A stretch of DNA of 56,448 nt from a virus. Numbering within the stretch: the first letter of the stretch is position 1; every line of letters starts with the position of its first letter. Below are positions 1 to 56,448 of this stretch, one piece after another. The position numbers were made by a program, and so were the translations under genes. The DNA lies in the IMG/VR virus record IMGVR_UViG_3300046777_001585, positions 1 through 56,448 of that record; one strand, written 5' to 3'. The notes under the pieces are model-generated. The model worked only from the letters and a program-made list of their open reading frames with translations, was not told the origin of the DNA and made no database searches.

Positions 1-2553
1 CCCGTTACTCCGCCTGCAACCCCACCGGCCCCGTCTCCCGCGCCGTCTTCGACTCCCCCCAGCGGCGGCATATATACTCCCGGCCCGACACCGCCCCCCA
101 GCGGCGGCATATATACTCCCGGCCCGGCAACGCCGCCTGTCGCCCCGACTATTCCAAACCCGACGGTTACTCCGCCGGTAACACCGCCGGTAACACCGCC
201 TGTCACCCCGGAGACTCCGGCAACCCCTCCGGTAACACCTCCCGTCACTCCGCCGGTAACACCCCCGGCAACCCCTCCGGTAACACCCCCCGTCACTCCG
301 GAGACTCCGGTAACCCCACCGGTAACCCCACCGGTAACCCCACCGGCTACTCCGCCCGCCACGCCGGCTACTCCAGCGTTCAGGCCCGCGCGCGGGAACA
401 CGTTGATCAATGGGGACATGCAGCGTGACAGCGAGGGCCTCATCCTAGACACGCAGGGAAATCGCGTAGCGGCGGGGACGGTCATCGACCTTGGAGCGGG
501 CGGCAAGTTCTACGTAGGCGCTGACGGCAAGCTGTCCGCTAACGACCCAAATGTCGTTCCCCTTGCACCCTCTGGGCAACTTGTTGCACCCACGGGGGCT
601 TACTTATCCACGGCGGCGCAAAAGCAAGCTTTCACGGCAGGAGCCAATGCCGCGGGGATGAAGGAAGATTCCACGGGAAGGCTGTTTTATGCCAACGGAA
701 CGGTTGTTCCAGAGGGAACAGTCATATCGTCTGCCCCCGGATCTTTTGCGGGATCTACGCTTGGCTACAGGGTAGGGGCAAACGGAAGGGCGTCTTTATT
801 CCTAAACCTACCCGGAGTTCCCGGATTTTCAGGACCTCCGGAAGTAAAGCAATATGTCGGACCCGGCATTGCAAAGGCCTTTGACCTTGGGGGTCGTGAC
901 GTTAACCAAGTCCTGAGCGAAACGCTTCCTCCTCTTTACATAGATGGGAAGAAAAACACGAACGTCACGCTTCAGCAAATCGACGACGAGATATTCAGAA
1001 AAACCCTTCGCACGGGGTATGCCCCAGTCGCCGCTGGGACAAAAAAAGAGGAATACGGAAATCTAGGCTTTGGCCAGGCCTTTGCCGGGGGCAATGTTGC
1101 CATCCCAAATACTAAAGGCGCGGGCCTTTGGGCAGCGGGCCTTGATCCAGACGACCCCTCTGTTGGTCTTCGAATCGAGCGTTGGGCGCGTGAAAACCCT
1201 TGGGGCGCTGAAAATGTCAACGATTTCTATAAGACCTTTGGCATTGACAGGGCCACTCTTACTAACGAGGAGAAAAGAAAATATCAGCTAGAAGCGGTTG
1301 ATTGGTATTTTCGAAATAAAGGCCAAATGGCCCCTGTTCCATACGGAAGCGATGAATATGTTGCTCAAAACATAAACAGAATTCATCGCCGTACCGGCTA
1401 CGTACCAATCCCTCAAGGAACCGTCATCAACGGTGTCACGCTTGGCGGCGGCCTTGGAGCGAGCAACGATAACCCCAATACATTAAACGCGACTTATGGC
1501 GGTTTGATTGGAATTGGGATTGACCCATACGACCCCGCGCTGTGGCAAAGGCTTGACCTGCTTGTTCGAAACGACAACAAGATAGGCGGAGAAATCGGCG
1601 GCAAACTTGCCGAGTATTTCAGCAAGAATCCGAGAACGGGGACTAGCGCCGACCTTATCAACGGAGTGGACTGGTACTACCGCGACCTTGGTCGCCGGAT
1701 GGACAAGGACAACTCATTCTTTGGGTCGCTGGTCGGGAAGATTATTGGCATTGGCCTGACAACCGTTGCGGGCGTTATTAACCCGTGGCTTGGTGCTGCA
1801 GTAGGAGCAGGAATTGGCGTGGCCAGCGGCGGCGGATTCTTGGGCGCACTGATGGGCGGACTTGGTGGGTATGGCTGGGGCAACATCCTTGGCAAGGCCG
1901 GGATTAACCTCAACAACATCGTCAAGATTCCGATTATCCAGAAGCTGGGCATCCTGCCCTCCCCATCTACTGCGTTTGGAGTGGAAGCTCTTCAGGCACT
2001 CCTGTCGAGTCCCGTCGAACTTGGGAAGAAGTTTGCAGGAAGTCTGGCCGGTGTTGCGTGGGACGAGTTGACTGAAGAGGACAAGCGTCAGATGTCTGAC
2101 CTTGCCATCGAGATGAACGTCCCAATCGCCCAGTTCAAGGCAGGCATGAGACAGCCTGGCGCTGCATCCCCTGCGCCTTCCCCGTCTCCTTCCCCGTCTC
2201 CTTCCCCGTCCCCCGCGCCGTCTTCGACTCCCAGTGTCGGCCCAAGAGGGATAGTGGACTTATCAAGCTACGCCTTGGCCAATGGCCTTATCAAAAGGGC
2301 AACGGGAGGCGAGGTCACAAGCCCGTGGGCCTCGGACCTTGAGCAGTTGACCAAGGGATGGGATCAAAAGCAGCAGTCTTTGGAAGATAAGTTTTCTCAG
2401 ATGACGAATGACCAGTTCATCCAACAGGCGGACGCAAGCTCGTCGCAGGCTGCTCCCGGCGAGGCGAAAAAGGATTACACTGACTTAATGTCACCGACGC
2501 CTAACGCCATGGCGTCGGCGGGCATTAACTCGTTCATCAAGAGCTACGGATAA
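1..2553 (+). CDS. Virion protein with Pro-Thr repeat region, 5' truncated
   Basis: The reading frame is open from base 1 with no start inside the window, so the gene is cut by the left edge; about 850 residues are visible. The first 130 or so codons are low-complexity Pro/Thr (units PVTPPVTP, PATP, and SGGIYTPGP twice at 61-87 and 100-126). Next come short modules of the type GTVI...YVGADGK, a central part without recognised domain, and a hydrophobic Gly/Ala-rich stretch near 1720-1890 that could contact membrane. A second Pro-Ser linker lies at 2160-2232 and closely resembles DNA at 30-60. A TTG at 403 could start a shorter product but has no Shine-Dalgarno site. Its place just before the portal gene and its composition suggest a structural or ejected virion protein. 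It shows no terminase motifs. Function is inferred, not recognised. Confidence 0.8.
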   Translation, partial: PVTPPATPPAPSPAPSSTPPSGGIYTPGPTPPPSGGIYTPGPATPPVAPTIPNPTVTPPVTPPVTPPVTPETPATPPVTPPVTPPVTPPATPPVTPPVTPETPVTPPVTPPVTPPATPPATPATPAFRPARGNTLINGDMQRDSEGLILDTQGNRVAAGTVIDLGAGGKFYVGADGKLSANDPNVVPLAPSGQLVAPTGAYLSTAAQKQAFTAGANAAGMKEDSTGRLFYANGTVVPEGTVISSAPGSFAGSTLGYRVGANGRASLFLNLPGVPGFSGPPEVKQYVGPGIAKAFDLGGRDVNQVLSETLPPLYIDGKKNTNVTLQQIDDEIFRKTLRTGYAPVAAGTKKEEYGNLGFGQAFAGGNVAIPNTKGAGLWAAGLDPDDPSVGLRIERWARENPWGAENVNDFYKTFGIDRATLTNEEKRKYQLEAVDWYFRNKGQMAPVPYGSDEYVAQNINRIHRRTGYVPIPQGTVINGVTLGGGLGASNDNPNTLNATYGGLIGIGIDPYDPALWQRLDLLVRNDNKIGGEIGGKLAEYFSKNPRTGTSADLINGVDWYYRDLGRRMDKDNSFFGSLVGKIIGIGLTTVAGVINPWLGAAVGAGIGVASGGGFLGALMGGLGGYGWGNILGKAGINLNNIVKIPIIQKLGILPSPSTAFGVEALQALLSSPVELGKKFAGSLAGVAWDELTEEDKRQMSDLAIEMNVPIAQFKAGMRQPGAASPAPSPSPSPSPSPSPAPSSTPSVGPRGIVDLSSYALANGLIKRATGGEVTSPWASDLEQLTKGWDQKQQSLEDKFSQMTNDQFIQQADASSSQAAPGEAKKDYTDLMSPTPNAMASAGINSFIKSYG

Positions 2554-2557
2554 CCCA

Positions 2558-4942
2558 ATGCCTATAGACAAAGCACTGAATCCTGCGCCTTCACTCGAAA
2601 TTATCGCGGTGACGGACGAGGAACCCGATATTGAGATCGTGATTGACCCTGATGGGGGCGCGACGATTGAGATAGGGTCCTCGGACCAAGGACCAAGGGA
2701 CTTTTACGAGAACCTTGCCGAGGTGGTAGACCCTTCAGTGCTGTCCAGGATTGCGTTGGACTTGCTGGATCTGTACGAATCGGACAAGGCTAGCCGGGGA
2801 GATTGGGAGACCCAGTACACGAAGGGCCTTGAGCTGTTGGGTTTGAAGATGGAAGAGCGCACCAAGCCCTTCCGTGGAGCCTCGGGTGCCGCGCATCCCA
2901 TGCTCACAGAGGCGATTGTGCAGTTCCAAGCGCAGGCATTTAAGGAATTGATGCCCGCTGGAGGCCCTGTCAGGACGCAGATTGTTGGTAAAGAGACCTT
3001 GGACAAGGTCCAGCAGGCCGCTCGCGTTCAAGATTTCATGAACTATCAGATCACAACGGTGATGGCTGAGTACACACCGGAGATGGACCAGGCGCTTTTC
3101 TACCTGGGCTACGGTGGATCTGTGTTCAAGAAGACGTATTTCGACGCCACGCGCGGTCGGATGGTTAGTAAATTGGTCTTGGCGGATGATTTGATCATCC
3201 CGTACAACGGTTCGAGCGTGATAAGTGAGTGCCCACGCATTACTCACCGCATCGCGATGTACGAAAACGACTTCAAGAAGCGCGTTTGGTCTGGGGAATA
3301 TCTGGACTACACATTCTTTCCGTCCCCGTCCCCCGAATCTCCGTCAGAAATCCAGTCTGGGATTAACAGACTGGTGGGCATTGAGCCTTCCAGCCGCACA
3401 GACGAACTGTTTCTGCTGGAATTTCACGTCGATCTCGACATTGAGGGCTTTGAAGACGAGGACGAAGACGGAAATTTGACCGGGATCAAGCGTCCCTACG
3501 TCGTTACCGTCGAAGAAAACAGCGGAAAAATTGTTGGAGTTCGCAGGAACTGGGAAGAAGGCGACGAACTCAAGCAACGAATCGAATATTTCGTTCATTA
3601 CGTGCTGGTCGAGGGCCCTGGAGCATACGGCTTGGGCTTTGTGCACCTGATTGGAGGCCTTTCCAAGGCTGCGACCTCGGCACTTCGTCAGCTTTTGGAT
3701 GCAGGAACGCTCGCAAACCTGCCTGCGGGCTTCAAAGCCAAGGGTGCGCGGATCGCGGACGACGATAATCCCATCCAGCCGGGCGAGTGGAGGGATATTG
3801 ACGCGGGCGGCGCGGAACTTTCGGCCTCTCTGCTGCCGCTTCCGTACAAAGAGCCCAGCCAGACGCTATTCCAGCTGCTCGGATTTACGGTCGAGGCCGG
3901 CCAGCGCCTTGCCAGCATTGCTGACATGCAGGTTGGAGACGGAAATCAGCAGGCGGCGGTAGGAACTACGCTGGCGTTGCTGGAACGCGGCTCGATGGTG
4001 ATGTCCGCCATCCACAAGCGCCTGCACTATTCGCAGAAACTAGAGTTTGAGATGCTCGCGCGCGGGTTCGCGCGGTGTTTGCCAGACTCCTACCCCTATG
4101 ACGTGCCGGGTGCAAGCCGCACCATCAAGCGTTACGACTTCAACAACATGGTCGCGGTGCTTCCAGTATCCGACCCGAACATCTTCTCGAGCGCCCAGCG
4201 TCTTACGCTGGCGCAGATGCAGCTTGAAATGGCGCAGAGCGCGCCGCAGATGCACAACCTGTACGAAGCCTACTATCGCGTCTACTCCGCGATGAACGTG
4301 CGGGACATCGATGGCATTCTGAGGCCTCAGAACACGCAGATGCCCAAGGATCCAGCCTCTGAAAACTCCTCTGTCATGGACTTGATGGAGCTAAAGGCGT
4401 TTGCAGGCCAGCACCATGATGCCCACATCATGGCGCACTTGCTGATGGGGATGTCTCCCCTCATCCAATCCATTCCTCAGGCGGCGATCATCTTGCAGAA
4501 GCATGTGTTTGATCACATTCGCTTGAAGGCGGAAGAGGATGCGGAGGCGGAACTCTTTCGCCAGTACGGGAAAGACCCTGAAAGACTTGTCTCCGACATC
4601 CAGAGAGAAGGCCTGGTCGCGACGCTTATCGCCAAGAACCTGCAAGAAGCCAAGGCCCTGCAGGAACAGTTGGCTGGTATGGGCCAGGCGCAGGCTCCGC
4701 AGCAGGACCCGGTGGTCATGCTGAAGGAAAAGGAGCTGGAACTTCGTGCGCAGCAGGATCAAGCGAAGATGCAGATCGAACAGGCGAAGATGCAGCAGAA
4801 TGCACAGATTCAGCAGCAGCGTATTCAGTCCCAAGAGAAGATTGCGCAGGCTCGCGTGGATGTCTCGCGCGAAAGAGCAGCAATGATGAACGAACAAATT
4901 CAAGGAGCACAACAAAATGCCGCTCAAAAAGGGTCGCAGTAA
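2558..4942 (+). CDS. Portal protein
   Basis: The 794-residue product matches the size and layout of podovirus (P22-like) portal proteins, which form the dodecameric ring at the capsid vertex through which DNA enters and leaves. An acidic N-terminus precedes the conserved early segment with GASGAAHPML and the following helical stretch; the core contains ILVMN-like mixed alpha/beta sequence and IADMQVGDGNQQAAVGTT. The last 110 residues are a Gln/Lys-rich coiled coil (ELELRAQQDQAKMQ onward), typical of portal C-terminal barrels. It starts 4 bases after the previous stop, and its last 26 bases overlap the next small gene. The assignment rests on recognised sequence character and on position before scaffold and capsid. 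Confidence 0.85.
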   Translation: MPIDKALNPAPSLEIIAVTDEEPDIEIVIDPDGGATIEIGSSDQGPRDFYENLAEVVDPSVLSRIALDLLDLYESDKASRGDWETQYTKGLELLGLKMEERTKPFRGASGAAHPMLTEAIVQFQAQAFKELMPAGGPVRTQIVGKETLDKVQQAARVQDFMNYQITTVMAEYTPEMDQALFYLGYGGSVFKKTYFDATRGRMVSKLVLADDLIIPYNGSSVISECPRITHRIAMYENDFKKRVWSGEYLDYTFFPSPSPESPSEIQSGINRLVGIEPSSRTDELFLLEFHVDLDIEGFEDEDEDGNLTGIKRPYVVTVEENSGKIVGVRRNWEEGDELKQRIEYFVHYVLVEGPGAYGLGFVHLIGGLSKAATSALRQLLDAGTLANLPAGFKAKGARIADDDNPIQPGEWRDIDAGGAELSASLLPLPYKEPSQTLFQLLGFTVEAGQRLASIADMQVGDGNQQAAVGTTLALLERGSMVMSAIHKRLHYSQKLEFEMLARGFARCLPDSYPYDVPGASRTIKRYDFNNMVAVLPVSDPNIFSSAQRLTLAQMQLEMAQSAPQMHNLYEAYYRVYSAMNVRDIDGILRPQNTQMPKDPASENSSVMDLMELKAFAGQHHDAHIMAHLLMGMSPLIQSIPQAAIILQKHVFDHIRLKAEEDAEAELFRQYGKDPERLVSDIQREGLVATLIAKNLQEAKALQEQLAGMGQAQAPQQDPVVMLKEKELELRAQQDQAKMQIEQAKMQQNAQIQQQRIQSQEKIAQARVDVSRERAAMMNEQIQGAQQNAAQKGSQ

Positions 4943-5159
4943 AAAGGTCATTGGCGGCAACATCGGCGAGATGGTGCGGAAGTTCAAAAAGACCGGGAAG
5001 ATTGGAACTAGTAGCCCAGGTGGCCTGAAGTCTGCTGTTTCGCAGGCCGCGGCGATTGCGTATTCAAAAGCGGGCAAAGCCAAGACCAAAAAAAGCATGG
5101 GCGGCGCAGTTAGGTCTGTTGTTCGCAGGGACGGAAGGACCCCGACCAAGATTTATTGA
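4917..5159 (+). CDS. Small basic protein, DUF6496-like
   Basis: This is an 80-residue Lys/Gly-rich protein beginning MPLKKGRSKKVIGGNIGEMV and containing an Ala-rich middle (AAAIAYSKAGKA). I recognise the pattern of the DUF6496 family, small basic proteins common beside structural genes in phages; no function is known to me. It overlaps the 3' end of the portal gene by 26 bases in another frame, so the two are probably translationally coupled. The strong positive charge would allow nucleic-acid contact, but that is inference. Confidence 0.75.
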   Translation: MPLKKGRSKKVIGGNIGEMVRKFKKTGKIGTSSPGGLKSAVSQAAAIAYSKAGKAKTKKSMGGAVRSVVRRDGRTPTKIY

Positions 5160-5171
5160 GTGATTTTTCTT

Positions 5172-5201
5172 GCCATGGTGCGGCATTCGCTGCACCATGG
5201 C
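5172..5201 (+). promoter_or_regulatory. Strong hairpin with ATTC loop
   Basis: GCCATGGTGCGGC, loop ATTC, then GCTGCACCATGGC form a 13-bp stem with one G-T pair. No T-run follows, so it does not look like a classical terminator. It lies between the DUF6496-like gene and the next small gene, and could be an RNA-processing or attenuation element. It argues against translation starting at GTG 5160. Confidence 0.55.
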
Positions 5202-5237
5202 GACGCCTTCAGACGTGGCCTAATTCGTCTGCTTTAC

Positions 5238-5441
5238 ATGGGAACTGCCATGCTTGAATTTGCAGAAAGTCTCCTCAAGGAGATACGAAAGCTACAGGCT
5301 GACACGGAAGCGTTTGTCCTTAACGGCAACATTGCCGACATGGAGCGTTATCGCTTCATGATGGGCCGTCTTGAAGGCTTAAAAATGGTTGATGCGATTA
5401 CCAGAGATCTTCTGGCTAAGCGTAGCGACGATGATTTTTAA
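5238..5441 (+). CDS. Small helical protein, unknown function
   Basis: From ATG 5238 the gene encodes 67 residues; ATG 5250 (MLEFAESLLKEIRKLQ) is an equally good start, and neither has a strong Shine-Dalgarno site. The frame is open back to GTG 5160, but that start would place the coding sequence across the hairpin at 5172-5201. The product is predicted helical, with an amphipathic N-terminus and the segment MERYRFMMGRLEGLKMVDAI. It sits in the head gene cluster directly before the co-chaperonin gene. I do not recognise a family. Confidence 0.65.
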   Translation: MGTAMLEFAESLLKEIRKLQADTEAFVLNGNIADMERYRFMMGRLEGLKMVDAITRDLLAKRSDDDF

Positions 5442-5458
5442 CCGGAAGGAGGGCACTG

Positions 5459-5932
5459 ATGACAACTGCATCTGAAGAAAAGCCGATGACGGCGCTTGAG
5501 CAGAAGTGGAAGGAAGCTGGCGAGGGCAAAAGCCCTGCGTTGGACGACGCTTATGACGCTGAAGGCAAGTTTCAGCCGGAAAAGCTTGGGACCGCGCTGC
5601 GAGATTTAGTTCCAACCCCAGTAGGCTGGCGAATTGCCATTCTTCCCTACCGTGGACCCGAAAAAACCAAAGGCGGAATTGTTCTGGCGGACGAAACGCA
5701 GCGTCGAACGCAGCTTGCTACGACGTGTGGTTACGTTTTGAAGCTAGGGGACCTCGCCTACAAGGATGAGTCCAAGTTTCCTTCCGGCCCGTGGTGCGCG
5801 GAAGGTGATTGGATCATTTTCGGGCGCTATGCGGGTTCTAGGATCAGCATTGACGGCGGAGAAATTCGTATCTTGAACGACGATGAAATCATCGGGCGTA
5901 TTAACGACCCCGAAGATATTCTTCACATGTGA
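5459..5932 (+). CDS. GroES-like co-chaperonin
   Basis: The 157-residue product carries a Cpn10/GroES beta-barrel from about residue 55 to 150. It opens with PTPVGWRIAILPYRGPEKTK and GGIVLADET, where the mobile loop that contacts GroEL would lie (about 65-85), and continues with CGYVLKLGDLAY, GDWIIFGRYAG and NDDEIIGRI. The roughly 50-residue N-terminal extension is absent from bacterial GroES (about 95 aa). Phage co-chaperonins such as T4 gp31 replace host GroES so that the host GroEL can fold the major capsid protein; the position between portal and scaffold fits that role. An AAGGAGG Shine-Dalgarno site precedes the ATG. No GroEL gene is present in the window. Confidence 0.85.
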   Translation: MTTASEEKPMTALEQKWKEAGEGKSPALDDAYDAEGKFQPEKLGTALRDLVPTPVGWRIAILPYRGPEKTKGGIVLADETQRRTQLATTCGYVLKLGDLAYKDESKFPSGPWCAEGDWIIFGRYAGSRISIDGGEIRILNDDEIIGRINDPEDILHM

Positions 5933-5943
5933 GGAGCATGCAA

Positions 5944-6813
5944 ATGTCAGACGATGAAATGCAGTTTAACGTAGGGGAAGACGAATCCCCTGCCACGGTC
6001 ACCTTGAACCCCACTGAGGGGAACAAGGTTGAGGCGGTTGTTGAGGAGGGCGAGCTTGACCAGTACAGCGATAAGGTTAAGCGGCGCATTGACAAGCTGA
6101 CGGCTCGGTTGCGGGAGACCGAACGCCGTGAACAGGCGGCCTTGGAGTATGCCAAGGGCGCGCAGCAGCGTGCGCACGAGCTGGAGAGGCAGTATCAGCG
6201 CACGGATTACGCGCGGTTGAATGAGGCGAACACTCGCCTAGAGAGCCAGGCTTTGGCCCTGAAGCAGATTATCCGCAAGGCCCGTGAAGAGGGCGACGTG
6301 GATACTGAAACAGAGGCTCAGCAGCGCCTGACATCGATTATGCTCGAGAAACAGCAGGTAGTTAACGTTGCAGCTCAGCGTGAAGCGTATCTGAACCAGC
6401 CGCAGCAGCAGGTCGCGCCGCAACAGCAGACACCGCGGCCCGCGCAGCGTCAGCCCGACCCCAAGGCGGAGGACTGGGCGGAGCGTAACCAGTGGTTTGG
6501 GCGGGACACGGTCCTGACCCACGCGGCATGGGGCGTTCACAAGGAGATGGTTCAAAAGGAAGGATTTGACCCCCAGTCAGATGACTACTATGATGAACTT
6601 GACAAACGCATGAGAGACCTTTTTCCACAAAAGTTTGAAAGTGCGTCAACTAATTCCAGGAGCTATCGGCCCGTGCAAACGGTAGCTCCTGCGGCCCGAT
6701 CAATGGGCGCAGTACATGCACGCCGCACTGTCCGGTTGACTCCGAGCCAGGTTGCGATTGCCAAAAAGTTGGGTGTTCCGCTAGAGGAATACGCCAAGTA
6801 CGTGAAGGAGTAG
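5944..6813 (+). CDS. Scaffolding protein
   Basis: This is a 289-residue, highly charged protein with a long coiled coil (about residues 35-145: KRRIDKLTARLRETERREQA and on), a Gln/Pro linker (QPQQQVAPQQQ) and a basic helical C-terminal segment ending LTPSQVAIAKKLGVPLEEYA. That composition and the place directly before the capsid genes are typical of podovirus scaffolding proteins, which template procapsid assembly and leave or are ejected on packaging; the basic C-terminal helices usually bind the coat protein. ATG 5944 is chosen because GAGGAG at 5931-5936 is spaced correctly from it; GTG 5929 upstream lies in front of that site. Confidence 0.75.
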   Translation: MSDDEMQFNVGEDESPATVTLNPTEGNKVEAVVEEGELDQYSDKVKRRIDKLTARLRETERREQAALEYAKGAQQRAHELERQYQRTDYARLNEANTRLESQALALKQIIRKAREEGDVDTETEAQQRLTSIMLEKQQVVNVAAQREAYLNQPQQQVAPQQQTPRPAQRQPDPKAEDWAERNQWFGRDTVLTHAAWGVHKEMVQKEGFDPQSDDYYDELDKRMRDLFPQKFESASTNSRSYRPVQTVAPAARSMGAVHARRTVRLTPSQVAIAKKLGVPLEEYAKYVKE

Positions 6814-6816
6814 GAA

Positions 6817-7296
6817 ATGTCCGACGCTTTTGATGTGCCAAAATTGAATCGCACCGCTCGCGAGACTCGCGAAGCGACTGCGCGCCGCAAGCCTTGGGCT
6901 CCCCCTTCCCGTCTTGATGCGCCGCCCGCTCCCGCCGGATACAAACACCGGTGGATTAGAGCAGAAGCCGGTGGTCAGGAAGACCGAATCAACATTGCTG
7001 GTAAGCTTCGAGAAGGCTACGAGCTTGTTCGTTCGGAAGAGTACCCTGACTTCACTGCCCCGTCAGTTGAAGACGGTCGTCACGCTGGGGTTCTCAGCGT
7101 TGGCGGGCTCCTTCTTGCTCGAATCCCTGAAGAATCCGTTGATGAACGCAGGGCATACTATTCTTCCCGCACCCACGACCAGCTTAAGGCTGTCGATAAC
7201 GACCTTTTGAAGTCAAATTCGCATTCATCGATGCGGATTGACCGACCGTCGCGGCAGACCAAAGTATCTTTTGGGGGGCCGAAAGGCTCCAATTAG
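6817..7296 (+). CDS. Head-cluster protein of unknown function
   Basis: This 159-residue protein sits between scaffold and the capsid genes, with only 3 bases after the scaffold stop. The N-terminus is basic and Pro/Arg-rich (about residues 8-40). A compact middle (GYKHRWIRAE, EGYELVRSEEYPDF, GGLLLARIPEESVDERRAYY) is followed by a polar tail. Proteins with this pattern (YKHRWIR...GY.PV...LLL..I) occur next to phage capsid genes, but I know no demonstrated function. A head-assembly or minor capsid role is inferred from position only. Confidence 0.7.
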   Translation: MSDAFDVPKLNRTARETREATARRKPWAPPSRLDAPPAPAGYKHRWIRAEAGGQEDRINIAGKLREGYELVRSEEYPDFTAPSVEDGRHAGVLSVGGLLLARIPEESVDERRAYYSSRTHDQLKAVDNDLLKSNSHSSMRIDRPSRQTKVSFGGPKGSN

Positions 7297-7318
7297 TAAC
7301 ATTTTTGAGGAATAGACA

Positions 7319-7897
7319 ATGGCAAATGTCGATAAAGCATTTGGTCTGCGTCCGCTGGGTAATCTTTCTGCGACTGGCGCTCAGAAGCAGTACGGTTATG
7401 AAATTGCGGACAACCAGTCCGGTGCCATCTACCAGGGTGACCTTGTCACCATTGTTGATGGCTACATCGTGAAGTTCGTGCCCGCCACCCACTCGGCGGC
7501 GCTCGGTGTTTTTAACGGTTGCAACTACATTGACCCGTCGTCGGGCAAGCCGACCTGGAAGAACTACTATCCGGGCAGCGTTAACATTACGTCGGGCAAG
7601 ATTACTGCCGACGTTCTTGACGACCCGAACCAGCTTTTCCTTATTCAGGCGGATGAGGACATCGTTCAGGGCGACATTGGCAAGAATGCGGATGTGGTCG
7701 GCACTGGTGGTAGCACCACCACCGGCGTTTCCACGATGGAGCTTGATTCTTCCACGATTGCCGACACGGCTGCCCTTAATCTTAAGATTGTTGGGCTGTG
7801 GAATACTCCCGGCAATGAGCTGGGTAACTACGCAGTTGTCGTTGTGAAGATCAACGAGCACCTGTACGGTTCCACCGGCGTCAAGGCTGTGACCTAA
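7319..7897 (+). CDS. Probable capsid-associated (decoration-type) protein
   Basis: The 192-residue product starts MANVDKAFGLRPLGNLSAT and is rich in Gly, Asp and beta-strand-forming residues (GYEIADNQSGAIYQGDLVTIV, DEDIVQGDIGKNADVVGTGG). Proteins of this kind directly precede the major capsid gene in several podovirus-like phages and appear to be head structural components. It has its own Shine-Dalgarno site (GAGGAAT) 22 bases after the previous gene and 13 bases before the capsid gene. A role in stabilising or decorating the head is inferred from neighbours and composition. Confidence 0.65.
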   Translation: MANVDKAFGLRPLGNLSATGAQKQYGYEIADNQSGAIYQGDLVTIVDGYIVKFVPATHSAALGVFNGCNYIDPSSGKPTWKNYYPGSVNITSGKITADVLDDPNQLFLIQADEDIVQGDIGKNADVVGTGGSTTTGVSTMELDSSTIADTAALNLKIVGLWNTPGNELGNYAVVVVKINEHLYGSTGVKAVT

Positions 7898-7910
7898 GAG
7901 GTAATTACAA

Positions 7911-8819
7911 ATGGCAATTTCACGCGCACAGCTTGTAAAAGAACTTGAGCCGGGTTTGAACGCCCTGTTCGGTCTTGAGTACAAGAACTACGAGAACGAA
8001 CACACGGAAATCTACGACATCGAGTCGTCTGACCGTGCGTTTGAAGAAGAAGTGATGGAAGCCGGCTTTGGCGAGGCTCCGGTGAAGAACGAAGGCGCTG
8101 GCGTCGCTTACGACCAGGCGCAGGAAGTCTACACCGCCCGCTACACGCACGAGACCATCGCCCTGGCGTTCAGCCTGACCGAAGAAGCGGTTGAGGACAA
8201 CCTCTACGACCGCCTGTCGGCTCGCTACACGAAGGCGCTGGCCCGTTCCATGGCTACCACCAAGCAGATCAAGGCCGCTTCCGTGTTGAACGGTGCCTTC
8301 GACACCTCTCTGGGTGGTGACGGCAAGCCCCTCTGCGCGACGGACCACCCGACCCTGTCGGGACCGGACCTGCGCAACGAGCTTGAGACGGCGGCGGACC
8401 TTTCGGAAACTTCCCTTGAGCAGGCGCTCATTGACATCGCGGCGTTCACTGACGAACGCGGTCTCAAGATTGCCGTTCAGGGCCTGAAGCTGCTTATTCC
8501 GAAGGAACTTCAGTTCACGGCGGATCGTATCCTGAAGTCCACACTCCGTGTCGGCACTGCGGACAACGACATCAACGCTATTCGCAACATGGGCATGATT
8601 CCCCAGGGCTACACGGTCAACCATTACCTGACCGACCCCGATGCGTGGTTTGTTAAGACCGACGCACCGAACGGGATGAAGATGTTCCAGCGTGTTTCGA
8701 TCAAGACTGGCTTCGAAGGCGACTTCGACACCGGCAATGTTCGATACAAGGCTCGTGAGCGCTACAGCTTCGGCTTCAGCGATCCGCGCGGCATCTTTGG
8801 GTCGCCTGGTTCGGCCTAA
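7911..8819 (+). CDS. Major capsid protein
   Basis: The 302-residue product has the features of a HK97-fold coat protein of the Mu gpT-like kind: an acidic N-terminal arm (GLEYKNYENEHTEIYDIESS), the FEEEVMEAGFGEAPVKNEGA segment, a helical spine (LALAFSLTEEAVEDNLYDRLSARYTKALARSM region), the loop with DGKPLCATDHPTLSG, and a C-terminal strand set ending RYKARERYSFGFSDPRGIFG. It is followed at once by a strong terminator, as expected for the most highly expressed gene of a head operon. Scaffold and a co-chaperonin gene lie just upstream and would serve its assembly and folding. Confidence 0.85.
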   Translation: MAISRAQLVKELEPGLNALFGLEYKNYENEHTEIYDIESSDRAFEEEVMEAGFGEAPVKNEGAGVAYDQAQEVYTARYTHETIALAFSLTEEAVEDNLYDRLSARYTKALARSMATTKQIKAASVLNGAFDTSLGGDGKPLCATDHPTLSGPDLRNELETAADLSETSLEQALIDIAAFTDERGLKIAVQGLKLLIPKELQFTADRILKSTLRVGTADNDINAIRNMGMIPQGYTVNHYLTDPDAWFVKTDAPNGMKMFQRVSIKTGFEGDFDTGNVRYKARERYSFGFSDPRGIFGSPGSA

Positions 8820-8840
8820 CCTGGGAGAAATCCTTGAATT

Positions 8841-8867
8841 AAGGGGGCTGTCAAAGCCCCCTTTTTT
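8841..8867 (+). terminator. Rho-independent terminator after capsid gene
   Basis: AAGGGGGCT, loop GTCAA, AGCCCCCTT form a perfect 9-bp stem continuing into a run of six T. It ends the portal-to-capsid transcription unit. Confidence 0.9.
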
Positions 8868-8925
8868 CATCTAGACTCTGACTTATCTAGGGTTTTTTTA
8901 CCTGTGCCGACTGTCCTAGCAGACT

Positions 8926-8955
8926 TTGTAGAGACGGTACAGGAAGTGCTACAAC
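8926..8955 (+). promoter_or_regulatory. Candidate promoter restarting the virion operon
   Basis: Downstream of the terminator, TTGTAG (8926-8931) and TACAAC (8950-8955) are separated by 18 bases and resemble weak -35 and -10 boxes. The same bases form a TTGTAG/CTACAA inverted repeat. The rest of 8868-8968 holds nothing else I can identify. Confidence 0.3.
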
Positions 8956-8968
8956 ACGAGGATAAAAC

Positions 8969-9469
8969 ATGGCTTCTACTACTTTTTCGGGTCCAGTAAC
9001 GTCGACCAACGGCTTTATTGGAAATGTCACGGGCGCTGTTACTGCTACAACCCCGGTCAATGCCACGGCGTCCACTCTTGCCGTCACTGCGGCCACGCAC
9101 GGCGGACGTGTTGTTACCCTTAATCGTGCAGCGGGCATCGCCGTCACCCTTCCGGCTGCTTCTGGCAGCGGCACCGTTTACCAGTTCGTGATCGGCACGT
9201 CCGTCACGAGCAATTCGACCACCATCAAAGTGGCCAACGCCAGCGACACCATGACCGGTTCCGCTTATGTAATCTCGGACGGAGCGGCGGCGGTCCTCGG
9301 CTACAAGACGGGGGCTTCTGACGACACGGTCACCTTTAACGGCAACACCTTGGGTGGCCTAAAAGGAGATACGGTTCGCCTCGTTGATGTTGCGGCGAAT
9401 CTGTATTCGGTACAGGTGCTGTCGCAGGCGACCGGGACTGAGGCGACTCCTTTTAGCGCTACGGTCTAA
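8969..9469 (+). CDS. Beta-rich virion surface protein
   Basis: The 166-residue product is dominated by Thr, Ala, Gly, Val and Ser, with alternating hydrophobic patterns (ATSTLAVTAATHGGRVVTLN-like, AAGIAVTLPAASGSGTVYQF, TSNSTTIKVANASD). This is typical of jelly-roll or Ig-like phage head or fibre ornaments. It begins the second part of the virion operon after the terminator and has a GAGGA Shine-Dalgarno site. A decoration role is an inference; I cannot name a family. Confidence 0.6.
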   Translation: MASTTFSGPVTSTNGFIGNVTGAVTATTPVNATASTLAVTAATHGGRVVTLNRAAGIAVTLPAASGSGTVYQFVIGTSVTSNSTTIKVANASDTMTGSAYVISDGAAAVLGYKTGASDDTVTFNGNTLGGLKGDTVRLVDVAANLYSVQVLSQATGTEATPFSATV

Positions 9470-9480
9470 GGGGCTCACAC

Positions 9481-9783
9481 ATGAGCTTCGCTAGTGACAT
9501 TCAGGCCGTCCGAAAGACGGCCACCGGGGATGCTGTTTCTGGACGAACTCGCCTCGCTGGGCTGTATTTCACCCACACCGCCACACCCGCAACGATCACG
9601 TTGCGGAGTGGTGGCTCGGGCGGAACCACCAAGTTTGCGATCACCAGCCCTGCTGCCGCGGGATCTCAGGACATGATTATTCCTGACAACGGCATTTTGT
9701 TTGAAAGTGGCATTCACATAACCCTTAGCAGCGCGGAAATCACCACGGTTACCCTGCTGTTTGTGGGCGGCGCTGCGGCGTAG
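9481..9783 (+). CDS. Small beta-rich virion protein
   Basis: This 100-residue protein (MSFASDIQAVRKTATGDAVS ...) follows 11 bases after the previous gene. Its sequence (AGLYFTHTATPATITLRSGG, FAITSPAAAGSQDMIIPDNG, ITLSSAEITTVTLLFVGG) suggests a compact all-beta fold with no charged catalytic residues. Similar short beta proteins occur in phage structural operons. I do not recognise a specific family; a structural role is inferred from its neighbours. Confidence 0.6.
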   Translation: MSFASDIQAVRKTATGDAVSGRTRLAGLYFTHTATPATITLRSGGSGGTTKFAITSPAAAGSQDMIIPDNGILFESGIHITLSSAEITTVTLLFVGGAAA

Positions 9784-9793
9784 GTTTTGGGCG

Positions 9794-10081
9794 ATGGCTA
9801 CCTCTAGAGGCATGGGCATCAAAACCTCGGTTCGCTCCGGTAATTTTCGCGCCACGAAGTCCGGGGCAGGAATGACCAAGAAAGGGGTTGCCGCTTATCG
9901 AAAAGCCAATCCAGGGAGCAAGCTGCAGACAGCAGTCACGGAAGACAATCCCAAAGGGACAAGAGCAAAGCGCCGTAAGTCTTTCTGTGCGCGCTCTGAA
10001 GGTCAGATGAGGATGTTTCCAAAGGCTGCCAACGACCCTAATAGTCGGCTAAGGCAGGCTCGGAAACGCTGGAAGTGCTGA
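9794..10081 (+). CDS. Small basic protein, DUF6321-like
   Basis: From ATG 9794 the product has 95 residues. It contains the hallmark pattern GMTKKGVAAYRKANPGSKLQ, TAVTE, then KRRKSFCARSEGQM, which I recognise as the DUF6321 type found in many phage structural regions; its function is unknown to me. The conserved KSFCAR cysteine could be structural. The frame is open back to GTG 9761 inside the previous gene, but ATG 9794 is the family start and lies 10 bases after the previous stop. The protein is strongly basic. Confidence 0.75.
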   Translation: MATSRGMGIKTSVRSGNFRATKSGAGMTKKGVAAYRKANPGSKLQTAVTEDNPKGTRAKRRKSFCARSEGQMRMFPKAANDPNSRLRQARKRWKC

Positions 10082-10084
10082 ATC

Positions 10085-10327
10085 ATGGAACTCATGATCT
10101 GGAATGTAATCCTCACAGCCCTAGTGACGATGATGGGCTTTTTGTTTAAGGAAAAAGTAACGGAACTCAGCCGTATCGGGGTCCTATTAAACAAGACTCG
10201 TGAAGAAATGGCTAGAGACCACATCACTCGCGCGGAGGTCCGCGCGGACATGGAGCGATTAGTTGAACATGTTGATGTTCGATTTAATCGTCTTGAAAGC
10301 AAAATTGACGAACTAAGAAAAGGGTAG
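10085..10327 (+). CDS. Small membrane-anchored coiled-coil protein
   Basis: The 80-residue product has one N-terminal membrane segment (LMIWNVILTALVTMMGFLF, residues 3-21) followed by a charged amphipathic helix and coiled coil (KVTELSRIGVLLNKTREEMA ... VRFNRLESKIDELRKG). This layout occurs in small phage proteins annotated as hypothetical or tail-associated. A membrane role in entry or lysis is possible. The holin is clearly encoded elsewhere (45675), so I do not call it one. It follows 3 bases after the DUF6321-like gene. Confidence 0.65.
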   Translation: MELMIWNVILTALVTMMGFLFKEKVTELSRIGVLLNKTREEMARDHITRAEVRADMERLVEHVDVRFNRLESKIDELRKG

Positions 10328-10331
10328 TCCC

Positions 10332-10604
10332 ATGAAAAAACGAGGAATGGGCGCTGCGACCAAGGGTGGTGGCTGCTGCATGGGCGGCATGGCCGTCAAG
10401 AAGTACGCCGAAGGCAGCCCTAAAGAGGGCGTTACCAAGGACATGCTTCCTTGGATGTCTAAAGAACTGGGCAAGAAGTCGTATGGCTCGGCGGAAGGCG
10501 TTACCAAGGACATGCTTCCTTGGATGTCTAAGATGTCGAAGAAAAAAGCGATGAAAAAGCCTTCTCGTAGGCTTCCGTATGAACCGATGGTTCCAAGGAG
10601 ATAA
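10332..10604 (+). CDS. Lys/Gly/Met-rich small protein with internal duplication
   Basis: This 90-residue basic protein starts MKKRGMGAATKGGGCCMGGM and contains the block EGVTKDMLPWMSK twice, encoded by an exact 35-bp direct repeat. Such short GG/KK-rich proteins with a K-Y-x-x-G motif are frequent in phage structural operons of this type and have no known function. The gene sits 4 bases after the previous stop and is followed by another of the same character. Confidence 0.65.
   Translation: MKKRGMGAATKGGGCCMGGMAVKKYAEGSPKEGVTKDMLPWMSKELGKKSYGSAEGVTKDMLPWMSKMSKKKAMKKPSRRLPYEPMVPRR
10428..10531 (+). repeat. Exact 35-bp direct repeat (two copies)
   Basis: Copies at 10428-10462 and 10497-10531, 69 bases apart, begin GGCGTTACCAAGGACATGCT and are identical. 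They duplicate EGVTKDMLPWMSK in frame (23-codon period). Confidence 0.9.
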
Positions 10605-10606
10605 CT

Positions 10607-10768
10607 ATGCCACGTGGAATGGGATGCGCCGTTCGCGGCGGTAAAAAAGGCAAGACCATCAAGGCCACCAGCAAAAAGACTGGTCCGATCATGATGAACA
10701 AAGGCGGGATGGCCATTAGCCCTCGCAAACGCATGGCTATGGGCATGAAGAACGGCGGAATGTGCTAA
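10607..10768 (+). CDS. 53-aa Gly/Lys/Met-rich basic protein
   Basis: A short gene with AAGGAG (10594-10599) ahead of ATG 10607 encodes 53 residues starting MPRGMGCAVRGGKKGKTIKA and ending MGMKNGGMC. Its stop directly abuts the next ATG (10769). The composition (Gly, Lys, Met, terminal Cys) resembles the preceding gene. I do not recognise a family. The real-gene call rests on the Shine-Dalgarno site, the tight packing and the filling of an otherwise empty gap. Confidence 0.7.
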   Translation: MPRGMGCAVRGGKKGKTIKATSKKTGPIMMNKGGMAISPRKRMAMGMKNGGMC

Positions 10769-11437
10769 ATGGCAACGTCCGGAACGACCGATTTTACGCT
10801 TCAGATTGACGACATAGTCGAAGAAGCGTTTGAGCGTTGTGGCATGCGGGTAACCAATGGTTACCAGCTGAATTCCGCTCGTCGGTCGCTCAACCTGATG
10901 TTCCTGGACTGGGCAAATCGTGGATTGAACTTGTGGACGATTGAGCAGGCAACAGCTCCTTTGAGCGTTGGAACGAACCAACTGACGCTTGCCAGCGACA
11001 CCGTCAATGTTCTTTCCGCCATTATCCGCGACTCTTCTACCTCTCCGTCTACCGACATCACGATTGATCGGATTGGAAGAGAGGAATACCTCAACATTCC
11101 GGACAAAACCACCCAGGCGCGGCCCGCTCAATACTACGTACAGCGCGCGAATACCTTCCAGGTGTTCCTGTACCCCGCCTCGGATACCTCCACGTACACC
11201 TTCGTGTACTATCGAATTCGGCGTATTCAAGACGCTGGGGGATACACGAACACAGCAGATGTAAACTTTAGGTTCCTCCCCTGCCTTGTTTCGGGCCTCG
11301 CTTACCATCTTTCCCTGAAGTATGCGCCTGAAAGAACGGAAGCATTGAAGGGTTTCTATGAGGAAGACTTCAAGCGTGCAGCTGACGAGGATAGAGACAC
11401 CGCAAGTCTGCATCTGGTGCCTGACTTGGGGGTCTAA
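10769..11437 (+). CDS. Head-tail adaptor / tail-tubular-type protein
   Basis: The 222-residue product begins TDFTLQIDDIVEEAFERCGM and continues RRSLNLMFLDWANRGLNLWT, the helical opening seen in podovirus connector proteins of the T7 gp11 / P22 gp4 kind. These bind beneath the portal and close the head. A beta-rich middle (YYVQRANTFQVFLYPASD, YTFVYYRIRRIQDAG) and a helical end follow (SLKYAPERTEALKGFYEEDF). Its position after capsid and near a second adaptor-like gene (11784) supports a neck role. The exact homologue cannot be fixed without a structural search. Confidence 0.7.
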   Translation: MATSGTTDFTLQIDDIVEEAFERCGMRVTNGYQLNSARRSLNLMFLDWANRGLNLWTIEQATAPLSVGTNQLTLASDTVNVLSAIIRDSSTSPSTDITIDRIGREEYLNIPDKTTQARPAQYYVQRANTFQVFLYPASDTSTYTFVYYRIRRIQDAGGYTNTADVNFRFLPCLVSGLAYHLSLKYAPERTEALKGFYEEDFKRAADEDRDTASLHLVPDLGV

Positions 11438-11787
11438 TGGCCTACGCGACAGGGAAATTCTCTTACGGACTCTGTGACTACTGCGGTCAACGGTATCCGT
11501 ATACCGTTTTACGCAAAAATTGGCGTGGCTTTAAGGTTTGTCCGGAAGATTACGAGCCAAAAGAGCCCCAACTTGAGCCCCTCAAGTATAGGGGAGACGC
11601 GATTGCGCTCTACCAGCCTCGACCAGACCGCGTTGAGCCGGTAACTGTCTACGTGGGAGCACCTGGGGACTCTCTTTTCCAGAGTGTTGGAAGCGCCTAC
11701 AACGGAAATAACATGCAACCTCTTCAGGAGGCCCAACCGATTGCTGGTCGTGGGTCTGTTGGAGTCGTCACGGTGACCACGACATGA
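11437..11787 (+). CDS. Zinc-ribbon-like virion-cluster protein
   Basis: This 116-residue protein starts MAYATGKFSYGLCDYCGQRY and has CxxC at about residues 13-16 followed by a single conserved Cys in FKVCPEDYEPKEPQ. The pattern (CDYCGQRYP ... VCP.DYEP..P) recurs in phage neck-region genes of unknown function. The ATG overlaps the last base of the adaptor gene, and the 3' end overlaps the next gene by 4 bases (ATGA-type), so the three genes are translationally coupled. Metal binding is plausible, but only three Cys are visible. Confidence 0.65.
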   Translation: MAYATGKFSYGLCDYCGQRYPYTVLRKNWRGFKVCPEDYEPKEPQLEPLKYRGDAIALYQPRPDRVEPVTVYVGAPGDSLFQSVGSAYNGNNMQPLQEAQPIAGRGSVGVVTVTTT

Positions 11788-12440
11788 CTTATGACGAGCT
11801 GGTAACCAACATTCGGAACTACACCGAGGTCGATGCCAACGTATTCACCAATGCGGTGATCAATACGTTCATCACTTTTGCCGAAAATCGCATCCTTAGG
11901 GACATCGATTTGGATGTTTTTAAGGTGGAAGTCGCTGGAAACCTGACATCTGGGAATAAATTCCTGTCTACGCCGTCAGATATCTTGACCCATCGCTACC
12001 TGATGGTCACTAACGGCAACGATCAAGTATTCCTTGACTACCGTGACACGTCTTTCATGAAGGAATACTGGCCAAACGGAGCCTCCACGGGCACTCCGAA
12101 GTACTACAGCACGTGGGATCAAAACACCTTTTATGTTGCTCCGACTCCAAACGCTAGTTTTACGGTAGAATTGGGGTATATCGCACGTCCCGCGCAGCTT
12201 TCTTCGGCTAATCCAACCACGTGGATTAGCACCAATTCCCCAGAAGCCCTTTTTTACGCCTGTTTGATACAAGCGTACAGCTACACGAAGGGCCCGAGGG
12301 AGATGCTGGAGTATTTTGAGAAGAGTTACACCCAGGCGTTGCAAGGCCTTGGCCTTGAACAGCAGGGCCGTCGCCGTAGAGACGAGTATCGAGACGGAAT
12401 GACTCGCTTGTACCTGAAGAGTGATAGTCCAGGCCCGTAA
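11784..12440 (+). CDS. Second adaptor-like neck protein
   Basis: The 218-residue product opens MTYDELVTNIRNYTEVDANV, with FITFAENRILRDIDLDVFKV following. Beta strands then carry FLSTPSDILTHRYLMVTNGN and TFYVAPTPNASFTVELGYIA, and a helical C-terminus carries FYACLIQAYSYTKGPREMLE. This matches the phage adaptor class (gp6/gp4-like), which occurs as an oligomeric ring below the portal. Two adaptor-like genes only 350 bases apart suggest a two-ring neck. Overlap with the upstream gene is 4 bases. Confidence 0.7.
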   Translation: MTYDELVTNIRNYTEVDANVFTNAVINTFITFAENRILRDIDLDVFKVEVAGNLTSGNKFLSTPSDILTHRYLMVTNGNDQVFLDYRDTSFMKEYWPNGASTGTPKYYSTWDQNTFYVAPTPNASFTVELGYIARPAQLSSANPTTWISTNSPEALFYACLIQAYSYTKGPREMLEYFEKSYTQALQGLGLEQQGRRRRDEYRDGMTRLYLKSDSPGP

Positions 12441-12455
12441 GAGAGGGGAAAACAC

Positions 12456-12749
12456 ATGTTTGGAGAGGCATCTACCGTTTCCGTTGGGGTTGCAACTGTC
12501 GTAACCACCAACAACCGTGACCTAAACCCAGAAGAACTGGCCGACCTGGCGCTGAGAAAGATTATTAGCATCTCGGCAGACACGCCAATGCCTTTGCGAG
12601 AGCAGGCACTCGCGTTCCAAGACAAACTGCGGGCCATTCTGGTCTTTTACATGAAGCGTTCAGCTAGATCCGAACGTCTTTCCATTGCCGACCTTCTTAA
12701 GAAGGAAGGACTTGCACAGATTGCCGACAAAATAGTCGATATCGACTAG
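12456..12749 (+). CDS. Small helical virion-cluster protein
   Basis: The 97-residue protein has a beta-like N-terminus (EASTVSVGVATVVTTNN) and a helical remainder (PEELADLALRKIISISADTP, REQALAFQDKLRAILVFYMK). Similar short proteins with a LA..A..KI......P.P...QA.A....I...L..Y segment occur beside neck genes of podovirus-like phages. Function is unknown. A GAGGGGAA Shine-Dalgarno site precedes the ATG. Confidence 0.65.
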   Translation: MFGEASTVSVGVATVVTTNNRDLNPEELADLALRKIISISADTPMPLREQALAFQDKLRAILVFYMKRSARSERLSIADLLKKEGLAQIADKIVDID

Positions 12750-12760
12750 GAGAAAATGCC

Positions 12761-13213
12761 ATGGGTTCCGTTACCAATGCAATGTGCACGTCGTTCAAGG
12801 TCGAATTGATGACCGCGACGCACAATTTCACTGCTTCTACTGGTAATGCCTTTAAGATTGCGCTCATCAAGGCTTCTCCGACGGGGGACTATGGGGCAGC
12901 GACCACAAACTATTCGAATTTGACCGGCGCTTCAGACGAAACGTCTGGGACGGGGTATACCGCAGGGGGTGTTGCGCTTACAAATGTCACCCCAACGTCA
13001 TCGAGTACCACTGCCTTCACGGATTTTAGCAATGATCCTACGTGGACATCCGCTACCTTCAGTGCAGATGGGGCTTTGATCTACAACACAACCTCTTCTA
13101 ACAGAGCGGTGTGCGTGTTGACGTTCAGCGGAACGAAATCGGTTACTTCTGGCAGTTTTGTTATCCAATTCCCAGCGCCAAACGCAACCGACGCTATTAT
13201 TCGTATTGCATAA
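12761..13213 (+). CDS. Beta-rich tail or virion protein
   Basis: This 150-residue Thr/Ser/Ala-rich product has a pattern I have seen in phage tail-region proteins: FKVELMTATHNFTASTGNAF, then KIALIKASPTGDYGA, TGYTAGGVALTNVTPTSSST, and DGALIYNTTSSNRAVCVLTF. It should fold as an all-beta domain. It lies just before the first fibre gene, so an attachment-site or fibre-base role is possible. AGGAGA precedes the ATG at 12761. Confidence 0.65.
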   Translation: MGSVTNAMCTSFKVELMTATHNFTASTGNAFKIALIKASPTGDYGAATTNYSNLTGASDETSGTGYTAGGVALTNVTPTSSSTTAFTDFSNDPTWTSATFSADGALIYNTTSSNRAVCVLTFSGTKSVTSGSFVIQFPAPNATDAIIRIA

Positions 13214-13269
13214 GCCTCCGCCTCGGGGTTGATAGGGTAGCGTTGATCACGTAATAGAGGGTAACCGTA

Positions 13270-15744
13270 ATGGCGACGATTGTAACAAGGGCTGGAAAGG
13301 GTTCCCCTCTTACCCACAATGAGGTTGACAGTAACTTTATCAACCTCAACACGGACAAAGTAGAGCTTACAGGCACGTCCCCTGTATCCATCAGCGTTAG
13401 CACCGCTGGAAACGCATTGAGCGTTACCCAGTCTGGCGCTGGCAATGCTTTGCTTGTTGAGGACAGCGCCTCACCAGACAGCACCCCATTCATCGTCACT
13501 GCTGACGGCAGGGTCGGCATGGGCGTGCCGAACGCAAGCTATTTTCCAGGGAACATTGGGCTTTACATTACCGCTAATGATGGTAACTACAGGGTTTTGT
13601 TCCAGAGGATGTCGGACGATAGTAGTGGGCCACAATTCTTTTTTCGAAAGGGGCGCGGCACAGTTGAGGTGCGCACGGGGGTCCAGAGCGGCGATAGACT
13701 CGGGACGCTTTCGTATTCTGGTCATGTAGACACATCAAACAATTACGAAGCTGCGTCAATTTTCGCCGAAGTTGACGGCACTCCCGGCATTAACGACATG
13801 CCCGGACGGCTTGTATTCAGTACGACGGCGGATGGAGCCAGCTCTCCGACAGAAAGAATGCGAATTGACAACGCCGGGAACGTTGGGATTGGGGGAACCC
13901 CAACCGTTGACCTGTTGCGACTTACAGGAACCGCTGCGGGTGGCACGACGATCAACGGACTTATTATTGACGAAACGGTGGGGAGCGGGGTTACAGCAAA
14001 TTATCGCAGCGTTCTAAGCCGTCCAATTTTGCAGAACGCAACGTTCACTCTAACCAATCTTTATCATTTTTATGCGAATCCGCAAACAAAACCCGCCGCC
14101 GCAACTCTAAGCAATCAGTACGGATTCCACGCGGAAGCAACCCTAGCTGACGCAACCGCGAACTATGGGTTTTATGGAAACATTGCCTCCGCTGCTGGGC
14201 GTTTTAATTTTTACGCAGGGGGAACGGCTCCGAATTACTTTGCCGGGAATACAACCTGCAACACCGGCCTTACGGTAAATGGAACCACGAATCTTTCCGC
14301 GCTTACTGCAAGCACTGCGCTTGCGCTTGATTCAAGCAAAAACATAGTCAGTGTCACGAATACGGGAAGCGGCGATAATGTGCTAGCCACGAGCCCGACG
14401 TTAATAACCCCTAACTTGGGGACTCCTTCTGCCATAACACTTACCAACGCGACTGGCACCGCTTCAATTAACATCAACGGAACTGTTGGAGCGACGACGC
14501 GGAACACGGGAGATTTCACTACCCTCAGCGCTTCGTCCTTGGGCCTGAATGGATCATCTTCTGGCACAGTCACGGTCAACACCGCAGCCGCTGCGGGGAC
14601 TTGGACGCTTACTCTGCCGACCTCTGCGGGCACTAATGGATATGTTTTGTCTACGGACGGGGCAGGGGTTACTTCTTGGGTCGCTCAGTCTGGCGGCGGC
14701 GGGGGCGTTACTTCTTTTAGCGCCGGAACAACGGGCCTCACCCCAAATACAGCTACCACAGGCGCTGTTACGTTGGCGGGAACTCTAGCTGTTGCGAATG
14801 GCGGGACGGGAGTCACGACTTCAACGGGGACTGGATCGGTCGTGCTATCAACTTCCCCCACGCTGGGAAATATCGGCGTAGGAGGCGGTTCTGCTAGCGA
14901 CTCTAGAGTCAATATCGGAGGGACGTTAACAGGTCTGACTTCGTATAACGGGGTATACGCCGGGCCTACCATTGGTAGCACCGCTACCGGCGGGTATACC
15001 GGCTTTATGAGCAGGCCAGTTCTGCAAGACGCTGTTTTTACCGCCGCGAATATAGTTCATTTTTATGTAATCCCTCAGGCAAAACCAGCCTCTCCGACTA
15101 TCACCGCCCAATACGGATTTCTAGTAGACACAGGCCTTACAGGTGCTTCGACTGTCAATTACGCTTTCTATACCGGGCTAGCCGCTTCGGGAACTACTAG
15201 GTGGGCTTTTTATAGTGCTGGGTCTGCGCCAAATTACTTTAATGGGGTTGTAAGAGTCGGCACTTCATCATCAGCCGGAGACCAAGCCCTTAACGTAGGC
15301 GGCGCGGTGCGGGTAGCAGGCACCACCAGTGCTAACCAAACCTCCGCCGGCACGATGGATTTTAATACTGCGAGCAGCCAATTACGTTTCTTGTCATGGG
15401 GGCCGAGCGGAACCCAAGGCAGCATTACTTGGTGGACAGGAGCTGGCGCAGCGTCTACTACACAGCGCATGACCTTAACTGGTTCCAACAATCTCGGGCT
15501 AGCAACTTCGACATTTGGCACCAGCGCAACCAATACCTTCTCCGTTTTTACTGGAACAGCCCCTACGACCGGCGTGGCCGACACGGTTCAGTTCTATAGT
15601 TCGGACTTGTCCGCTGGTAACACGATCCCGAGCTTTTACACAGAAGGAACCAACGTAGGAACTGGGACACCGACCGCCAACCGAACCATCGCGGTCAGGT
15701 TTAATGGCACTGTATACTACTTACTTGCATCAACCATTCCTTAA
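13270..15744 (+). CDS. Tail fibre-like protein 1
   Basis: The 824-residue product starts MATIVTRAGKGSPLTHNEVD, a common fibre N-terminus. It then shows repeated beta-structured blocks: GNALSVTQSGAGNALLVED, TERMRIDNAGNVGIGGTP, NLYHFYANPQTKPAAATL and a second related block VHFYVIPQAKPASPTITAQY. The central stretch (STALALDSSKNIVSVTNTGS to VGATTRNTGDFTTLS) is shared with the second fibre gene at 17019. No C-terminal intramolecular chaperone (S74-type) triad could be picked out. It probably makes a trimeric host-recognition fibre. The paired HFY...KPA blocks look like internal duplication. Confidence 0.75.
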   Translation: MATIVTRAGKGSPLTHNEVDSNFINLNTDKVELTGTSPVSISVSTAGNALSVTQSGAGNALLVEDSASPDSTPFIVTADGRVGMGVPNASYFPGNIGLYITANDGNYRVLFQRMSDDSSGPQFFFRKGRGTVEVRTGVQSGDRLGTLSYSGHVDTSNNYEAASIFAEVDGTPGINDMPGRLVFSTTADGASSPTERMRIDNAGNVGIGGTPTVDLLRLTGTAAGGTTINGLIIDETVGSGVTANYRSVLSRPILQNATFTLTNLYHFYANPQTKPAAATLSNQYGFHAEATLADATANYGFYGNIASAAGRFNFYAGGTAPNYFAGNTTCNTGLTVNGTTNLSALTASTALALDSSKNIVSVTNTGSGDNVLATSPTLITPNLGTPSAITLTNATGTASININGTVGATTRNTGDFTTLSASSLGLNGSSSGTVTVNTAAAAGTWTLTLPTSAGTNGYVLSTDGAGVTSWVAQSGGGGGVTSFSAGTTGLTPNTATTGAVTLAGTLAVANGGTGVTTSTGTGSVVLSTSPTLGNIGVGGGSASDSRVNIGGTLTGLTSYNGVYAGPTIGSTATGGYTGFMSRPVLQDAVFTAANIVHFYVIPQAKPASPTITAQYGFLVDTGLTGASTVNYAFYTGLAASGTTRWAFYSAGSAPNYFNGVVRVGTSSSAGDQALNVGGAVRVAGTTSANQTSAGTMDFNTASSQLRFLSWGPSGTQGSITWWTGAGAASTTQRMTLTGSNNLGLATSTFGTSATNTFSVFTGTAPTTGVADTVQFYSSDLSAGNTIPSFYTEGTNVGTGTPTANRTIAVRFNGTVYYLLASTIP

Positions 15745-15753
15745 GGAGGGGAC

Positions 15754-15912
15754 ATGGACATTAAACTCACACTTTCCGTAGAAGAAGTAAACGCTGTTTT
15801 GCAGACCCTTGGGCAGTTGCCCACGTCTTCTGGTGCGTGGCCCCTGGTAGTCAAGATCAAATCGCAGGCCGAAAGCCAGATCCCAAAGGCCCCTGAAGGA
15901 GACAACCAATGA
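15754..15912 (+). CDS. 52-aa protein downstream of fibre
   Basis: AAGGAGG immediately precedes ATG 15754. The product begins MDIKLTLSVEEVNAVLQTLG and contains LPTSSGAWPLVVKIKSQAES. Short proteins of this form (one helix-turn-helix-like hairpin, then LP...G..PL..KI..QA) are often found just after phage fibre genes. The last 4 bases overlap the next gene (ATGA). Function is unknown. Confidence 0.7.
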   Translation: MDIKLTLSVEEVNAVLQTLGQLPTSSGAWPLVVKIKSQAESQIPKAPEGDNQ

Positions 15913-16241
15913 TCACGTACACGTGGACGGTTACTGCAATGGAAGCGGTTACTGAAGGTAGTTTGGATAACGTAATTGTTATCAGCTACTTTACCTGTTC
16001 AGGAGAAGAAAACGGGCTTAAGGGCGCTGCCTCCAGCGACTGCACGCTCCTTCCCCCGGACCCTGCTAATTTCATTCCGCTTGATCAAATCACGGAACAA
16101 GAAGCGGTAACCTGGACGTTGCAGGCCCTTGGTTCTTCCGGCGTCCAGAAGTACGAAGAGATGGTTGCCGCTCAGATTGAAGGACAGAAAACGCCGTCTC
16201 CGCAGTTCGTAGACTTGCCGTGGCTGCCGCCGCCAAACTGA
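15909..16241 (+). CDS. Fibre-cluster protein, DUF7936-like
   Basis: The 110-residue product starts MITYTWTVTAMEAVTEGSLD and contains VIVISYFTCSGEENGLKGAA and a helical second half (LDQITEQEAVTWTLQALGSS). This is the pattern of a family (DUF7936, from memory) found beside tail-fibre genes in many phages; its role is not known to me. It is coupled to the previous 52-aa gene by an ATGA overlap. A fibre-assembly or structural role is inferred from position. Confidence 0.65.
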   Translation: MITYTWTVTAMEAVTEGSLDNVIVISYFTCSGEENGLKGAASSDCTLLPPDPANFIPLDQITEQEAVTWTLQALGSSGVQKYEEMVAAQIEGQKTPSPQFVDLPWLPPPN

Positions 16242-16252
16242 TGGGCGATTAG

Positions 16253-17008
16253 GTGAGCGCCTATTCTGACCAATATGTTGAATACGGATACTGGGTATCA
16301 GGGTATGCGGTAGGAGACATCACCTACGGGGATGTCTCCGGAGCTGAAGGGACTGGCAACTCCGGTACGGTATCGGTTGTCACTGGAAACATTGTTGATG
16401 TTTCTGGGACCTTTGGCACAGGTCAGGTAGGAACAGTTCAAGTAATTGGAAGCGTGACCTATGAGGTCACGGGTGTAGTTGGTTCCGGCCAGGTAGGGAC
16501 GGTCTCCACTGCGCAGAACTTTTCTTTTCTGGCAACCGGAGTCCAAGGGACCACGGCCCTTGGGTCTGTTTCCACCGCCGCCAGCACGTTTGCATCGGTT
16601 ACCGGCACAGAAGCAGCGGGTACGGCGGGGCAGGTTCAGACCTCCCAAAGCGTTGTTTACGAAACAACGGGGGTTTCCGGGACAAGCCAGGTTGGTACTG
16701 CGTCCGCGCTCCCGACAACCCTGGCATCCGTATCTGGGGTAAGTTGCTCTGGAGCGGTGGGAACCGCCTCTGCGTCCACTCTTTCTGGCGTCGTGGGCCT
16801 TGGTCAGTTGGGCTATGTTGTTGTTTGGGCGTCAATAAACGACAATCAAACTCCCGGCTGGGCCGTGGTCAATGACGCCCAAACAGCCAACTGGCTGACT
16901 GTTTCAGACTCACAGACACCCGCATGGGCTGCCGTAGAGGGAACTTCTTCCCCAGGGTGGTCTGTTGTAGACGATTCTCAGACCGCGACATGGTCACGAG
17001 TAGCATAG
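16253..17008 (+). CDS. Repeat-containing tail protein
   Basis: The GTG-initiated 251-residue product follows AGGTG poorly and could use an alternative start, but no ATG is near. Two repeat classes fill it. Residues about 30-185 hold at least five copies of a roughly 32-residue unit of the type VTGVxGxGQVGTVxxxxxVxY. The C-terminal 70 residues hold five short units of the type WxxVxDSQTPxW. Both are typical of extended beta-structured phage appendages. It lies between the two fibre genes, so it may be a spacer or attachment component. No enzyme motif is visible. Confidence 0.65.
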   Translation: MSAYSDQYVEYGYWVSGYAVGDITYGDVSGAEGTGNSGTVSVVTGNIVDVSGTFGTGQVGTVQVIGSVTYEVTGVVGSGQVGTVSTAQNFSFLATGVQGTTALGSVSTAASTFASVTGTEAAGTAGQVQTSQSVVYETTGVSGTSQVGTASALPTTLASVSGVSCSGAVGTASASTLSGVVGLGQLGYVVVWASINDNQTPGWAVVNDAQTANWLTVSDSQTPAWAAVEGTSSPGWSVVDDSQTATWSRVA

Positions 17009-17018
17009 GAGCGAGCGA

Positions 17019-19265
17019 ATGGCTACATACACGAATCTTGGCATTAAGCAGATCACCACGGGCGACGAATCCGGCACGTGGGGAGATTCGACCAACACCA
17101 ACTTTGATTACTTTGACACAGCCATTGTCGGCTATGTCAGCGTTACGCTTGCTTCTGCGGGTAGTTCCGGTTCCCCGAACACGCTCAATGTTGCGGATTT
17201 TGCGGCGTCCAATGGGCGGAACAGGATTGTTGAGTTCGTGGACGCGGGTGATCTCGGGGGCACGGCCTACGTCCAAATTACTCCAAACGATTTTGAAGGG
17301 TACTACTTCATCCGGAACGGGCTTTCGGGGAGCCGTAGTATTTTGCTGTTCCAGGGGACGTATGACGCTGCTCGTGACTACGAGATCCCGAACGGGAAAG
17401 ACATCGTCGTACGTTGTTCTGGGGGCGGTAGCACGTCTTACATCTACAATGTGCTAGAAAACCTGCAGGTAGGAAATCTTTCGGCATCTTCGCTGACGGC
17501 CAGTACGGCGCTTGCGCTTGATTCTAGTAAGAACGTAATCAGCGTTACCAATACAGGCACTGGCAACAACGTTTTGGCCACCAGCCCAACGCTTGTTACC
17601 CCTGTCCTTGGAACTCCTACTTCTGGAACGCTGACGAACTGCACGGGACTGCCTGTTTCCACCGGCATTTCTGGACTGGGAGCGAATGTTGCGACGTTTT
17701 TGGCAACTCCTTCCTCCGCAAACCTTATCGCGGCTGTCTCTGACGAGACGGGTACTGGATCGCTTGTTTTTGCAACGAGTCCGACTCTTGTCACGCCCGT
17801 TCTTGGAACTCCTACTTCTGGAACGCTGACGAACTGCACGGGACTGCCTGTTTCTACGGGGATCTCCGGTTTTGGAACAGGCGTTGCAACTGCTTTGGCG
17901 GTAAACGTCGGGTCTTCTGGAGCTTTTGTGACTAATGGAGGCGCGCTTGGTACGCCTTCGTCGGGCACGGTGACGAATCTTACTGGCACCGCTTCAATCA
18001 ACATCAATGGAACTGTTGGAGCGACGACGCGGAACACGGGAAGTTTTATTAGTGTTACTACAAATTATGCAGATCGTGCATATAACGGAGCTTTTCTAGA
18101 AAACTCTCAGTTAGCCTCCGTTAACATCCCAAAAGACCACAGGTCTTTTGGAACAGCTGTTAGCCTGACCGATGCTTCAACTTTAACAAGCTATACGGGA
18201 CTTATTGTAGAAGGGGTTAACATACTGGCGGGGGGAACTGTTACTACTCAATACGGGGTTCAAGTACTTTCTTCTCTTAGCTCCGCCACAACAAACTACG
18301 GCGTTTACTCAAACATCGCCGTATCCGGCACAAGCCGCTATAACTTTTACGCGGCGGGTACTGCCCCGAACTACTTCGGCGGCAGCACAGTAATCAGCGT
18401 CACCGACAACACTAACGCTGCCCTGCGCGTCACGCAGCTTGGCACGGGTAACGCGCTGGAGATCGAGGACACTACTAATCCAGACTCCTCTCCTTTTGTG
18501 GTGGATGCAAACGGGGTTTTGATCAAGGGCCGTTCAACCACGGTATCCACCAAGGTTTTGGCCACTGCAGGGACGCTTGATGTTCAGGTCCATGGGACAG
18601 GTGCCGCCACCTCATCAATGGGCTTGTTCAACTATGCAAACAATGCCACTTTCCCGTCTTTCCTTGTTTTCAATAAAAGTAAGTCGGGAACCAGCGGCAC
18701 ACTAAGCGCGGTCACAGACGGCGACAATCTTGGTCTTATCCAGTTTAATGGCGCAGACAGCGACGCGACCTCGACGTTCAACCCCGGCGCATATATTTCT
18801 GCGCAAGTAGCAGGAGCAGTCGCCGCATCTTCAATTCCAGCCAGACTAAACTTTTCGACTACAGCGGTCGGAGCAACAACTCCAGTCACTACTGTGCAAA
18901 TAGCGTCCACCGGTCTTACCGTCACACGTGACGCAGCCGGCCTCGGGTACGGCACGGGTTCTGGCGGGGCTGTCACGCAGGCCACAAACCGCACAACCGG
19001 CGTCACGCTGAACAAGGCCAATGGCGCTATTACCCTGGTCTCTGCGGCAGGGACGGCAACTTGGCAGAGCTTCACTGTGACCAATAGCACGGTGGCTGCG
19101 ACTGACGTAGTAATCCTCAGCCAGAAGAGTGGGACGGACCTGTACATGCTTGAAGTCACGGCGGTAGCTGCGGGCTCGTTCCGTATCTCATTTGCTACAA
19201 CCGGAGGCACGACGACAGAGCAGCCGGTGTTCAACTTTGCGGTCATCAAGGCGGTGGCGGCTTAA
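17019..19265 (+). CDS. Tail fibre-like protein 2
   Basis: The 748-residue product begins MATYTNLGIKQITTGDESGT, followed by WGDSTNTNFDYFDTAI, an N-terminus common to phage fibres that attach to the tail. The middle carries tandem copies of LVTPVLGTPTSGTLTNCTGL, encoded by an exact 53-bp DNA repeat. A segment shared with fibre 1 (TGTASININGTVGATTRNTG) follows, and then the same VQVLSSLSSATTNYGVYSNI / RYNFYAAGTAPNYF layout as fibre 1. The C-terminal 120 residues (TNRTTGVTLNKANGAITLVS ...) resemble a beta-sandwich tip. Host recognition is inferred. Confidence 0.75.
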   Translation: MATYTNLGIKQITTGDESGTWGDSTNTNFDYFDTAIVGYVSVTLASAGSSGSPNTLNVADFAASNGRNRIVEFVDAGDLGGTAYVQITPNDFEGYYFIRNGLSGSRSILLFQGTYDAARDYEIPNGKDIVVRCSGGGSTSYIYNVLENLQVGNLSASSLTASTALALDSSKNVISVTNTGTGNNVLATSPTLVTPVLGTPTSGTLTNCTGLPVSTGISGLGANVATFLATPSSANLIAAVSDETGTGSLVFATSPTLVTPVLGTPTSGTLTNCTGLPVSTGISGFGTGVATALAVNVGSSGAFVTNGGALGTPSSGTVTNLTGTASININGTVGATTRNTGSFISVTTNYADRAYNGAFLENSQLASVNIPKDHRSFGTAVSLTDASTLTSYTGLIVEGVNILAGGTVTTQYGVQVLSSLSSATTNYGVYSNIAVSGTSRYNFYAAGTAPNYFGGSTVISVTDNTNAALRVTQLGTGNALEIEDTTNPDSSPFVVDANGVLIKGRSTTVSTKVLATAGTLDVQVHGTGAATSSMGLFNYANNATFPSFLVFNKSKSGTSGTLSAVTDGDNLGLIQFNGADSDATSTFNPGAYISAQVAGAVAASSIPARLNFSTTAVGATTPVTTVQIASTGLTVTRDAAGLGYGTGSGGAVTQATNRTTGVTLNKANGAITLVSAAGTATWQSFTVTNSTVAATDVVILSQKSGTDLYMLEVTAVAAGSFRISFATTGGTTTEQPVFNFAVIKAVAA
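17607..17854 (+). repeat. Exact 53-bp direct repeat in fibre 2
   Basis: Copies at 17607-17659 and 17802-17854 are identical, start CTTGGAACTCCTACTTCTGG, and lie 195 bases (65 codons) apart in frame. Confidence 0.9.
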
Positions 19266-19276
19266 GGAGTGCGGTC

Positions 19277-21136
19277 ATGGCTCTTCTCCGTTTGGCATTA
19301 AAGCCGGGCATAGACAAACAGAATACAGAGTACGGAGCGGAGGGCGGCTGGACCGACTGCGACTACGTGCGCTTTCGCTATGGCCTTCCTGAAAAAGTAG
19401 GCGGCTGGACGTGGTTCGAGCAGCTTGAAACCTATCTCGTTGGCGTCGTATGTCACTCGAGATCTTGGACTTCCTTGGCGGGTGTCCCTTACATGGTAGT
19501 GGGGACAACAAAGAAGCTGTACGTCTATTCCGGCGGTCTTTGGGACGACATCACGCCGCTGCGGGCAACGACCGCCGCTGGAGACGTTACTTTTGCGGCG
19601 ACCAACGGGTCTCCGACCCTTACGGTTACTGACACCGCTCACGGCGCGTTGGCCGGGGATTTTGTTACGTTTAGCGGGGCCAGTTCTCTCGGGGGAAACA
19701 TCACCTCGGCTATCTTAAACGCCGAATATGAAGTTACCTCAGTTCTGACCGCGAACACCTACACCATAACGGCTCCCGTTAATGCCAATGCTTCTGACAG
19801 TGGTAACGGAGGAGCCTCTGTTGTAGGGGCGTACCAGATTTCGATTGGCTTAGACATCAACTACTTCGACTTTGGGTGGGGCGTTGGAGTGTGGGGTGGC
19901 GGGACATGGGGAACCCCTCGTGCTGCCGGCCTAGGCCTGTTTGCTCGAATTTGGCAGTTTGATAACTACGGCGAAGACATGGTCTGCCAGGTCGTGAACG
20001 GCGGAACATACTACTGGGACACCAGCGCAGGCCCTAGCACGCGCGCTTCTCAGATCTCGGGAGCCCCTACCAAAAGTACGTTCGCCCTTGTCTCTACCCC
20101 TGATCGACACCTAGTGTGTTTTGGGACCGAAACAACGATTGGAACTGCGGCTACTCAAGACCCCATGTTTGTGAGGTTCTCCTCCCAGGAGGACATTGGG
20201 AACTTTGCCGAGACTGCCACCAACACCGCGGGAGGTCAGCGGCTCACGGACGGCAATCAGATTGTCACTGCGCTCCGGTCACGCGGCCAGATACTTATCC
20301 TGACGGACACGTCATTGCACGGCATGCAGTACATCGGGCCGCCATACACTTTCGGTTTCCAGCAGCTGGGCGCAAATTGCGGATGCATCGGGGCCCATGC
20401 AGCGGTAGACATCAACGGCCTGGCGTTCTGGATGAGCCAGGAGGCGTTCTACGTATTCGACGGAACGACCAAAAAGCTTCCCTGCACTGTTCAGGACTAC
20501 GTGTTCGACGACATCAACTCCGTGCAAGGAACCCGCGTTTTTGTGGGCCTGAACTCCGATTTCAACGAGGTCACATGGTTTTACTGTTCGCAGAATTCGG
20601 ACTACATCGACCGCTGCGTGACGTTTAACTACCTTGAGCAGGTCTGGAGCATTGGAACCATGTCTCGGACGTGGTGGGAGGATGCCTCGGTGTTTAAGTA
20701 CCCGACAGCGTTTTCCTACCTGCCAAGCAGCACTGAAAGCACTATTTCGACGGTTTACGGCCTGTCGGCGGGAAGGTCTCCCGCGTACGCGCAGGAGTAC
20801 GGAAAGAATGCGGTTGACGAGGCCATCACGGCCTACATTCGTTCGGGCTATTTTGACATTGGCGACGGAGACAACATGCTCCTCATGAGCAGGTTCTTGC
20901 CTGACTTCAAGGAGCAGGAGGGAGACCTTACGGTCCACTTGTTGCTGCGGGCATACCCGCAGGGCACTGCCTCCCCCAGTTCCCTGGACCCATACACGGT
21001 AACGCCTACGACGACCAAGATCGACACCAGGGCGCGGGGCAGACAAATCTCGCTTCGGATCGAGAGTGACGAGATTGACACCAAGTGGCGGTATGGAACC
21101 CTGCGGGTAGACTTGCAGCCGGACGGCCTTAGATGA
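19277..21136 (+). CDS. Tail hub / nozzle-type protein (P22 gp10-like)
   Basis: This 619-residue protein starts MALLRLALKPGIDKQNTEYG and reads like the beta-propeller 'packaged DNA stabilisation' protein of P22-type phages: repeated blade-like stretches include GVPYMVVGTTKKLYVYSGGL, LGLFARIWQFDNYGEDMVCQ, ILTDTSLHGMQYIGPPYTFG, GLAFWMSQEAFYVFDGTTKK and EVTWFYCSQNSDYIDRCVTF. P22 gp10 plugs the portal channel and links to the needle. The central insert (about residues 100-175, TLTVTDTAHGALAGDFVTF) looks like an additional Ig-like domain. Its last 4 bases overlap the next gene. Functional assignment follows from family resemblance. Confidence 0.7.
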   Translation: MALLRLALKPGIDKQNTEYGAEGGWTDCDYVRFRYGLPEKVGGWTWFEQLETYLVGVVCHSRSWTSLAGVPYMVVGTTKKLYVYSGGLWDDITPLRATTAAGDVTFAATNGSPTLTVTDTAHGALAGDFVTFSGASSLGGNITSAILNAEYEVTSVLTANTYTITAPVNANASDSGNGGASVVGAYQISIGLDINYFDFGWGVGVWGGGTWGTPRAAGLGLFARIWQFDNYGEDMVCQVVNGGTYYWDTSAGPSTRASQISGAPTKSTFALVSTPDRHLVCFGTETTIGTAATQDPMFVRFSSQEDIGNFAETATNTAGGQRLTDGNQIVTALRSRGQILILTDTSLHGMQYIGPPYTFGFQQLGANCGCIGAHAAVDINGLAFWMSQEAFYVFDGTTKKLPCTVQDYVFDDINSVQGTRVFVGLNSDFNEVTWFYCSQNSDYIDRCVTFNYLEQVWSIGTMSRTWWEDASVFKYPTAFSYLPSSTESTISTVYGLSAGRSPAYAQEYGKNAVDEAITAYIRSGYFDIGDGDNMLLMSRFLPDFKEQEGDLTVHLLLRAYPQGTASPSSLDPYTVTPTTTKIDTRARGRQISLRIESDEIDTKWRYGTLRVDLQPDGLR

Positions 21137-21825
21137 GCAAGATCCTCAACGTCCGTCTGCCCAACGCTATTCCCCGGGAGTACAGCCCGGAGCAGTTCAA
21201 CCAGCTTGTGCGGTCGCTTGAGCAGGTCATTTTCCAGCTCAACACAAGCTACACCCCGACCACGACCGAGAACACGGACGGGGCAGGGCGTTGGTTTGGG
21301 GGCACGGCGGGCCCCTCCGGCATTTCTGGGCCGCAAGGTGCCCAGCAACTCCTTCTTCCTCATGGGGCTTTCAGGAGTGACCAAGACCAGACGGCGGCAT
21401 CTACGACTGTTGGCTATGCAATCACGTACAACGTGACAGACCTGTCAGAGGGCGTGTATGTCACCAACTCCTCGCGGGTGAACGTGGACTACGCAGGGGT
21501 CTACAACGCCCAGTTTAGCCTTCAGTTGATCAATACGGACAGCCAAATACATGACGTTGATATCTGGTTCTCAAAGAACGGCACTAACATTGCGGACAGT
21601 AACAGCCGGTACAGCGTTACCTCCTCTCACGGAGGCGTGGACGGAGGTCTAATTGCCGCCCTTAACTTCTATCTGGACCTTAATCCGGGGGATTACTTCG
21701 AAATCTACTGGAGCACGACAAATACGGCGATTTCTCTCCAGCAGTTGCCCACGGCGACTTCCCCGACCCGTCCAGCAACGCCTTCTGTCATCCTGACGGT
21801 GGGTTATATCTCATCTTTGAGCTAA
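21133..21825 (+). CDS. Tail-cluster protein with C-terminal jelly-roll-like domain
   Basis: The 230-residue product overlaps the hub gene by 4 bases. A helical N-terminus (PREYSPEQFNQLVRSLEQVI) leads to a short collagen-like linker (GPSGISGPQGAQ) and then a beta-rich half with VNVDYAGVYNAQFSLQLINT, VDIWFSKNGTNIADSNSRYS and LNPGDYFEIYWSTTNTAISL. That half closely follows the C1q/TNF-like fold pattern used as fibre tips in phages. It may trimerise on the tail hub. Confidence 0.7.
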   Translation: MSKILNVRLPNAIPREYSPEQFNQLVRSLEQVIFQLNTSYTPTTTENTDGAGRWFGGTAGPSGISGPQGAQQLLLPHGAFRSDQDQTAASTTVGYAITYNVTDLSEGVYVTNSSRVNVDYAGVYNAQFSLQLINTDSQIHDVDIWFSKNGTNIADSNSRYSVTSSHGGVDGGLIAALNFYLDLNPGDYFEIYWSTTNTAISLQQLPTATSPTRPATPSVILTVGYISSLS

Positions 21826-21829
21826 AAAA

Positions 21830-22162
21830 ATGGCAAATAAGTACTTCCGGCAGCGGCTTTCCCCCAGTGCTACGACGGAAACCGACCTTTACACGGTTCC
21901 GCCTGCCAATACGGCCATTTTAAACTCGTTGAGGGTGACTAACGCCAATGCCTCTAGGGCCGCGATCACCGTTTCTCAGTACGTTAGCGGGTCGGCCACC
22001 GAATACTACCTACTAAGGTCCTATAACCTTGCCCCTAACAGCACGATGGACGTTTTTAACGGCGTTCCCTGTGTCCTGGAGGCGGGGGACAAGATTTCAG
22101 TGGAAGCCTCAGTTTCGACGGTTTATTTTCACCTGTCCTATCTGGAAGTGGACAGAAACTAG
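21830..22162 (+). CDS. Small beta-rich tail protein
   Basis: This 110-residue protein begins MANKYFRQRLSPSATTETDL and continues with strands ITVSQYVSGSATEYYLLRSY and DKISVEASVSTVYFHLSYLE. The Y-T-V-P-P and L-x-V-T-N-A motifs recur in small phage tail-associated proteins. It starts 5 bases after the previous stop. I infer a structural role. Confidence 0.65.
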   Translation: MANKYFRQRLSPSATTETDLYTVPPANTAILNSLRVTNANASRAAITVSQYVSGSATEYYLLRSYNLAPNSTMDVFNGVPCVLEAGDKISVEASVSTVYFHLSYLEVDRN

Positions 22163-22250
22163 GCTTTTGGAGCATTATTAGTGCCATCTTCGCGTCCTTT
22201 CTTGGCGCGCGGCCCACGGGCCATGGCACATTACAGGAAAGGTATGAAAC
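22163..22250 (+). other. Short intergenic region with palindromic element
   Basis: It contains GGCCCACGGGCCATGG at 22211-22226, one of a family of CCATGG/CCACGG elements in this genome. A 25-codon frame from GTG 22181 to TGA 22258 crosses it (ending AMAHYRKGMKHG), but there is too little to call a gene. Confidence 0.5.
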
Positions 22251-24131
22251 ATGGCTGAAGGTATCATGTCCCTGCCCGATTCTCCCGAAATGACGGGGGA
22301 ATTCGATGTCACTAATGGCCCGGAAGTTTCTCCCGAGGACCGTAAGAAGTTCGAGGACGCGGTTCGTGAGTATGCCAACGCCGACCCGGTTCGGTTTGGC
22401 AATGACCTCATGGGCGCGGTTGAAGAGGCCGATCCAGAGACGGTACGCGAATTTCGAGACGTTTTGTCTTCCGTAGACATGCCCGATGAGCTGGTTGATG
22501 CCATGGGGCAGATGGTTGACGCTTTGCTGAGCGAACCAGAGAACTATGAAGAAAACCGTCAGGGATTTATTGCGGAAGGGGTTCCGGAAGAACTCCTGCC
22601 GGTGACGTTTGATGCCGCCTATTTCACCGCTCTAAACATCGCGCTTGACCAAATTTCCGAGCAGAAAAACAGCCGCCCGGAAATGCCTGACAACATGGAA
22701 TTTGCCGAAGGGGGCCTCGCCACCTTGGCTGATATGGGCCGTGGTCCTGACACCATGCTGGCGCACATCACGCCTTCCGAGGCACGATTGCTGCGCCGCA
22801 GGGGCGGAAGTGGAACCATAAACCCTGATACAGGACTGCCAGAGTTTTTCTTCAAAAAAATATTCAAGGCCATTGGGAAGGTCTTCAAAGCCGCGGTAAA
22901 CGTCGTTACAGCCGTCGTCAAACCAATCGTTAACGTCGTCAAGAAAGTAGCTGAAAATCCTATCGGAAGGGTCCTCCTCACTGTCGGGGCAACGATGCTC
23001 CTTGGTCCGGGAAGCGCGCTTTTTGGTGGAGCTGGCTTGGCGGGATCGCTTGGCATGGCGGCCATGCCCAACTTGGCGCTGGCCTTCAATACTGCGGCTG
23101 CAAGCACTTTGGTGAACTGGGCGGGCGGCCAGAAATTTGGCGATGCGCTTAAGGGCGGATTGTTGACTGGCGCTACAGTGGGCATTGGCTCCAAGGTGCT
23201 TAACCTGACCCCGGAGGCATACACCAAGGCGGCAGAGGCCGCGAAAAGTTCTGCCGCAGTAAAGACAGCCGGGCTGGGGGAAAGTTACGCGGGAGAGATG
23301 CCGGAAGCTACTGCACTGCCCGAAGGGGGCGCCAATCAGGCTATCACCTCCGCAAAGGCGTCGGTTCCCGACGCTGCCACCAGTGCGGCGGATATCGCGG
23401 CGAAAGCAGGTTCTCCCACCACAGCGACCAAGGCCGTCGAACAATCGTGGCTTGGCAAGACCTTTGGAAAGCCCGGTGAATGGGTCAACGACAACATTCT
23501 ACCTGGCGGGATTAAGCAGAAGGGCGAGGTTGCGGCCAACGAAGCGTTTGACAGCGCCTACAAAGACGCCATTGCCGGGGGCTTAAGCGACAAGGCCGCT
23601 ACTACTCTTGCCCAAAATGCGTATGACGCAGCTGTCCCCGGACTTCTTCGGACCTACGGCCCGCTTGCTGCCGTCGGGATAGGGGGCGCGTATCTGGCGG
23701 GGGCTTTTGACCCCGCCACGGGAGAAGAAGCAGCGCCCCCGCCAGGCTACGAGGGGATGATCGACGAACGCTACGCTGGAAAGACCGGCTATCAATTGAT
23801 CGAAGAAGACCCCGAGAAATGGGCCTTCAAAAGAGGAGATTATTCCACTGGGTATCACGGGTTTGACCCCTACTCCTCGAACTACCTCTCGGGGTCCGCG
23901 CCTCAGTACGCTGCCAAAGGCGGGGAAATGACGCTTGATGATTTTCCCCGTAAGACTGGCAAGATCGACGGCCCTGGAACCGGGACTTCGGACTCAATTC
24001 CAGCGATGCTTTCCGACGGAGAGTTTGTATTCACCGCAAAGGCGGTCAGGGGCGCGGGCAACGGCTCTCGGCGTGCGGGCGCTGCTCGCATGTATGCCTT
24101 GATGAAGTCGCTGGAGAAGTCCAATGCCTGA
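22251..24131 (+). CDS. Internal virion protein 1
   Basis: This 626-residue protein has an acidic helical N-terminal third (DRKKFEDAVREYANADPVRF ...) and then the motif pair LAHITPSEARLLRRRGGSGT and INPDTGLPEFF, which I recognise from ejected or internal proteins of podovirus-like phages. An amphipathic basic segment follows (KKIFKAIGKVFKAAVNVVTA and on, about 200-235), with Gly/Ala-rich hydrophobic stretches that could insert in membrane. The C-terminus carries GPGTGTSDSIPAMLSDGEFV, a sequence common to phage structural proteins. A role in forming the trans-envelope DNA channel is inferred. It overlaps the next gene by 8 bases. Confidence 0.7.
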   Translation: MAEGIMSLPDSPEMTGEFDVTNGPEVSPEDRKKFEDAVREYANADPVRFGNDLMGAVEEADPETVREFRDVLSSVDMPDELVDAMGQMVDALLSEPENYEENRQGFIAEGVPEELLPVTFDAAYFTALNIALDQISEQKNSRPEMPDNMEFAEGGLATLADMGRGPDTMLAHITPSEARLLRRRGGSGTINPDTGLPEFFFKKIFKAIGKVFKAAVNVVTAVVKPIVNVVKKVAENPIGRVLLTVGATMLLGPGSALFGGAGLAGSLGMAAMPNLALAFNTAAASTLVNWAGGQKFGDALKGGLLTGATVGIGSKVLNLTPEAYTKAAEAAKSSAAVKTAGLGESYAGEMPEATALPEGGANQAITSAKASVPDAATSAADIAAKAGSPTTATKAVEQSWLGKTFGKPGEWVNDNILPGGIKQKGEVAANEAFDSAYKDAIAGGLSDKAATTLAQNAYDAAVPGLLRTYGPLAAVGIGGAYLAGAFDPATGEEAAPPPGYEGMIDERYAGKTGYQLIEEDPEKWAFKRGDYSTGYHGFDPYSSNYLSGSAPQYAAKGGEMTLDDFPRKTGKIDGPGTGTSDSIPAMLSDGEFVFTAKAVRGAGNGSRRAGAARMYALMKSLEKSNA

Positions 24132-27102
24132 AACTACTTATACCGGCCAAATCGTCAGAGAGGCCCCGGAGGTTGAGGCCCAAAAAGCTGCGGTTATTAA
24201 ACTAGCGCAGGACGAACTTAAAAAAGATTTTCAGCTTCCCGCATACGTCGCAGCAGGACTTTCGCCTACCCAGCTTCAGGCCATGGACCTTGCTCAGCAA
24301 GGTATCGGCCTCTACGAACCCTACCTCGATGCTGCCTCAGATGCCATTACCCAGGGCCAAGACCTGGCGATGCTGGGTGCGCAGGACATCTACGGCATCA
24401 ACATGGACCCGCAGTTCCAAGCTGCGCGAGAAGCCTACCAGCAGGGGATAATCTCGGCTGACCAGCTGGGCCAGTACCAGCAGGACATTGCGGAGGGAAG
24501 CCAGTACATCAAACGTGGTGCCAACGTCGTGGGCCGCGCTGCTGGGATGGCGGACGACTACCTGCAGGCCGACCTTGGGCGTGCCCAAGGCCTGATGGGC
24601 CAAGGGGCGGCAGCCGTTCGCGGCGCGGAACCTGACTTTGGGGCAGCGGAACGTGTAACTAACCGCCTCGGCACCTATGCCCAACAGGCTGGGCAGGGCG
24701 CGGGCAGCGTTACCGGTGGGATTGCCGGAATTAACGAAGCGCAGCGGATGCTTCGCGGCGAAACCAGCGCCGACCTTGGCGCAAGCCAAGCTGCTATCCG
24801 GCAGGGCTTGGCCGCTACGCGAGGCGCGGACACTGATTTTAGTGCAGCAGAACGTGCTGCACAGGGCATTGGTCAGTTTATCAATGCGGCGGACGAGGGA
24901 ATGGGGACCGTGGCCCAAGGCACACGGGGCATGGCCCAAGCAGCACGGTCAGCGGATGAGTACGCGCAGGCGGACACTGCGGCCAGTGAGGCCGCTCTTC
25001 GTCAGGGGCTTACCGCTGCCAGGGCAGTCGACCCGAATTTCGCTGCTTCAGAGCGTATTGCAAGGGGAATGGGGCAGTTTACTAATGCCGCAGACCTTGG
25101 CATGGGAGCTATTGGCCAAGGGATGCAGGGAATGCGTCGCGCCGCACAAGGTGCGGAGGAATACGCGCAGGCGGACCTTGGTCGTTCTCAGGCGTTGATT
25201 AACCAAGCAGCACGTACCTCGCAGCAGGCGGACGTTGACATGGGCTTGGCGAACCGAGCGGTTCGGTCCGGGATCCAAACGGCGGGCAATATTTCAGAAG
25301 CGGCAATGCCCGCGCAGCGTCAGGCGGCCCGAACGATCAACCTCGGCATTGAAGGCCTGCTCCAAGGCGCGGAAGGATATTCTCCTGACGCCGCCCAAGA
25401 ATTCATGAACCCCTATCAGCGTGCGGTCACACGTCAGGCGATGCAGGAGATGCGTCGCCAGGCTGACATTGCGCGTCAGGAAATGGCTTCCCAAGCGGTG
25501 CGTGCGGGGGCTTTTGGTGGTACTCGCGAAGGGGTTCAGCGCGCTGAGTTTGAACGCAACGTTCAAGACCAGATGCAGCAGAAGATCATGCAGGACTACG
25601 CGCAAAATTATTCGCAGGCGCAGCAGGCTGCGATGCAGGGCTTTGAACAGCAGCAGCAGCGTCAACTTGGGCAAGGCACTGCGCTTGGCCAGTTGGGGCT
25701 TTCGCAAAGCGAAATCGGCCAGCGCAGCGCGGCCACTCTTGCGCAGGAGGCCGCGCTTCAGGGCACCCTTGGAACTCAAGCGGGGGCTCTGCAGAGTGCA
25801 GAATCACAGGCGGAACTCGCGCAGGCGGCTCAGTTGGCGCAGGCAGGGCAGGCACTTGGCCAGCAGGAGCTTCAGCAGGCCCAGCTGGGCCAAGCGGCCA
25901 CTGGGCTCGAAGCGAACATCTACCAGAACTTGGTTCAGGCTGGATATGCTCCGGCACAGATCGCTCAGGTTCAGAGCCAGATTGAAGCGCAGCGTGCGGG
26001 TATTCTTAGCGACGCTGAGTCCAGGTCGCTACAGGCTGAGCTTTCGAGGGCGCAGCAGATTGCCCAGACGGGCCAGGCAATGGGCCAACAGGCTATTCAG
26101 CAGGCTCAGCTGGGCCAAGCCGCTACCGGGCTCGAAGCGAACATCTACCAGAACCTCGTCCAAGCGGGGTATATGCCGGCGCAGATTGCACAAATTCAGG
26201 GGCAGATGGCCGCGCAGCGCGCAGGCCTGCTTACCGACGTGCAGTCGCGAGAACTCCAAGGAGAACTTGCGAGGGCGCAGCAGCTTGTACAAGCTGGGCA
26301 GACGCTTGGTCAGCAGGAAATCCAGCAGACCCAGCTGGGGCAGTCCGCTGCGCAGGCGATGGGCGCGTTGTCCGCCCAGGAAGCGCAGGCAGGGACGATG
26401 TATGGCCAGATTGCTGGCCAGCAGGCGAACATCACAAACCAGCAAGCGCAGAACCTAGCCAATATGCAGACCCAAGAGGCTCAGTTGGGTCTTCAGCAGG
26501 GTCAGCAACTGGCGAACATTGGCCAAACCATGGGCGCACAGGAAATCCAGCAGGCCCAGTTGGGGCAGCAGGGCGTGCAGAACATGGCTGCCGCTGGCCA
26601 GGCCCTTGGTCAGATGGGCCTGCAGCAGGGTCAGTTGGGCACGGCCCAAGGAAACCTTGCCACGCAGGAAGCGCAGTTGTACGGACAGCTTGGCCAAGGC
26701 ATTGGCAGTCTTGCCGCCCAGCAGGCGGGAACGACGCTGTCTCAGGGGCAGGCGCTGGCGCAGACTGGTCAGCAAATCGCTTCCATGGGCATCCAGCAGG
26801 GCGCTATTGGCCAACAGGCGCAGGCCGGCGCACAGGCCGACGTGGGTCAGTTGTTCAACCTTGGCGTGGCCGAGCAGCAGAACGCGCAGATGCAGGAAGA
26901 CGCTATCCGGGCAACGGCAGTACAGGAGGCGATGCAGGGGCGTCAGGACGTGGGGTTCATGAGCGACATTGTGAGAGGAGCGCCGACGACCCAGATGTCG
27001 ATGTCCACGCAGGCTGCGCCAAGCGCAAGCACTCTGCAGCAGATCGCTGGAATTGGAACGGGTCTTATGGCCGGAGCAGGCGCCGTAAAAGGGCTTATGT
27101 AA
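24124..27102 (+). CDS. Internal virion protein 2, long Gln/Ala-rich repeat protein
   Basis: The 992-residue product is almost wholly helical and built from Ala/Gln/Gly-rich repeats. The first 380 residues show a roughly 90-residue repeat around RGAxxDFxAAERAAQGIGQF. A conserved block (YSPDAAQEFMNPYQRAVTRQ, then QEMASQAVRAGAFGGTREGV) is familiar from internal virion proteins of marine and freshwater podoviruses. The last 500 residues hold degenerate AQLGQ units, including a 75-residue repeat with LGQAATGLEANIYQNLVQAG twice (DNA at 25882 and 26107). It is likely a coiled rod ejected with the DNA or lining the internal core. Confidence 0.75.
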   Translation: MPETTYTGQIVREAPEVEAQKAAVIKLAQDELKKDFQLPAYVAAGLSPTQLQAMDLAQQGIGLYEPYLDAASDAITQGQDLAMLGAQDIYGINMDPQFQAAREAYQQGIISADQLGQYQQDIAEGSQYIKRGANVVGRAAGMADDYLQADLGRAQGLMGQGAAAVRGAEPDFGAAERVTNRLGTYAQQAGQGAGSVTGGIAGINEAQRMLRGETSADLGASQAAIRQGLAATRGADTDFSAAERAAQGIGQFINAADEGMGTVAQGTRGMAQAARSADEYAQADTAASEAALRQGLTAARAVDPNFAASERIARGMGQFTNAADLGMGAIGQGMQGMRRAAQGAEEYAQADLGRSQALINQAARTSQQADVDMGLANRAVRSGIQTAGNISEAAMPAQRQAARTINLGIEGLLQGAEGYSPDAAQEFMNPYQRAVTRQAMQEMRRQADIARQEMASQAVRAGAFGGTREGVQRAEFERNVQDQMQQKIMQDYAQNYSQAQQAAMQGFEQQQQRQLGQGTALGQLGLSQSEIGQRSAATLAQEAALQGTLGTQAGALQSAESQAELAQAAQLAQAGQALGQQELQQAQLGQAATGLEANIYQNLVQAGYAPAQIAQVQSQIEAQRAGILSDAESRSLQAELSRAQQIAQTGQAMGQQAIQQAQLGQAATGLEANIYQNLVQAGYMPAQIAQIQGQMAAQRAGLLTDVQSRELQGELARAQQLVQAGQTLGQQEIQQTQLGQSAAQAMGALSAQEAQAGTMYGQIAGQQANITNQQAQNLANMQTQEAQLGLQQGQQLANIGQTMGAQEIQQAQLGQQGVQNMAAAGQALGQMGLQQGQLGTAQGNLATQEAQLYGQLGQGIGSLAAQQAGTTLSQGQALAQTGQQIASMGIQQGAIGQQAQAGAQADVGQLFNLGVAEQQNAQMQEDAIRATAVQEAMQGRQDVGFMSDIVRGAPTTQMSMSTQAAPSASTLQQIAGIGTGLMAGAGAVKGLM

Positions 27103-27111
27103 GGAATTCCT

Positions 27112-29160
27112 ATGAAGTCAAAAGTGCTTAATCGTCCGATGTTTCAGAAGGCCATGGACCCCGAAAACGTGGGGATCATGCATGGCTTCAAGGATTCCCT
27201 TGAGGACAACCTCAAGAAGGTCATGTCGATGTCCGAAGAGGACGACGACGAGAACGAGGCCCCGGAGTACGAAAACGAGGATGAGGAGGGCGAATCCGGG
27301 AGGATGATCGGCAGAACGCCCCGCTCTCCGGAAATCCTGATGAACACCTTGCGCGGGGACATGCGGTCCCCTTCCGCGCGCAGGAAGGAGCTGGCTGACC
27401 TGGTGGGCGAAGAGGCCGCCATGGAAACACCTGAGGAGGTGTTGACGCTGCTCCAAAGCAAGCTTGGCCAGGGCATTGCCAGTGTCCCCGGCTCACAGAA
27501 CGCGGGCCCAGCGCCCGGTGGGGCCCCTCCTCCTCCCCTCCCGCCACCGGGCGCTGGTGCACCGCCCTCAGGTCCGATGGGCCTTGAGGCACTTGGGTCG
27601 CAACTTCAGGCGGCGGGGCTTACGCCTCCCGCAGGCGGCGCGCCTGCCCCAGAGGCACCGGCATCTGGACCAGGGCCCGCGGCCCCCGGACCACTGAACA
27701 TGGCCGACGGCGGTGAGGTTAGCTATGAGCGGTACTACGCCGGCGGCGGAGACGTTCAAAAAAAAAGTAATCTGGAAGATGTAGTTTCCCGTTTTGGAAG
27801 CCCCAATACGGAGGATATTAAAAAGCGTATGGGGGAATATACCTCCCTGTACGGCGATATCCTCGGGGATTCTAAGAAACAGAAAGACCTAGACAAGGCG
27901 CTTATGCTGGCGCAGATCGCCCAGCGTGGGTTCAACTTTGCGGCAAACGTTAGCCCTACCGGAACTCCTTTGACGGGCTCGTTCGCGGCCCGCGCTGCAG
28001 GGGCTTTTGGGGATGTTCCGGGGATTCTTGTCGAAGGGACCAAGAATCAGCGCGAGCGAGATCAAAAAATCAAACTCGCGGCACTTGAAGCCGCTCGCGG
28101 AGACGAATCGGAATCTCGCAAGCTCCTGAGTCAGCTATACATTGCAGACATGAAGGGTAAAGGGTCGTCTAAAACCCTTGTTAAAGAGTTTGTGGACGAA
28201 AACGGCCGGTACGTACAAAGAAACGTTGTTTACGATAAAGATGGAACCTACAAAACGACTTTCACCGACGTTTCTGGGAATGAGATCGTTCCAGGAAAGC
28301 TGTATGAACTTGGGGGGAAAGAAGACGGTGCGGGGGGCGCTGGAATATCCGGCCTCTCTTCAAAAGCAAACGAAGGAACTGCTTTTCTGGCTCAAAATGC
28401 AGAAGCCTACTTAAATGGCACCCTTGCTCCTGAGATGAGAAATGTATTTAGATCTCTTATAGCGGAAGAATTCAGGCCCGCAACAGACTCTGAGGGCAAC
28501 GTTTCCTATATTCCGAGTCCTCTTGCAAAGGATTTGATTGCGAGAGACCCCTCGTTGGCTCTCGTGGTTCCGTCTAGTGTTTCTCCTACAGGAAAACCCG
28601 TGTCTGGCGGGCTTTCTGAAGGAGTTCCCGGAGGAGTTCCCTTGGAAACCCAAGACCAGCGAGAGCCGACTCTTTACGAAAACAGTAGAGGCGTAGGGGG
28701 GCTCGGGGCTCTTGAGGCAGGGTTAGCAAGGGTTCCTTTGGTGACAGAATATGCTGGATCACCGGAACTTCTTGCGAGGAAAAATTCGTTTGCGCTTCAG
28801 ACTAGGCAGCTCCTGAACGAACTTAATGCGAATAAGGCTAAGTCCTTTAGTTCCTCCCAAGACCTGAGGGATGCGCTTGGAAATGTCCAAGACCCCAGCG
28901 TAATTACTACGCAAGCATCCCTTGACGCAGCTGTCCGTACCCTAGACGAAGCATATGCTCGGTTAATACAAGAAACCCAGACCATAATGGAAAATCCAAC
29001 GACCAGTAAGAATAGAAGGGAAGCAGCGGAAGAGGCCTTTATTCTTGCAAACGAGCATAGATCCCAAATTGGCTACCAAGCTGGAATAGAAGAAGAAAAG
29101 GCCATCAGGGACAGGGCTGAACTTTCTCGTTTGAGGAAGCAGATGGGAGGAGGACTGTAA
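27112..29160 (+). CDS. Internal virion protein 3
   Basis: The 682-residue protein begins MKSKVLNRPMFQKAMDPENV; the LNRPMF motif and the later NMADGGEVSYERYYAGGG are recurring elements of internal or structural proteins in podovirus-like environmental phages. An acidic patch (EEDDDENEAPEYENEDEEGE) and a Pro/Ala-rich linker (GGAPPPPLPPPGAGAPP) precede a helical C-terminal two thirds (KGVTK-free, e.g. LDKALMLAQIAQRGFNFAAN). The stop codon overlaps the start of the next gene (TAATG). Function is inferred from context: part of the ejectosome set. Confidence 0.65.
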   Translation: MKSKVLNRPMFQKAMDPENVGIMHGFKDSLEDNLKKVMSMSEEDDDENEAPEYENEDEEGESGRMIGRTPRSPEILMNTLRGDMRSPSARRKELADLVGEEAAMETPEEVLTLLQSKLGQGIASVPGSQNAGPAPGGAPPPPLPPPGAGAPPSGPMGLEALGSQLQAAGLTPPAGGAPAPEAPASGPGPAAPGPLNMADGGEVSYERYYAGGGDVQKKSNLEDVVSRFGSPNTEDIKKRMGEYTSLYGDILGDSKKQKDLDKALMLAQIAQRGFNFAANVSPTGTPLTGSFAARAAGAFGDVPGILVEGTKNQRERDQKIKLAALEAARGDESESRKLLSQLYIADMKGKGSSKTLVKEFVDENGRYVQRNVVYDKDGTYKTTFTDVSGNEIVPGKLYELGGKEDGAGGAGISGLSSKANEGTAFLAQNAEAYLNGTLAPEMRNVFRSLIAEEFRPATDSEGNVSYIPSPLAKDLIARDPSLALVVPSSVSPTGKPVSGGLSEGVPGGVPLETQDQREPTLYENSRGVGGLGALEAGLARVPLVTEYAGSPELLARKNSFALQTRQLLNELNANKAKSFSSSQDLRDALGNVQDPSVITTQASLDAAVRTLDEAYARLIQETQTIMENPTTSKNRREAAEEAFILANEHRSQIGYQAGIEEEKAIRDRAELSRLRKQMGGGL

Positions 29161-32100
29161 TGGCCGCCATTCCTTTGAACGAAGAAGAAAAAAAAGAACT
29201 TGAGTACCTGAGAAAACTTGAAGAACTCAAGATACGCGAAGCCTCAACTCTTGATCGTGCGAAAGCTTCAGGAACGGGGGCGTTGGCGGGACTCGGCTCA
29301 GGATCCGCGGTTCTTTCTGGTGCTCTCGCGGGCGGAAGACTTGGGGCCGCAATAGGCGCTCCTTTTGGGGCAGCGGGGGCGGTTCCAGGGGCACTTATTG
29401 GGACAGGCCTTGGCATGGCTGCGGGATACAGTGCCGGGGAAGGCTTTGAATCTCTTTTGCCGGAAGTTCCTCCTGAGCTGCGTTCGTGGTATGAGGGAGG
29501 TAAGACGACTGGCGAAGCGCTTGGAGGGGCTGGCGCGCTTAGGGCTGCAGCGAAAATACCGACGGCACTTCCAAAATTTCTTCAGGGAATGGGCCTTGAA
29601 AAAGGGAGTTCCTCCGCATTCTTTGGAAAAGAAGCTGTTCCCGCTGTAACTTCTGGAGTGGCGGGAGGGGCTGCTTATGACAAAAATCCAGAAGCCCATT
29701 TGAATAGGTTTATTGCCGAAACGGCGGCTGGATTGGCCTCCCCTTCGTCGATCACAGCCAGTGTTGCCCCGCGCATGAAGGACATGGCGCTCAAAGTTTC
29801 TTCTGCCGTGGGATTTGGCGGCCCTGCTGCAGATCAACGGGCAGTAAATATTTTGTCTGAGGTTCTGTACCAGAACGAACAGATTCCGCTGGACGCTGCT
29901 GATATAGAAATGCTTATCAAAAGGCTTGAAGCAGGTACAGCGCTTCCGCCTGGGGTTTCGCCTACCGCCGCTCAAAAAGTATCCAAGTCCACGTTAAAAG
30001 GTGGATCTCGGGCCTCTGACGTTCTAGTAGCTTTGGAGAAAACCCTCGCTAGGGATAATTCCGAATATGCAACCGACGTAAAGGCTCAAGCCGAAAAATC
30101 TGCAAATGCTTACCAAGCGCTTATAAATGCCCTCAAGGACAGCGGCGATCCGGCGGTCCTTGAGGCTGTCGCAAGCGCTCGAAAGTACAGGTTTGAGGCT
30201 CTCTTAGACGCCCAGAGAATGCGTGCGGAAGATCGCGCAGCGCGGGCTGTTTCTAGGATTGGAACAGTAGGCTCCGCTGATGAGGCCCGAAAGATCGCTG
30301 GCACCGTGGTACAGCAGAATATTGAGTCTTCTTTGGCGAATGCTCGTGAATACGAAAGGATGCTTTGGACTCGCGCAGAAAGGGGAAGCCCGAGAACTGG
30401 GATGGTTCAGCGGGAACCGGGCCTTGGTACGGGCATCGTGCCTGCCAAGCCTCAAAAAGGCTCCGGAGGAGTGCAAAGGACCTTTGTGTCTGTTCCCAAT
30501 CTTCGGAGAAAAGCCCTTGAGATAGCGTCCTCTGTTGGCCCTCTTCGTAAAGGAACGGATCTTTCCGCTGGAGGGAAGGTTATGTCTATTCTTGGCATAT
30601 CGCCCAAGGATCTTGACCTTTACAACCAGGGAAAACTCACCGATGAGTATCTCAGCACCGGAGTTGTTCCCAGTGATTACATCAGGGGCGGCAAAGAATT
30701 TTCTGTCAATGACTTGGTACTGATTCGGTCAGATCTTCTTGCCCTTGGCAGGGATGCGGCCTCTCCCAATGACGCTAGAATGTTTGGGTCTTTGTCCAAT
30801 GCAGCATTGGATGATCTCTCAAAGATCAATCTTCCAGGGTATGACGAAGCTCGCGCCTTTTCAAAGGCGCTAAATGATTCCTACACCAGAACCTACGCCA
30901 ATGAAATAGTGGAGGACGCAGTACCCGAGTACCTGGTACAGAAATCGTTTGCAACGGCAAATGACAGAACCGCATCCCGTCTTTCTGAGGTCGAGGACGC
31001 GGTGGGACTCATGTCCCGTATGTATGATGACGCAGTCAAGAACAATCTTCCTTCTGCTGAAGAACTTGCCCCGTATGCTCAAATGTCCCGAGAGGGCGTT
31101 GACTCCATACAGGAAGCCGAAAGAAACATCTACAGACTTGCGGCAAACAAGGCTCTAGGGCCCGATGGGAGGGTCAATCCCGCAAAACTGTCTGAGTTTG
31201 TAAACCAGAACAAGATGATCCTGGATAAGCTTGGGCTTACTGCGGACATGGAAAACGCAGTTTCCGCTGAAAATGCATTGAGGGCAGCAGTAGACCAACA
31301 GAGTGCGATTAACAAGCAGATTGCCTCTCAGTCCTACCTGTCTCCCCTTCTCGGAGGGAAAAGCCCCGTAAAGGTTCTCTCCGAAGCGGTCGCAAAAGGA
31401 TCTACAAAAAGGGTTAGCGATCTATTGAAGGTCGCCAAAAGGGGCGGTGCGGATCGACAGCAGGCAATAGATGGACTTCGGTCAGCTGTTTACGAATATG
31501 CCTACACGAATGCAGGTGGAGATAAAAGCTTCAGTCCAGAAGCGTTTGAAAAAGCCCTTTTTTCGCCCATTGGAAGAGGGCAGCCTTCTCTTGCAAAACT
31601 TCTAAGGAACGAAGGAGTATTCCAGCCTTCTGACATCAAAAATGTCCTTTCACTGACGAGATCAATGCGCCGAATTGAGAATTCGGTTAACAACAACATT
31701 CGCCTTGACCAACTTGATCCGCAGAACTTGATGGAAGAGCTTCTCGTCAGTCAGTACGCCCTGAAACTTGCCTCGGCAACGAGTCCGGGAGGCGCGGGGT
31801 CCTTGAGCTGGGCTTCTAAGTTCAAGGATGTTGCATCCAGATACCTGGACAAAATGCCCGCTAGAAAGATGAGGATTATCCTTGAAGAGGCCAATAGCAA
31901 TCCCCGTCTGATGGCTAATCTTTTGCGTCGAACAGCTCCTATGTCTCCCAAGCAGAAAATGCAGAACCTGCGGGCGCTGAACTCGTACATGTACGCTGCT
32001 GGATTGAACTATTTTCCGGAGGAGCTTGAGTCCCAGCTTCAGGGTATCGAGCCGACGGAACAGGATGAGGTTGAGGCTAACCTTCCAAAAGACGGAACTG

Positions 32101-32369
32101 CTCGTGGGTTTCTTGAAAGACTCTTTCAGGGATCTCCTGCTGTTCCATCCTCCAGAGGGGTCCCTGGCCAAGAAGCAGCACCTGCTGCCCCTGCGCCGGG
32201 GCCCGCGGCCCAAGGAGCACCTGCCCCCGGCCCTGCAAATACGCAAAGCCGAGCGATGCTGGAGTCCTTGTTCCCCGAAGACAGGCTCTTAAAAGGCCTT
32301 ACCCCTCCCCCGCAGCCTCCCGCTCCGGAGGTTCCGCCGGAGGTTCCGCCGGAGGAAGAGGCCGCATAG
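29160..32369 (+). CDS. Internal virion protein 4, largest ejection-type protein
   Basis: The 1069-residue product has a charged helical start (EEEKKELEYLRKLEELKIRE). It continues into a long Gly/Ala-rich hydrophobic region (about residues 35-100, GALAGLGSGSAVLSGALAGG, ALIGTGLGMAAGYSAGEGFE) able to span membrane, then a long helical body, and ends in Pro/Ala-rich sequence. The order resembles T7-like internal core proteins, but I see no transglycosylase motif, so cell-wall cleavage must come from elsewhere or be absent. Its last 71 bases overlap the 3' end of the convergent nuclease gene; they encode repeats EVPPEVPPEEEAA. Confidence 0.7.
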   Translation: MAAIPLNEEEKKELEYLRKLEELKIREASTLDRAKASGTGALAGLGSGSAVLSGALAGGRLGAAIGAPFGAAGAVPGALIGTGLGMAAGYSAGEGFESLLPEVPPELRSWYEGGKTTGEALGGAGALRAAAKIPTALPKFLQGMGLEKGSSSAFFGKEAVPAVTSGVAGGAAYDKNPEAHLNRFIAETAAGLASPSSITASVAPRMKDMALKVSSAVGFGGPAADQRAVNILSEVLYQNEQIPLDAADIEMLIKRLEAGTALPPGVSPTAAQKVSKSTLKGGSRASDVLVALEKTLARDNSEYATDVKAQAEKSANAYQALINALKDSGDPAVLEAVASARKYRFEALLDAQRMRAEDRAARAVSRIGTVGSADEARKIAGTVVQQNIESSLANAREYERMLWTRAERGSPRTGMVQREPGLGTGIVPAKPQKGSGGVQRTFVSVPNLRRKALEIASSVGPLRKGTDLSAGGKVMSILGISPKDLDLYNQGKLTDEYLSTGVVPSDYIRGGKEFSVNDLVLIRSDLLALGRDAASPNDARMFGSLSNAALDDLSKINLPGYDEARAFSKALNDSYTRTYANEIVEDAVPEYLVQKSFATANDRTASRLSEVEDAVGLMSRMYDDAVKNNLPSAEELAPYAQMSREGVDSIQEAERNIYRLAANKALGPDGRVNPAKLSEFVNQNKMILDKLGLTADMENAVSAENALRAAVDQQSAINKQIASQSYLSPLLGGKSPVKVLSEAVAKGSTKRVSDLLKVAKRGGADRQQAIDGLRSAVYEYAYTNAGGDKSFSPEAFEKALFSPIGRGQPSLAKLLRNEGVFQPSDIKNVLSLTRSMRRIENSVNNNIRLDQLDPQNLMEELLVSQYALKLASATSPGGAGSLSWASKFKDVASRYLDKMPARKMRIILEEANSNPRLMANLLRRTAPMSPKQKMQNLRALNSYMYAAGLNYFPEELESQLQGIEPTEQDEVEANLPKDGTARGFLERLFQGSPAVPSSRGVPGQEAAPAAPAPGPAAQGAPAPGPANTQSRAMLESLFPEDRLLKGLTPPPQPPAPEVPPEVPPEEEAA

Positions 32370-33048
32370 CGTCATGGTACTGGCTGACTCTTCTCAGCCA
32401 GTTCTCCCTATGCTGATTAAAATCCCTGCCGGTGGTCGTAAACTCAAGCATGGTCTGCTGCTCGTCGCGGCAGGCCATCAACACTACTCCCATCTCGATC
32501 CGCGTTCCGTGGACCATGTCGTGCGCTAAGGCATACGCGGCAAGCTGCTGGAAGTAATTGTCGATCCACCCTCGTTTCTTGGGCTTGTTTGACTGCTTGA
32601 AGTCGATAATGGCCAACTGCCCACGGTACACGGCTACCATGTCGCAGGTTCCCGCATACTTCTCCGGATAGTAGAGCGGCACTTCTGAGCCGTAGATGGC
32701 GTCAATGTTTTTGAAGAACGTGTTGACCAGGCGGTAGCCCATTTCATAGCCTTGGATCATCATCCAGTTAGTAGGCCGCGGTAAGTCCCGCATGGCCACC
32801 ATCCGCTCGATGACCGAGTGCATGTGCGTCCCTACGGTGGCGGCTTCCGTCTTAATCCTATCTGCCTCCTCGTCCCCCACTCGCTTTTGCCAGTCCAGCA
32901 GGGCCGTTTTGTCGCCCGTTGACGACAGGATGTGGGTTACGCTGGGCAGACGTTGGTCCCCGTAGACATACCGACGCCCCTGGGGGCCGTCTTCCCGCCG
33001 AAGTTCTTCGTATTTGAAATCCTTCCTGATAGGTATCAAATCAACCAT
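32299..33048 (-). CDS. PD-(D/E)XK exonuclease, RecB/MGME1-like
   Basis: The 249-residue protein shows the RecB-like nuclease core: GTHMH at 73-77, YAGTCD with Asp136, AIIDFK with Asp149 and Lys151, and QLAAYA at 168-173. Phage members are replication/recombination exonucleases that degrade DNA ends. It is the second gene of a two-gene minus-strand operon behind a SNF2-like helicase, with a 13-bp overlap at 33036-33048. Its Pro/Glu-rich C-terminal tail (PAEPPAEPPEREAAGEG) is encoded by DNA that overlaps the last virion gene on the other strand. Confidence 0.85.
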   Translation of the reverse strand: MVDLIPIRKDFKYEELRREDGPQGRRYVYGDQRLPSVTHILSSTGDKTALLDWQKRVGDEEADRIKTEAATVGTHMHSVIERMVAMRDLPRPTNWMMIQGYEMGYRLVNTFFKNIDAIYGSEVPLYYPEKYAGTCDMVAVYRGQLAIIDFKQSNKPKKRGWIDNYFQQLAAYALAHDMVHGTRIEMGVVLMACRDEQQTMLEFTTTGRDFNQHRENWLRRVSQYHDAMRPLPPAEPPAEPPEREAAGEG

Positions 33049-34487
33049 GCTCGAATGTCCTCCCCGAGTACTTGATTAGCGATGTCGATCTTGCTGCGAA
33101 GCGCTTTGACAATCTTCTCGTCCACCGTCCGAGGAGACATTAGGTCCACATAGGTAACGTGGTGCTTCTGGCCGATGCGGTGGGCGCGATCTTCTGACTG
33201 GAGTCGTACCTCCAAGTCAAAGCTGTTGCTGTAGTAGACGACCAGGGCAGCCGCAGTCAGGGTGAGCCCATACCCCCCTGTTCTAGGGTTCCCAACGAAG
33301 AACCTCAGGGGACTGTCCGGGTCTTGGAATTCACGGACCACGCGCCTCCGCTCCTCGTCGTCAGTGTCTCCGTAGTAGGTTCCGACGGCCTCCATCCCGT
33401 ACACCCGCTGGAGTTCCAACTTGATGGACTGAATGTCGTGTCGGTAGGTGGCCCAGATAATCACCTTGCCGTCCGACTCCTCCAGGACATTCAAAAGTTC
33501 ATTCACGCGGTTGTTGGGCAGGCTCACTACCTCACCAGAGTCTAGCTTCAAGTGGCCGCACACAATCTGGTGAAGACGCATTAACTGGGTCAGGGCGTTG
33601 ACGGTACTGGCCGTGTCCTGCTCCATGCTAGCCATCGCCAGGTGTTTCATTTCCATGTAGACCCTACCCTGCTCGTCCGTCAGGTCCACCTCCCGCTTGA
33701 CGTACAGTTTCTCGGGGAGGTCCAAGCATTCCTCCTTGGTGACCCGGAAGCTGAACTTGTCTAGTTTTTCCTGCAACTCATCGAGTTTGCGGTAAGCGAC
33801 CACTTTCTTGAACGAATGGCTGCCAAGGGACTTCTCTACGGTGACCGCGTACCGAGATTGGAAGGCGTAGTAGCTGCTGAACCCGAGGCAGTCATCATCC
33901 AAAAAGGCGCACTGCTGGTATAGGTCCATGGGGGACTTGGTCACTGGGGAGCCGGTCATCACCCGTCGGAACCGGGCTAGTTTGCCCAGTTTTGCCGCGT
34001 TTTTTGACCTGGTTGCCGTGTGGCTTTTGATGGTGGTGCTTTCATCAATCGCCATGAACACCTTGTACATGTTTAAGAAGAACTTCGCGAACGAAGTCCC
34101 TTTGCTCGTGGACAACGCCTCGATGTTCATCACCAGAATCCGCAAATCATCCGTGGAATCCAGCAAATGGTCCATGGCCCGCTGCTGAGCCTTCCGTGGA
34201 GACGGGGACCACAGGGCAACACGATGCAGAACGTGTTCGGGGAGATGCCGAGGCAGCTCGGTGTCCACCCAGTTCCTGTACACCCCTTTCGGGGCGATGA
34301 TCAAAGCCGCATTGATGCGTCCTTGGTCGTACAGCATCGCGATGTTGTTGATCACCATGTACGACTTCCCTGTTCCCATCTCGGCAAACAGAGCGGCGAC
34401 ATGTTTGTTCCAGAACCTGGCCAAATAGGCCTCTTGATGCAGGAACGGTTTATTTTTGTAGGGATAGTTCGCTAAAAATTGTTCCAT
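33036..34487 (-). CDS. SNF2-family SF2 helicase
   Basis: The 483-residue protein has all main SF2/SNF2 motifs: Walker A EMGTGKS (36-42), a Walker B-like DEST (148-151), VMTGSP, the C-terminal RecA domain with VIIWATYRHD and NPRTGGYGLTLTAA, and the arginine-finger motif RAHRIGQ (434-440). It lacks extra domains and is short for the family, as usual for phage versions. These proteins translocate on DNA and may act in recombination or replication fork remodelling. Pairing with the PD-(D/E)XK nuclease suggests a joint end-processing role. It is transcribed divergently from the replication operon. Confidence 0.9.
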   Translation of the reverse strand: MEQFLANYPYKNKPFLHQEAYLARFWNKHVAALFAEMGTGKSYMVINNIAMLYDQGRINAALIIAPKGVYRNWVDTELPRHLPEHVLHRVALWSPSPRKAQQRAMDHLLDSTDDLRILVMNIEALSTSKGTSFAKFFLNMYKVFMAIDESTTIKSHTATRSKNAAKLGKLARFRRVMTGSPVTKSPMDLYQQCAFLDDDCLGFSSYYAFQSRYAVTVEKSLGSHSFKKVVAYRKLDELQEKLDKFSFRVTKEECLDLPEKLYVKREVDLTDEQGRVYMEMKHLAMASMEQDTASTVNALTQLMRLHQIVCGHLKLDSGEVVSLPNNRVNELLNVLEESDGKVIIWATYRHDIQSIKLELQRVYGMEAVGTYYGDTDDEERRRVVREFQDPDSPLRFFVGNPRTGGYGLTLTAAALVVYYSNSFDLEVRLQSEDRAHRIGQKHHVTYVDLMSPRTVDEKIVKALRSKIDIANQVLGEDIRAWLI

Positions 34488-34504
34488 GAGTATCTCTCTT
34501 TCTG

Positions 34505-34544
34505 ACGAGGCTTGTTTTCCTCGTTGGGAGGAGAGTACACTCTC
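34505..34544. promoter_or_regulatory. Divergent control region with palindrome
   Basis: The 83-bp gap between the helicase and the replication operon holds ACGAGG...CCTCGT (34505-34524) and GAGAGTACACTCTC (34531-34544), a 6-bp inverted repeat with a 2-bp centre. A plus-strand promoter TTGTTT (34512-34517), 18 bases, TACACT (34536-34541) would place its -10 inside the palindrome. Confidence 0.45.
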
Positions 34545-34570
34545 GACCGTCTTAAAGAAAGGAGAAAGAC

Positions 34571-34897
34571 ATGCCTACGGTATATGTCGTATCAGAGACG
34601 GAACAGCATAACATCACGTCTGCCCTCAACTGGGGGGATGTGAAACCTATTCTTCCGCCGAATGCACAGATTGTGTTTAGCACGGGGCCTACGGTCTCCC
34701 GTGTAAAGCGCATGCTTGCCAAATTTACTGACGACGATTATCTTTTGTTCATCGGTGACCCGACTGCCATCGGCATTGTGAGTGCTGTTGCAGCGCACCG
34801 TAACAAAGGTCGCTTCAAGTGTCTCAAGTGGGACAAACGAGAGCGCCGCTATATTCCAATACAGATAGACTTGTTCCCGAGGTTTGACGATGAATAA
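34571..34897 (+). CDS. Conserved phage protein near helicase, unknown function
   Basis: This 108-residue protein starts MPTVYVVSETEQHNITSALN and contains TDDDYLLFIGDPTAIGIVSA and FKCLKWDKRERRYIPIQIDL. I recognise this arrangement (TVYVVxE...DYLLxxGdp...Y) as a family found at the head of replication operons in many phages; no function is established to my knowledge. GAAAGGAG is placed well before the ATG. It is the first gene of the plus-strand replication operon. Confidence 0.75.
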   Translation: MPTVYVVSETEQHNITSALNWGDVKPILPPNAQIVFSTGPTVSRVKRMLAKFTDDDYLLFIGDPTAIGIVSAVAAHRNKGRFKCLKWDKRERRYIPIQIDLFPRFDDE

Positions 34898-35435
34898 CTT
34901 GTTTGAGAAAGACGCAGAAGCCTTCCAAATCCAGGATGACGCGCTACAGAGCGTTGGTCTTCTTGCCCACCGGGCCAAGGAGCTGGAGAAGGAACTAGAA
35001 GACCTTGAAGCTTCGATCAAGGAGCGCAAGGACCAGTACCGTAAACTCACTGAAGAATCCATCCCCGAGGCCTTGGCCACGCTTGGGATGAAGTCCTTTA
35101 GGATGAAGGACGGTTCGAGCATTGAAATCAAGCCGTTTTATGGGGCATCAATCCCCGAGGGCCGTCGCGCAGAGGCCTACGAATGGCTCCGTGGTCGGGG
35201 ATTCGACGACATCATCAAGAACGTCGTTTCGGTGCGCTTCGGGCGTGGCGAAGACGAACTATGTGCTCGCCTGGTGCGATTGTTGCGGGAGGAAGGCTAT
35301 CCTCTCGACCAGTCGGAGAAGGTAGAGCCTATGACCTTGAAGGCGTGGGTTCGCGAGCAGATCGAGCGTGGCAACGAGTTCCCCCAGGAACTGTTCGGCG
35401 CATACATTGGCCAGAAGGCCGTTATCAAGTCCTAA
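34890..35435 (+). CDS. Conserved replication-operon protein with coiled coil
   Basis: ATG 34890 overlaps the 3' end of the preceding gene by 8 bases and gives 181 residues; a TTG at 34884 is also in frame. The N-terminal half contains a coiled coil (AHRAKELEKELEDLEASIKE). The C-terminal half has MKSFRMKDGSSIEIKPFYGA, GFDDIIKNVVSVRFGRGED and a helical end with AWVREQIERG. Proteins of this pattern lie directly before the ssDNA-binding-like gene in many podovirus genomes. I infer a replication accessory role, with no enzymatic motif visible. Confidence 0.7.
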   Translation: MNNLFEKDAEAFQIQDDALQSVGLLAHRAKELEKELEDLEASIKERKDQYRKLTEESIPEALATLGMKSFRMKDGSSIEIKPFYGASIPEGRRAEAYEWLRGRGFDDIIKNVVSVRFGRGEDELCARLVRLLREEGYPLDQSEKVEPMTLKAWVREQIERGNEFPQELFGAYIGQKAVIKS

Positions 35436-35455
35436 AGAAACACGAGGAAAGACAT

Positions 35456-36223
35456 ATGAGCAAGAATCTTGCAGAAAAGACTGAAACCGCACTAACCACC
35501 GTGACGAGCTTCGAGGAGGATGCTCAGTCCGGCTTTGACGGGATGAACCAAGACGACTTGGCGCTCCCCTTCCTGCGCCTGCTCACGGCCACCAGCCCTG
35601 AAGTCGGCGAAGTGGACGGCGCAATGCCTGGAATGGTGTACAACACCGTGACCGGGCAGCTGTATGACGGCAAGAAGGGGCTTCTTGTTATTCCATGCGC
35701 CTACGTCCGCCAGTACATTGAGTGGGCCCCTCGCGGGAGCGGTAGCGGCGCTCCGGTGACGATTTACCCGGCGACATCGGACGTGCTTAGCCGTACGCAC
35801 CGCGAACCGGGGGACAATCGTGACTACCTGGACAACGGCAACTACATCGAGAACACCGCGAATCACTATGTGATGGTGATTGACGAGAAGGGCTCGCCTG
35901 CGCCTGCTCTGATTGTGATGAAGAGCACGCAGCTGAAGAAATCTCGTAAGTGGAACTCGATGCAGATGAGCGTGAAGCTGCAGTCGTCGCAAGGCGGCCT
36001 GTACACGCCCCCGATGTTCAGCCAAGTGTACCGGCTGACCACGCAGCAGGAGTCGAATGACAAGGGTAAGTGGTACGGCTGGGAAATCGAGCGCGTCGGT
36101 TCTGTGGAGGATATGAGTGTTTATCGTCTGGCGAAGGAATTTGCCAATTCCGTGAAGTCCGGAGATGTGCAAATCAAGCATCAGGACGAGGCCGGAGCCC
36201 CGGTACAGAACGCTCCATTCTGA
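35456..36223 (+). CDS. Putative ssDNA-binding-like replication protein
   Basis: ATG 35456 has GAGGAAAG upstream and gives 255 residues; an open frame extends upstream inside the previous gene but has no ribosome site. The sequence (LPFLRLLTATSPEVGEVDGA, QYIEWAPRGSGSGAPVTIYP, SRKWNSMQMSVKLQSSQGGL, YRLTTQQESNDKGKWYGWEI) matches a family located next to primase in podoviruses. Its beta-rich core and C-terminal acidic tail ending NAPF resemble single-stranded DNA-binding proteins, whose tip ends in PF. It is followed directly by a terminator, consistent with high expression. The SSB role is inferred. Confidence 0.6.
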   Translation: MSKNLAEKTETALTTVTSFEEDAQSGFDGMNQDDLALPFLRLLTATSPEVGEVDGAMPGMVYNTVTGQLYDGKKGLLVIPCAYVRQYIEWAPRGSGSGAPVTIYPATSDVLSRTHREPGDNRDYLDNGNYIENTANHYVMVIDEKGSPAPALIVMKSTQLKKSRKWNSMQMSVKLQSSQGGLYTPPMFSQVYRLTTQQESNDKGKWYGWEIERVGSVEDMSVYRLAKEFANSVKSGDVQIKHQDEAGAPVQNAPF

Positions 36224-36229
36224 CCCCCA

Positions 36230-36259
36230 GGGGGAAGACAAGTCTTCCCCCGTTTTTTT
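36230..36259 (+). terminator. Rho-independent terminator
   Basis: GGGGGAAGA, loop CAAG, TCTTCCCCC form a perfect 9-bp stem followed by G and seven T. It separates the SSB-like gene from the primase gene, whose ATG begins 12 bases later, so read-through is probably regulated. Confidence 0.9.
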
Positions 36260-36270
36260 GAGAAAGCAGA

Positions 36271-37800
36271 ATGAACGACGCACTCTCGCAATTCATGGCG
36301 ATATTCGAGGGTCTCAATATCGCTTACGGCACCTATCGTATTGAGGGGTCAAAAAGCAATGGAAAACAGGCCGGGAAGGCTGTGGTGGTTCGTCAACCAC
36401 CTGTTCGAGATCTTTGGGAACGTCACCTCAAGGGTGTCGATCCTTCTTTGGGGATTATTCCAATTCGGGCTGATAATTCTTGCACTTGGGGTTGCATTGA
36501 TATTGACCAGTATCCTTTGGATCTCGGCGCTCTTGTTAACCGCGTTCGGTCCTTAAATCTCCCGCTGGTCATCTGCCGCAGCAAGTCCGGCGGCGCTCAT
36601 GTGTTCTGTTTTGTTGCGCAGGCCATCCCAGCTTCTGATATGCAGGAGTATTTGCGTACCTGCGCTGCGCTCTTAGGCGAGTCGGGTCGGGAAATCTTCC
36701 CGAAGCAGGCGGAGATACTGGTAGAGCGTGGAGACACTGGAAACTTCCTGAACCTGCCGTACTTCAATGCCAACGAGACGTTGCGCTATGCCATAAAGGA
36801 CGACGGCGAAGCCGCGACGCTCGAGGAGTTCTTTGCGCTCCACGCTCAGTACGTGCAGACCCCTCCTCTCGCGGTTCCAGAGGCACCTAAGACCTCTTCA
36901 AAGTTCATGGCCGACGGACCACCGTGCCTGCAGGCGTTATGCTTGCAGGGGTTTCCGGAGGGAACCCGTAACAACGGATTGTTCAGCCTCGGGGTGTACC
37001 TCAAGAAGGCTTTCCCCGAGGTATGGGAGAACAAGCTCATGGAATACAACATGAGCTATTTCTCGCCTCCGCTCGGCATTTCCGAACTCCAGATTGTGGT
37101 TAAGCAGCTGGCGAAGAAGTCCTATCACTACAAGTGCAAGGATCAGCCCCTGCTGGCCTTTTGCAACAGCGGGCTGTGTCGCACTCGAAAGTACGGCATC
37201 GGAGCAGAGGGACCGGATAGCCCTCGCCTGTCATCGCTCAGCAAGTACGCCAGTGAGCCGCCGCTGTGGTTCGTGGACGTGAACGGCAAACGATTGGAAC
37301 TGGAGACGGAGAGCCTGTTTAACCAGATGGCTTTCCAGAAGGCCTGCATGGAACGCATCAACATGCTTCCGCCGACGCTAAAAAAGACTGACTGGGAAGG
37401 GGTTCTCAACGGCCTGCTGCACGAGATGGTGGAACTGGAACGAATCCAGGAGGCCAGTGAGGACACGAAAACGACCGGACGCTTCAACGAACTGCTCGAG
37501 GAGTACTGCACGCACCTACATCAAGCTATGGACCGCGATGAGATTCTCATGGGCAGGCCGTGGACTGATGAGGCGCAGCAGTTGGTGTACTTCCGAATGA
37601 AGGATCTGGAAGCCCATCTGAAGCGCAACGCTTTGATCTTGTCTTCACCCAAAGTCGCGCAGCGGCTCCGTGACCTTGGAGGGCAGTCTCATGTCGTGTG
37701 GCTCAAGGGCCGCGCAACACGGGTCTGGCGCATTCCGGCCTTTGCGAAGCAGGAGGCTCCATTCGAGGCTCCGGAAGAGAACCGCGGGGCTCCGTTCTGA
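36271..37800 (+). CDS. AEP-family DNA primase
   Basis: The 509-residue protein carries archaeo-eukaryotic primase motifs: GCIDIDQ with the metal-binding pair Asp77 and Asp79, SGGAH (106-110) as the sxH motif after LPLVICRSKS, and a downstream segment NFLNLPYFN. The middle (GTRNNGLFSLGVYLKKAFPE) matches the PriCT-like helical domain. A Cys cluster (KCKDQPLLAFCNSGLC) precedes RKYGIG. It would start DNA chains for the adjacent DNA polymerase. It ends in GAPF, a tail similar to that of the SSB-like protein. Its stop overlaps the ATG of the next gene by one base. Confidence 0.85.
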   Translation: MNDALSQFMAIFEGLNIAYGTYRIEGSKSNGKQAGKAVVVRQPPVRDLWERHLKGVDPSLGIIPIRADNSCTWGCIDIDQYPLDLGALVNRVRSLNLPLVICRSKSGGAHVFCFVAQAIPASDMQEYLRTCAALLGESGREIFPKQAEILVERGDTGNFLNLPYFNANETLRYAIKDDGEAATLEEFFALHAQYVQTPPLAVPEAPKTSSKFMADGPPCLQALCLQGFPEGTRNNGLFSLGVYLKKAFPEVWENKLMEYNMSYFSPPLGISELQIVVKQLAKKSYHYKCKDQPLLAFCNSGLCRTRKYGIGAEGPDSPRLSSLSKYASEPPLWFVDVNGKRLELETESLFNQMAFQKACMERINMLPPTLKKTDWEGVLNGLLHEMVELERIQEASEDTKTTGRFNELLEEYCTHLHQAMDRDEILMGRPWTDEAQQLVYFRMKDLEAHLKRNALILSSPKVAQRLRDLGGQSHVVWLKGRATRVWRIPAFAKQEAPFEAPEENRGAPF

Positions 37801-39299
37801 TGTCAGTCAACAAGATATTCGGTCCGCCTGGCACCGGCAAGACAACCTACCTGCTCAACGTTGTTGAGCAGGAGTTGGACCAAGGCACGCGGCCCATGGA
37901 CATTGGGTACTTCTCTTTTACCCGCAAGGCGTCTATCGAGGCGCGTGAGCGCTCGATCCAACGCTTCCAGACGCTCAACCCGGAGACCGACTTCCCGTGG
38001 TTCAGGACGCTGCATAGCTTGGCGTACCGATGCCTTGGCCTGTCGTCCAAGGACATGATGAAGCCGGAGCACTTTGCGGAGTTTGCTGCTCAGACAGGGA
38101 TTGAAATCGTCACGGAGGTGATGGACGACGAGTTCGCTGTCCGGGGCAACAATACCATCCTGAACGAGGTGGCGCTTGCCCGGATACGCGGCGATGACCT
38201 ACGCGCCCACTACAACCGCAGCCGACTCGACATCGAGTGGTTTCACTTCGAGTACGTCGCGCGCTCCTATAAGTACTACAAAAACAGCCGCCAGCTGTTG
38301 GACTTTACCGACATCCTGGAGCAGCTTGTGGAGCAGCCTTACAGGCTCCCTGAGTTGGACGTTTTGATCGTTGATGAGGCCCAGGACCTTTCCAAACTGC
38401 AGTGGCGCTTGGTCCGCGAACTGTCCGCCAGGGCCAAACGAACTTACTTGGCAGGAGACGATGACCAGGCGGTCTACAACTGGGCTGGTGCTGACGTGTC
38501 AGAGTTTCTGCGATTCGAAGGCGACGTAGTGGTTTTGGATAAGTCCTACCGGGTGCCTGCAGAGATCCACGAACTGGCCAACAGGGTGGTGAAGCGCATC
38601 CGGAACCGCCAGAACAAGACTTGGGAGCCTCGAGAGGAGAAGGGGCGCATCTACCTGCACAACGACTTCCGGCACGTTGACCTGACATCCGGGGAGTGGC
38701 TTGTTCTCGCCTCCACGAACCACCTGCTGAACGAAACACACTCGTGGCTAAAGAGCGAAGGCATCCTGTTCGAGCGCCACGGACAACGGAGCATTCCAGA
38801 AGCAGTGCTGCTTGCGGTACTAGGGTGGGAGACGTTGCGTCGCGGAGAGCGCGTCACCTCGCAACTTGTAAGAAACATTTACAAGTTCCTCGATTCACGG
38901 TTCGTGGCCCGCGGGCACAAGACCTTGTCGAGCCTGTCAGACGAAGGGCTGTATTCCCTCGCGGACCTGCAGCAGGACCACGGGCTTTTGACGGACGCTA
39001 TATGGCATGAGGCACTGGCTAAGATCGACGCGGCCAAGCGTGAGTACATCATCGCGCTATTACGCAGGAAGACTAAATTGACAGGGAATGTTCGTGTTCG
39101 ACTGTCTACGATCCACGGGGCAAAGGGGGGCGAGGCGGATAATGTCCTGATGATGATGGAACTGTCCACGAAGTTCGCGGACGAGTACCAACGTAATCCG
39201 GATGATGTTAATCGATTACTGTACGTCGGGCTCACCCGTGCCAAGCAATCCTTGCACCTGGTGCAGCCTCGTAACGCACGAAAGGCTTTTTTCCTGTGA
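37800..39299 (+). CDS. UvrD/PcrA-like SF1 helicase
   Basis: From ATG 37800 (one-base overlap with the primase stop) the product has 499 residues; the frame is open further upstream inside the primase gene. Motifs: GPPGTGKT (8-15), RTLHSLAYR (motif Ib region), DEAQD (192-196), GDDDQAVYNWAG, STIHGAKGGEADNV and LLYVGLTRAK. These are the complete UvrD-type SF1 helicase set, so it should be an active 3'-5' DNA translocase. It likely unwinds DNA at the phage replication fork or in recombination. It overlaps the polymerase gene by 4 bases (GTGA). Confidence 0.9.
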   Translation: MSVNKIFGPPGTGKTTYLLNVVEQELDQGTRPMDIGYFSFTRKASIEARERSIQRFQTLNPETDFPWFRTLHSLAYRCLGLSSKDMMKPEHFAEFAAQTGIEIVTEVMDDEFAVRGNNTILNEVALARIRGDDLRAHYNRSRLDIEWFHFEYVARSYKYYKNSRQLLDFTDILEQLVEQPYRLPELDVLIVDEAQDLSKLQWRLVRELSARAKRTYLAGDDDQAVYNWAGADVSEFLRFEGDVVVLDKSYRVPAEIHELANRVVKRIRNRQNKTWEPREEKGRIYLHNDFRHVDLTSGEWLVLASTNHLLNETHSWLKSEGILFERHGQRSIPEAVLLAVLGWETLRRGERVTSQLVRNIYKFLDSRFVARGHKTLSSLSDEGLYSLADLQQDHGLLTDAIWHEALAKIDAAKREYIIALLRRKTKLTGNVRVRLSTIHGAKGGEADNVLMMMELSTKFADEYQRNPDDVNRLLYVGLTRAKQSLHLVQPRNARKAFFL

Positions 39300-41161
39300 A
39301 GACACTTCCCATGTTCGCGCCCAAGTCCGAGTGGGTTCCTCCTGCTGCATTCCCTGACCTAAGCGAAGCGACTGAGATTGCCATCGACCTCGAGACGTGT
39401 GACCCACACATGGAGACACACGGCCCAGGGTGGCCACGTAAGGACGGCTACATCGTCGGCTATGCCGTCGCCGTCGAGGGGTGGAAGGGCTACTTCCCTG
39501 TCGCGCACGCGGGGGGCGGGAATCTCGACAAGCGCGTGGTCGAGCGCTGGATGAAGAAGGTCTTGGAACTCCCTTGTCCAAAGGTCATGCACAACGCGGC
39601 CTATGACCTGGGCTGGCTGCTTGCCTCAGGGTTCACGGTCAACGGCACGATATTCGATACGATGGTTGCCGCGGGGGTCATCGACGAGAACCGATACTCG
39701 TATGCGCTGAACAGCCTCGGCTTCGACTTCCTGAAAGAAACCAAGTCGGAGATTGGGCTCAAGGAAGCGGCTGCGGACTTTGGGGTGCATCCGAAGAAGG
39801 AGTTGTGGAAGCTCCCCGCGATGTTCGTGGGCGACTACGCGGAGCAGGACGCCGCACTGACACTCAAGCTCTGGCAGTACTTCAAGACCGCACTGAAGCG
39901 CGAAGAGGTTGAGTCGATCTTCGAGCTGGAGACAAGCCTGCTGCCGGTGCTCGTGAATGTCACCCTGAAGGGGATCCGCTTCAACGTGGATCGCGCTGGG
40001 GAACTCATCACGAAGATGGCGGGCGAAGAGCAGAAGATGATTCAGCAGGTATCCGACATCGCGGGGCATAGAGTAGACATCTGGGCGGCTGCCAGCATCG
40101 CGACGGCATTCGACAAGCTTAAAATCAAATACCCGAGGACGGCCACCGGGCTGCCTAGCTTCACCCGTTCCTTTCTTGAGTCCTGCGAAGCGCCCGTGGC
40201 GGGGATGATTGTCTCGGCGCGCGAGTTGAACAAGACCTACGGGACGTTCCTGCGGCCTTACTTGGACTTCGCCAAAAAAGACGGTCGGATTCATCCACAC
40301 GTGAACCAGTTGCGCTCTGACGACGGCGGCACGGTTACCGGGCGGCTGTCCATGGCCAATCCCAACCTGCAACAGGTCCCCGCCAGGCATGAGATTATCG
40401 GCCCTACTGTGCGAAGCCTGTTCCTGCCAGAGGAAGGCGAGCAGTGGGCCGCGATGGACTTTTCCTCCCAGGAGCCCAGGTTGTTGGTGCACTACGCCAC
40501 CCTGCTGGGGCTACCGGGTTCGGAGAACATGGCCAAGGCGTATCGCGAAAACCCGGATACCGATTTCCACCAAATGGTCGCCGATATGGCGGGCATCAAG
40601 CGCAAGGCCGCCAAGACTATCGGGCTTGGCCTCATGTACGGGATGGGCAAGGCCAAGCTTGCTGGGCAGCTGGACCTGCCTATTGAGGAGGCCTCGGAAC
40701 TCATGTCGGTATTCCACCAGAAGGTCCCGTTCCTGCGGGGCACCGTGGACGCTGTCATGAAGCGCATCGAGAGCCCTGCGTCAGACGGATCAATCCGCAC
40801 CCTGCTGGGCCGCAAGTGCCGGTTCCCGCTGTGGGAGCCTATCGAATACGGCATCAACAAGGCACTTCCCAGGGAAGAGGCGGCGGCCAAGTACGGCCCC
40901 CGCATCCGCCGGGCGATGACCTACAAGGGCCTGAACAGGCTCATCCAGGGCTCTGCTGCCGACCAGACCAAGTCTGCCATGGTCAATCTCTCGAAGGCGG
41001 GATTCAACGTCCTGCTGCAGGTCCACGATGAGATTGCCATCAGCGTCAAGACCCGTGAGGAGGCCATGGAGGCGGTCAACATCATGTTGAGCGCTGTACG
41101 CCTCGAGGTTCCCAGCAAGGTGGACCTTGAAATCGGCCCGAGCTGGGGCGAAGCCTGTTGA
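39296..41161 (+). CDS. polA: Family-A DNA polymerase with 3'-5' exonuclease
   Basis: The 621-residue polymerase has an N-terminal DnaQ-like exonuclease with Asp31 and Glu33 (IDLET), Asp104 (HNAAYDLGW) and Tyr181/Asp185 (YAEQDAAL), and no 5'-3' exonuclease domain. Polymerase motif A is MDFSSQEPR (Asp388), motif B KRKAAKTIGLGLMYG, and motif C VHDE (576-579). In motif B the residue equivalent to E. coli Phe762 is Leu444. The start is GTG 39296, overlapping the helicase stop, with AAAGG at a suitable distance; ATG 39311 is the alternative. It is the replicative polymerase of the phage and closes the replication operon. Confidence 0.95.
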   Translation: MKTLPMFAPKSEWVPPAAFPDLSEATEIAIDLETCDPHMETHGPGWPRKDGYIVGYAVAVEGWKGYFPVAHAGGGNLDKRVVERWMKKVLELPCPKVMHNAAYDLGWLLASGFTVNGTIFDTMVAAGVIDENRYSYALNSLGFDFLKETKSEIGLKEAAADFGVHPKKELWKLPAMFVGDYAEQDAALTLKLWQYFKTALKREEVESIFELETSLLPVLVNVTLKGIRFNVDRAGELITKMAGEEQKMIQQVSDIAGHRVDIWAAASIATAFDKLKIKYPRTATGLPSFTRSFLESCEAPVAGMIVSARELNKTYGTFLRPYLDFAKKDGRIHPHVNQLRSDDGGTVTGRLSMANPNLQQVPARHEIIGPTVRSLFLPEEGEQWAAMDFSSQEPRLLVHYATLLGLPGSENMAKAYRENPDTDFHQMVADMAGIKRKAAKTIGLGLMYGMGKAKLAGQLDLPIEEASELMSVFHQKVPFLRGTVDAVMKRIESPASDGSIRTLLGRKCRFPLWEPIEYGINKALPREEAAAKYGPRIRRAMTYKGLNRLIQGSAADQTKSAMVNLSKAGFNVLLQVHDEIAISVKTREEAMEAVNIMLSAVRLEVPSKVDLEIGPSWGEAC

Positions 41162-41187
41162 CCGTATCGTATTAGATACGATACATT
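41158..41187 (+). promoter_or_regulatory. Promoter with palindromic operator in its spacer
   Basis: TTGACC (41158-41163) and TACATT (41182-41187) are spaced 18 bases. Between them lies a perfect inverted repeat GTATCGTAT-TAG-ATACGATAC (41164-41184). It is 30 bp upstream of a ribbon-helix-helix-like gene, so autoregulation is likely. Confidence 0.75.
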
Positions 41188-41213
41188 CGCGGCTCAATCA
41201 GGAGGGACCACCC

Positions 41214-41507
41214 ATGCCAAGAAAGAAAGTTCAAAAGTTCGGTAAGACCTACGGTCGGAGACGCAAGCCTCGCCAGCCTGGGGACCCCGTGGTACACGTA
41301 TCGCCAGCCAGGCGTCGCGAACCATGGACCACTATCACCGTTCGTAGCACGCACTACGCGATGATGCGGGAACTTGCGGAGGCATGGAAATGCTCCGTCG
41401 GAATGGTCTGCATGAAGCTTGTGGAAAAGGAATTCCAGAAGACGCTCTGGGAACAGCAGCAAGCGGAGCGACTTAAGCAGGTGGGCGCTCATGCCTCGCG
41501 TGCATAA
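41214..41507 (+). CDS. Ribbon-helix-helix-like DNA-binding protein
   Basis: From ATG 41214 (AGGAGGG Shine-Dalgarno site) the product has 97 residues. A basic N-terminus (MPRKKVQKFGKTYGRRRKPR) precedes WTTITVRSTHYAMMRELAEA and KCSVGMVCMKLVEKEFQKTL. That is one beta-strand followed by two helices with the spacing of the CopG/Arc ribbon-helix-helix fold, a dimer that binds palindromic operators through the strand. The 21-bp palindrome just upstream is the natural target. It is the first gene after the replication operon and may switch transcription of the following accessory and lysis genes. Confidence 0.65.
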   Translation: MPRKKVQKFGKTYGRRRKPRQPGDPVVHVSPARRREPWTTITVRSTHYAMMRELAEAWKCSVGMVCMKLVEKEFQKTLWEQQQAERLKQVGAHASRA

Positions 41508-41715
41508 AACTATCCTGCCCTTTGAGGTCGAGGTGGAGTACCAAGAGATGCCTGCCGACGAGGAGTTTGACCTGCCCCCGCAGGTCGAAATCACGGGCGT
41601 TTTTGCCCGTGCTTCGGAGGAATGCACCCATCGGACCAGGCGCGCGAATATCCTTTACGCGCTGAGTGAAGCGGAGATCATCAATCTTGAAGACGAAATA
41701 CTGGGGGATTTATGA
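41491..41715 (+). CDS. Small acidic phage protein
   Basis: ATG 41491 lies inside the end of the ribbon-helix-helix gene (17-bp overlap, different frame) and gives 74 residues: MPRVHKTILPFEVEVEYQEM, PPQVEITGVFA and an acidic helical end (LSEAEIINLEDEILGDL). This layout (short beta section, then S..E...IE..I) occurs in many small phage proteins of unknown function. Its stop overlaps the next start as ATGA. Confidence 0.65.
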   Translation: MPRVHKTILPFEVEVEYQEMPADEEFDLPPQVEITGVFARASEECTHRTRRANILYALSEAEIINLEDEILGDL

Positions 41716-41798
41716 CTGGAGACCAGTTCGCCGAGTGGTTCATCATTGTCGTCGGCTCTTTCACGCTCTACTGCTGCTTATGGCTAGATATCTTATAA
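41712..41798 (+). CDS. 28-aa single-span membrane peptide
   Basis: ATG 41712 overlaps the preceding stop (ATGA). The peptide begins MTGDQFAEWFIIVVGSFTLY and ends CCLWLDIL: nearly all residues after position 9 are hydrophobic, giving one membrane helix. The next gene starts inside it at 41780. Size and coupling suggest a small regulatory or lysis-related membrane peptide. No homologue is recognised, and a chance frame is not excluded. Confidence 0.45.
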   Translation: MTGDQFAEWFIIVVGSFTLYCCLWLDIL

Positions 41799-41941
41799 GC
41801 CTCCTTCGAGGCTCAAAGGAGCGGCTGACACGGGCTGACCGTGAGGAGATTGCGGATGAGATCGAAAGTCTGCTGCTTCGCCTGGATCTCGAGAAACAGT
41901 TAAGGGATGAAAAACCGAGGACCAAGGACCATGGAAGCTGA
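41780..41941 (+). CDS. Small charged helical protein
   Basis: From ATG 41780 the 53-residue product is MARYLISLLRGSKERLTRAD followed by REEIADEIESLLLRLDLEKQ, i.e. an amphipathic charged helix. It overlaps both its neighbours in other frames. The open frame extends upstream to 41666 without a ribosome site. Function is unknown. Confidence 0.5.
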   Translation: MARYLISLLRGSKERLTRADREEIADEIESLLLRLDLEKQLRDEKPRTKDHGS

Positions 41942-42131
41942 ACATCCGACACGGTTCTTTTACCAGGGGGCCCAGGTTCCGCAGGTGCCTTTCAGGGTAG
42001 CGGAATTCAGGGGATTTTTTCCTAATGAGAAAGCGTTCCGGCGGGCCATGGAGTGGGCCGCCGAACTTGAGCGACGGAATTGCCCGCGGCGCGCATGGAG
42101 AGTACGATTAGGCCTTGATGGCATATCCTGA
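41907..42131 (+). CDS. Small hypothetical protein with palindromic element at its start
   Basis: Two starts are possible: ATG 41907 (74 aa) and ATG 41931 (66 aa, MEAEHPTRFFYQGAQVPQVP). The extra residues of the longer form (MKNRGPRT) are encoded by GGACCAAGGACCATGG at 41919-41934, one of the CCATGG elements, so the shorter form may be ancestral. The rest has FRGFFPNEKAFRRAMEWAAE and a basic C-terminus. Function is unknown. Confidence 0.55.
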   Translation: MKNRGPRTMEAEHPTRFFYQGAQVPQVPFRVAEFRGFFPNEKAFRRAMEWAAELERRNCPRRAWRVRLGLDGIS

Positions 42132-42142
42132 GGGCTCAGTCA

Positions 42143-42640
42143 ATGAGGAAAATGCGTCGGCCTCGCCGGTACGCTGATGGCGGTCCAGCTACTTCTGCCC
42201 CTCCGGGCGGAAAAAGCAACGAGGACAAGGAAAAACTCCTGCAGTCCTACTTCAGCAAGAGCCCTGGCATCTCCAAGGAGGAACAGGACAGCTTCCGGCG
42301 TGCGCTCGGGCTTCCCATTCCAACAAGCACGACAAGAAAGCCCCCCTCTCGTTCCCCGAACGCCCAGGCTGCCGGAGAACGCAGGAAAAGGCCGCTAACC
42401 ACTCGCCCCAAAGCGAGGACCGCGGTTCCTGCTCCACGGACTCGAACAGCTCCCCCTCCGCCTCCTCCAGCCCCCGTTCAAGCTCCTGCTCCTGCCCCCT
42501 CACAGGGCGGAATGTTGGGCGGTGCCATGAATGCCATTGAAGAGCGAAATAAAATGCTTCAGGGCCTTCGGGGTGGCGGTCTTGTGAAGAAGAAAAAGCC
42601 AGTGGGCCGCATGCCGCGTCCTCGGCGTACCAAACGATGA
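42143..42640 (+). CDS. Basic Pro/Arg-rich protein
   Basis: The 165-residue protein starts MRKMRRPRRYADGGPATSAP. The RYADGG sequence is a signature seen in small virion-associated proteins of related phages. Its middle has a short helical segment (NEDKEKLLQSYFSKSP, SKEEQDSFRRALGLP), then long Pro/Ala/Arg-rich sequence and a basic end (GGGLVKKKKPVGRMPRPRRT). No catalytic motif is present. It could be packaged with or bind DNA, an inference from charge. Confidence 0.6.
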   Translation: MRKMRRPRRYADGGPATSAPPGGKSNEDKEKLLQSYFSKSPGISKEEQDSFRRALGLPIPTSTTRKPPSRSPNAQAAGERRKRPLTTRPKARTAVPAPRTRTAPPPPPPAPVQAPAPAPSQGGMLGGAMNAIEERNKMLQGLRGGGLVKKKKPVGRMPRPRRTKR

Positions 42641-42653
42641 AAGGAAATCAGAC

Positions 42654-43916
42654 ATGATCAAGAAGCCGATGATGGCGAAGCGCACCACCAAGGCCGCGCC
42701 CGCTAAGAAGAAGACCGTAGCGGCTAAGAAGAAGACCGTAGCGGCTAAGAAGCCGATGACCGTTGCCGGGAAGACGGTGAAGAAGTACCAGGTTGGCGGC
42801 CCCGCAATGGGCAGCCCTCGTGCCAATCCCACGGCGACCGTTGGAATGCAGCGGCCCACGATAACGCCGGGAATGACTGCCCCACAAATGAGGCAAGCCT
42901 ACGGCCAGAGCGCGGGCATGAATAGGGCGGAGGCCCAGCGGCGAAACGCCAGCATGGCTACCCCTGCAGCGCGTTCCGCCTCCGGCGGTTTCTTGGGTGG
43001 AATGCTGGCGCGCCAAGGCATGACGCCTCGTCCGGGCATGGGCGGCTCAATGATCGCCAACAACGGCGGCGGGCTGATTCCCAACAATGCCGGTGGCATG
43101 GGCCGTGGAATGCCTGTAACTCCCGCTCAGTTTGAACAGTCTCTCGGAGCAGATCGAAATAACTACGTCAGGAACGAGCGAGGAGACTTTTTCCTGCGTC
43201 CGCCTCCGGGCACAACTCCCGCGCAGGCAGAACAGATGTATAGGGCGCAAACGGCCCGACTTCAGGCGATGCAGCAGGGAGCGGGCGGCTCAATGATCGC
43301 CAACAACGGCGGTGGGCTGATTCCTCCCCCGAACTCGCGGCCTAACGTTCCGGGGATTACCCCTCCAATGAATCGCCCCGTTCGCACTCCTCCGCCGCGA
43401 CAGGGGATGCCGCAGGGAATGGACCCCGCAATGCAGCAGTACGCTCAGATGATGCAGCGGCGACAGGGTATGCCGCAGCAAGGGCAGATGCCTTCCATGA
43501 TGCAGGGTATGCAGGGATTGGGCGCGGCGCAGGGTATGCAGCAAGGGCGGGGAGTTCCTTCCCAGATCTCCGACCTGTACGGCGGGCAGCAGAGGCCTCC
43601 CATGATGCAGGGGATGCAGGCGCAGGGGATGCCGGCAATGCCTCCTATGAGGCAACTGGGCGCGGGGCAGCCGCTTAATCGAGCGCCTGCGCAGGGAATG
43701 GACCCATCAATGCAGCAGGAGGCTAACAGGCAGCTGGAGCAGGCTGCGCAGCTGGGTATGCAGGGATTGCAAGCGCCTGCGCGCTTCAGGAAAGGCGGCG
43801 AGGCCAAGAAAAAGGCCGCAGCGCAAGGTCGCATGGCCAAGCCCGCAGGGCGGGGACGCACGACTAAACCTGCAGTGCGTGGCCGCATGGCCAAGCCGAC
43901 ACGAGGGAAGAAGTAA
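42654..43916 (+). CDS. Histone H1-like tailed, Met/Gln/Gly-rich protein
   Basis: This 420-residue protein has an N-terminal Lys/Ala tail (AAPAKKKTVAAKKKTVAAKK) like bacterial histone H1-type proteins, then KKYQVGG. A long low-complexity body rich in Met, Gln, Gly and Pro (QGMPQGMDPAMQQYAQMMQR) follows, and a second basic tail (KKKAAAQGRMAKPAGRGRTT). GGSMIANNGGGLIP occurs twice (DNA 43041-43081 and 43284-43324). Both tails could bind DNA while the body forms oligomers. It may be a virion or nucleoid-type protein, but no family is recognised. Confidence 0.65.
   Translation: MIKKPMMAKRTTKAAPAKKKTVAAKKKTVAAKKPMTVAGKTVKKYQVGGPAMGSPRANPTATVGMQRPTITPGMTAPQMRQAYGQSAGMNRAEAQRRNASMATPAARSASGGFLGGMLARQGMTPRPGMGGSMIANNGGGLIPNNAGGMGRGMPVTPAQFEQSLGADRNNYVRNERGDFFLRPPPGTTPAQAEQMYRAQTARLQAMQQGAGGSMIANNGGGLIPPPNSRPNVPGITPPMNRPVRTPPPRQGMPQGMDPAMQQYAQMMQRRQGMPQQGQMPSMMQGMQGLGAAQGMQQGRGVPSQISDLYGGQQRPPMMQGMQAQGMPAMPPMRQLGAGQPLNRAPAQGMDPSMQQEANRQLEQAAQLGMQGLQAPARFRKGGEAKKKAAAQGRMAKPAGRGRTTKPAVRGRMAKPTRGKK
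42702..42752 (+). repeat. Tandem 21-bp repeat coding AKKKTVA
   Basis: Two exact copies of GCTAAGAAGAAGACCGTAGC+G (42702-42722, 42723-42743) and a partial third encode the Lys/Ala tail. Confidence 0.9.
43041..43324 (+). repeat. 41-bp direct repeat, two copies
   Basis: Copies at 43041-43081 and 43284-43324 (GGCGGCTCAATGATCGCCAA onward) differ at one base and encode GGSMIANNGGGLIP. Confidence 0.85.
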
Positions 43917-44101
43917 TGCCAGAGCAGCGAGAACCACGGCCCATGGGCCGTGGTCAGTCGGACGACAGCGTTACAATGAACGAGTACATCTCGTTGCTTC
44001 GATCCCTTCGTGAACGTGGCGCAGACCTTCCGGACTTTCAAAGTCCGGAAGATGTCATCGCGTTCGCCAGGGAGAAAGGCCTTCTGGAGTCACGCGAGTG
44101 A
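43916..44101 (+). CDS. 61-aa protein with palindromic insert near its start
   Basis: ATG 43916 overlaps the previous stop. The product is MPEQREPRPMGRGQSDDSVT then MNEYISLLRSLRERGADLPD and a helical end. Residues about 6-13 are encoded by a perfect 22-bp palindrome. ATG 43976 (MNEYISLL) could be an original start. A GTGA overlap couples it to the ADP-ribosyltransferase-like gene. Function is unknown. Confidence 0.6.
   Translation: MPEQREPRPMGRGQSDDSVTMNEYISLLRSLRERGADLPDFQSPEDVIAFAREKGLLESRE
43933..43954. repeat. Perfect 22-bp palindrome, CCATGG family
   Basis: The core CCACGGCCCATGGGCCGTGG (43934-43953) is self-complementary and extends by one A/T pair on each side. Related elements occur at 22211, 41919, 50916 and 52185. 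Confidence 0.85.
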
Positions 44102-45180
44102 GTAGAGGGGCTGGTGCCAAGAAGAGTGCTTCGCCGCGCCAGCAGTCCACCAGGGACTTTATCAAATCCGCGCTCGGAAGCACTGAGCGCGAACCTGGCT
44201 GGGAGTACGGTCAGATTCTTCCCGTTCGTGCAAGGAAAAACGAAGAAGGGGGGATGGAGCGGGAGTGGGGGCTAGGCTATAGCAACACTGCGAAGGGCAT
44301 GCTCGATGCGTTTACCCTCCCTCGCCGTGCGATGGAAGGAGAGGAAGTAACGCCAGAACAGGCCATGGAAATGGCCATGAACGTCACCGCGCCTGGCGTT
44401 GCCACCGCGCGGTATGCTCCGGGCGTTCTCAACATGCCCACGGTGTACCACGGCACCCCGCATAGGTTTGAGCCTACTCCTGATAATCCACTTGGGGAGT
44501 TCAGGGCCGCACAGATTGGGACTGGGGAGGGTGCTCAGATGTATGGGCATGGGATTTATCTTGCGGAGAATCCGGCTGTGGCGAAGGAATATGCGCGAAC
44601 ATTATCTGCGGATAGGGAGCAGGCAATTCGTCGCGCGTTGGCCGGATTTGATATGGAAGTGCGAGATTTGGAAATGCTGAAAAAAATTAAGTTGGGAGAA
44701 GCGCCATGGCCTAATAATCAACGCGGGCAACCGGTTTCTCCTGAGTTTATTGATAAACAGATAGCCGAACGGTCAGACAGCGTTAATGTGCTGCAATCAC
44801 TCAAAGAAAAGCTAGATGGGCTTAATAGCGTCTACACCGCTGACCTCCCAGACGAAATGGTCGACCGGATGCTGGACTGGGATAAGCCGCTTACAGAACA
44901 ATCTTTGGACGTTCAGAGAAAAATACAACAGTTAGTTGACAAAGAACTAGGAAAAGGAACGTGGTCGGTTTGGTCTAAAAACAACCCAGATTACCGTGAC
45001 CTTCGCGACAGTTTATTTGAAAACAAAACAGAACCAGAAATATCAGAACTGTTTAGGCAGGCTGGAATCCCCGGCATCAAATACCTAGACGCTGGCAGCC
45101 GCGACAAAGGCAAAGGAACCCGCAACTTTGTGGTTTTTCCTGGGGAAGAAAAGAAGGCAAAAATCCTAAAGAGGGACTGA
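44098..45180 (+). CDS. ADP-ribosyltransferase-like protein (ART-PolyVal type)
   Basis: The GTG start overlaps the previous stop. Of 360 residues, the N-terminal 110 resemble linker sequence of virion-linked phage proteins (GMLDAFTLPRRAMEGEEVTP). From about 114 the ART-PolyVal pattern appears: VYHGTPHRF, then IGTGEGAQMYGHGIYLAENP and AVAKEYA, and at the C-terminus GIPGIKYLDAGSRDKGKGTR with NFVVFPGE. In this family the domain is predicted to transfer ADP-ribose from NAD to proteins; it is often carried by polyvalent phage proteins delivered on infection. A helical insert of about 160 residues (44600-45060) is noticeably AT-richer than the flanks. Target and activity are unknown. Confidence 0.7.
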   Translation: MSRGAGAKKSASPRQQSTRDFIKSALGSTEREPGWEYGQILPVRARKNEEGGMEREWGLGYSNTAKGMLDAFTLPRRAMEGEEVTPEQAMEMAMNVTAPGVATARYAPGVLNMPTVYHGTPHRFEPTPDNPLGEFRAAQIGTGEGAQMYGHGIYLAENPAVAKEYARTLSADREQAIRRALAGFDMEVRDLEMLKKIKLGEAPWPNNQRGQPVSPEFIDKQIAERSDSVNVLQSLKEKLDGLNSVYTADLPDEMVDRMLDWDKPLTEQSLDVQRKIQQLVDKELGKGTWSVWSKNNPDYRDLRDSLFENKTEPEISELFRQAGIPGIKYLDAGSRDKGKGTRNFVVFPGEEKKAKILKRD

Positions 45181-45181
45181 A

Positions 45182-45331
45182 ATGAGCAAAGGTCTGTACG
45201 CCAACATCCACGCCAAACGAGCCCGCATCGCCGCGGGCTCCGGCGAAAAGATGCGCGCTCCAGGGAGTAAAGGCTCCCCGACGGACAAGGCGTTCCGTCA
45301 GTCCAAAAAGACAGCGAAGAAGCGCAAGTGA
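45182..45331 (+). CDS. 49-aa conserved basic phage protein
   Basis: The product begins MSKGLYANIHAKRARIAAGS and continues GEKMRAPGSKGSPTDKAFRQ, ending in a Lys-rich tail. I recognise this as a very widespread small phage protein (the MSKGLYANIxAKRxRIAAGSGEKMRxPG form), with no function known to me. It starts 2 bases after the ART-like gene and overlaps the endolysin start by 4 bases (GTGA). Confidence 0.8.
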   Translation: MSKGLYANIHAKRARIAAGSGEKMRAPGSKGSPTDKAFRQSKKTAKKRK

Positions 45332-45678
45332 TCGAGACCCTCGGACAGCGGCAGCGGCGCTTCACGCTCTATGTCGGCAAGCTCATCATCTGGGCATACG
45401 ACAACGGGTTTGAGTTGACCGTGGGCGACGCCTACCGCTCTCCAGAGACGGCGAAGATATACGCGGAGCGTGGAATCGGATCGGCCACCAGCTTACACTG
45501 CGAACGTCTGGCCATCGACCTGAACCTGTTCATCAAAGAGAAGTACCAAACCGACACTGCGGCCTATGCGCCGCTCGGCAAGTACTGGAAGTCTCTTCAC
45601 CCTGACTGTGCGTGGGGCGGAGACTTCCGCCGTCAGGACGGCAATCACTTCAGCCTGCGCTACGGGAACATGGCATGA
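45328..45678 (+). CDS. Endolysin, peptidase M15 family
   Basis: The 116-residue protein has the M15 zinc peptidase signature: GDAYRSPE (33-40), SLHCERLAID with zinc ligands His57 and Asp64, and GNHFSL with His107 as the third ligand. Family members (VanY-type, L-Ala-D-Glu or D-Ala-D-Ala carboxypeptidases) cut peptidoglycan cross-links. It has no signal peptide, so release needs the holin, whose gene overlaps its 3' end by 4 bases. The GTG start overlaps the previous gene. Confidence 0.9.
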   Translation: MIETLGQRQRRFTLYVGKLIIWAYDNGFELTVGDAYRSPETAKIYAERGIGSATSLHCERLAIDLNLFIKEKYQTDTAAYAPLGKYWKSLHPDCAWGGDFRRQDGNHFSLRYGNMA

Positions 45679-46091
45679 TCGCAGACGCAATCGCGGGCGT
45701 CGTCGGAAAAATCATCGACCGTGCATGGCCAGACCCTGCACAGAAAGCCGCTGCGCTTCTCGAGCTGGAGAAGATGAAGCAGGCCGGAGAGTTCAAACAA
45801 CTTGATACAGACATCCAGGCCATGCAGATGCAGGCCGATGTCAACAAAGTCGAAGCGGCAAGCTCAGATCCCTTCACCTCGCGTTGGCGACCTTTCGTCG
45901 GCTGGGTGTGTGGATGTGCGCTGGCCTGGCACTACATCGGGCGTCCGTTGGCGGGATGGGCGCTCCTGCTGGCGGGCAATGAAACGCCCATTCCAGCAGT
46001 TGACCTGGGGGACCTCATCGTAATTTTGCTGGGGCTCTTGGGCCTCGGAGGCCTCCGCTCCTATGACAAACTCCACGGAACGTCCAAATAA
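45675..46091 (+). CDS. Holin, GTA 3-TM type
   Basis: The 138-residue protein has an N-terminal soluble helix (AAALLELEKMKQAGEF, then ADVNKVEAASSDPFTSRWRP). The signature WRPFVGWVCGCALAWHYIG at 71-89 is the first membrane span, a second hydrophobic segment (LAGWALLLAG) follows, and a third is LGDLIVILLGLLGLGGL. This is the holin family named after the gene transfer agent. It would permeabilise the inner membrane to release the M15 endolysin encoded just upstream. It overlaps the endonuclease VII gene by 29 bases. Confidence 0.85.
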   Translation: MIADAIAGVVGKIIDRAWPDPAQKAAALLELEKMKQAGEFKQLDTDIQAMQMQADVNKVEAASSDPFTSRWRPFVGWVCGCALAWHYIGRPLAGWALLLAGNETPIPAVDLGDLIVILLGLLGLGGLRSYDKLHGTSK

Positions 46092-46485
46092 AAAGCGCTG
46101 TTCATCCTGCTGCGAAGTCAAGCCCCTCGACCAATTCTACCGACGAAAAGAGCGTCACCAGGCTGTCTGTAAGATTTGCCAAAACCTCTACCGACAAAAG
46201 TATCCGCGCCCCTCTGTGTCCGTGGAGAAGCGCAGAGAAACTCGTCTGCGGAAGTTCGGCATGTCCCTTGATGCGTTCTTCGAACTTCAGGAAGCGCTCG
46301 GCAGACGCTGCCAGATTTGCGGAACGCGGCCCGAGGGCCATCTGAGCGCGGACCACTGCCACTCCACAAACCGCTTTCGAGGCCTGCTCTGCTCGGCCTG
46401 CAACCTGGGCCTCGGACACTTCAAGGATGACATCAAGTCCCTGCGAAATGCTATCTTGTATTTGTTGAAATCAAAGGAGGAGTGA
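46063..46485 (+). CDS. Recombination endonuclease VII-like
   Basis: This 140-residue nuclease has an N-terminal zinc ribbon (Cys13, Cys16, Cys36, Cys39) and the endonuclease VII core: CQICG (83-87), DHCH (97-100), RGLLCSACN (106-114) and a helical end with LGLGHFKDDIKSLRNAILYL. T4 endonuclease VII resolves Holliday junctions and trims branched DNA before packaging. The four Cys around the core bind zinc, and the His of DHCH is catalytic. It overlaps both neighbours. Confidence 0.9.
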   Translation: MTNSTERPNKKRCSSCCEVKPLDQFYRRKERHQAVCKICQNLYRQKYPRPSVSVEKRRETRLRKFGMSLDAFFELQEALGRRCQICGTRPEGHLSADHCHSTNRFRGLLCSACNLGLGHFKDDIKSLRNAILYLLKSKEE

Positions 46486-46748
46486 CCGTGGTAAAGCATC
46501 AGGGGAGCCCATTTCATGATTCCGTAAACCGCCCCAGCCACTACCAGAGTTCGAGCGGCATCGAATGCATCGACGCTATCCAAGCCGTGGTCGAGCGGCT
46601 GGATGGATTCGAGGCGGTGTGCACCGCCAACGTCGTGAAGTACGTCTGGCGGTGGAAGGACAAGAATGGTGTCGAGGACCTCCGCAAGGCGCAGTGGTAT
46701 CTATCCCGACTTATCAAAACTCTGACTGAGTGTCCCCCTGCCGGGTAG
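46482..46748 (+). CDS. DUF3310 protein (SaV-like)
   Basis: The GTG-started 88-residue product shows the DUF3310 pattern: VNRPSHYQ, GIECIDAI, then NVVKYVWRWKDKNGVEDLRK and AQWYLSRLI. The family is widespread in phages and sometimes annotated as nucleotide-kinase related, although no kinase motif is visible. Its 3' end precedes a strong terminator, so it is the last gene of the lysis/accessory unit. Confidence 0.85.
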   Translation: MTVVKHQGSPFHDSVNRPSHYQSSSGIECIDAIQAVVERLDGFEAVCTANVVKYVWRWKDKNGVEDLRKAQWYLSRLIKTLTECPPAG

Positions 46749-46757
46749 CCCGGCCCT

Positions 46758-46781
46758 CGCCCCCTTACGGGGGCGTTTTTT
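46758..46781 (+). terminator. Rho-independent terminator
   Basis: CGCCCCC, loop TTAC, GGGGGCG and six T form a perfect 7-bp GC stem. A second inverted repeat, CCGGG-TAG-CCCGG, lies just before it (46741-46753). Confidence 0.9.
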
Positions 46782-46784
46782 GTG

Positions 46785-46814
46785 TTGACAGAGGCCTGCG
46801 ACCGGTCGCACAAT
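46785..46814 (+). promoter_or_regulatory. Promoter with 14-bp palindromic operator in its spacer
   Basis: TTGACA (46785-46790, consensus) and CACAAT (46809-46814) are 18 bases apart. The perfect palindrome TGCGACCGGTCGCA (46797-46810) fills the spacer. A leader hairpin CACGCC-ATCCC-GGCGTG follows at 46821-46837, ahead of the Shine-Dalgarno site CAGGAG. Confidence 0.8.
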
Positions 46815-46853
46815 TCGCTCCACGCCATCCCGGCGTGATACAGGAGACTGCAC

Positions 46854-47021
46854 GTGGAAGACAGACACTACCCATCACTGTTCGTGGAGGCCTGGGGATT
46901 TCTTCCCTCTGAAGCAAACGTTCGATGGTTCAAGGGCCTCAGCCCTTGGCGCAAACGAGACCATGTCGAAGAAATGCTCGATATGGTTTACGCAAAGAAA
47001 GACAGAAAGGAAAACGCATGA
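46854..47021 (+). CDS. 55-aa first gene of the accessory operon
   Basis: GTG 46854 follows CAGGAG at the right distance. The product starts MEDRHYPSLFVEAWGFLPSE and includes VRWFKGLSPWRKRDHVEEML, a Trp-rich then helical sequence. Its stop overlaps the next ATG (ATGA). Being first behind the palindrome-controlled promoter, it could be an early protein. No family is recognised. Confidence 0.65.
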   Translation: MEDRHYPSLFVEAWGFLPSEANVRWFKGLSPWRKRDHVEEMLDMVYAKKDRKENA

Positions 47022-47326
47022 ACTGGGAAACTGTTGCGCGCGGCGCACTGGCCGAGGGCCGCGGCTCATGGGACAAGCTCCACCGTCAGGAGCAGGCCTA
47101 CATCATCTCCGACTGGACCGAACGCGAGGGCAGGATCGAGATGCTCAACACATCTCCCGTAGACCTCGTCAACATGGTCGCGGACCTGTACGACCCTGAA
47201 CTCAACATGGACAAGAAATCAGGGCTCATGGAGCTTGGGAAAACCATTTGCGCCGGGTTTGCCGTGCATGCACGGCGCTCTGCTGAGAGCCTGTGGAAGC
47301 GTGAGGAGGTGCGTCATGGAGTTTGA
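47018..47326 (+). CDS. Small helical accessory protein
   Basis: From ATG 47018 the 102-residue product begins MNWETVARGALAEGRGSWDK and continues with LHRQEQAYIISDWTEREGRI and MDKKSGLMELGKTICAGFAV, mostly helical and charged. It is coupled to both neighbours by short overlaps (4 and 11 bases). Function is unknown; membership in the early accessory operon is clear from packing. Confidence 0.65.
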   Translation: MNWETVARGALAEGRGSWDKLHRQEQAYIISDWTEREGRIEMLNTSPVDLVNMVADLYDPELNMDKKSGLMELGKTICAGFAVHARRSAESLWKREEVRHGV

Positions 47327-47588
47327 CATCACACTGCGCGGCGAGCCCGCCACCGTTGTCGTCACTGCCTACTGCCCGGATCGTCCCGGGCAGTTCTCGG
47401 GCCACCCGGACACGTGGTATCCCGAGGAGCAGGGCTTCCTCGACTTCGAAGTATTTATTGACGGGGAGATGGTTTGCGATTTGACGGACACGGAGATCGA
47501 AGCGATTGAACGAGACGCGCTCGATCTTCTGGAATACGAGGCGGATCGTATGGCGGGGTACTACGAACAGGAGGAGCTGTGGGCATGA
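47316..47588 (+). CDS. Small acidic accessory protein
   Basis: ATG 47316 (GTGAGGAGG upstream) gives 90 residues: MEFDITLRGEPATVVVTAYC, then QGFLDFEVFIDGEMVCDLTD and an acidic helix. I recognise this kind of phage protein (a beta sheet with LDFEVFIDG, then DTEIEAIERDA) from accessory regions of many phages; function is unknown. The upstream frame to 47235 lacks a ribosome site. Confidence 0.7.
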   Translation: MEFDITLRGEPATVVVTAYCPDRPGQFSGHPDTWYPEEQGFLDFEVFIDGEMVCDLTDTEIEAIERDALDLLEYEADRMAGYYEQEELWA

Positions 47589-47863
47589 ACGACATGATTG
47601 AGAAGATTGCGGATTGTTTGCTGCAAAATCATATGGAATTGATGGCGGAGGTAAGTCATCTACGTGAGGAGGTTTCACGTTTGATGTCCTGCAAAGGAGG
47701 GGGCTTGGGTTTAACGCATAAAGAAGTGACTGAAATTATCCGTGGAAATATGAAAATTACCGACCCTTTATTACTTGACGCCGTGCATGCAGTAGCGGTG
47801 GATATAGAGATCGCGGTGCTGGATAAAAATGGACTGCTAGAAAAAGAAGGGGAAGAGGAGTAG
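47585..47863 (+). CDS. Small helical accessory protein, AT-richer
   Basis: ATG 47585 gives 92 residues; GTG 47579 is an alternative. Sequence: MNDMIEKIADCLLQNHMELM, AEVSHLREEVSRLM (coiled coil), then THKEVTEIIRGNMK and an acidic tail. Its codon choice is more AT-rich than its neighbours, suggesting separate acquisition. No family is recognised. Confidence 0.6.
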   Translation: MNDMIEKIADCLLQNHMELMAEVSHLREEVSRLMSCKGGGLGLTHKEVTEIIRGNMKITDPLLLDAVHAVAVDIEIAVLDKNGLLEKEGEEE

Positions 47864-47868
47864 CAGAT

Positions 47869-48525
47869 ATGCACGCACGACTGATTTCATATACCACCAC
47901 TCCGCTTGGAATTATGGCCCCGGAGCAGCTGATTGCTTACTGCGCGCGGGTGAGTAACCCGCAAAACCAGAACAGCCATGAGACAGCGGACAAGCTGCTG
48001 AGATACCTAATCGATCACAAGCATTGGTCACCCTTTGAAATGGTGAACGTGTGCATGGAAATCAAAACCACGCGCGACATCGCCCGGCAGATGTTGCGGC
48101 ACCGTAGTTTTTCTTTTCAGGAATTCTCGCAACGCTACGCCGACCCGACAGAGCTGGGATACGTATTCCGCGAAGCGCGATTGCACGACCCGAAGAACCG
48201 TCAGAATTCTATCGAGGGCGTCGGCCCGGAGTTGCAGCAGAAGTGGGATGCCTACCAGAACGAAATCATCAAAGCAGCACTCGACGGCTACAAGTGGGCG
48301 CGCGAGCACGGCATTGCAAAAGAAGTCGCACGGGCTTTGCTGCCCGAAGGGATGATGGAGAGCGTGTTGTACATGAACGGGAGCGTCCGTTCGTGGATTC
48401 ACTACTTAGATGTTCGCACCGACTCTTCTACCCAGAAAGAGCACCGGCAGGTGGCATTAGAGTGCGCGAAGATTATTATAGAGTTGATGCCGAGTCTAGT
48501 TAAGAAAGAAATCGAGGAGAAATGA
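47869..48525 (+). CDS. thyX: Flavin-dependent thymidylate synthase ThyX
   Basis: The 218-residue protein has the ThyX signature RHRSFSFQEFSQRY (77-90, fitting RHRxxSxxxxSxRY), the N-terminal ISYTTTPLG..AYCARVSNP block, HWSPFE, and the C-terminal NGSVRSWIHYLDVRTDSSTQ substrate-binding region. ThyX makes dTMP from dUMP using FAD and NADPH with methylene-tetrahydrofolate; phages use it to raise dTTP supply for replication. It overlaps the next gene (ATGA) and lies in the accessory operon. Confidence 0.95.
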   Translation: MHARLISYTTTPLGIMAPEQLIAYCARVSNPQNQNSHETADKLLRYLIDHKHWSPFEMVNVCMEIKTTRDIARQMLRHRSFSFQEFSQRYADPTELGYVFREARLHDPKNRQNSIEGVGPELQQKWDAYQNEIIKAALDGYKWAREHGIAKEVARALLPEGMMESVLYMNGSVRSWIHYLDVRTDSSTQKEHRQVALECAKIIIELMPSLVKKEIEEK

Positions 48526-48827
48526 AAATGGCTAACGTGATTATTGATGGTATTGAGTATGCGCCGGTTGTTCGTGCTGCGGGCACGCGCGCGGTTGTCG
48601 TTGTGGATCGCGGTTGGATCTTTGCAGGCGATGTGACGCGCGAAGGTAATAGAATCTTTCTGGACAACGCGGTGTGGGTTTTCAGGTGGGAGTCGATTGG
48701 CTTTGACGGTGTGATCGCAAATCCAAAAGACGACAACGTAACTCTTCGGAAGATGAAGAACCGGGTCGAGATTCCGGCTCAGTCTGAAATTTTCTCAGTG
48801 CCCGTGTCGGACGACTGGGGAGTGTGA
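48522..48827 (+). CDS. Small beta-rich conserved phage protein
   Basis: The 101-residue product starts MKMANVIIDGIEYAPVVRAA and contains RAVVVVDRGWIFAGDVTREG and IFLDNAVWVFRWESIGFDGV. Similar proteins (VxxRGWIFxGDV...NA.xxxRW) are common in phage accessory regions, often described as DUF6948-like; I am not certain of that number. Function is unknown. It is coupled to ThyX upstream and overlaps the Gly-Tyr gene by one base. Confidence 0.65.
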   Translation: MKMANVIIDGIEYAPVVRAAGTRAVVVVDRGWIFAGDVTREGNRIFLDNAVWVFRWESIGFDGVIANPKDDNVTLRKMKNRVEIPAQSEIFSVPVSDDWGV

Positions 48828-49093
48828 TGAACTTCCTTCCGGCAGGGAACGGCTCCAACTCCGGCTCCAACTCCGGCTACGGCGATGGCTACGGCTCCGG
48901 ATACGGCGATGGCTACGGCTACGGCTACGGCTACGGCTACGGCTCCTGCTCCGGCTACGGCTACGGCTCCTGCGATGGCTACGGCGATGGCTACGGCGAT
49001 GGCCACGGCTCCGGATACGGCGATGGCTACGATTCCGGCTCCGGATACGGATACGGCTACGGAACGCCGGAGATTTTGAGGAGAAGAGAATGA
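48827..49093 (+). CDS. Gly-Tyr-rich repeat protein 1
   Basis: This 88-residue product starts MNFLPAGNGSNSGSNSGYGD, then consists almost wholly of GYGDGYGSGYG-type units and ends GYGTPEILRRRE. The Tyr/Gly/Ser/Asp periodicity makes it intrinsically disordered and aromatic-rich, a composition known to drive phase separation or adhesive behaviour in other proteins. That is an analogy only. A paralogue follows immediately with the same start (MNFLPAG) and the same end. GGGGAG supports translation. Confidence 0.65.
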   Translation: MNFLPAGNGSNSGSNSGYGDGYGSGYGDGYGYGYGYGYGSCSGYGYGSCDGYGDGYGDGHGSGYGDGYDSGSGYGYGYGTPEILRRRE

Positions 49094-49323
49094 GGCCTGA
49101 AGAAAGCGTGATGAACTTCCTACCGGCAGGAAAAGGCTCCGGTGACGGCTCCGGCCACGGCTACGGCTTCGGCTTCGGTGATGGCTATGGCTACGGTGAC
49201 AGCTACGGCTCCGGCCACGGCTACGGCTTCGTCTACGGCGACGGCTATGGATACGGCGATGGCGATGGCTACGGCTACGGCTCCGGATACGGAACGCCGG
49301 AGATTTTGAGGAGGAGAGAATGA
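49090..49323 (+). CDS. Gly-Tyr-rich repeat protein 2
   Basis: Starting at ATG 49090 (ATGA overlap) the protein has 77 residues; ATG 49111 gives MNFLPAGKGSGDGSGHGYGF, exactly parallel to the first copy. It ends with the same GYGTPEILRRRE. The 36 bases 49288-49323 match 49058-49093 with one mismatch, and both sets of start codons agree, so the pair arose by tandem duplication. Composition is as for copy 1, with more Phe and His. Confidence 0.65.
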   Translation: MRPEESVMNFLPAGKGSGDGSGHGYGFGFGDGYGYGDSYGSGHGYGFVYGDGYGYGDGDGYGYGSGYGTPEILRRRE

Positions 49324-49421
49324 CCCAAGACGATATTGTCCGCATGGCACAGGAGGCTGGCTATGGCCTGTCACTGGCCGAGCTGCACGGACCAGCGCTG
49401 GAACTGTGTCAGCAGAATTAA
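49320..49421 (+). CDS. 33-aa protein, possible remnant
   Basis: ATG 49320 overlaps the previous stop. The product MTQDDIVRMAQEAGYGLSLA then ELHGPALELC resembles the N-terminus of a common phage protein (MTxDDIIRMAREAG...) that normally continues into a FAxLVAAxEREACAK region. That second region is present in the next gene. The short gene may therefore be a broken or split copy. Confidence 0.45.
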   Translation: MTQDDIVRMAQEAGYGLSLAELHGPALELCQQN

Positions 49422-49447
49422 ATTTTTATTGAAGGTGGCAGAAAAAT

Positions 49448-49639
49448 ATGAACGAACGACTACATGACCTGTACAAACAGGCTTTTGGATATTTCCCCTC
49501 GCCCATCGGCGAACCTGAATTAGAAAAGTTCGCCGAGCTTGTCGCCGCTGGTGAACGCGAAGCGTGTGCGAAGATTGCCGAGACAGCGATCTACCGGCAC
49601 GACATTGCCGACGCTATACGTGCGAGAAATGACCAATGA
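49448..49639 (+). CDS. Small conserved phage protein
   Basis: The 63-residue product contains LEKFAELVAAGEREACAKIA and a short helical tail (DIADAIRARND). The FA.LVAA.ERE.CAK....AIRAR pattern recurs in many phage accessory proteins of unknown function. Its stop overlaps the next ATG (ATGA). It starts 26 bases after the possible remnant gene. Confidence 0.7.
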   Translation: MNERLHDLYKQAFGYFPSPIGEPELEKFAELVAAGEREACAKIAETAIYRHDIADAIRARNDQ

Positions 49640-49938
49640 ACAAAATGTCACCGCAAGCTGAACTCACTCTCTGGGTCGGTGCGACACGGTACTACATGGG
49701 GCGCATGACTTATGCTGTGTCCGACTTTTGCAATCTTTTGATTGGCTCGTGGAATGAACTCGGCGAAAACACCAAGGCCATCATCCAGCGCGATGTTGAG
49801 GAAGAGGTTGTGCGGGACGATGAGTCTCGCAAACGGGGAGATTCTTTTCATCCGTTGGGTCACGACTGTGACCGGAAGTCTTGGGAACACGTGATAAAAC
49901 TGTGGACTAAAGTAACCAACGAAGGAGAACAGACATGA
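49636..49938 (+). CDS. Conserved phage accessory protein
   Basis: This 100-residue protein contains ATRYYMGRMTYAVSDFCNLL and KAIIQRDVEEEVVRDDESRK, a pattern (RYyxGRMTYAVsxFC..L) I have met in several phages as a hypothetical protein. A helical fold is likely, with one Cys and one His-rich segment (HPLGHDCDRKSWEH). It is coupled on both sides by ATGA overlaps. Function is unknown. Confidence 0.7.
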   Translation: MNKMSPQAELTLWVGATRYYMGRMTYAVSDFCNLLIGSWNELGENTKAIIQRDVEEEVVRDDESRKRGDSFHPLGHDCDRKSWEHVIKLWTKVTNEGEQT

Positions 49939-50354
49939 TCGCATTGACCCCTTTTCAGAAGGACGTGAAGTACTTTTTTGACACCATCTACCGTCCGATG
50001 CTGGCCAGGGTGACAGGAGGCACCGCCGCGCAGGGGTATCGCTTTCCGACCCGAAAGGAGGCCGACGCCGAAGCACGCGAATGTGCGCGCCTGCACGCAG
50101 GCCTGCTGCCCCGGAACGCGGTGTTCAAAGTAGTGGACAGCGCCGAGACTGACCCGTGGCGCGAGTGGCGCGGAAACCCGAACTCGCCGAACCCCAACGA
50201 TCGCAAGAAGGCGGCGGTGCACACTTTCGTAGTCCGCGCGACAACGAACGAGGTCTACGATCATCGCAATCGCTACTTCATCCCAGAGCCCTGGGCCACG
50301 CAGCTGGGGTTCACCAACGCCCGCTTCGCGGCCAACCTGTCTCCAGACTGGTAA
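49935..50354 (+). CDS. Hypothetical accessory protein
   Basis: This 139-residue protein begins MIALTPFQKDVKYFFDTIYR and includes RKEADAEARECARLHAGLLP and YFIPEPWATQLGFTNARFAA. It is basic and mixed alpha/beta. No known motif could be identified. It overlaps the preceding gene by 4 bases and has base composition like the bulk of the phage. Confidence 0.6.
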   Translation: MIALTPFQKDVKYFFDTIYRPMLARVTGGTAAQGYRFPTRKEADAEARECARLHAGLLPRNAVFKVVDSAETDPWREWRGNPNSPNPNDRKKAAVHTFVVRATTNEVYDHRNRYFIPEPWATQLGFTNARFAANLSPDW

Positions 50355-50356
50355 AG

Positions 50357-50656
50357 ATGTCGGTGAACGAAAAAATTAAAGAACTATACCTTCTAAGCCA
50401 TATTGAAAGCCGCCGCGCTTCTCGAACTGGAGAAGATGAAGATGGATACTTTGGCAAAATGTTTGATCTTGAGACATTTTTTAACTTAATCAAACAAGAA
50501 ATATACGATGAAATAAAAGAAGAGCTAATTCCAGATGAGTTAGTTGACATAGAACCCGATAGCTTCAGTAGGCAATACCTTAAAGGCTGTAATGGCGGTA
50601 TTACTGATGCATTATATATTGTCAAGAATTTTGGAGTAGATATTGATGAACTATGA
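50357..50656 (+). CDS. AT-rich hypothetical protein
   Basis: From ATG 50357 the 99-residue product starts MSVNEKIKELYLLSHIESRR and contains ETFFNLIKQEIYDEIKEELI and NGGITDALYIVKNFGVDIDE. It is acidic and helical. Its DNA is distinctly AT-richer than its neighbours, with codons such as ata and tta rare elsewhere, which suggests acquisition from a different source. The frame is open farther upstream without a ribosome site. No family is recognised. Confidence 0.6.
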   Translation: MSVNEKIKELYLLSHIESRRASRTGEDEDGYFGKMFDLETFFNLIKQEIYDEIKEELIPDELVDIEPDSFSRQYLKGCNGGITDALYIVKNFGVDIDEL

Positions 50657-50733
50657 TGATCTTTTGTCGAAGTGCCAAGGTTTTCTATCTCCAATCCTAG
50701 GGTGCGCAAGCAGGCTTCTGTCAGACTGGTGAC

Positions 50734-51009
50734 ATGACGACCTTCATGGCCATCTGCCGGACCTTGAACATCAACCCCTACGCCGTCGACGACGACGGCG
50801 GAAAGGCGTTGGTGCGGTTCGGCCACGACGGCGGACGGGTGACCGGGGCCACGATCTACCGCGGCCCAGACGGGAAACTTTTCTGCATGTCGAAGCGGCA
50901 GCCTGAAGTGGTCGAGGGCCACGGACCGTGGACCATGGCCCGCGAACAACGGTTCTTCAAACTCAAGACAGGCTCTTTGTGGGAGTGTGCGCACGATGAT
51001 GAAGCTTGA
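50734..51009 (+). CDS. Small accessory protein carrying a palindromic element
   Basis: The 91-residue product starts MTTFMAICRTLNINPYAVDD and holds beta-type sequence ALVRFGHDGGRVTGATIYRG. Residues in GHGPWTMAREQ are encoded by the CCATGG-family element at 50916-50941, apparently an in-frame insertion near the C-terminus. The gap 50657-50733 before it holds no recognisable element. Confidence 0.55.
   Translation: MTTFMAICRTLNINPYAVDDDGGKALVRFGHDGGRVTGATIYRGPDGKLFCMSKRQPEVVEGHGPWTMAREQRFFKLKTGSLWECAHDDEA
50916..50941. repeat. CCATGG/CCACGG element, copy in coding sequence
   Basis: GGGCCACGGACCGTGGACCA followed by TGGCCC; it contains CCACGG-A-CCGTGG and is related to the elements at 43933 and 52185. 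Confidence 0.7.
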
Positions 51010-51256
51010 CGGTTTGGATGAGGCACTCGTAGGCGAGTGCCAGACCTGGGACGGCGGCTCACGGGTCGAGCGACTGGTGTACAGCGGAGAGGCCATCCTG
51101 GACATCCTGATGGAGAGGGACGGGATGTCTGAGGAGGACGCTTGGGAATGGGTGGACTTCAACATCGAGCAGGCGTGGGTCGGACTCTCGACTCCGATCA
51201 TCGTCTGGGAAATCTCCTGGGAGGACCTGGATGAGCAGGAGCCTGACGATGGATGA
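50996..51256 (+). CDS. Conserved phage accessory protein
   Basis: From ATG 50996 the 86-residue product includes KLDGLDEALVGECQTWDGGS, YSGEAILDILMERDGMSEED and WEWVDFNIEQAWVGLSTPII. This is a common small phage protein form (LDGLDEAxxG...VYS...IL..RDGM...EA.E...FNI..AWVG..TPI). No function is established to my knowledge. It overlaps both neighbours. Confidence 0.75.
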   Translation: MMKLDGLDEALVGECQTWDGGSRVERLVYSGEAILDILMERDGMSEEDAWEWVDFNIEQAWVGLSTPIIVWEISWEDLDEQEPDDG

Positions 51257-51398
51257 GTCGCGGCGGGAGCGGCGGCGAGCCCAGAAGCAGGCCGAGAGAG
51301 AACGACGGGCTCAGGAGGGACTCGTCCGGGTCGAGTTCTGGGTGGACAGGGAACACCTGGCCGCAGTGAGGGCGTTCATCGAAAGCCTGAAAGACTGA
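51249..51398 (+). CDS. 49-aa Arg-rich protein, possible DNA-binding
   Basis: ATG 51249 overlaps the preceding gene by 8 bases. The sequence has an Arg/Gln/Glu-rich helix (SRRERRRAQKQAERERRAQE), then GLVRVEFWVDREHLAAVRAF and IESLKD. The VRVEFWV strand plus helix looks like half of a ribbon-helix-helix fold, so weak DNA-binding is conceivable. Otherwise unknown. Confidence 0.55.
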   Translation: MDESRRERRRAQKQAERERRAQEGLVRVEFWVDREHLAAVRAFIESLKD

Positions 51399-51421
51399 TC
51401 GAATGATACAAGGGAGGACGG

Positions 51422-51955
51422 ATGTTCAAAGCGGAAAAAAGAAAGTGCGACGGGTGCACGCGCTGTTGCGAAGGCTGGCTGCACGCCACGATCACCGGGC
51501 CCACTGGTGAGGCATATCCGATGTACCCTGGCAGGAAGTGCCAGTTCCACAGAAAGGGCAGCTGCAGCATCTATGATAGGAGGCCTGCCGACCCGTGCCG
51601 GGGCTACACCTGCGCCTGGCTGACTGAGGAAATCATCCCGGAGTGGATGAAACCCTCCGAGTCGAACGTTATCTTGACGTGGCACAAGGTGAAGGAGATC
51701 GACCAGATGTACCTGGAGGTGGTCGAGTGCGGGACGCCCCTGACAGCCGAGGTGCTCAACTGGTTAATCCACCTGTACCTGCGCAACAAGGTGAACGTCG
51801 TCTACCGCCTGAGCGGCGGCACAAATCACATCGGCACAAGGGAGTTCATGCAGTGGGCAGAGCGCGTGAGGGTGACCCTTCCGATCTTCCCGTTTTGGAA
51901 GCACGAAGAGCCCGCGGCTCCGGCTCCAGTTCCAGCAGAAGGAGCACAGGCATGA
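51422..51955 (+). CDS. YkgJ-like CxxCxxCC cluster-binding protein
   Basis: The 177-residue protein has CDGCTRCCEGWL near residues 9-20, then GRKCQFHRKGSCSIYDRRPA and DPCRGYTCAWL. This is the Cys-rich layout of the YkgJ/CxxCxxCC family, predicted to bind zinc or an iron-sulphur cluster. The C-terminal half is mixed alpha/beta and Pro-rich at the end. Phage members have no assigned role. GGGAGGA lies before the ATG. Confidence 0.8.
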   Translation: MFKAEKRKCDGCTRCCEGWLHATITGPTGEAYPMYPGRKCQFHRKGSCSIYDRRPADPCRGYTCAWLTEEIIPEWMKPSESNVILTWHKVKEIDQMYLEVVECGTPLTAEVLNWLIHLYLRNKVNVVYRLSGGTNHIGTREFMQWAERVRVTLPIFPFWKHEEPAAPAPVPAEGAQA

Positions 51956-52170
51956 AGACCTTTGTAGTGGCACTGAGCAAGGTCATCAGGGTCAGGGTGA
52001 CGGCAGGGACCTCGTCAGAGGCTCTCAGAGACGCTCTGGGCGCGGATGACAGGGGAGAACACCTTGTGCAGTGGGTAGACATGTCGGCGCTTGGAGAGGT
52101 CCTGGGGGAGGAAAGCAGGAAGTTGACAGCGGAGGATTGGGGGATGGAGGTGCCGAGGGGGAGGGATTGA
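51952..52170 (+). CDS. Small accessory protein
   Basis: ATG 51952 overlaps the previous stop (ATGA) and gives 72 residues: MKTFVVALSKVIRVRVTAGT, SSEALRDALGADDRGEHLVQ and WVDMSALGEVLGEES. A beta-strand, helix, strand order is likely. It is the last gene before the AT-rich region. Function is unknown. Confidence 0.65.
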   Translation: MKTFVVALSKVIRVRVTAGTSSEALRDALGADDRGEHLVQWVDMSALGEVLGEESRKLTAEDWGMEVPRGRD

Positions 52171-52184
52171 GGGACAAGGGGGAT

Positions 52185-52210
52185 GGACCATGGGCCACGG
52201 ACCACGGGCC
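52185..52210. repeat. CCATGG/CCACGG element
   Basis: GGACCATGGGCCACGGACCA followed by CGGGCC, intergenic, 26 bp like the copy at 50916-50941. Confidence 0.7.
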
Positions 52211-52228
52211 TGGGAGGGCAAAACGCGA

Positions 52229-52460
52229 CTTTCATATAGAGGCTTCCCAAAAAACGAAAAAAAAATAATTTTTTTTTGAAATTAGGCGTAAACCGTGTAA
52301 AGGCGTAATAGTAGAGTGATATCAGGGACTTAGTACATCACAGGGAGAAAAACAGGGGAAGTTAGGCGTAATTGTGGCAAATTATATAGGGGGTACCGCG
52401 CGAAACTTTTTTTTTTCGTTTTTTTTTTTTCGTTTTTCAGAAAGCCTCGTATATGGAAAG
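52229..52460. repeat. Long imperfect inverted repeat around iterons
   Basis: The left arm CTTTCATATAGAGGCTT... with an A-tract (52229-52265) aligns to the complement of the right arm (52422-52460) as CTTTCCATATACGAGGCTTT..., both running into AAAAACGAAAAAAAA. The arms differ by a few single-base insertions and substitutions. The three AGGCGTAA copies lie between the arms. Confidence 0.7.
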
Positions 52461-52482
52461 GCTGCAAGTGGGAGGTGTGGAC

Positions 52483-53205
52483 ATGTCGAAGAAACCCCTG
52501 GTGCCGGCGGTGCCAAAAAGGAAGGCGAGGGGAAGTGGAAAGCTCGAGGCTCGCCTCGCTGCTCCGGTCAAGCGGGAGGGACTCCGCCCGTTGACCGCTA
52601 AGGAGCAGAAGTTTGTCTATGAGCTGGTGTCGGCGGACGGCGAGATCTCGATGACCGAGGCTGCCATCCGGGCAGGGTACTCCCAGATATCGGCCCGGCA
52701 GACCTCGCAGGACCTGACCAACCCTGCGAAATACCCTCAGGTTGTTGCGGCAATTCAGGACTACCGCGCGGAACTAAACGCTAAATATGGCACGACTTTT
52801 GAAAAGCACCTTCGGGATCTAAAGCGCATCCGAGATGCAGCGCTAGATGCTGGAGCCTTCGGCGCAGCAGTGCAGGCGGAGTACCGGCGCGGCCAAGCCC
52901 TGGGCACGATCTATGTGGATCGAAAGGAGGTCAGGATCGGCACCATCGACAGCATGTCGAAAGACGAGGTCGCGCAGAAGCTTCGCGAGATCAAAGCCAT
53001 GTTCGTGGGCGCGTCGCGCGACATCGTGGACGTGGACCCAGTGGTCCTGGAGCAATCCGTCGAGCGGGAGGCGTCGGCTGAACCGGAGTTTGACGAGGAG
53101 GAGGTACTACGTGAAAGAGGCCCAGCTATACCAGAGACTGAAGATGAACCTGGAGGGGTGCCAGATGACGAGACTGGAGAGTCGGGCGAGCCTTGGGACA
53201 CCTGA
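52483..53205 (+). CDS. terS: Terminase small subunit
   Basis: From ATG 52483 (GGAGGTG upstream; ATG 52453 is a less likely alternative) the 240-residue protein has a basic N-terminus, then PLTAKEQKFVYELVSADGEI, SMTEAAIRAGYSQISARQTS, a helix-turn-helix typical of small terminases. A helical oligomerisation region (FEKHLRDLKRIRDAALDAGA) and an acidic C-terminal tail follow. Small terminases recognise the packaging site and hand DNA to the large subunit; no large subunit is in the window. The last 95 bases overlap the nuclease gene in another frame. Confidence 0.8.
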   Translation: MSKKPLVPAVPKRKARGSGKLEARLAAPVKREGLRPLTAKEQKFVYELVSADGEISMTEAAIRAGYSQISARQTSQDLTNPAKYPQVVAAIQDYRAELNAKYGTTFEKHLRDLKRIRDAALDAGAFGAAVQAEYRRGQALGTIYVDRKEVRIGTIDSMSKDEVAQKLREIKAMFVGASRDIVDVDPVVLEQSVEREASAEPEFDEEEVLRERGPAIPETEDEPGGVPDDETGESGEPWDT

Positions 53206-53509
53206 TATTCTGGTCGCTTGGCGCGAGGGCATTTTTTCGACCATCGAGACCAAGGTGGTAAAGTCTGGCCTGAAGGTGGCCCTGAGCGCGCATCAGGTCA
53301 GTTGGCACATGCGGACGGCGGAGGTGGGTTGCCCAGCACACCTCATCGTAGCCGCCCTGGAGGCCGCCAAGCGCCCCGCAACGCTCAAGGTGTACCGTGC
53401 AGGGCAGGCACGTGAATTGGCGCTCCACGGGCTCCGTGTGGAGCCCGCGGCAGCCTTCCCCTTATCGCACGTGCCTTGGCACGTGCTCAGGGACTGCCTG
53501 CTGTCGTGA
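53111..53509 (+). CDS. VRR-NUC-type PD-(D/E)XK nuclease
   Basis: From GTG 53111, with AGGAGG upstream inside the terminase gene, the 132-residue product has the VRR-NUC core: Glu23 (LESRAS), GTPD (29-32), ETK with Glu46 and Lys48, and Gln62 in AHQVSW. Family members cut branched DNA or act as structure-specific nucleases; phage versions may resolve recombination or replication junctions. It overlaps the terminase gene by 95 bases, so it is likely translationally linked to it, and converges with the minus-strand genes (23-bp overlap). Confidence 0.8.
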   Translation: MKEAQLYQRLKMNLEGCQMTRLESRASLGTPDILVAWREGIFSTIETKVVKSGLKVALSAHQVSWHMRTAEVGCPAHLIVAALEAAKRPATLKVYRAGQARELALHGLRVEPAAAFPLSHVPWHVLRDCLLS

Positions 53510-53741
53510 TCGTGCTGGGGAGGGACACCTCGACCTCGTCGTGGATCATCAGGATGCGGTCCCTGACCGCCCCGAAAACCTGCAGAGGAGAATCCAGCAC
53601 GATAGTGTGCTGGACCTTCCCGCCGTGTTTGACCCTGGATGACTCGATCTTCCCTTTGAACGGGAACCGGTCGAGATAGCGCCCCTCGGCTCGCCATCCT
53701 GTGTGATCCCAGCCATTCGATCCATTGTGTAAGTCGATCAT
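53487..53741 (-). CDS. Small conserved phage protein
   Basis: This 84-residue protein starts MIDLHNGSNGWDHTGWRAEG and has RFPFKGKIESSRVKHGGKVQ, then HTIVLDSPLQVFGAVRDRIL. The SRVKxGG.V.HTVxLD.P..VFG.VRDR pattern is one I know from phage accessory regions; function is unknown. Its ATG overlaps the stop of a 33-aa gene (TGATG), and its 3' end converges on the VRR-NUC gene. Confidence 0.7.
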   Translation of the reverse strand: MIDLHNGSNGWDHTGWRAEGRYLDRFPFKGKIESSRVKHGGKVQHTIVLDSPLQVFGAVRDRILMIHDEVEVSLPSTITTAGSP

Positions 53742-53842
53742 CAGTTATCCCTCCGCAGTGCCGCGAGTATCAGGAAAAAGGCGAGCTTGCCGATGATGGC
53801 CAGAACGCCAGGGGACGCTGGCGGCTTGATGTTCAGTCTCAC
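53741..53842 (-). CDS. 33-aa membrane peptide
   Basis: GTG at 53842, with AAGGGGG ahead, opens MRLNIKPPASPGVLAIIGKL followed by AFFLILAALRRDN. Residues 12-28 form one membrane helix, flanked by basic residues on the inside. It lies between the methyltransferase pair and the previous gene, overlapping both by a few bases, so it belongs to the same operon. Function is unknown. Confidence 0.6.
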   Translation of the reverse strand: MRLNIKPPASPGVLAIIGKLAFFLILAALRRDN

Positions 53843-54567
53843 GTCGTCCCCCTTAAAAGTTGAAATGCATATGCTGCCACTGCCGGAACTTGTCCGTTGC
53901 CAAGGGCTTTGAGTCTGTCCACCCGAGCGGCCACCCCATTAGCCACTCTACCCACGTCGGGTTCAAGGTCCCACGCGCCCACTCCTCCGGGGTGGTCCCG
54001 CGAATCCTTGGGTCGTTCCCAAGCATTCGTTGCATCTTTCCCTTCGGGGTCCCGGCTGCATCCTCGTTCGCCTGCGGAGTGAGCCACAATCCAGATCCTG
54101 TCCCTTTTGTGCGGGGCACCAACGTCGGCTGCTCCCAGCACTCCCCATCTCGCATCAAACCCCAACGAGGCCAGGTCACCAAGGACTGTCTCGAGCCCTC
54201 GCCGAGTAAGCATGGGGCTGTTTTCCACGAACACGAATCGGGGTCGTACTTCGCTAACCACCCGCGCCATTTCTCTCCACATTCCGCTGCGCTTTCCTCT
54301 AATCCCATATTTTTGGCCTGACGTTGATATGTCTTGGCATGGAAACCCTCCAGATACAACGTCAACAACTCCTCGCCACGGCCTGCCGTCAAAGGTTTGA
54401 ACGTCATCCCAAATCGGGAAAGGCGGGAGAATTCCGTCATTTTGTCTGGCGACAAGTACGCTTGCGGCGTAGGGCTCCCACTCGACAGCGCATACGGTTC
54501 GCCATCCGAGCAAGTGTCCGCCGAGTATTCCTCCACCAGCGCCTGCGAAAAGAGCCAGTTCATTCAT
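53839..54567 (-). CDS. dcm: DNA cytosine-5 methyltransferase
   Basis: ATG 54567 has GGAGGG upstream and yields 242 residues; the longer open frame from 54657 lacks such a site. Motifs: ALFAGAGGGILG (5-16, motif I, S-adenosylmethionine), GGFPCQDIS with catalytic Cys77 (motif IV), FVENSP (114-118, motif VI), RDRIWIVA (motif VIII region) and ALGNGQVP (221-228, motifs IX/X). The target-recognition region is very short (about 163-205). It would methylate cytosine at C5, protecting phage DNA from restriction. Almost all of it is also read in another frame by the nested gene 53853-54563. Confidence 0.9.
   Translation of the reverse strand: MNELALFAGAGGGILGGHLLGWRTVCAVEWEPYAASVLVARQNDGILPPFPIWDDVQTFDGRPWRGVVDVVSGGFPCQDISTSGQKYGIRGKRSGMWREMARVVSEVRPRFVFVENSPMLTRRGLETVLGDLASLGFDARWGVLGAADVGAPHKRDRIWIVAHSAGERGCSRDPEGKDATNAWERPKDSRDHPGGVGAWDLEPDVGRVANGVAARVDRLKALGNGQVPAVAAYAFQLLRGTT
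53853..54563 (-). CDS. Overprinted gene nested in dcm, conserved unknown protein
   Basis: A second frame on the same strand is open for 236 residues. It starts at ATG 54563, only 4 bases after the methyltransferase start (shared ATGAATGAAC), and ends 14 bases before its stop. Its product MNWLFSQALVEEYSADTCSD, then LSRFGMTFKPLTAGRGEELL, TWPRWGLMRDGECWEQPTL and the end LNPTWVEWLMGWPLGWTD is Trp-rich and not what random overlap gives. From memory I know very similar proteins in other phages beside cytosine methyltransferase genes, with the same start and the same WVEWLMGWPxGWTDLKPL end. The function is unknown; a methyltransferase partner is an inference. Confidence 0.7.
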   Translation of the reverse strand: MNWLFSQALVEEYSADTCSDGEPYALSSGSPTPQAYLSPDKMTEFSRLSRFGMTFKPLTAGRGEELLTLYLEGFHAKTYQRQAKNMGLEESAAECGEKWRGWLAKYDPDSCSWKTAPCLLGEGSRQSLVTWPRWGLMRDGECWEQPTLVPRTKGTGSGLWLTPQANEDAAGTPKGKMQRMLGNDPRIRGTTPEEWARGTLNPTWVEWLMGWPLGWTDSKPLATDKFRQWQHMHFNF

Positions 54568-55069
54568 GCCCTCCCTCCAGTATTTCGAATTCGAATGACA
54601 GACAATCGCACGCCAGCCCGCCCGCGTCGTGGTCCGTGCAGAATTCCGGGTCATCATCGCAGCCGATGCACTCGCCTAATTCCGGGTGTGATTCCAGCCA
54701 GCCCGCGATCTCCGTGGACTCCTCATCAGTCAGACCGGACTCATCGCCATATACTAGTGCGCTCACCCAGTGCGCGGGCAACGTGAAGAAAGCCCGCCCA
54801 TCTACCAGCACGCATAGATCCGGATCAGTAGTCGGGATTTCCGTGATGAAATAGCCGACGCGGTTGATGTGAGAATAACCGGAGGACACATACAGACTGC
54901 CGTCGCAGTCTATTAGGGTCCACACTTTGCCCGCGTCGATATCAAGCGCCGTGCGTACGTGCACGATTTCATCGCCGAATGTCTCGAACAAATGACCATT
55001 GAAACCAGCATGATCATCGAGGTGATTCTGCATCGGCTTGAATTTTTCCAGCCAGTCTGAATAGTTCAT
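54560..55069 (-). CDS. Conserved phage accessory protein
   Basis: This 169-residue acidic protein begins MNYSDWLEKFKPMQNHLDDH and contains AGFNGHLFETFGDEIVHVRT, KVWTLIDCDGSLYVSSGYSH and INRVGYFITEIP. The (V)WTLIDxDG..Y...GYH.(I/V)NR.GYF(V/I)TE pattern is familiar from phages, with no known function. A Cys cluster near the end (CIGCDDDPEFCTDHDAGG) is notable. It overlaps the methyltransferase start by 8 bases. Confidence 0.7.
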   Translation of the reverse strand: MNYSDWLEKFKPMQNHLDDHAGFNGHLFETFGDEIVHVRTALDIDAGKVWTLIDCDGSLYVSSGYSHINRVGYFITEIPTTDPDLCVLVDGRAFFTLPAHWVSALVYGDESGLTDEESTEIAGWLESHPELGECIGCDDDPEFCTDHDAGGLACDCLSFEFEILEGGHE

Positions 55070-55479
55070 GCTGCACCTCCTTCGACAAGATATGCGCGAC
55101 GCACATTAGCAATTGCTAAATCATCTTGCGCGGTAGTCAACATCAGTTTTCTGCCCGGCGTCGAGTTTAGATGCCGCTTAGCTGTTCTCACGTCTGTGAG
55201 ATACCAGCCGTTAGATTTGCGTGACAGCTGCACGATGGTCACGATAACGCTGTATTTGTAAGATGTTGGAAGCCGTGAGCCCGATTGCGCAAAAAAAGCC
55301 GCGCCCGCGCGGTCCTTTTTCGGGATGCCCAGGTCTTCGAGCAGTGCTTCTGCTTCTTCTGCGATTTTCGCTAGTTGAGCAGCGTCCGTAAAAGTGTGCG
55401 AAGCAGCTCGACAGTTTATTGCAGCGAGAGCAGCGTCAATTTTAATATCGTCTGTGATCTTGATGGGTTTCATTCTCAT
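55066..55479 (-). CDS. Accessory protein, first gene of minus-strand operon
   Basis: The 137-residue protein has a helical N-terminal half (DDIKIDAALAAINCRAASHT, AQLAKIAEEAEALLEDLGIP) and SYKYSVIVTIVQLSRKSNGW followed by YLTDVRTAKRH. Such INxxxIxxALxxxN.RA..HT proteins are common in phages. ATG 55479 and 55473 are both possible. It overlaps the next gene by 4 bases, and a promoter-like sequence lies upstream. Confidence 0.65.
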   Translation of the reverse strand: MRMKPIKITDDIKIDAALAAINCRAASHTFTDAAQLAKIAEEAEALLEDLGIPKKDRAGAAFFAQSGSRLPTSYKYSVIVTIVQLSRKSNGWYLTDVRTAKRHLNSTPGRKLMLTTAQDDLAIANVRRAYLVEGGAA

Positions 55480-55493
55480 GTCTTTCTGTATGC

Positions 55494-55510
55494 GTCGGCC
55501 GACTGCCGAC
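55494..55510 (-). promoter_or_regulatory. Palindromic leader element
   Basis: GTCGGC-CGACT-GCCGAC forms an inverted repeat, and GTCGGCCGAC (55494-55503) is itself a perfect palindrome. It sits in the leader of the minus-strand operon, just after the predicted transcription start. Confidence 0.5.
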
Positions 55511-55517
55511 AGCCGCC

Positions 55518-55546
55518 ACTATGTCATCGCGCACAGCGGGCGTCAA
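55518..55546 (-). promoter_or_regulatory. Candidate promoter of minus-strand operon
   Basis: On the minus strand TTGACG (complement of 55541-55546) and CATAGT (complement of 55518-55523) are 17 bases apart, a good -35/-10 pair. Confidence 0.55.
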
Positions 55547-55587
55547 TCTGTATCGCACGAAAAAACACATGCGCAGCGCTTGCAATC

Positions 55588-55603
55588 GCACGCGCACGCG
55601 TGC
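55588..55603. promoter_or_regulatory. Nested palindromes, possible operator
   Basis: GCACGCG-CA-CGCGTGC is a perfect 7-bp inverted repeat. A second pair CTTGCA...TGCAAG (55579-55606) overlaps it. It lies in the divergent intergenic region between the two operons. Confidence 0.5.
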
Positions 55604-55652
55604 AAGATCCGTCCTGCCCGATTCGGGCGCATACAGAAGAAAGGCTTTAACT

Positions 55653-56417
55653 ATGATCCTCTATTCCGGACCTTCCCTGATCGACGGATCCCCCATTGTC
55701 GCTATCGCCACGGGCGGCAGTAAGAACCCGAAGACAGGCGATATGCTGCAAGTGTGGATCCTTCGCGCGGATCTCTCTCCCGTGGAAGCCGCGCGCACGG
55801 GTGCCGATGCCGCAATCTGCGGTACTTGTCAGCTGCGCCCGCTCGCAGTAGCGGCCCGTCGTGCTGCCGGCGAGCCCGAGGGCGCCCGTTGCTACGTAAC
55901 TTTGATTCACGGGCCGCGGTCGGTTTTCGATAAGTACTCGCGCGGAGGATATGAAACCGCGATTACACCCGACGCGCGCCGACGCGTCGGAGCCGGCCGC
56001 ATGGTTCGGTTGGGGGCATATGGGGATCCGTCAGCCGTTCCCGCTATCGTCTGGCGGCAGCTGCTCGCCGACGCCGTCGGCCACACTGGGTATACCCACC
56101 AGTGGTCGACGCGCGGCAACGCTGCTTTGACGCGCAACTTGCGCGCTATGCGACCGCTTGTAATGGCCAGCGTGGAGACCATCGCCGATGCCGAGCGAGC
56201 GCAGCAAGCTGGCTGGCGTACCTTTCGTGTCCGTCCTGCTCCGGCTCCCGGCGACAGGATGCCCGGCGAGCGCATATGTCCTGCAAGTGCCGAAGCGGGA
56301 CATAAAGTGCAATGCATCGACTGCCGTGCTTGTGCCGGCACAGATGGTCGCGCCTCCCCGGGGATCGCCATTATCGACCATGGTCCCGGCTCCCGAGCTA
56401 CCCGCCGAGCCGCCTAG
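55653..56417 (+). CDS. Conserved phage protein, DUF7227-like
   Basis: From ATG 55653 (AGAAAGG upstream) the product has 254 residues. The sequence MILYSGPSLIDGSPIVAIAT, KTGDMLQVWILRADLSPVEA, GADAAICGTCQLRP, MVRLGAYGDPSAVPAIVWRQ, GHTGYTHQW and the C-terminal VQCIDCRACAG with IAIIDHG matches a family (DUF7227, from memory) common in phages of proteobacteria. The Cys pairs suggest metal binding. Function is not established. The gene is transcribed away from the minus-strand operon. Confidence 0.8.
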   Translation: MILYSGPSLIDGSPIVAIATGGSKNPKTGDMLQVWILRADLSPVEAARTGADAAICGTCQLRPLAVAARRAAGEPEGARCYVTLIHGPRSVFDKYSRGGYETAITPDARRRVGAGRMVRLGAYGDPSAVPAIVWRQLLADAVGHTGYTHQWSTRGNAALTRNLRAMRPLVMASVETIADAERAQQAGWRTFRVRPAPAPGDRMPGERICPASAEAGHKVQCIDCRACAGTDGRASPGIAIIDHGPGSRATRRAA

Positions 56418-56448
56418 CCGGTATCGTCCCGCCCGCGCCCGCTATGGG

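Follow-up and report, generated by a model that had tools for sequence, protein, structure and literature searches.

A second gene in the +1 frame of a phage cytosine methyltransferase gene as candidate specificity subunit of the same enzyme

Two genes that share nearly all of one stretch of viral DNA very probably encode the two chains of a single phage C5-cytosine DNA methyltransferase. The window, by which we mean the whole stretch analysed, is a 56,448-base IMG/VR virus record, and the analysis was computational throughout. One gene, dcm, encodes the catalytic chain; the other, alt, covers 98% of it and would encode the specificity subunit, which carries the TRD and motif IX. A preliminary description had proposed two proteins from one 730-base stretch in different frames and had called the function of the second one unknown. 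The 236-codon ORF was located in the +1 frame of dcm, and its function can now be assigned with good confidence as that of a specificity/motif IX chain. The description named no strand for this finding; both genes lie on the minus strand. The two starts are 4 nt apart in ATGAATGAAC, as had been stated, and the in-frame TGA directly before the second ATG means that alt cannot extend upstream. Translation of alt may be coupled to the upstream ORF, rather than to dcm, through an ATGA overlap. The features of the locus are as follows.

54560..55069, minus strand: upstream ORF, whose TGA stop overlaps the second ATG (ATGA, 54560..54563)
54568..54578, minus strand: Shine-Dalgarno-like purine-rich stretch GGAGGGAGGGC, which could serve both starts
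54558..54567, minus strand: double start ATGAATGAAC, with TGA directly before the second ATG (start survey of 165 relatives)
53839..54567, minus strand: dcm, catalytic chain of a C5-cytosine methyltransferase, 242 aa, motifs I-VIII and X (PF00145, phrog_363, AF2 match to M.HhaI)
53853..54563, minus strand: alt, nested second gene, 236 aa, dcm +1 frame, proposed specificity/motif IX subunit (phrog_1008, no stops, purifying selection)
54337..54339, minus strand: codon of the catalytic Cys77 in dcm motif IV (GFPCQ); C77 is invariant
54097..54114, minus strand: dcm motif VIII (PHKRDR); to about here, dcm is the better preserved frame
53938..54072, minus strand: TRD and motif IX region, second frame preserved (LWLTPQANED...LNPTWVEWLMG), dcm near neutral over the TRD (53 pairs vs 1)
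53916..53966, minus strand: motif IX in the second frame, LNPTWVEWLMGWPLGWT (hhalign to actinophage methylase C-termini; frame table)
53854..53913, minus strand: motif X in the dcm frame, LKALGNGQVPAVAAYAFQLL (46 pairs vs 9 preserve the dcm frame)

In the proposed enzyme, the dcm chain would provide AdoMet binding and catalysis (motifs I-VIII) together with motif X, and the nested +1 chain would provide target recognition, through its W/LPTP segments, and motif IX. Motif IX organises the TRD in canonical enzymes. We infer that both chains are translated from one message, with starts 4 nt apart and one shared purine-rich ribosome-binding region, and that they associate into an active enzyme whose sequence specificity would come from the nested chain. 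Its presumed purpose would be the protection of phage DNA from host restriction, because this is the usual role of phage methylases.

The catalytic motifs of dcm had been described as intact, and motifs I, IV (PCQ), VI (EN), VIII and X of a C5-cytosine methyltransferase were all found, with GNGQVP in motif X and with C77, E115, and N116 invariant. The protein matches PF00145 over aa 4-167 (1e-31, above the cut-off) and phrog_363 (3e-65). Its AF2 model (pLDDT 76) folds well except for aa 169-221, which are mostly below pLDDT 50, and the best PDB match of the model is M.HhaI (Z 20.7, 3.0 Å, 201 of 327 residues). Although the model thus aligns with an M.HhaI-type single-chain C5 methyltransferase, the dcm chain differs from such enzymes in that it has neither an ordered TRD nor a canonical motif IX: aa 169-221 are disordered in AF2, and the TRD evolves near neutrality. 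The second chain modelled alone has a mean pLDDT of 54, its C-terminal 35 residues being the best part (about 70-83). The disordered segment of dcm and the poor model of alt alone are what one would expect of chains that complement each other, although they do not prove it.

Selection was analysed frame by frame. As in OLGenie, differences were counted according to what they change in either frame, for 64 independent nearest pairs that are 68-93% identical. The second frame gave a dNN/dNS of 0.13 (0.11-0.16) and a dSN/dSS of 0.31 (0.28-0.37), and the remaining same-strand frame gave 1.81 and 0.84; in an all-pairs version, the corresponding values were 0.24 and 0.31 for the second frame and 1.03 and 0.90 for the remaining one. 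Purifying selection was found on both frames, as in an overlapping gene pair. In the region of motifs I-IV, constraint is very strong on dcm (dNS/dSS 0.05) and moderate on the second frame (dSN/dSS 0.30). The order is reversed in the TRD (dcm aa 165-200), with a dSN/dSS of 0.13 for the second frame and a dNS/dSS of 0.77 (0.48-1.87) for dcm, a value consistent with neutral evolution. When changes that affect dcm only were set against those that affect the second frame only, in windows of 15 codons, the ratio stays below 1 up to aa 165, reaches 11.6, 5.4, and 5.2 over aa 166-210, and falls to 1.0 over aa 211-225 and 0.24 over aa 226-240. In the pairwise comparison, all 64 pairs preserve dcm better over motifs I-VIII (dcm aa 4-160); over the TRD and motif IX (dcm aa 166-210), 53 of 54 preserve the second frame better, and at motif X, 46 of 55 again preserve dcm better (46 vs 9). 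The frame that selection preserves thus changes twice, to the second frame at the TRD/motif IX and to dcm once more at motif X. Independently, the DevRi clade (Paenibacillus phage) switches just after motif VIII and returns at motif X (12 pairs, including some near-duplicates). The history of the pair probably involves more than the plain overprinting of dcm with a new protein, because the C-terminal half of alt is a methylase TRD/motif IX module and dcm looks like a passenger there.

The nature of the second chain is indicated by its C-terminal half, which consists of W/LPTP segments followed by LNPxWVEWLMGWPxGWT; the consensus of the module in relatives is W/LPTP segments and LNPxWVExLMGxPxGWT. 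The product has no match in Pfam or NCBIfam profiles, and it matches phrog_1008 (5e-22) and, at its C-terminus, three smaller PHROGs. PDB profile searches with the second chain and with actinophage C-terminal halves returned nothing meaningful. In comparisons with actinophage methylase C-termini (A4), alt matches at LPTP and EWMMGWPxGW (hhalign probability 97, E 1e-11) and dcm matches at motif X (E 2e-4). The module lies between the TRD and motif X, which is the canonical place of motif IX (compare KLTPRECWRLQGFPDWA of Streptococcus phage Javan33). In L339, a prophage locus with a GC content of 0.38, a 158-aa chain is nested in a 238-aa methylase; it is related to DevRi gp57 (E 5e-24) and has a near-canonical motif IX end, KLLTPEDGEELMGYPQEW. 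Judged by its sequence, L339 is a bridge between the nested family and ordinary enzymes. L375 was dropped as a second candidate bridge, because its nested chain does not end at the site in question. Two scans of second chains with motif IX profiles were weakly supportive; with a profile of ten canonical enzymes, the expected site was the best window in 69 of 154 second-chain proteins. Since the direct scan is weak, the motif IX label rests on position, on the hhalign/profile comparison, and on the L339 bridge. The first 60 residues of the second chain (54384..54563), an extension over motifs I-III that begins MSWLFSQALVEEYS, occur in the window clade only, yet are constrained. In addition, a WPTP segment (WPTPTAHNAKE...) recurs in the TRD of otherwise different second chains (L005, L009, L016, L020, L030, L032, L057), which suggests exchange of TRD segments with both frames kept open.

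There is only a very slight chance that the second frame is an untranslated by-product, open merely through conserved dcm residues and codon bias. Same-strand +1 frames in GC-rich genes can be long, and those of control canonical methylases are open for up to about 200 codons. However, when codon usage was held constant by synonymous permutation, 5.5 stops per gene were expected in the second frame of 88 relatives and 0 were present, the mean chance of an open frame being 0.0024 per gene. For the dcm gene of the window, 4.9 stops were expected, and the alt frame was open in 0 of 400 permutations. Canonical cytosine methylases from sampled Gammaproteobacteria, in contrast, had +1 stops as expected (18 vs 17.6; 30 vs 27.4), and the clear exceptions among these controls, L339 and L345 (the latter from the genome of L185), are themselves nested pairs. 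The frame is open in AT-rich genes too (L339) and on a Bacteroides plasmid. Its start is kept in all 165 relatives surveyed, as ATG in 162 and GTG in 3, and the in-frame codon before it is a stop in 160. The dcm codon at the matching position is ATG in 87 loci, GTG in 47, TTG in 11, and none of these in 20, so that dcm must start elsewhere in the last group, and the second start is kept even there. A GGAGG ending 4 nt before the dcm start, and hence 8 nt before the second ATG, was found in 38 of the 165. The selection tests already contradict a by-product, as selection over the TRD is stronger on the second frame than on dcm. A scan of viral contigs with the second protein returned at least 598 relatives, the best 80 of which are 92 to 45% identical; in a dcm-anchored scan that kept the best loci only and overlaps the former set, the second frame was open with ATG at +4 in 79 of the best 80 loci. 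The second gene thus has every sign of being real and is presumably translated. The absence of stops in relatives, the control methylases, the dcm-anchored scan, and the selection tests strongly support its earlier reading as an old overprinted gene and not a chance frame. The phage proteins that had been described as near-identical do form a family, but the term overstates the similarity: the closest GenBank phage match is 49% identical, and the IMG/VR matches listed reach 92%.

Homologues of the second product are not always nested in dcm, a point that had been put forward for checking; some are fused to a methylase or form a split second chain. A single 550-aa methylase of Mycobacterium phage Philonius holds the same module between motif VIII and motif X. 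Phage Koko has a catalytic ORF that ends behind motif VIII; LPTP segments, EWMMGW, and motif X are encoded by the ORF that follows it in the +1 frame. The DevRi clade has three layouts side by side, namely nested loci, split loci in which the catalytic ORF ends after motif VIII and TRD-IX-X are on a second chain (L364, L392, L396, L397), and single-chain loci (L395, L403). Arranged by layout, motif IX is in the +1 frame and motif X in the catalytic frame in the window clade and DevRi; both motifs are in +1 on a second chain in Koko, L260-L274, L364, L392, L396, and L397; and all parts are in one ORF in Philonius, L395, and L403. In a frame table built from pattern-based calls, with many loci outside the resolved set, motif IX was in the catalytic +1 frame and motif X in the catalytic frame at all 70 resolved window-type viral loci, and both were in +1 at all 15 actinophage loci. 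The adjacent, overlapping actinophage genes of Koko (gp22/gp23, L256) and L260-L274 are both annotated 'DNA methylase', and their sequences suggest a split enzyme of the M.AquI type, with one chain encoded by each gene.

It is improbable that the second product acts separately, as a regulator, an inhibitor, or an anti-restriction protein, and that its gene lies within dcm by mere coincidence. Its first 60 residues are clade-specific and have no counterpart in shorter second chains, yet they are constrained, and an extra role is possible. Against a separate protein, some homologues of the C-terminal half are joined to the catalytic domain of a methylase (L395, L403, Philonius), others are a split second chain together with motif X (L364, L392, L396, L397, Koko), and the nested ones lie in the +1 frame of dcm. 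Of the functions guessed at earlier, a methyltransferase partner is favoured, as a TRD/motif IX chain, by the selection switch and the fused and split homologues, and an inhibitor or an anti-restriction protein is less favoured. Still less probable is programmed frameshifting, by which the second frame would be joined to dcm as the TRD of one longer polypeptide. In the actinophages and at L364, L392, L396, and L397, where the catalytic ORF ends behind motif VIII and TRD-IX-X go on in +1, frameshifting at that point would yield a full single-chain enzyme. In the window clade, however, the second frame has no motif X; a single +1 shift would produce an enzyme without this motif, and the conserved second start codon would be unnecessary. 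The preferred reading, a two-chain enzyme, faces seven loci in which the dcm frame is broken and the second frame is open, by stops in L014, L180, L190, L208, L215, and L239 and by a frameshift in L249; the reverse case is clear in one locus (L079). These seven count against a strict two-chain enzyme unless they are decaying prophages or sequence errors. The second chain may also have a role of its own at such loci, but the breaks were rejected as proof of a second protein acting alone, as prophage decay and sequence errors are equally possible.

In M.EcoHK31I, the small ORF overlaps the large ORF in another frame. M.AquI and M.EcoHK31I are exceptions that consist of two polypeptides: in M.EcoHK31I the smaller has motif IX only and the larger has motifs I-VIII, X, and the predicted TRD, and M.AquI is split after motif VIII, with motifs IX and X on the small chain (PMC3404938). 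The dcm/alt pair is likened to M.EcoHK31I (C5, YGGCCR) by motif layout, not by sequence, with motifs I-VIII and X on one chain and IX on the other; in the window, IX is in the +1 frame and X in the catalytic frame. The TRD of M.EcoHK31I is predicted on its large chain, whereas here selection places it on the nested chain, and the phage/prophage pair differs further in its 98% overlap and in starts 4 nt apart. M.AquI (CYCGRG) is a natural two-chain enzyme to which Koko and the L364-type relatives are similar in plan. Actinophage L260-L274 have motifs IX and X together on the second chain, whereas the window keeps motif X on the catalytic chain and its genes are nested. The pair would therefore represent the known motif split of M.EcoHK31I, but in an apparently unrecognised and widespread variant with almost complete overlap. 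A literature search found no prior report of a phage methylase overlap, although one may exist. The PHROG 1008 profile, labelled 'DNA methyltransferase', matches the nested chain, Koko gp23 (1e-73), Philonius (4e-71), and DevRi gp57 (6e-72); its nested members lack catalytic motifs, and the label gives no hint of nesting in, or of being a subunit of, another methylase gene.

It seems likely that a large and mostly unannotated class of phage and prophage cytosine methylases encodes a specificity subunit in the +1 frame of its own catalytic gene, with selection handed over domain by domain. Small frameshifts appear to convert fused, split, and nested forms into one another, and it is in the hidden frame that target specificity would evolve. 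Hundreds of phage/prophage relatives retain both frames. The family is present in 65 GenBank phage records and at 188 loci of a species-level bacterial and archaeal collection; phrog_1008 matches occurred in 27 of 398 sampled genomes of one phylum, and in 28 of 30 loci examined from that survey the methylase was in the same relative frame. Annotations in GenBank records cover either frame alone, and one P. larvae phage record has both, with the remark 'Not called by any program' on the nested gene.

If the two-chain reading is true, a common class of phage methylases has been annotated with half its parts, since gene callers choose one of the two frames, which is then named 'hypothetical protein' or 'DNA methyltransferase'. 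Cloning dcm alone would give an inactive enzyme, and predictions of specificity from dcm would read the wrong frame. The locus would be an unusually clean natural case of two almost fully overlapping genes that divide one enzyme, with a measurable switch of selection, and one could test how overlapping genes may originate from an enzyme that was split or fused, as opposed to wholly de novo. The M.EcoHK31I motif split would be extended to hundreds of phage loci and an archaeal plasmid. The family is also found on plasmids of Acinetobacter, Pseudomonas, Leptospira, Bacteroides, and the archaeon Methanomethylovorans. On the Methanomethylovorans hollandica plasmid pMETHO01 (L281) and a Bacteroides fragilis plasmid (L282), the nested frame has a motif IX-like end and is open over most of dcm.
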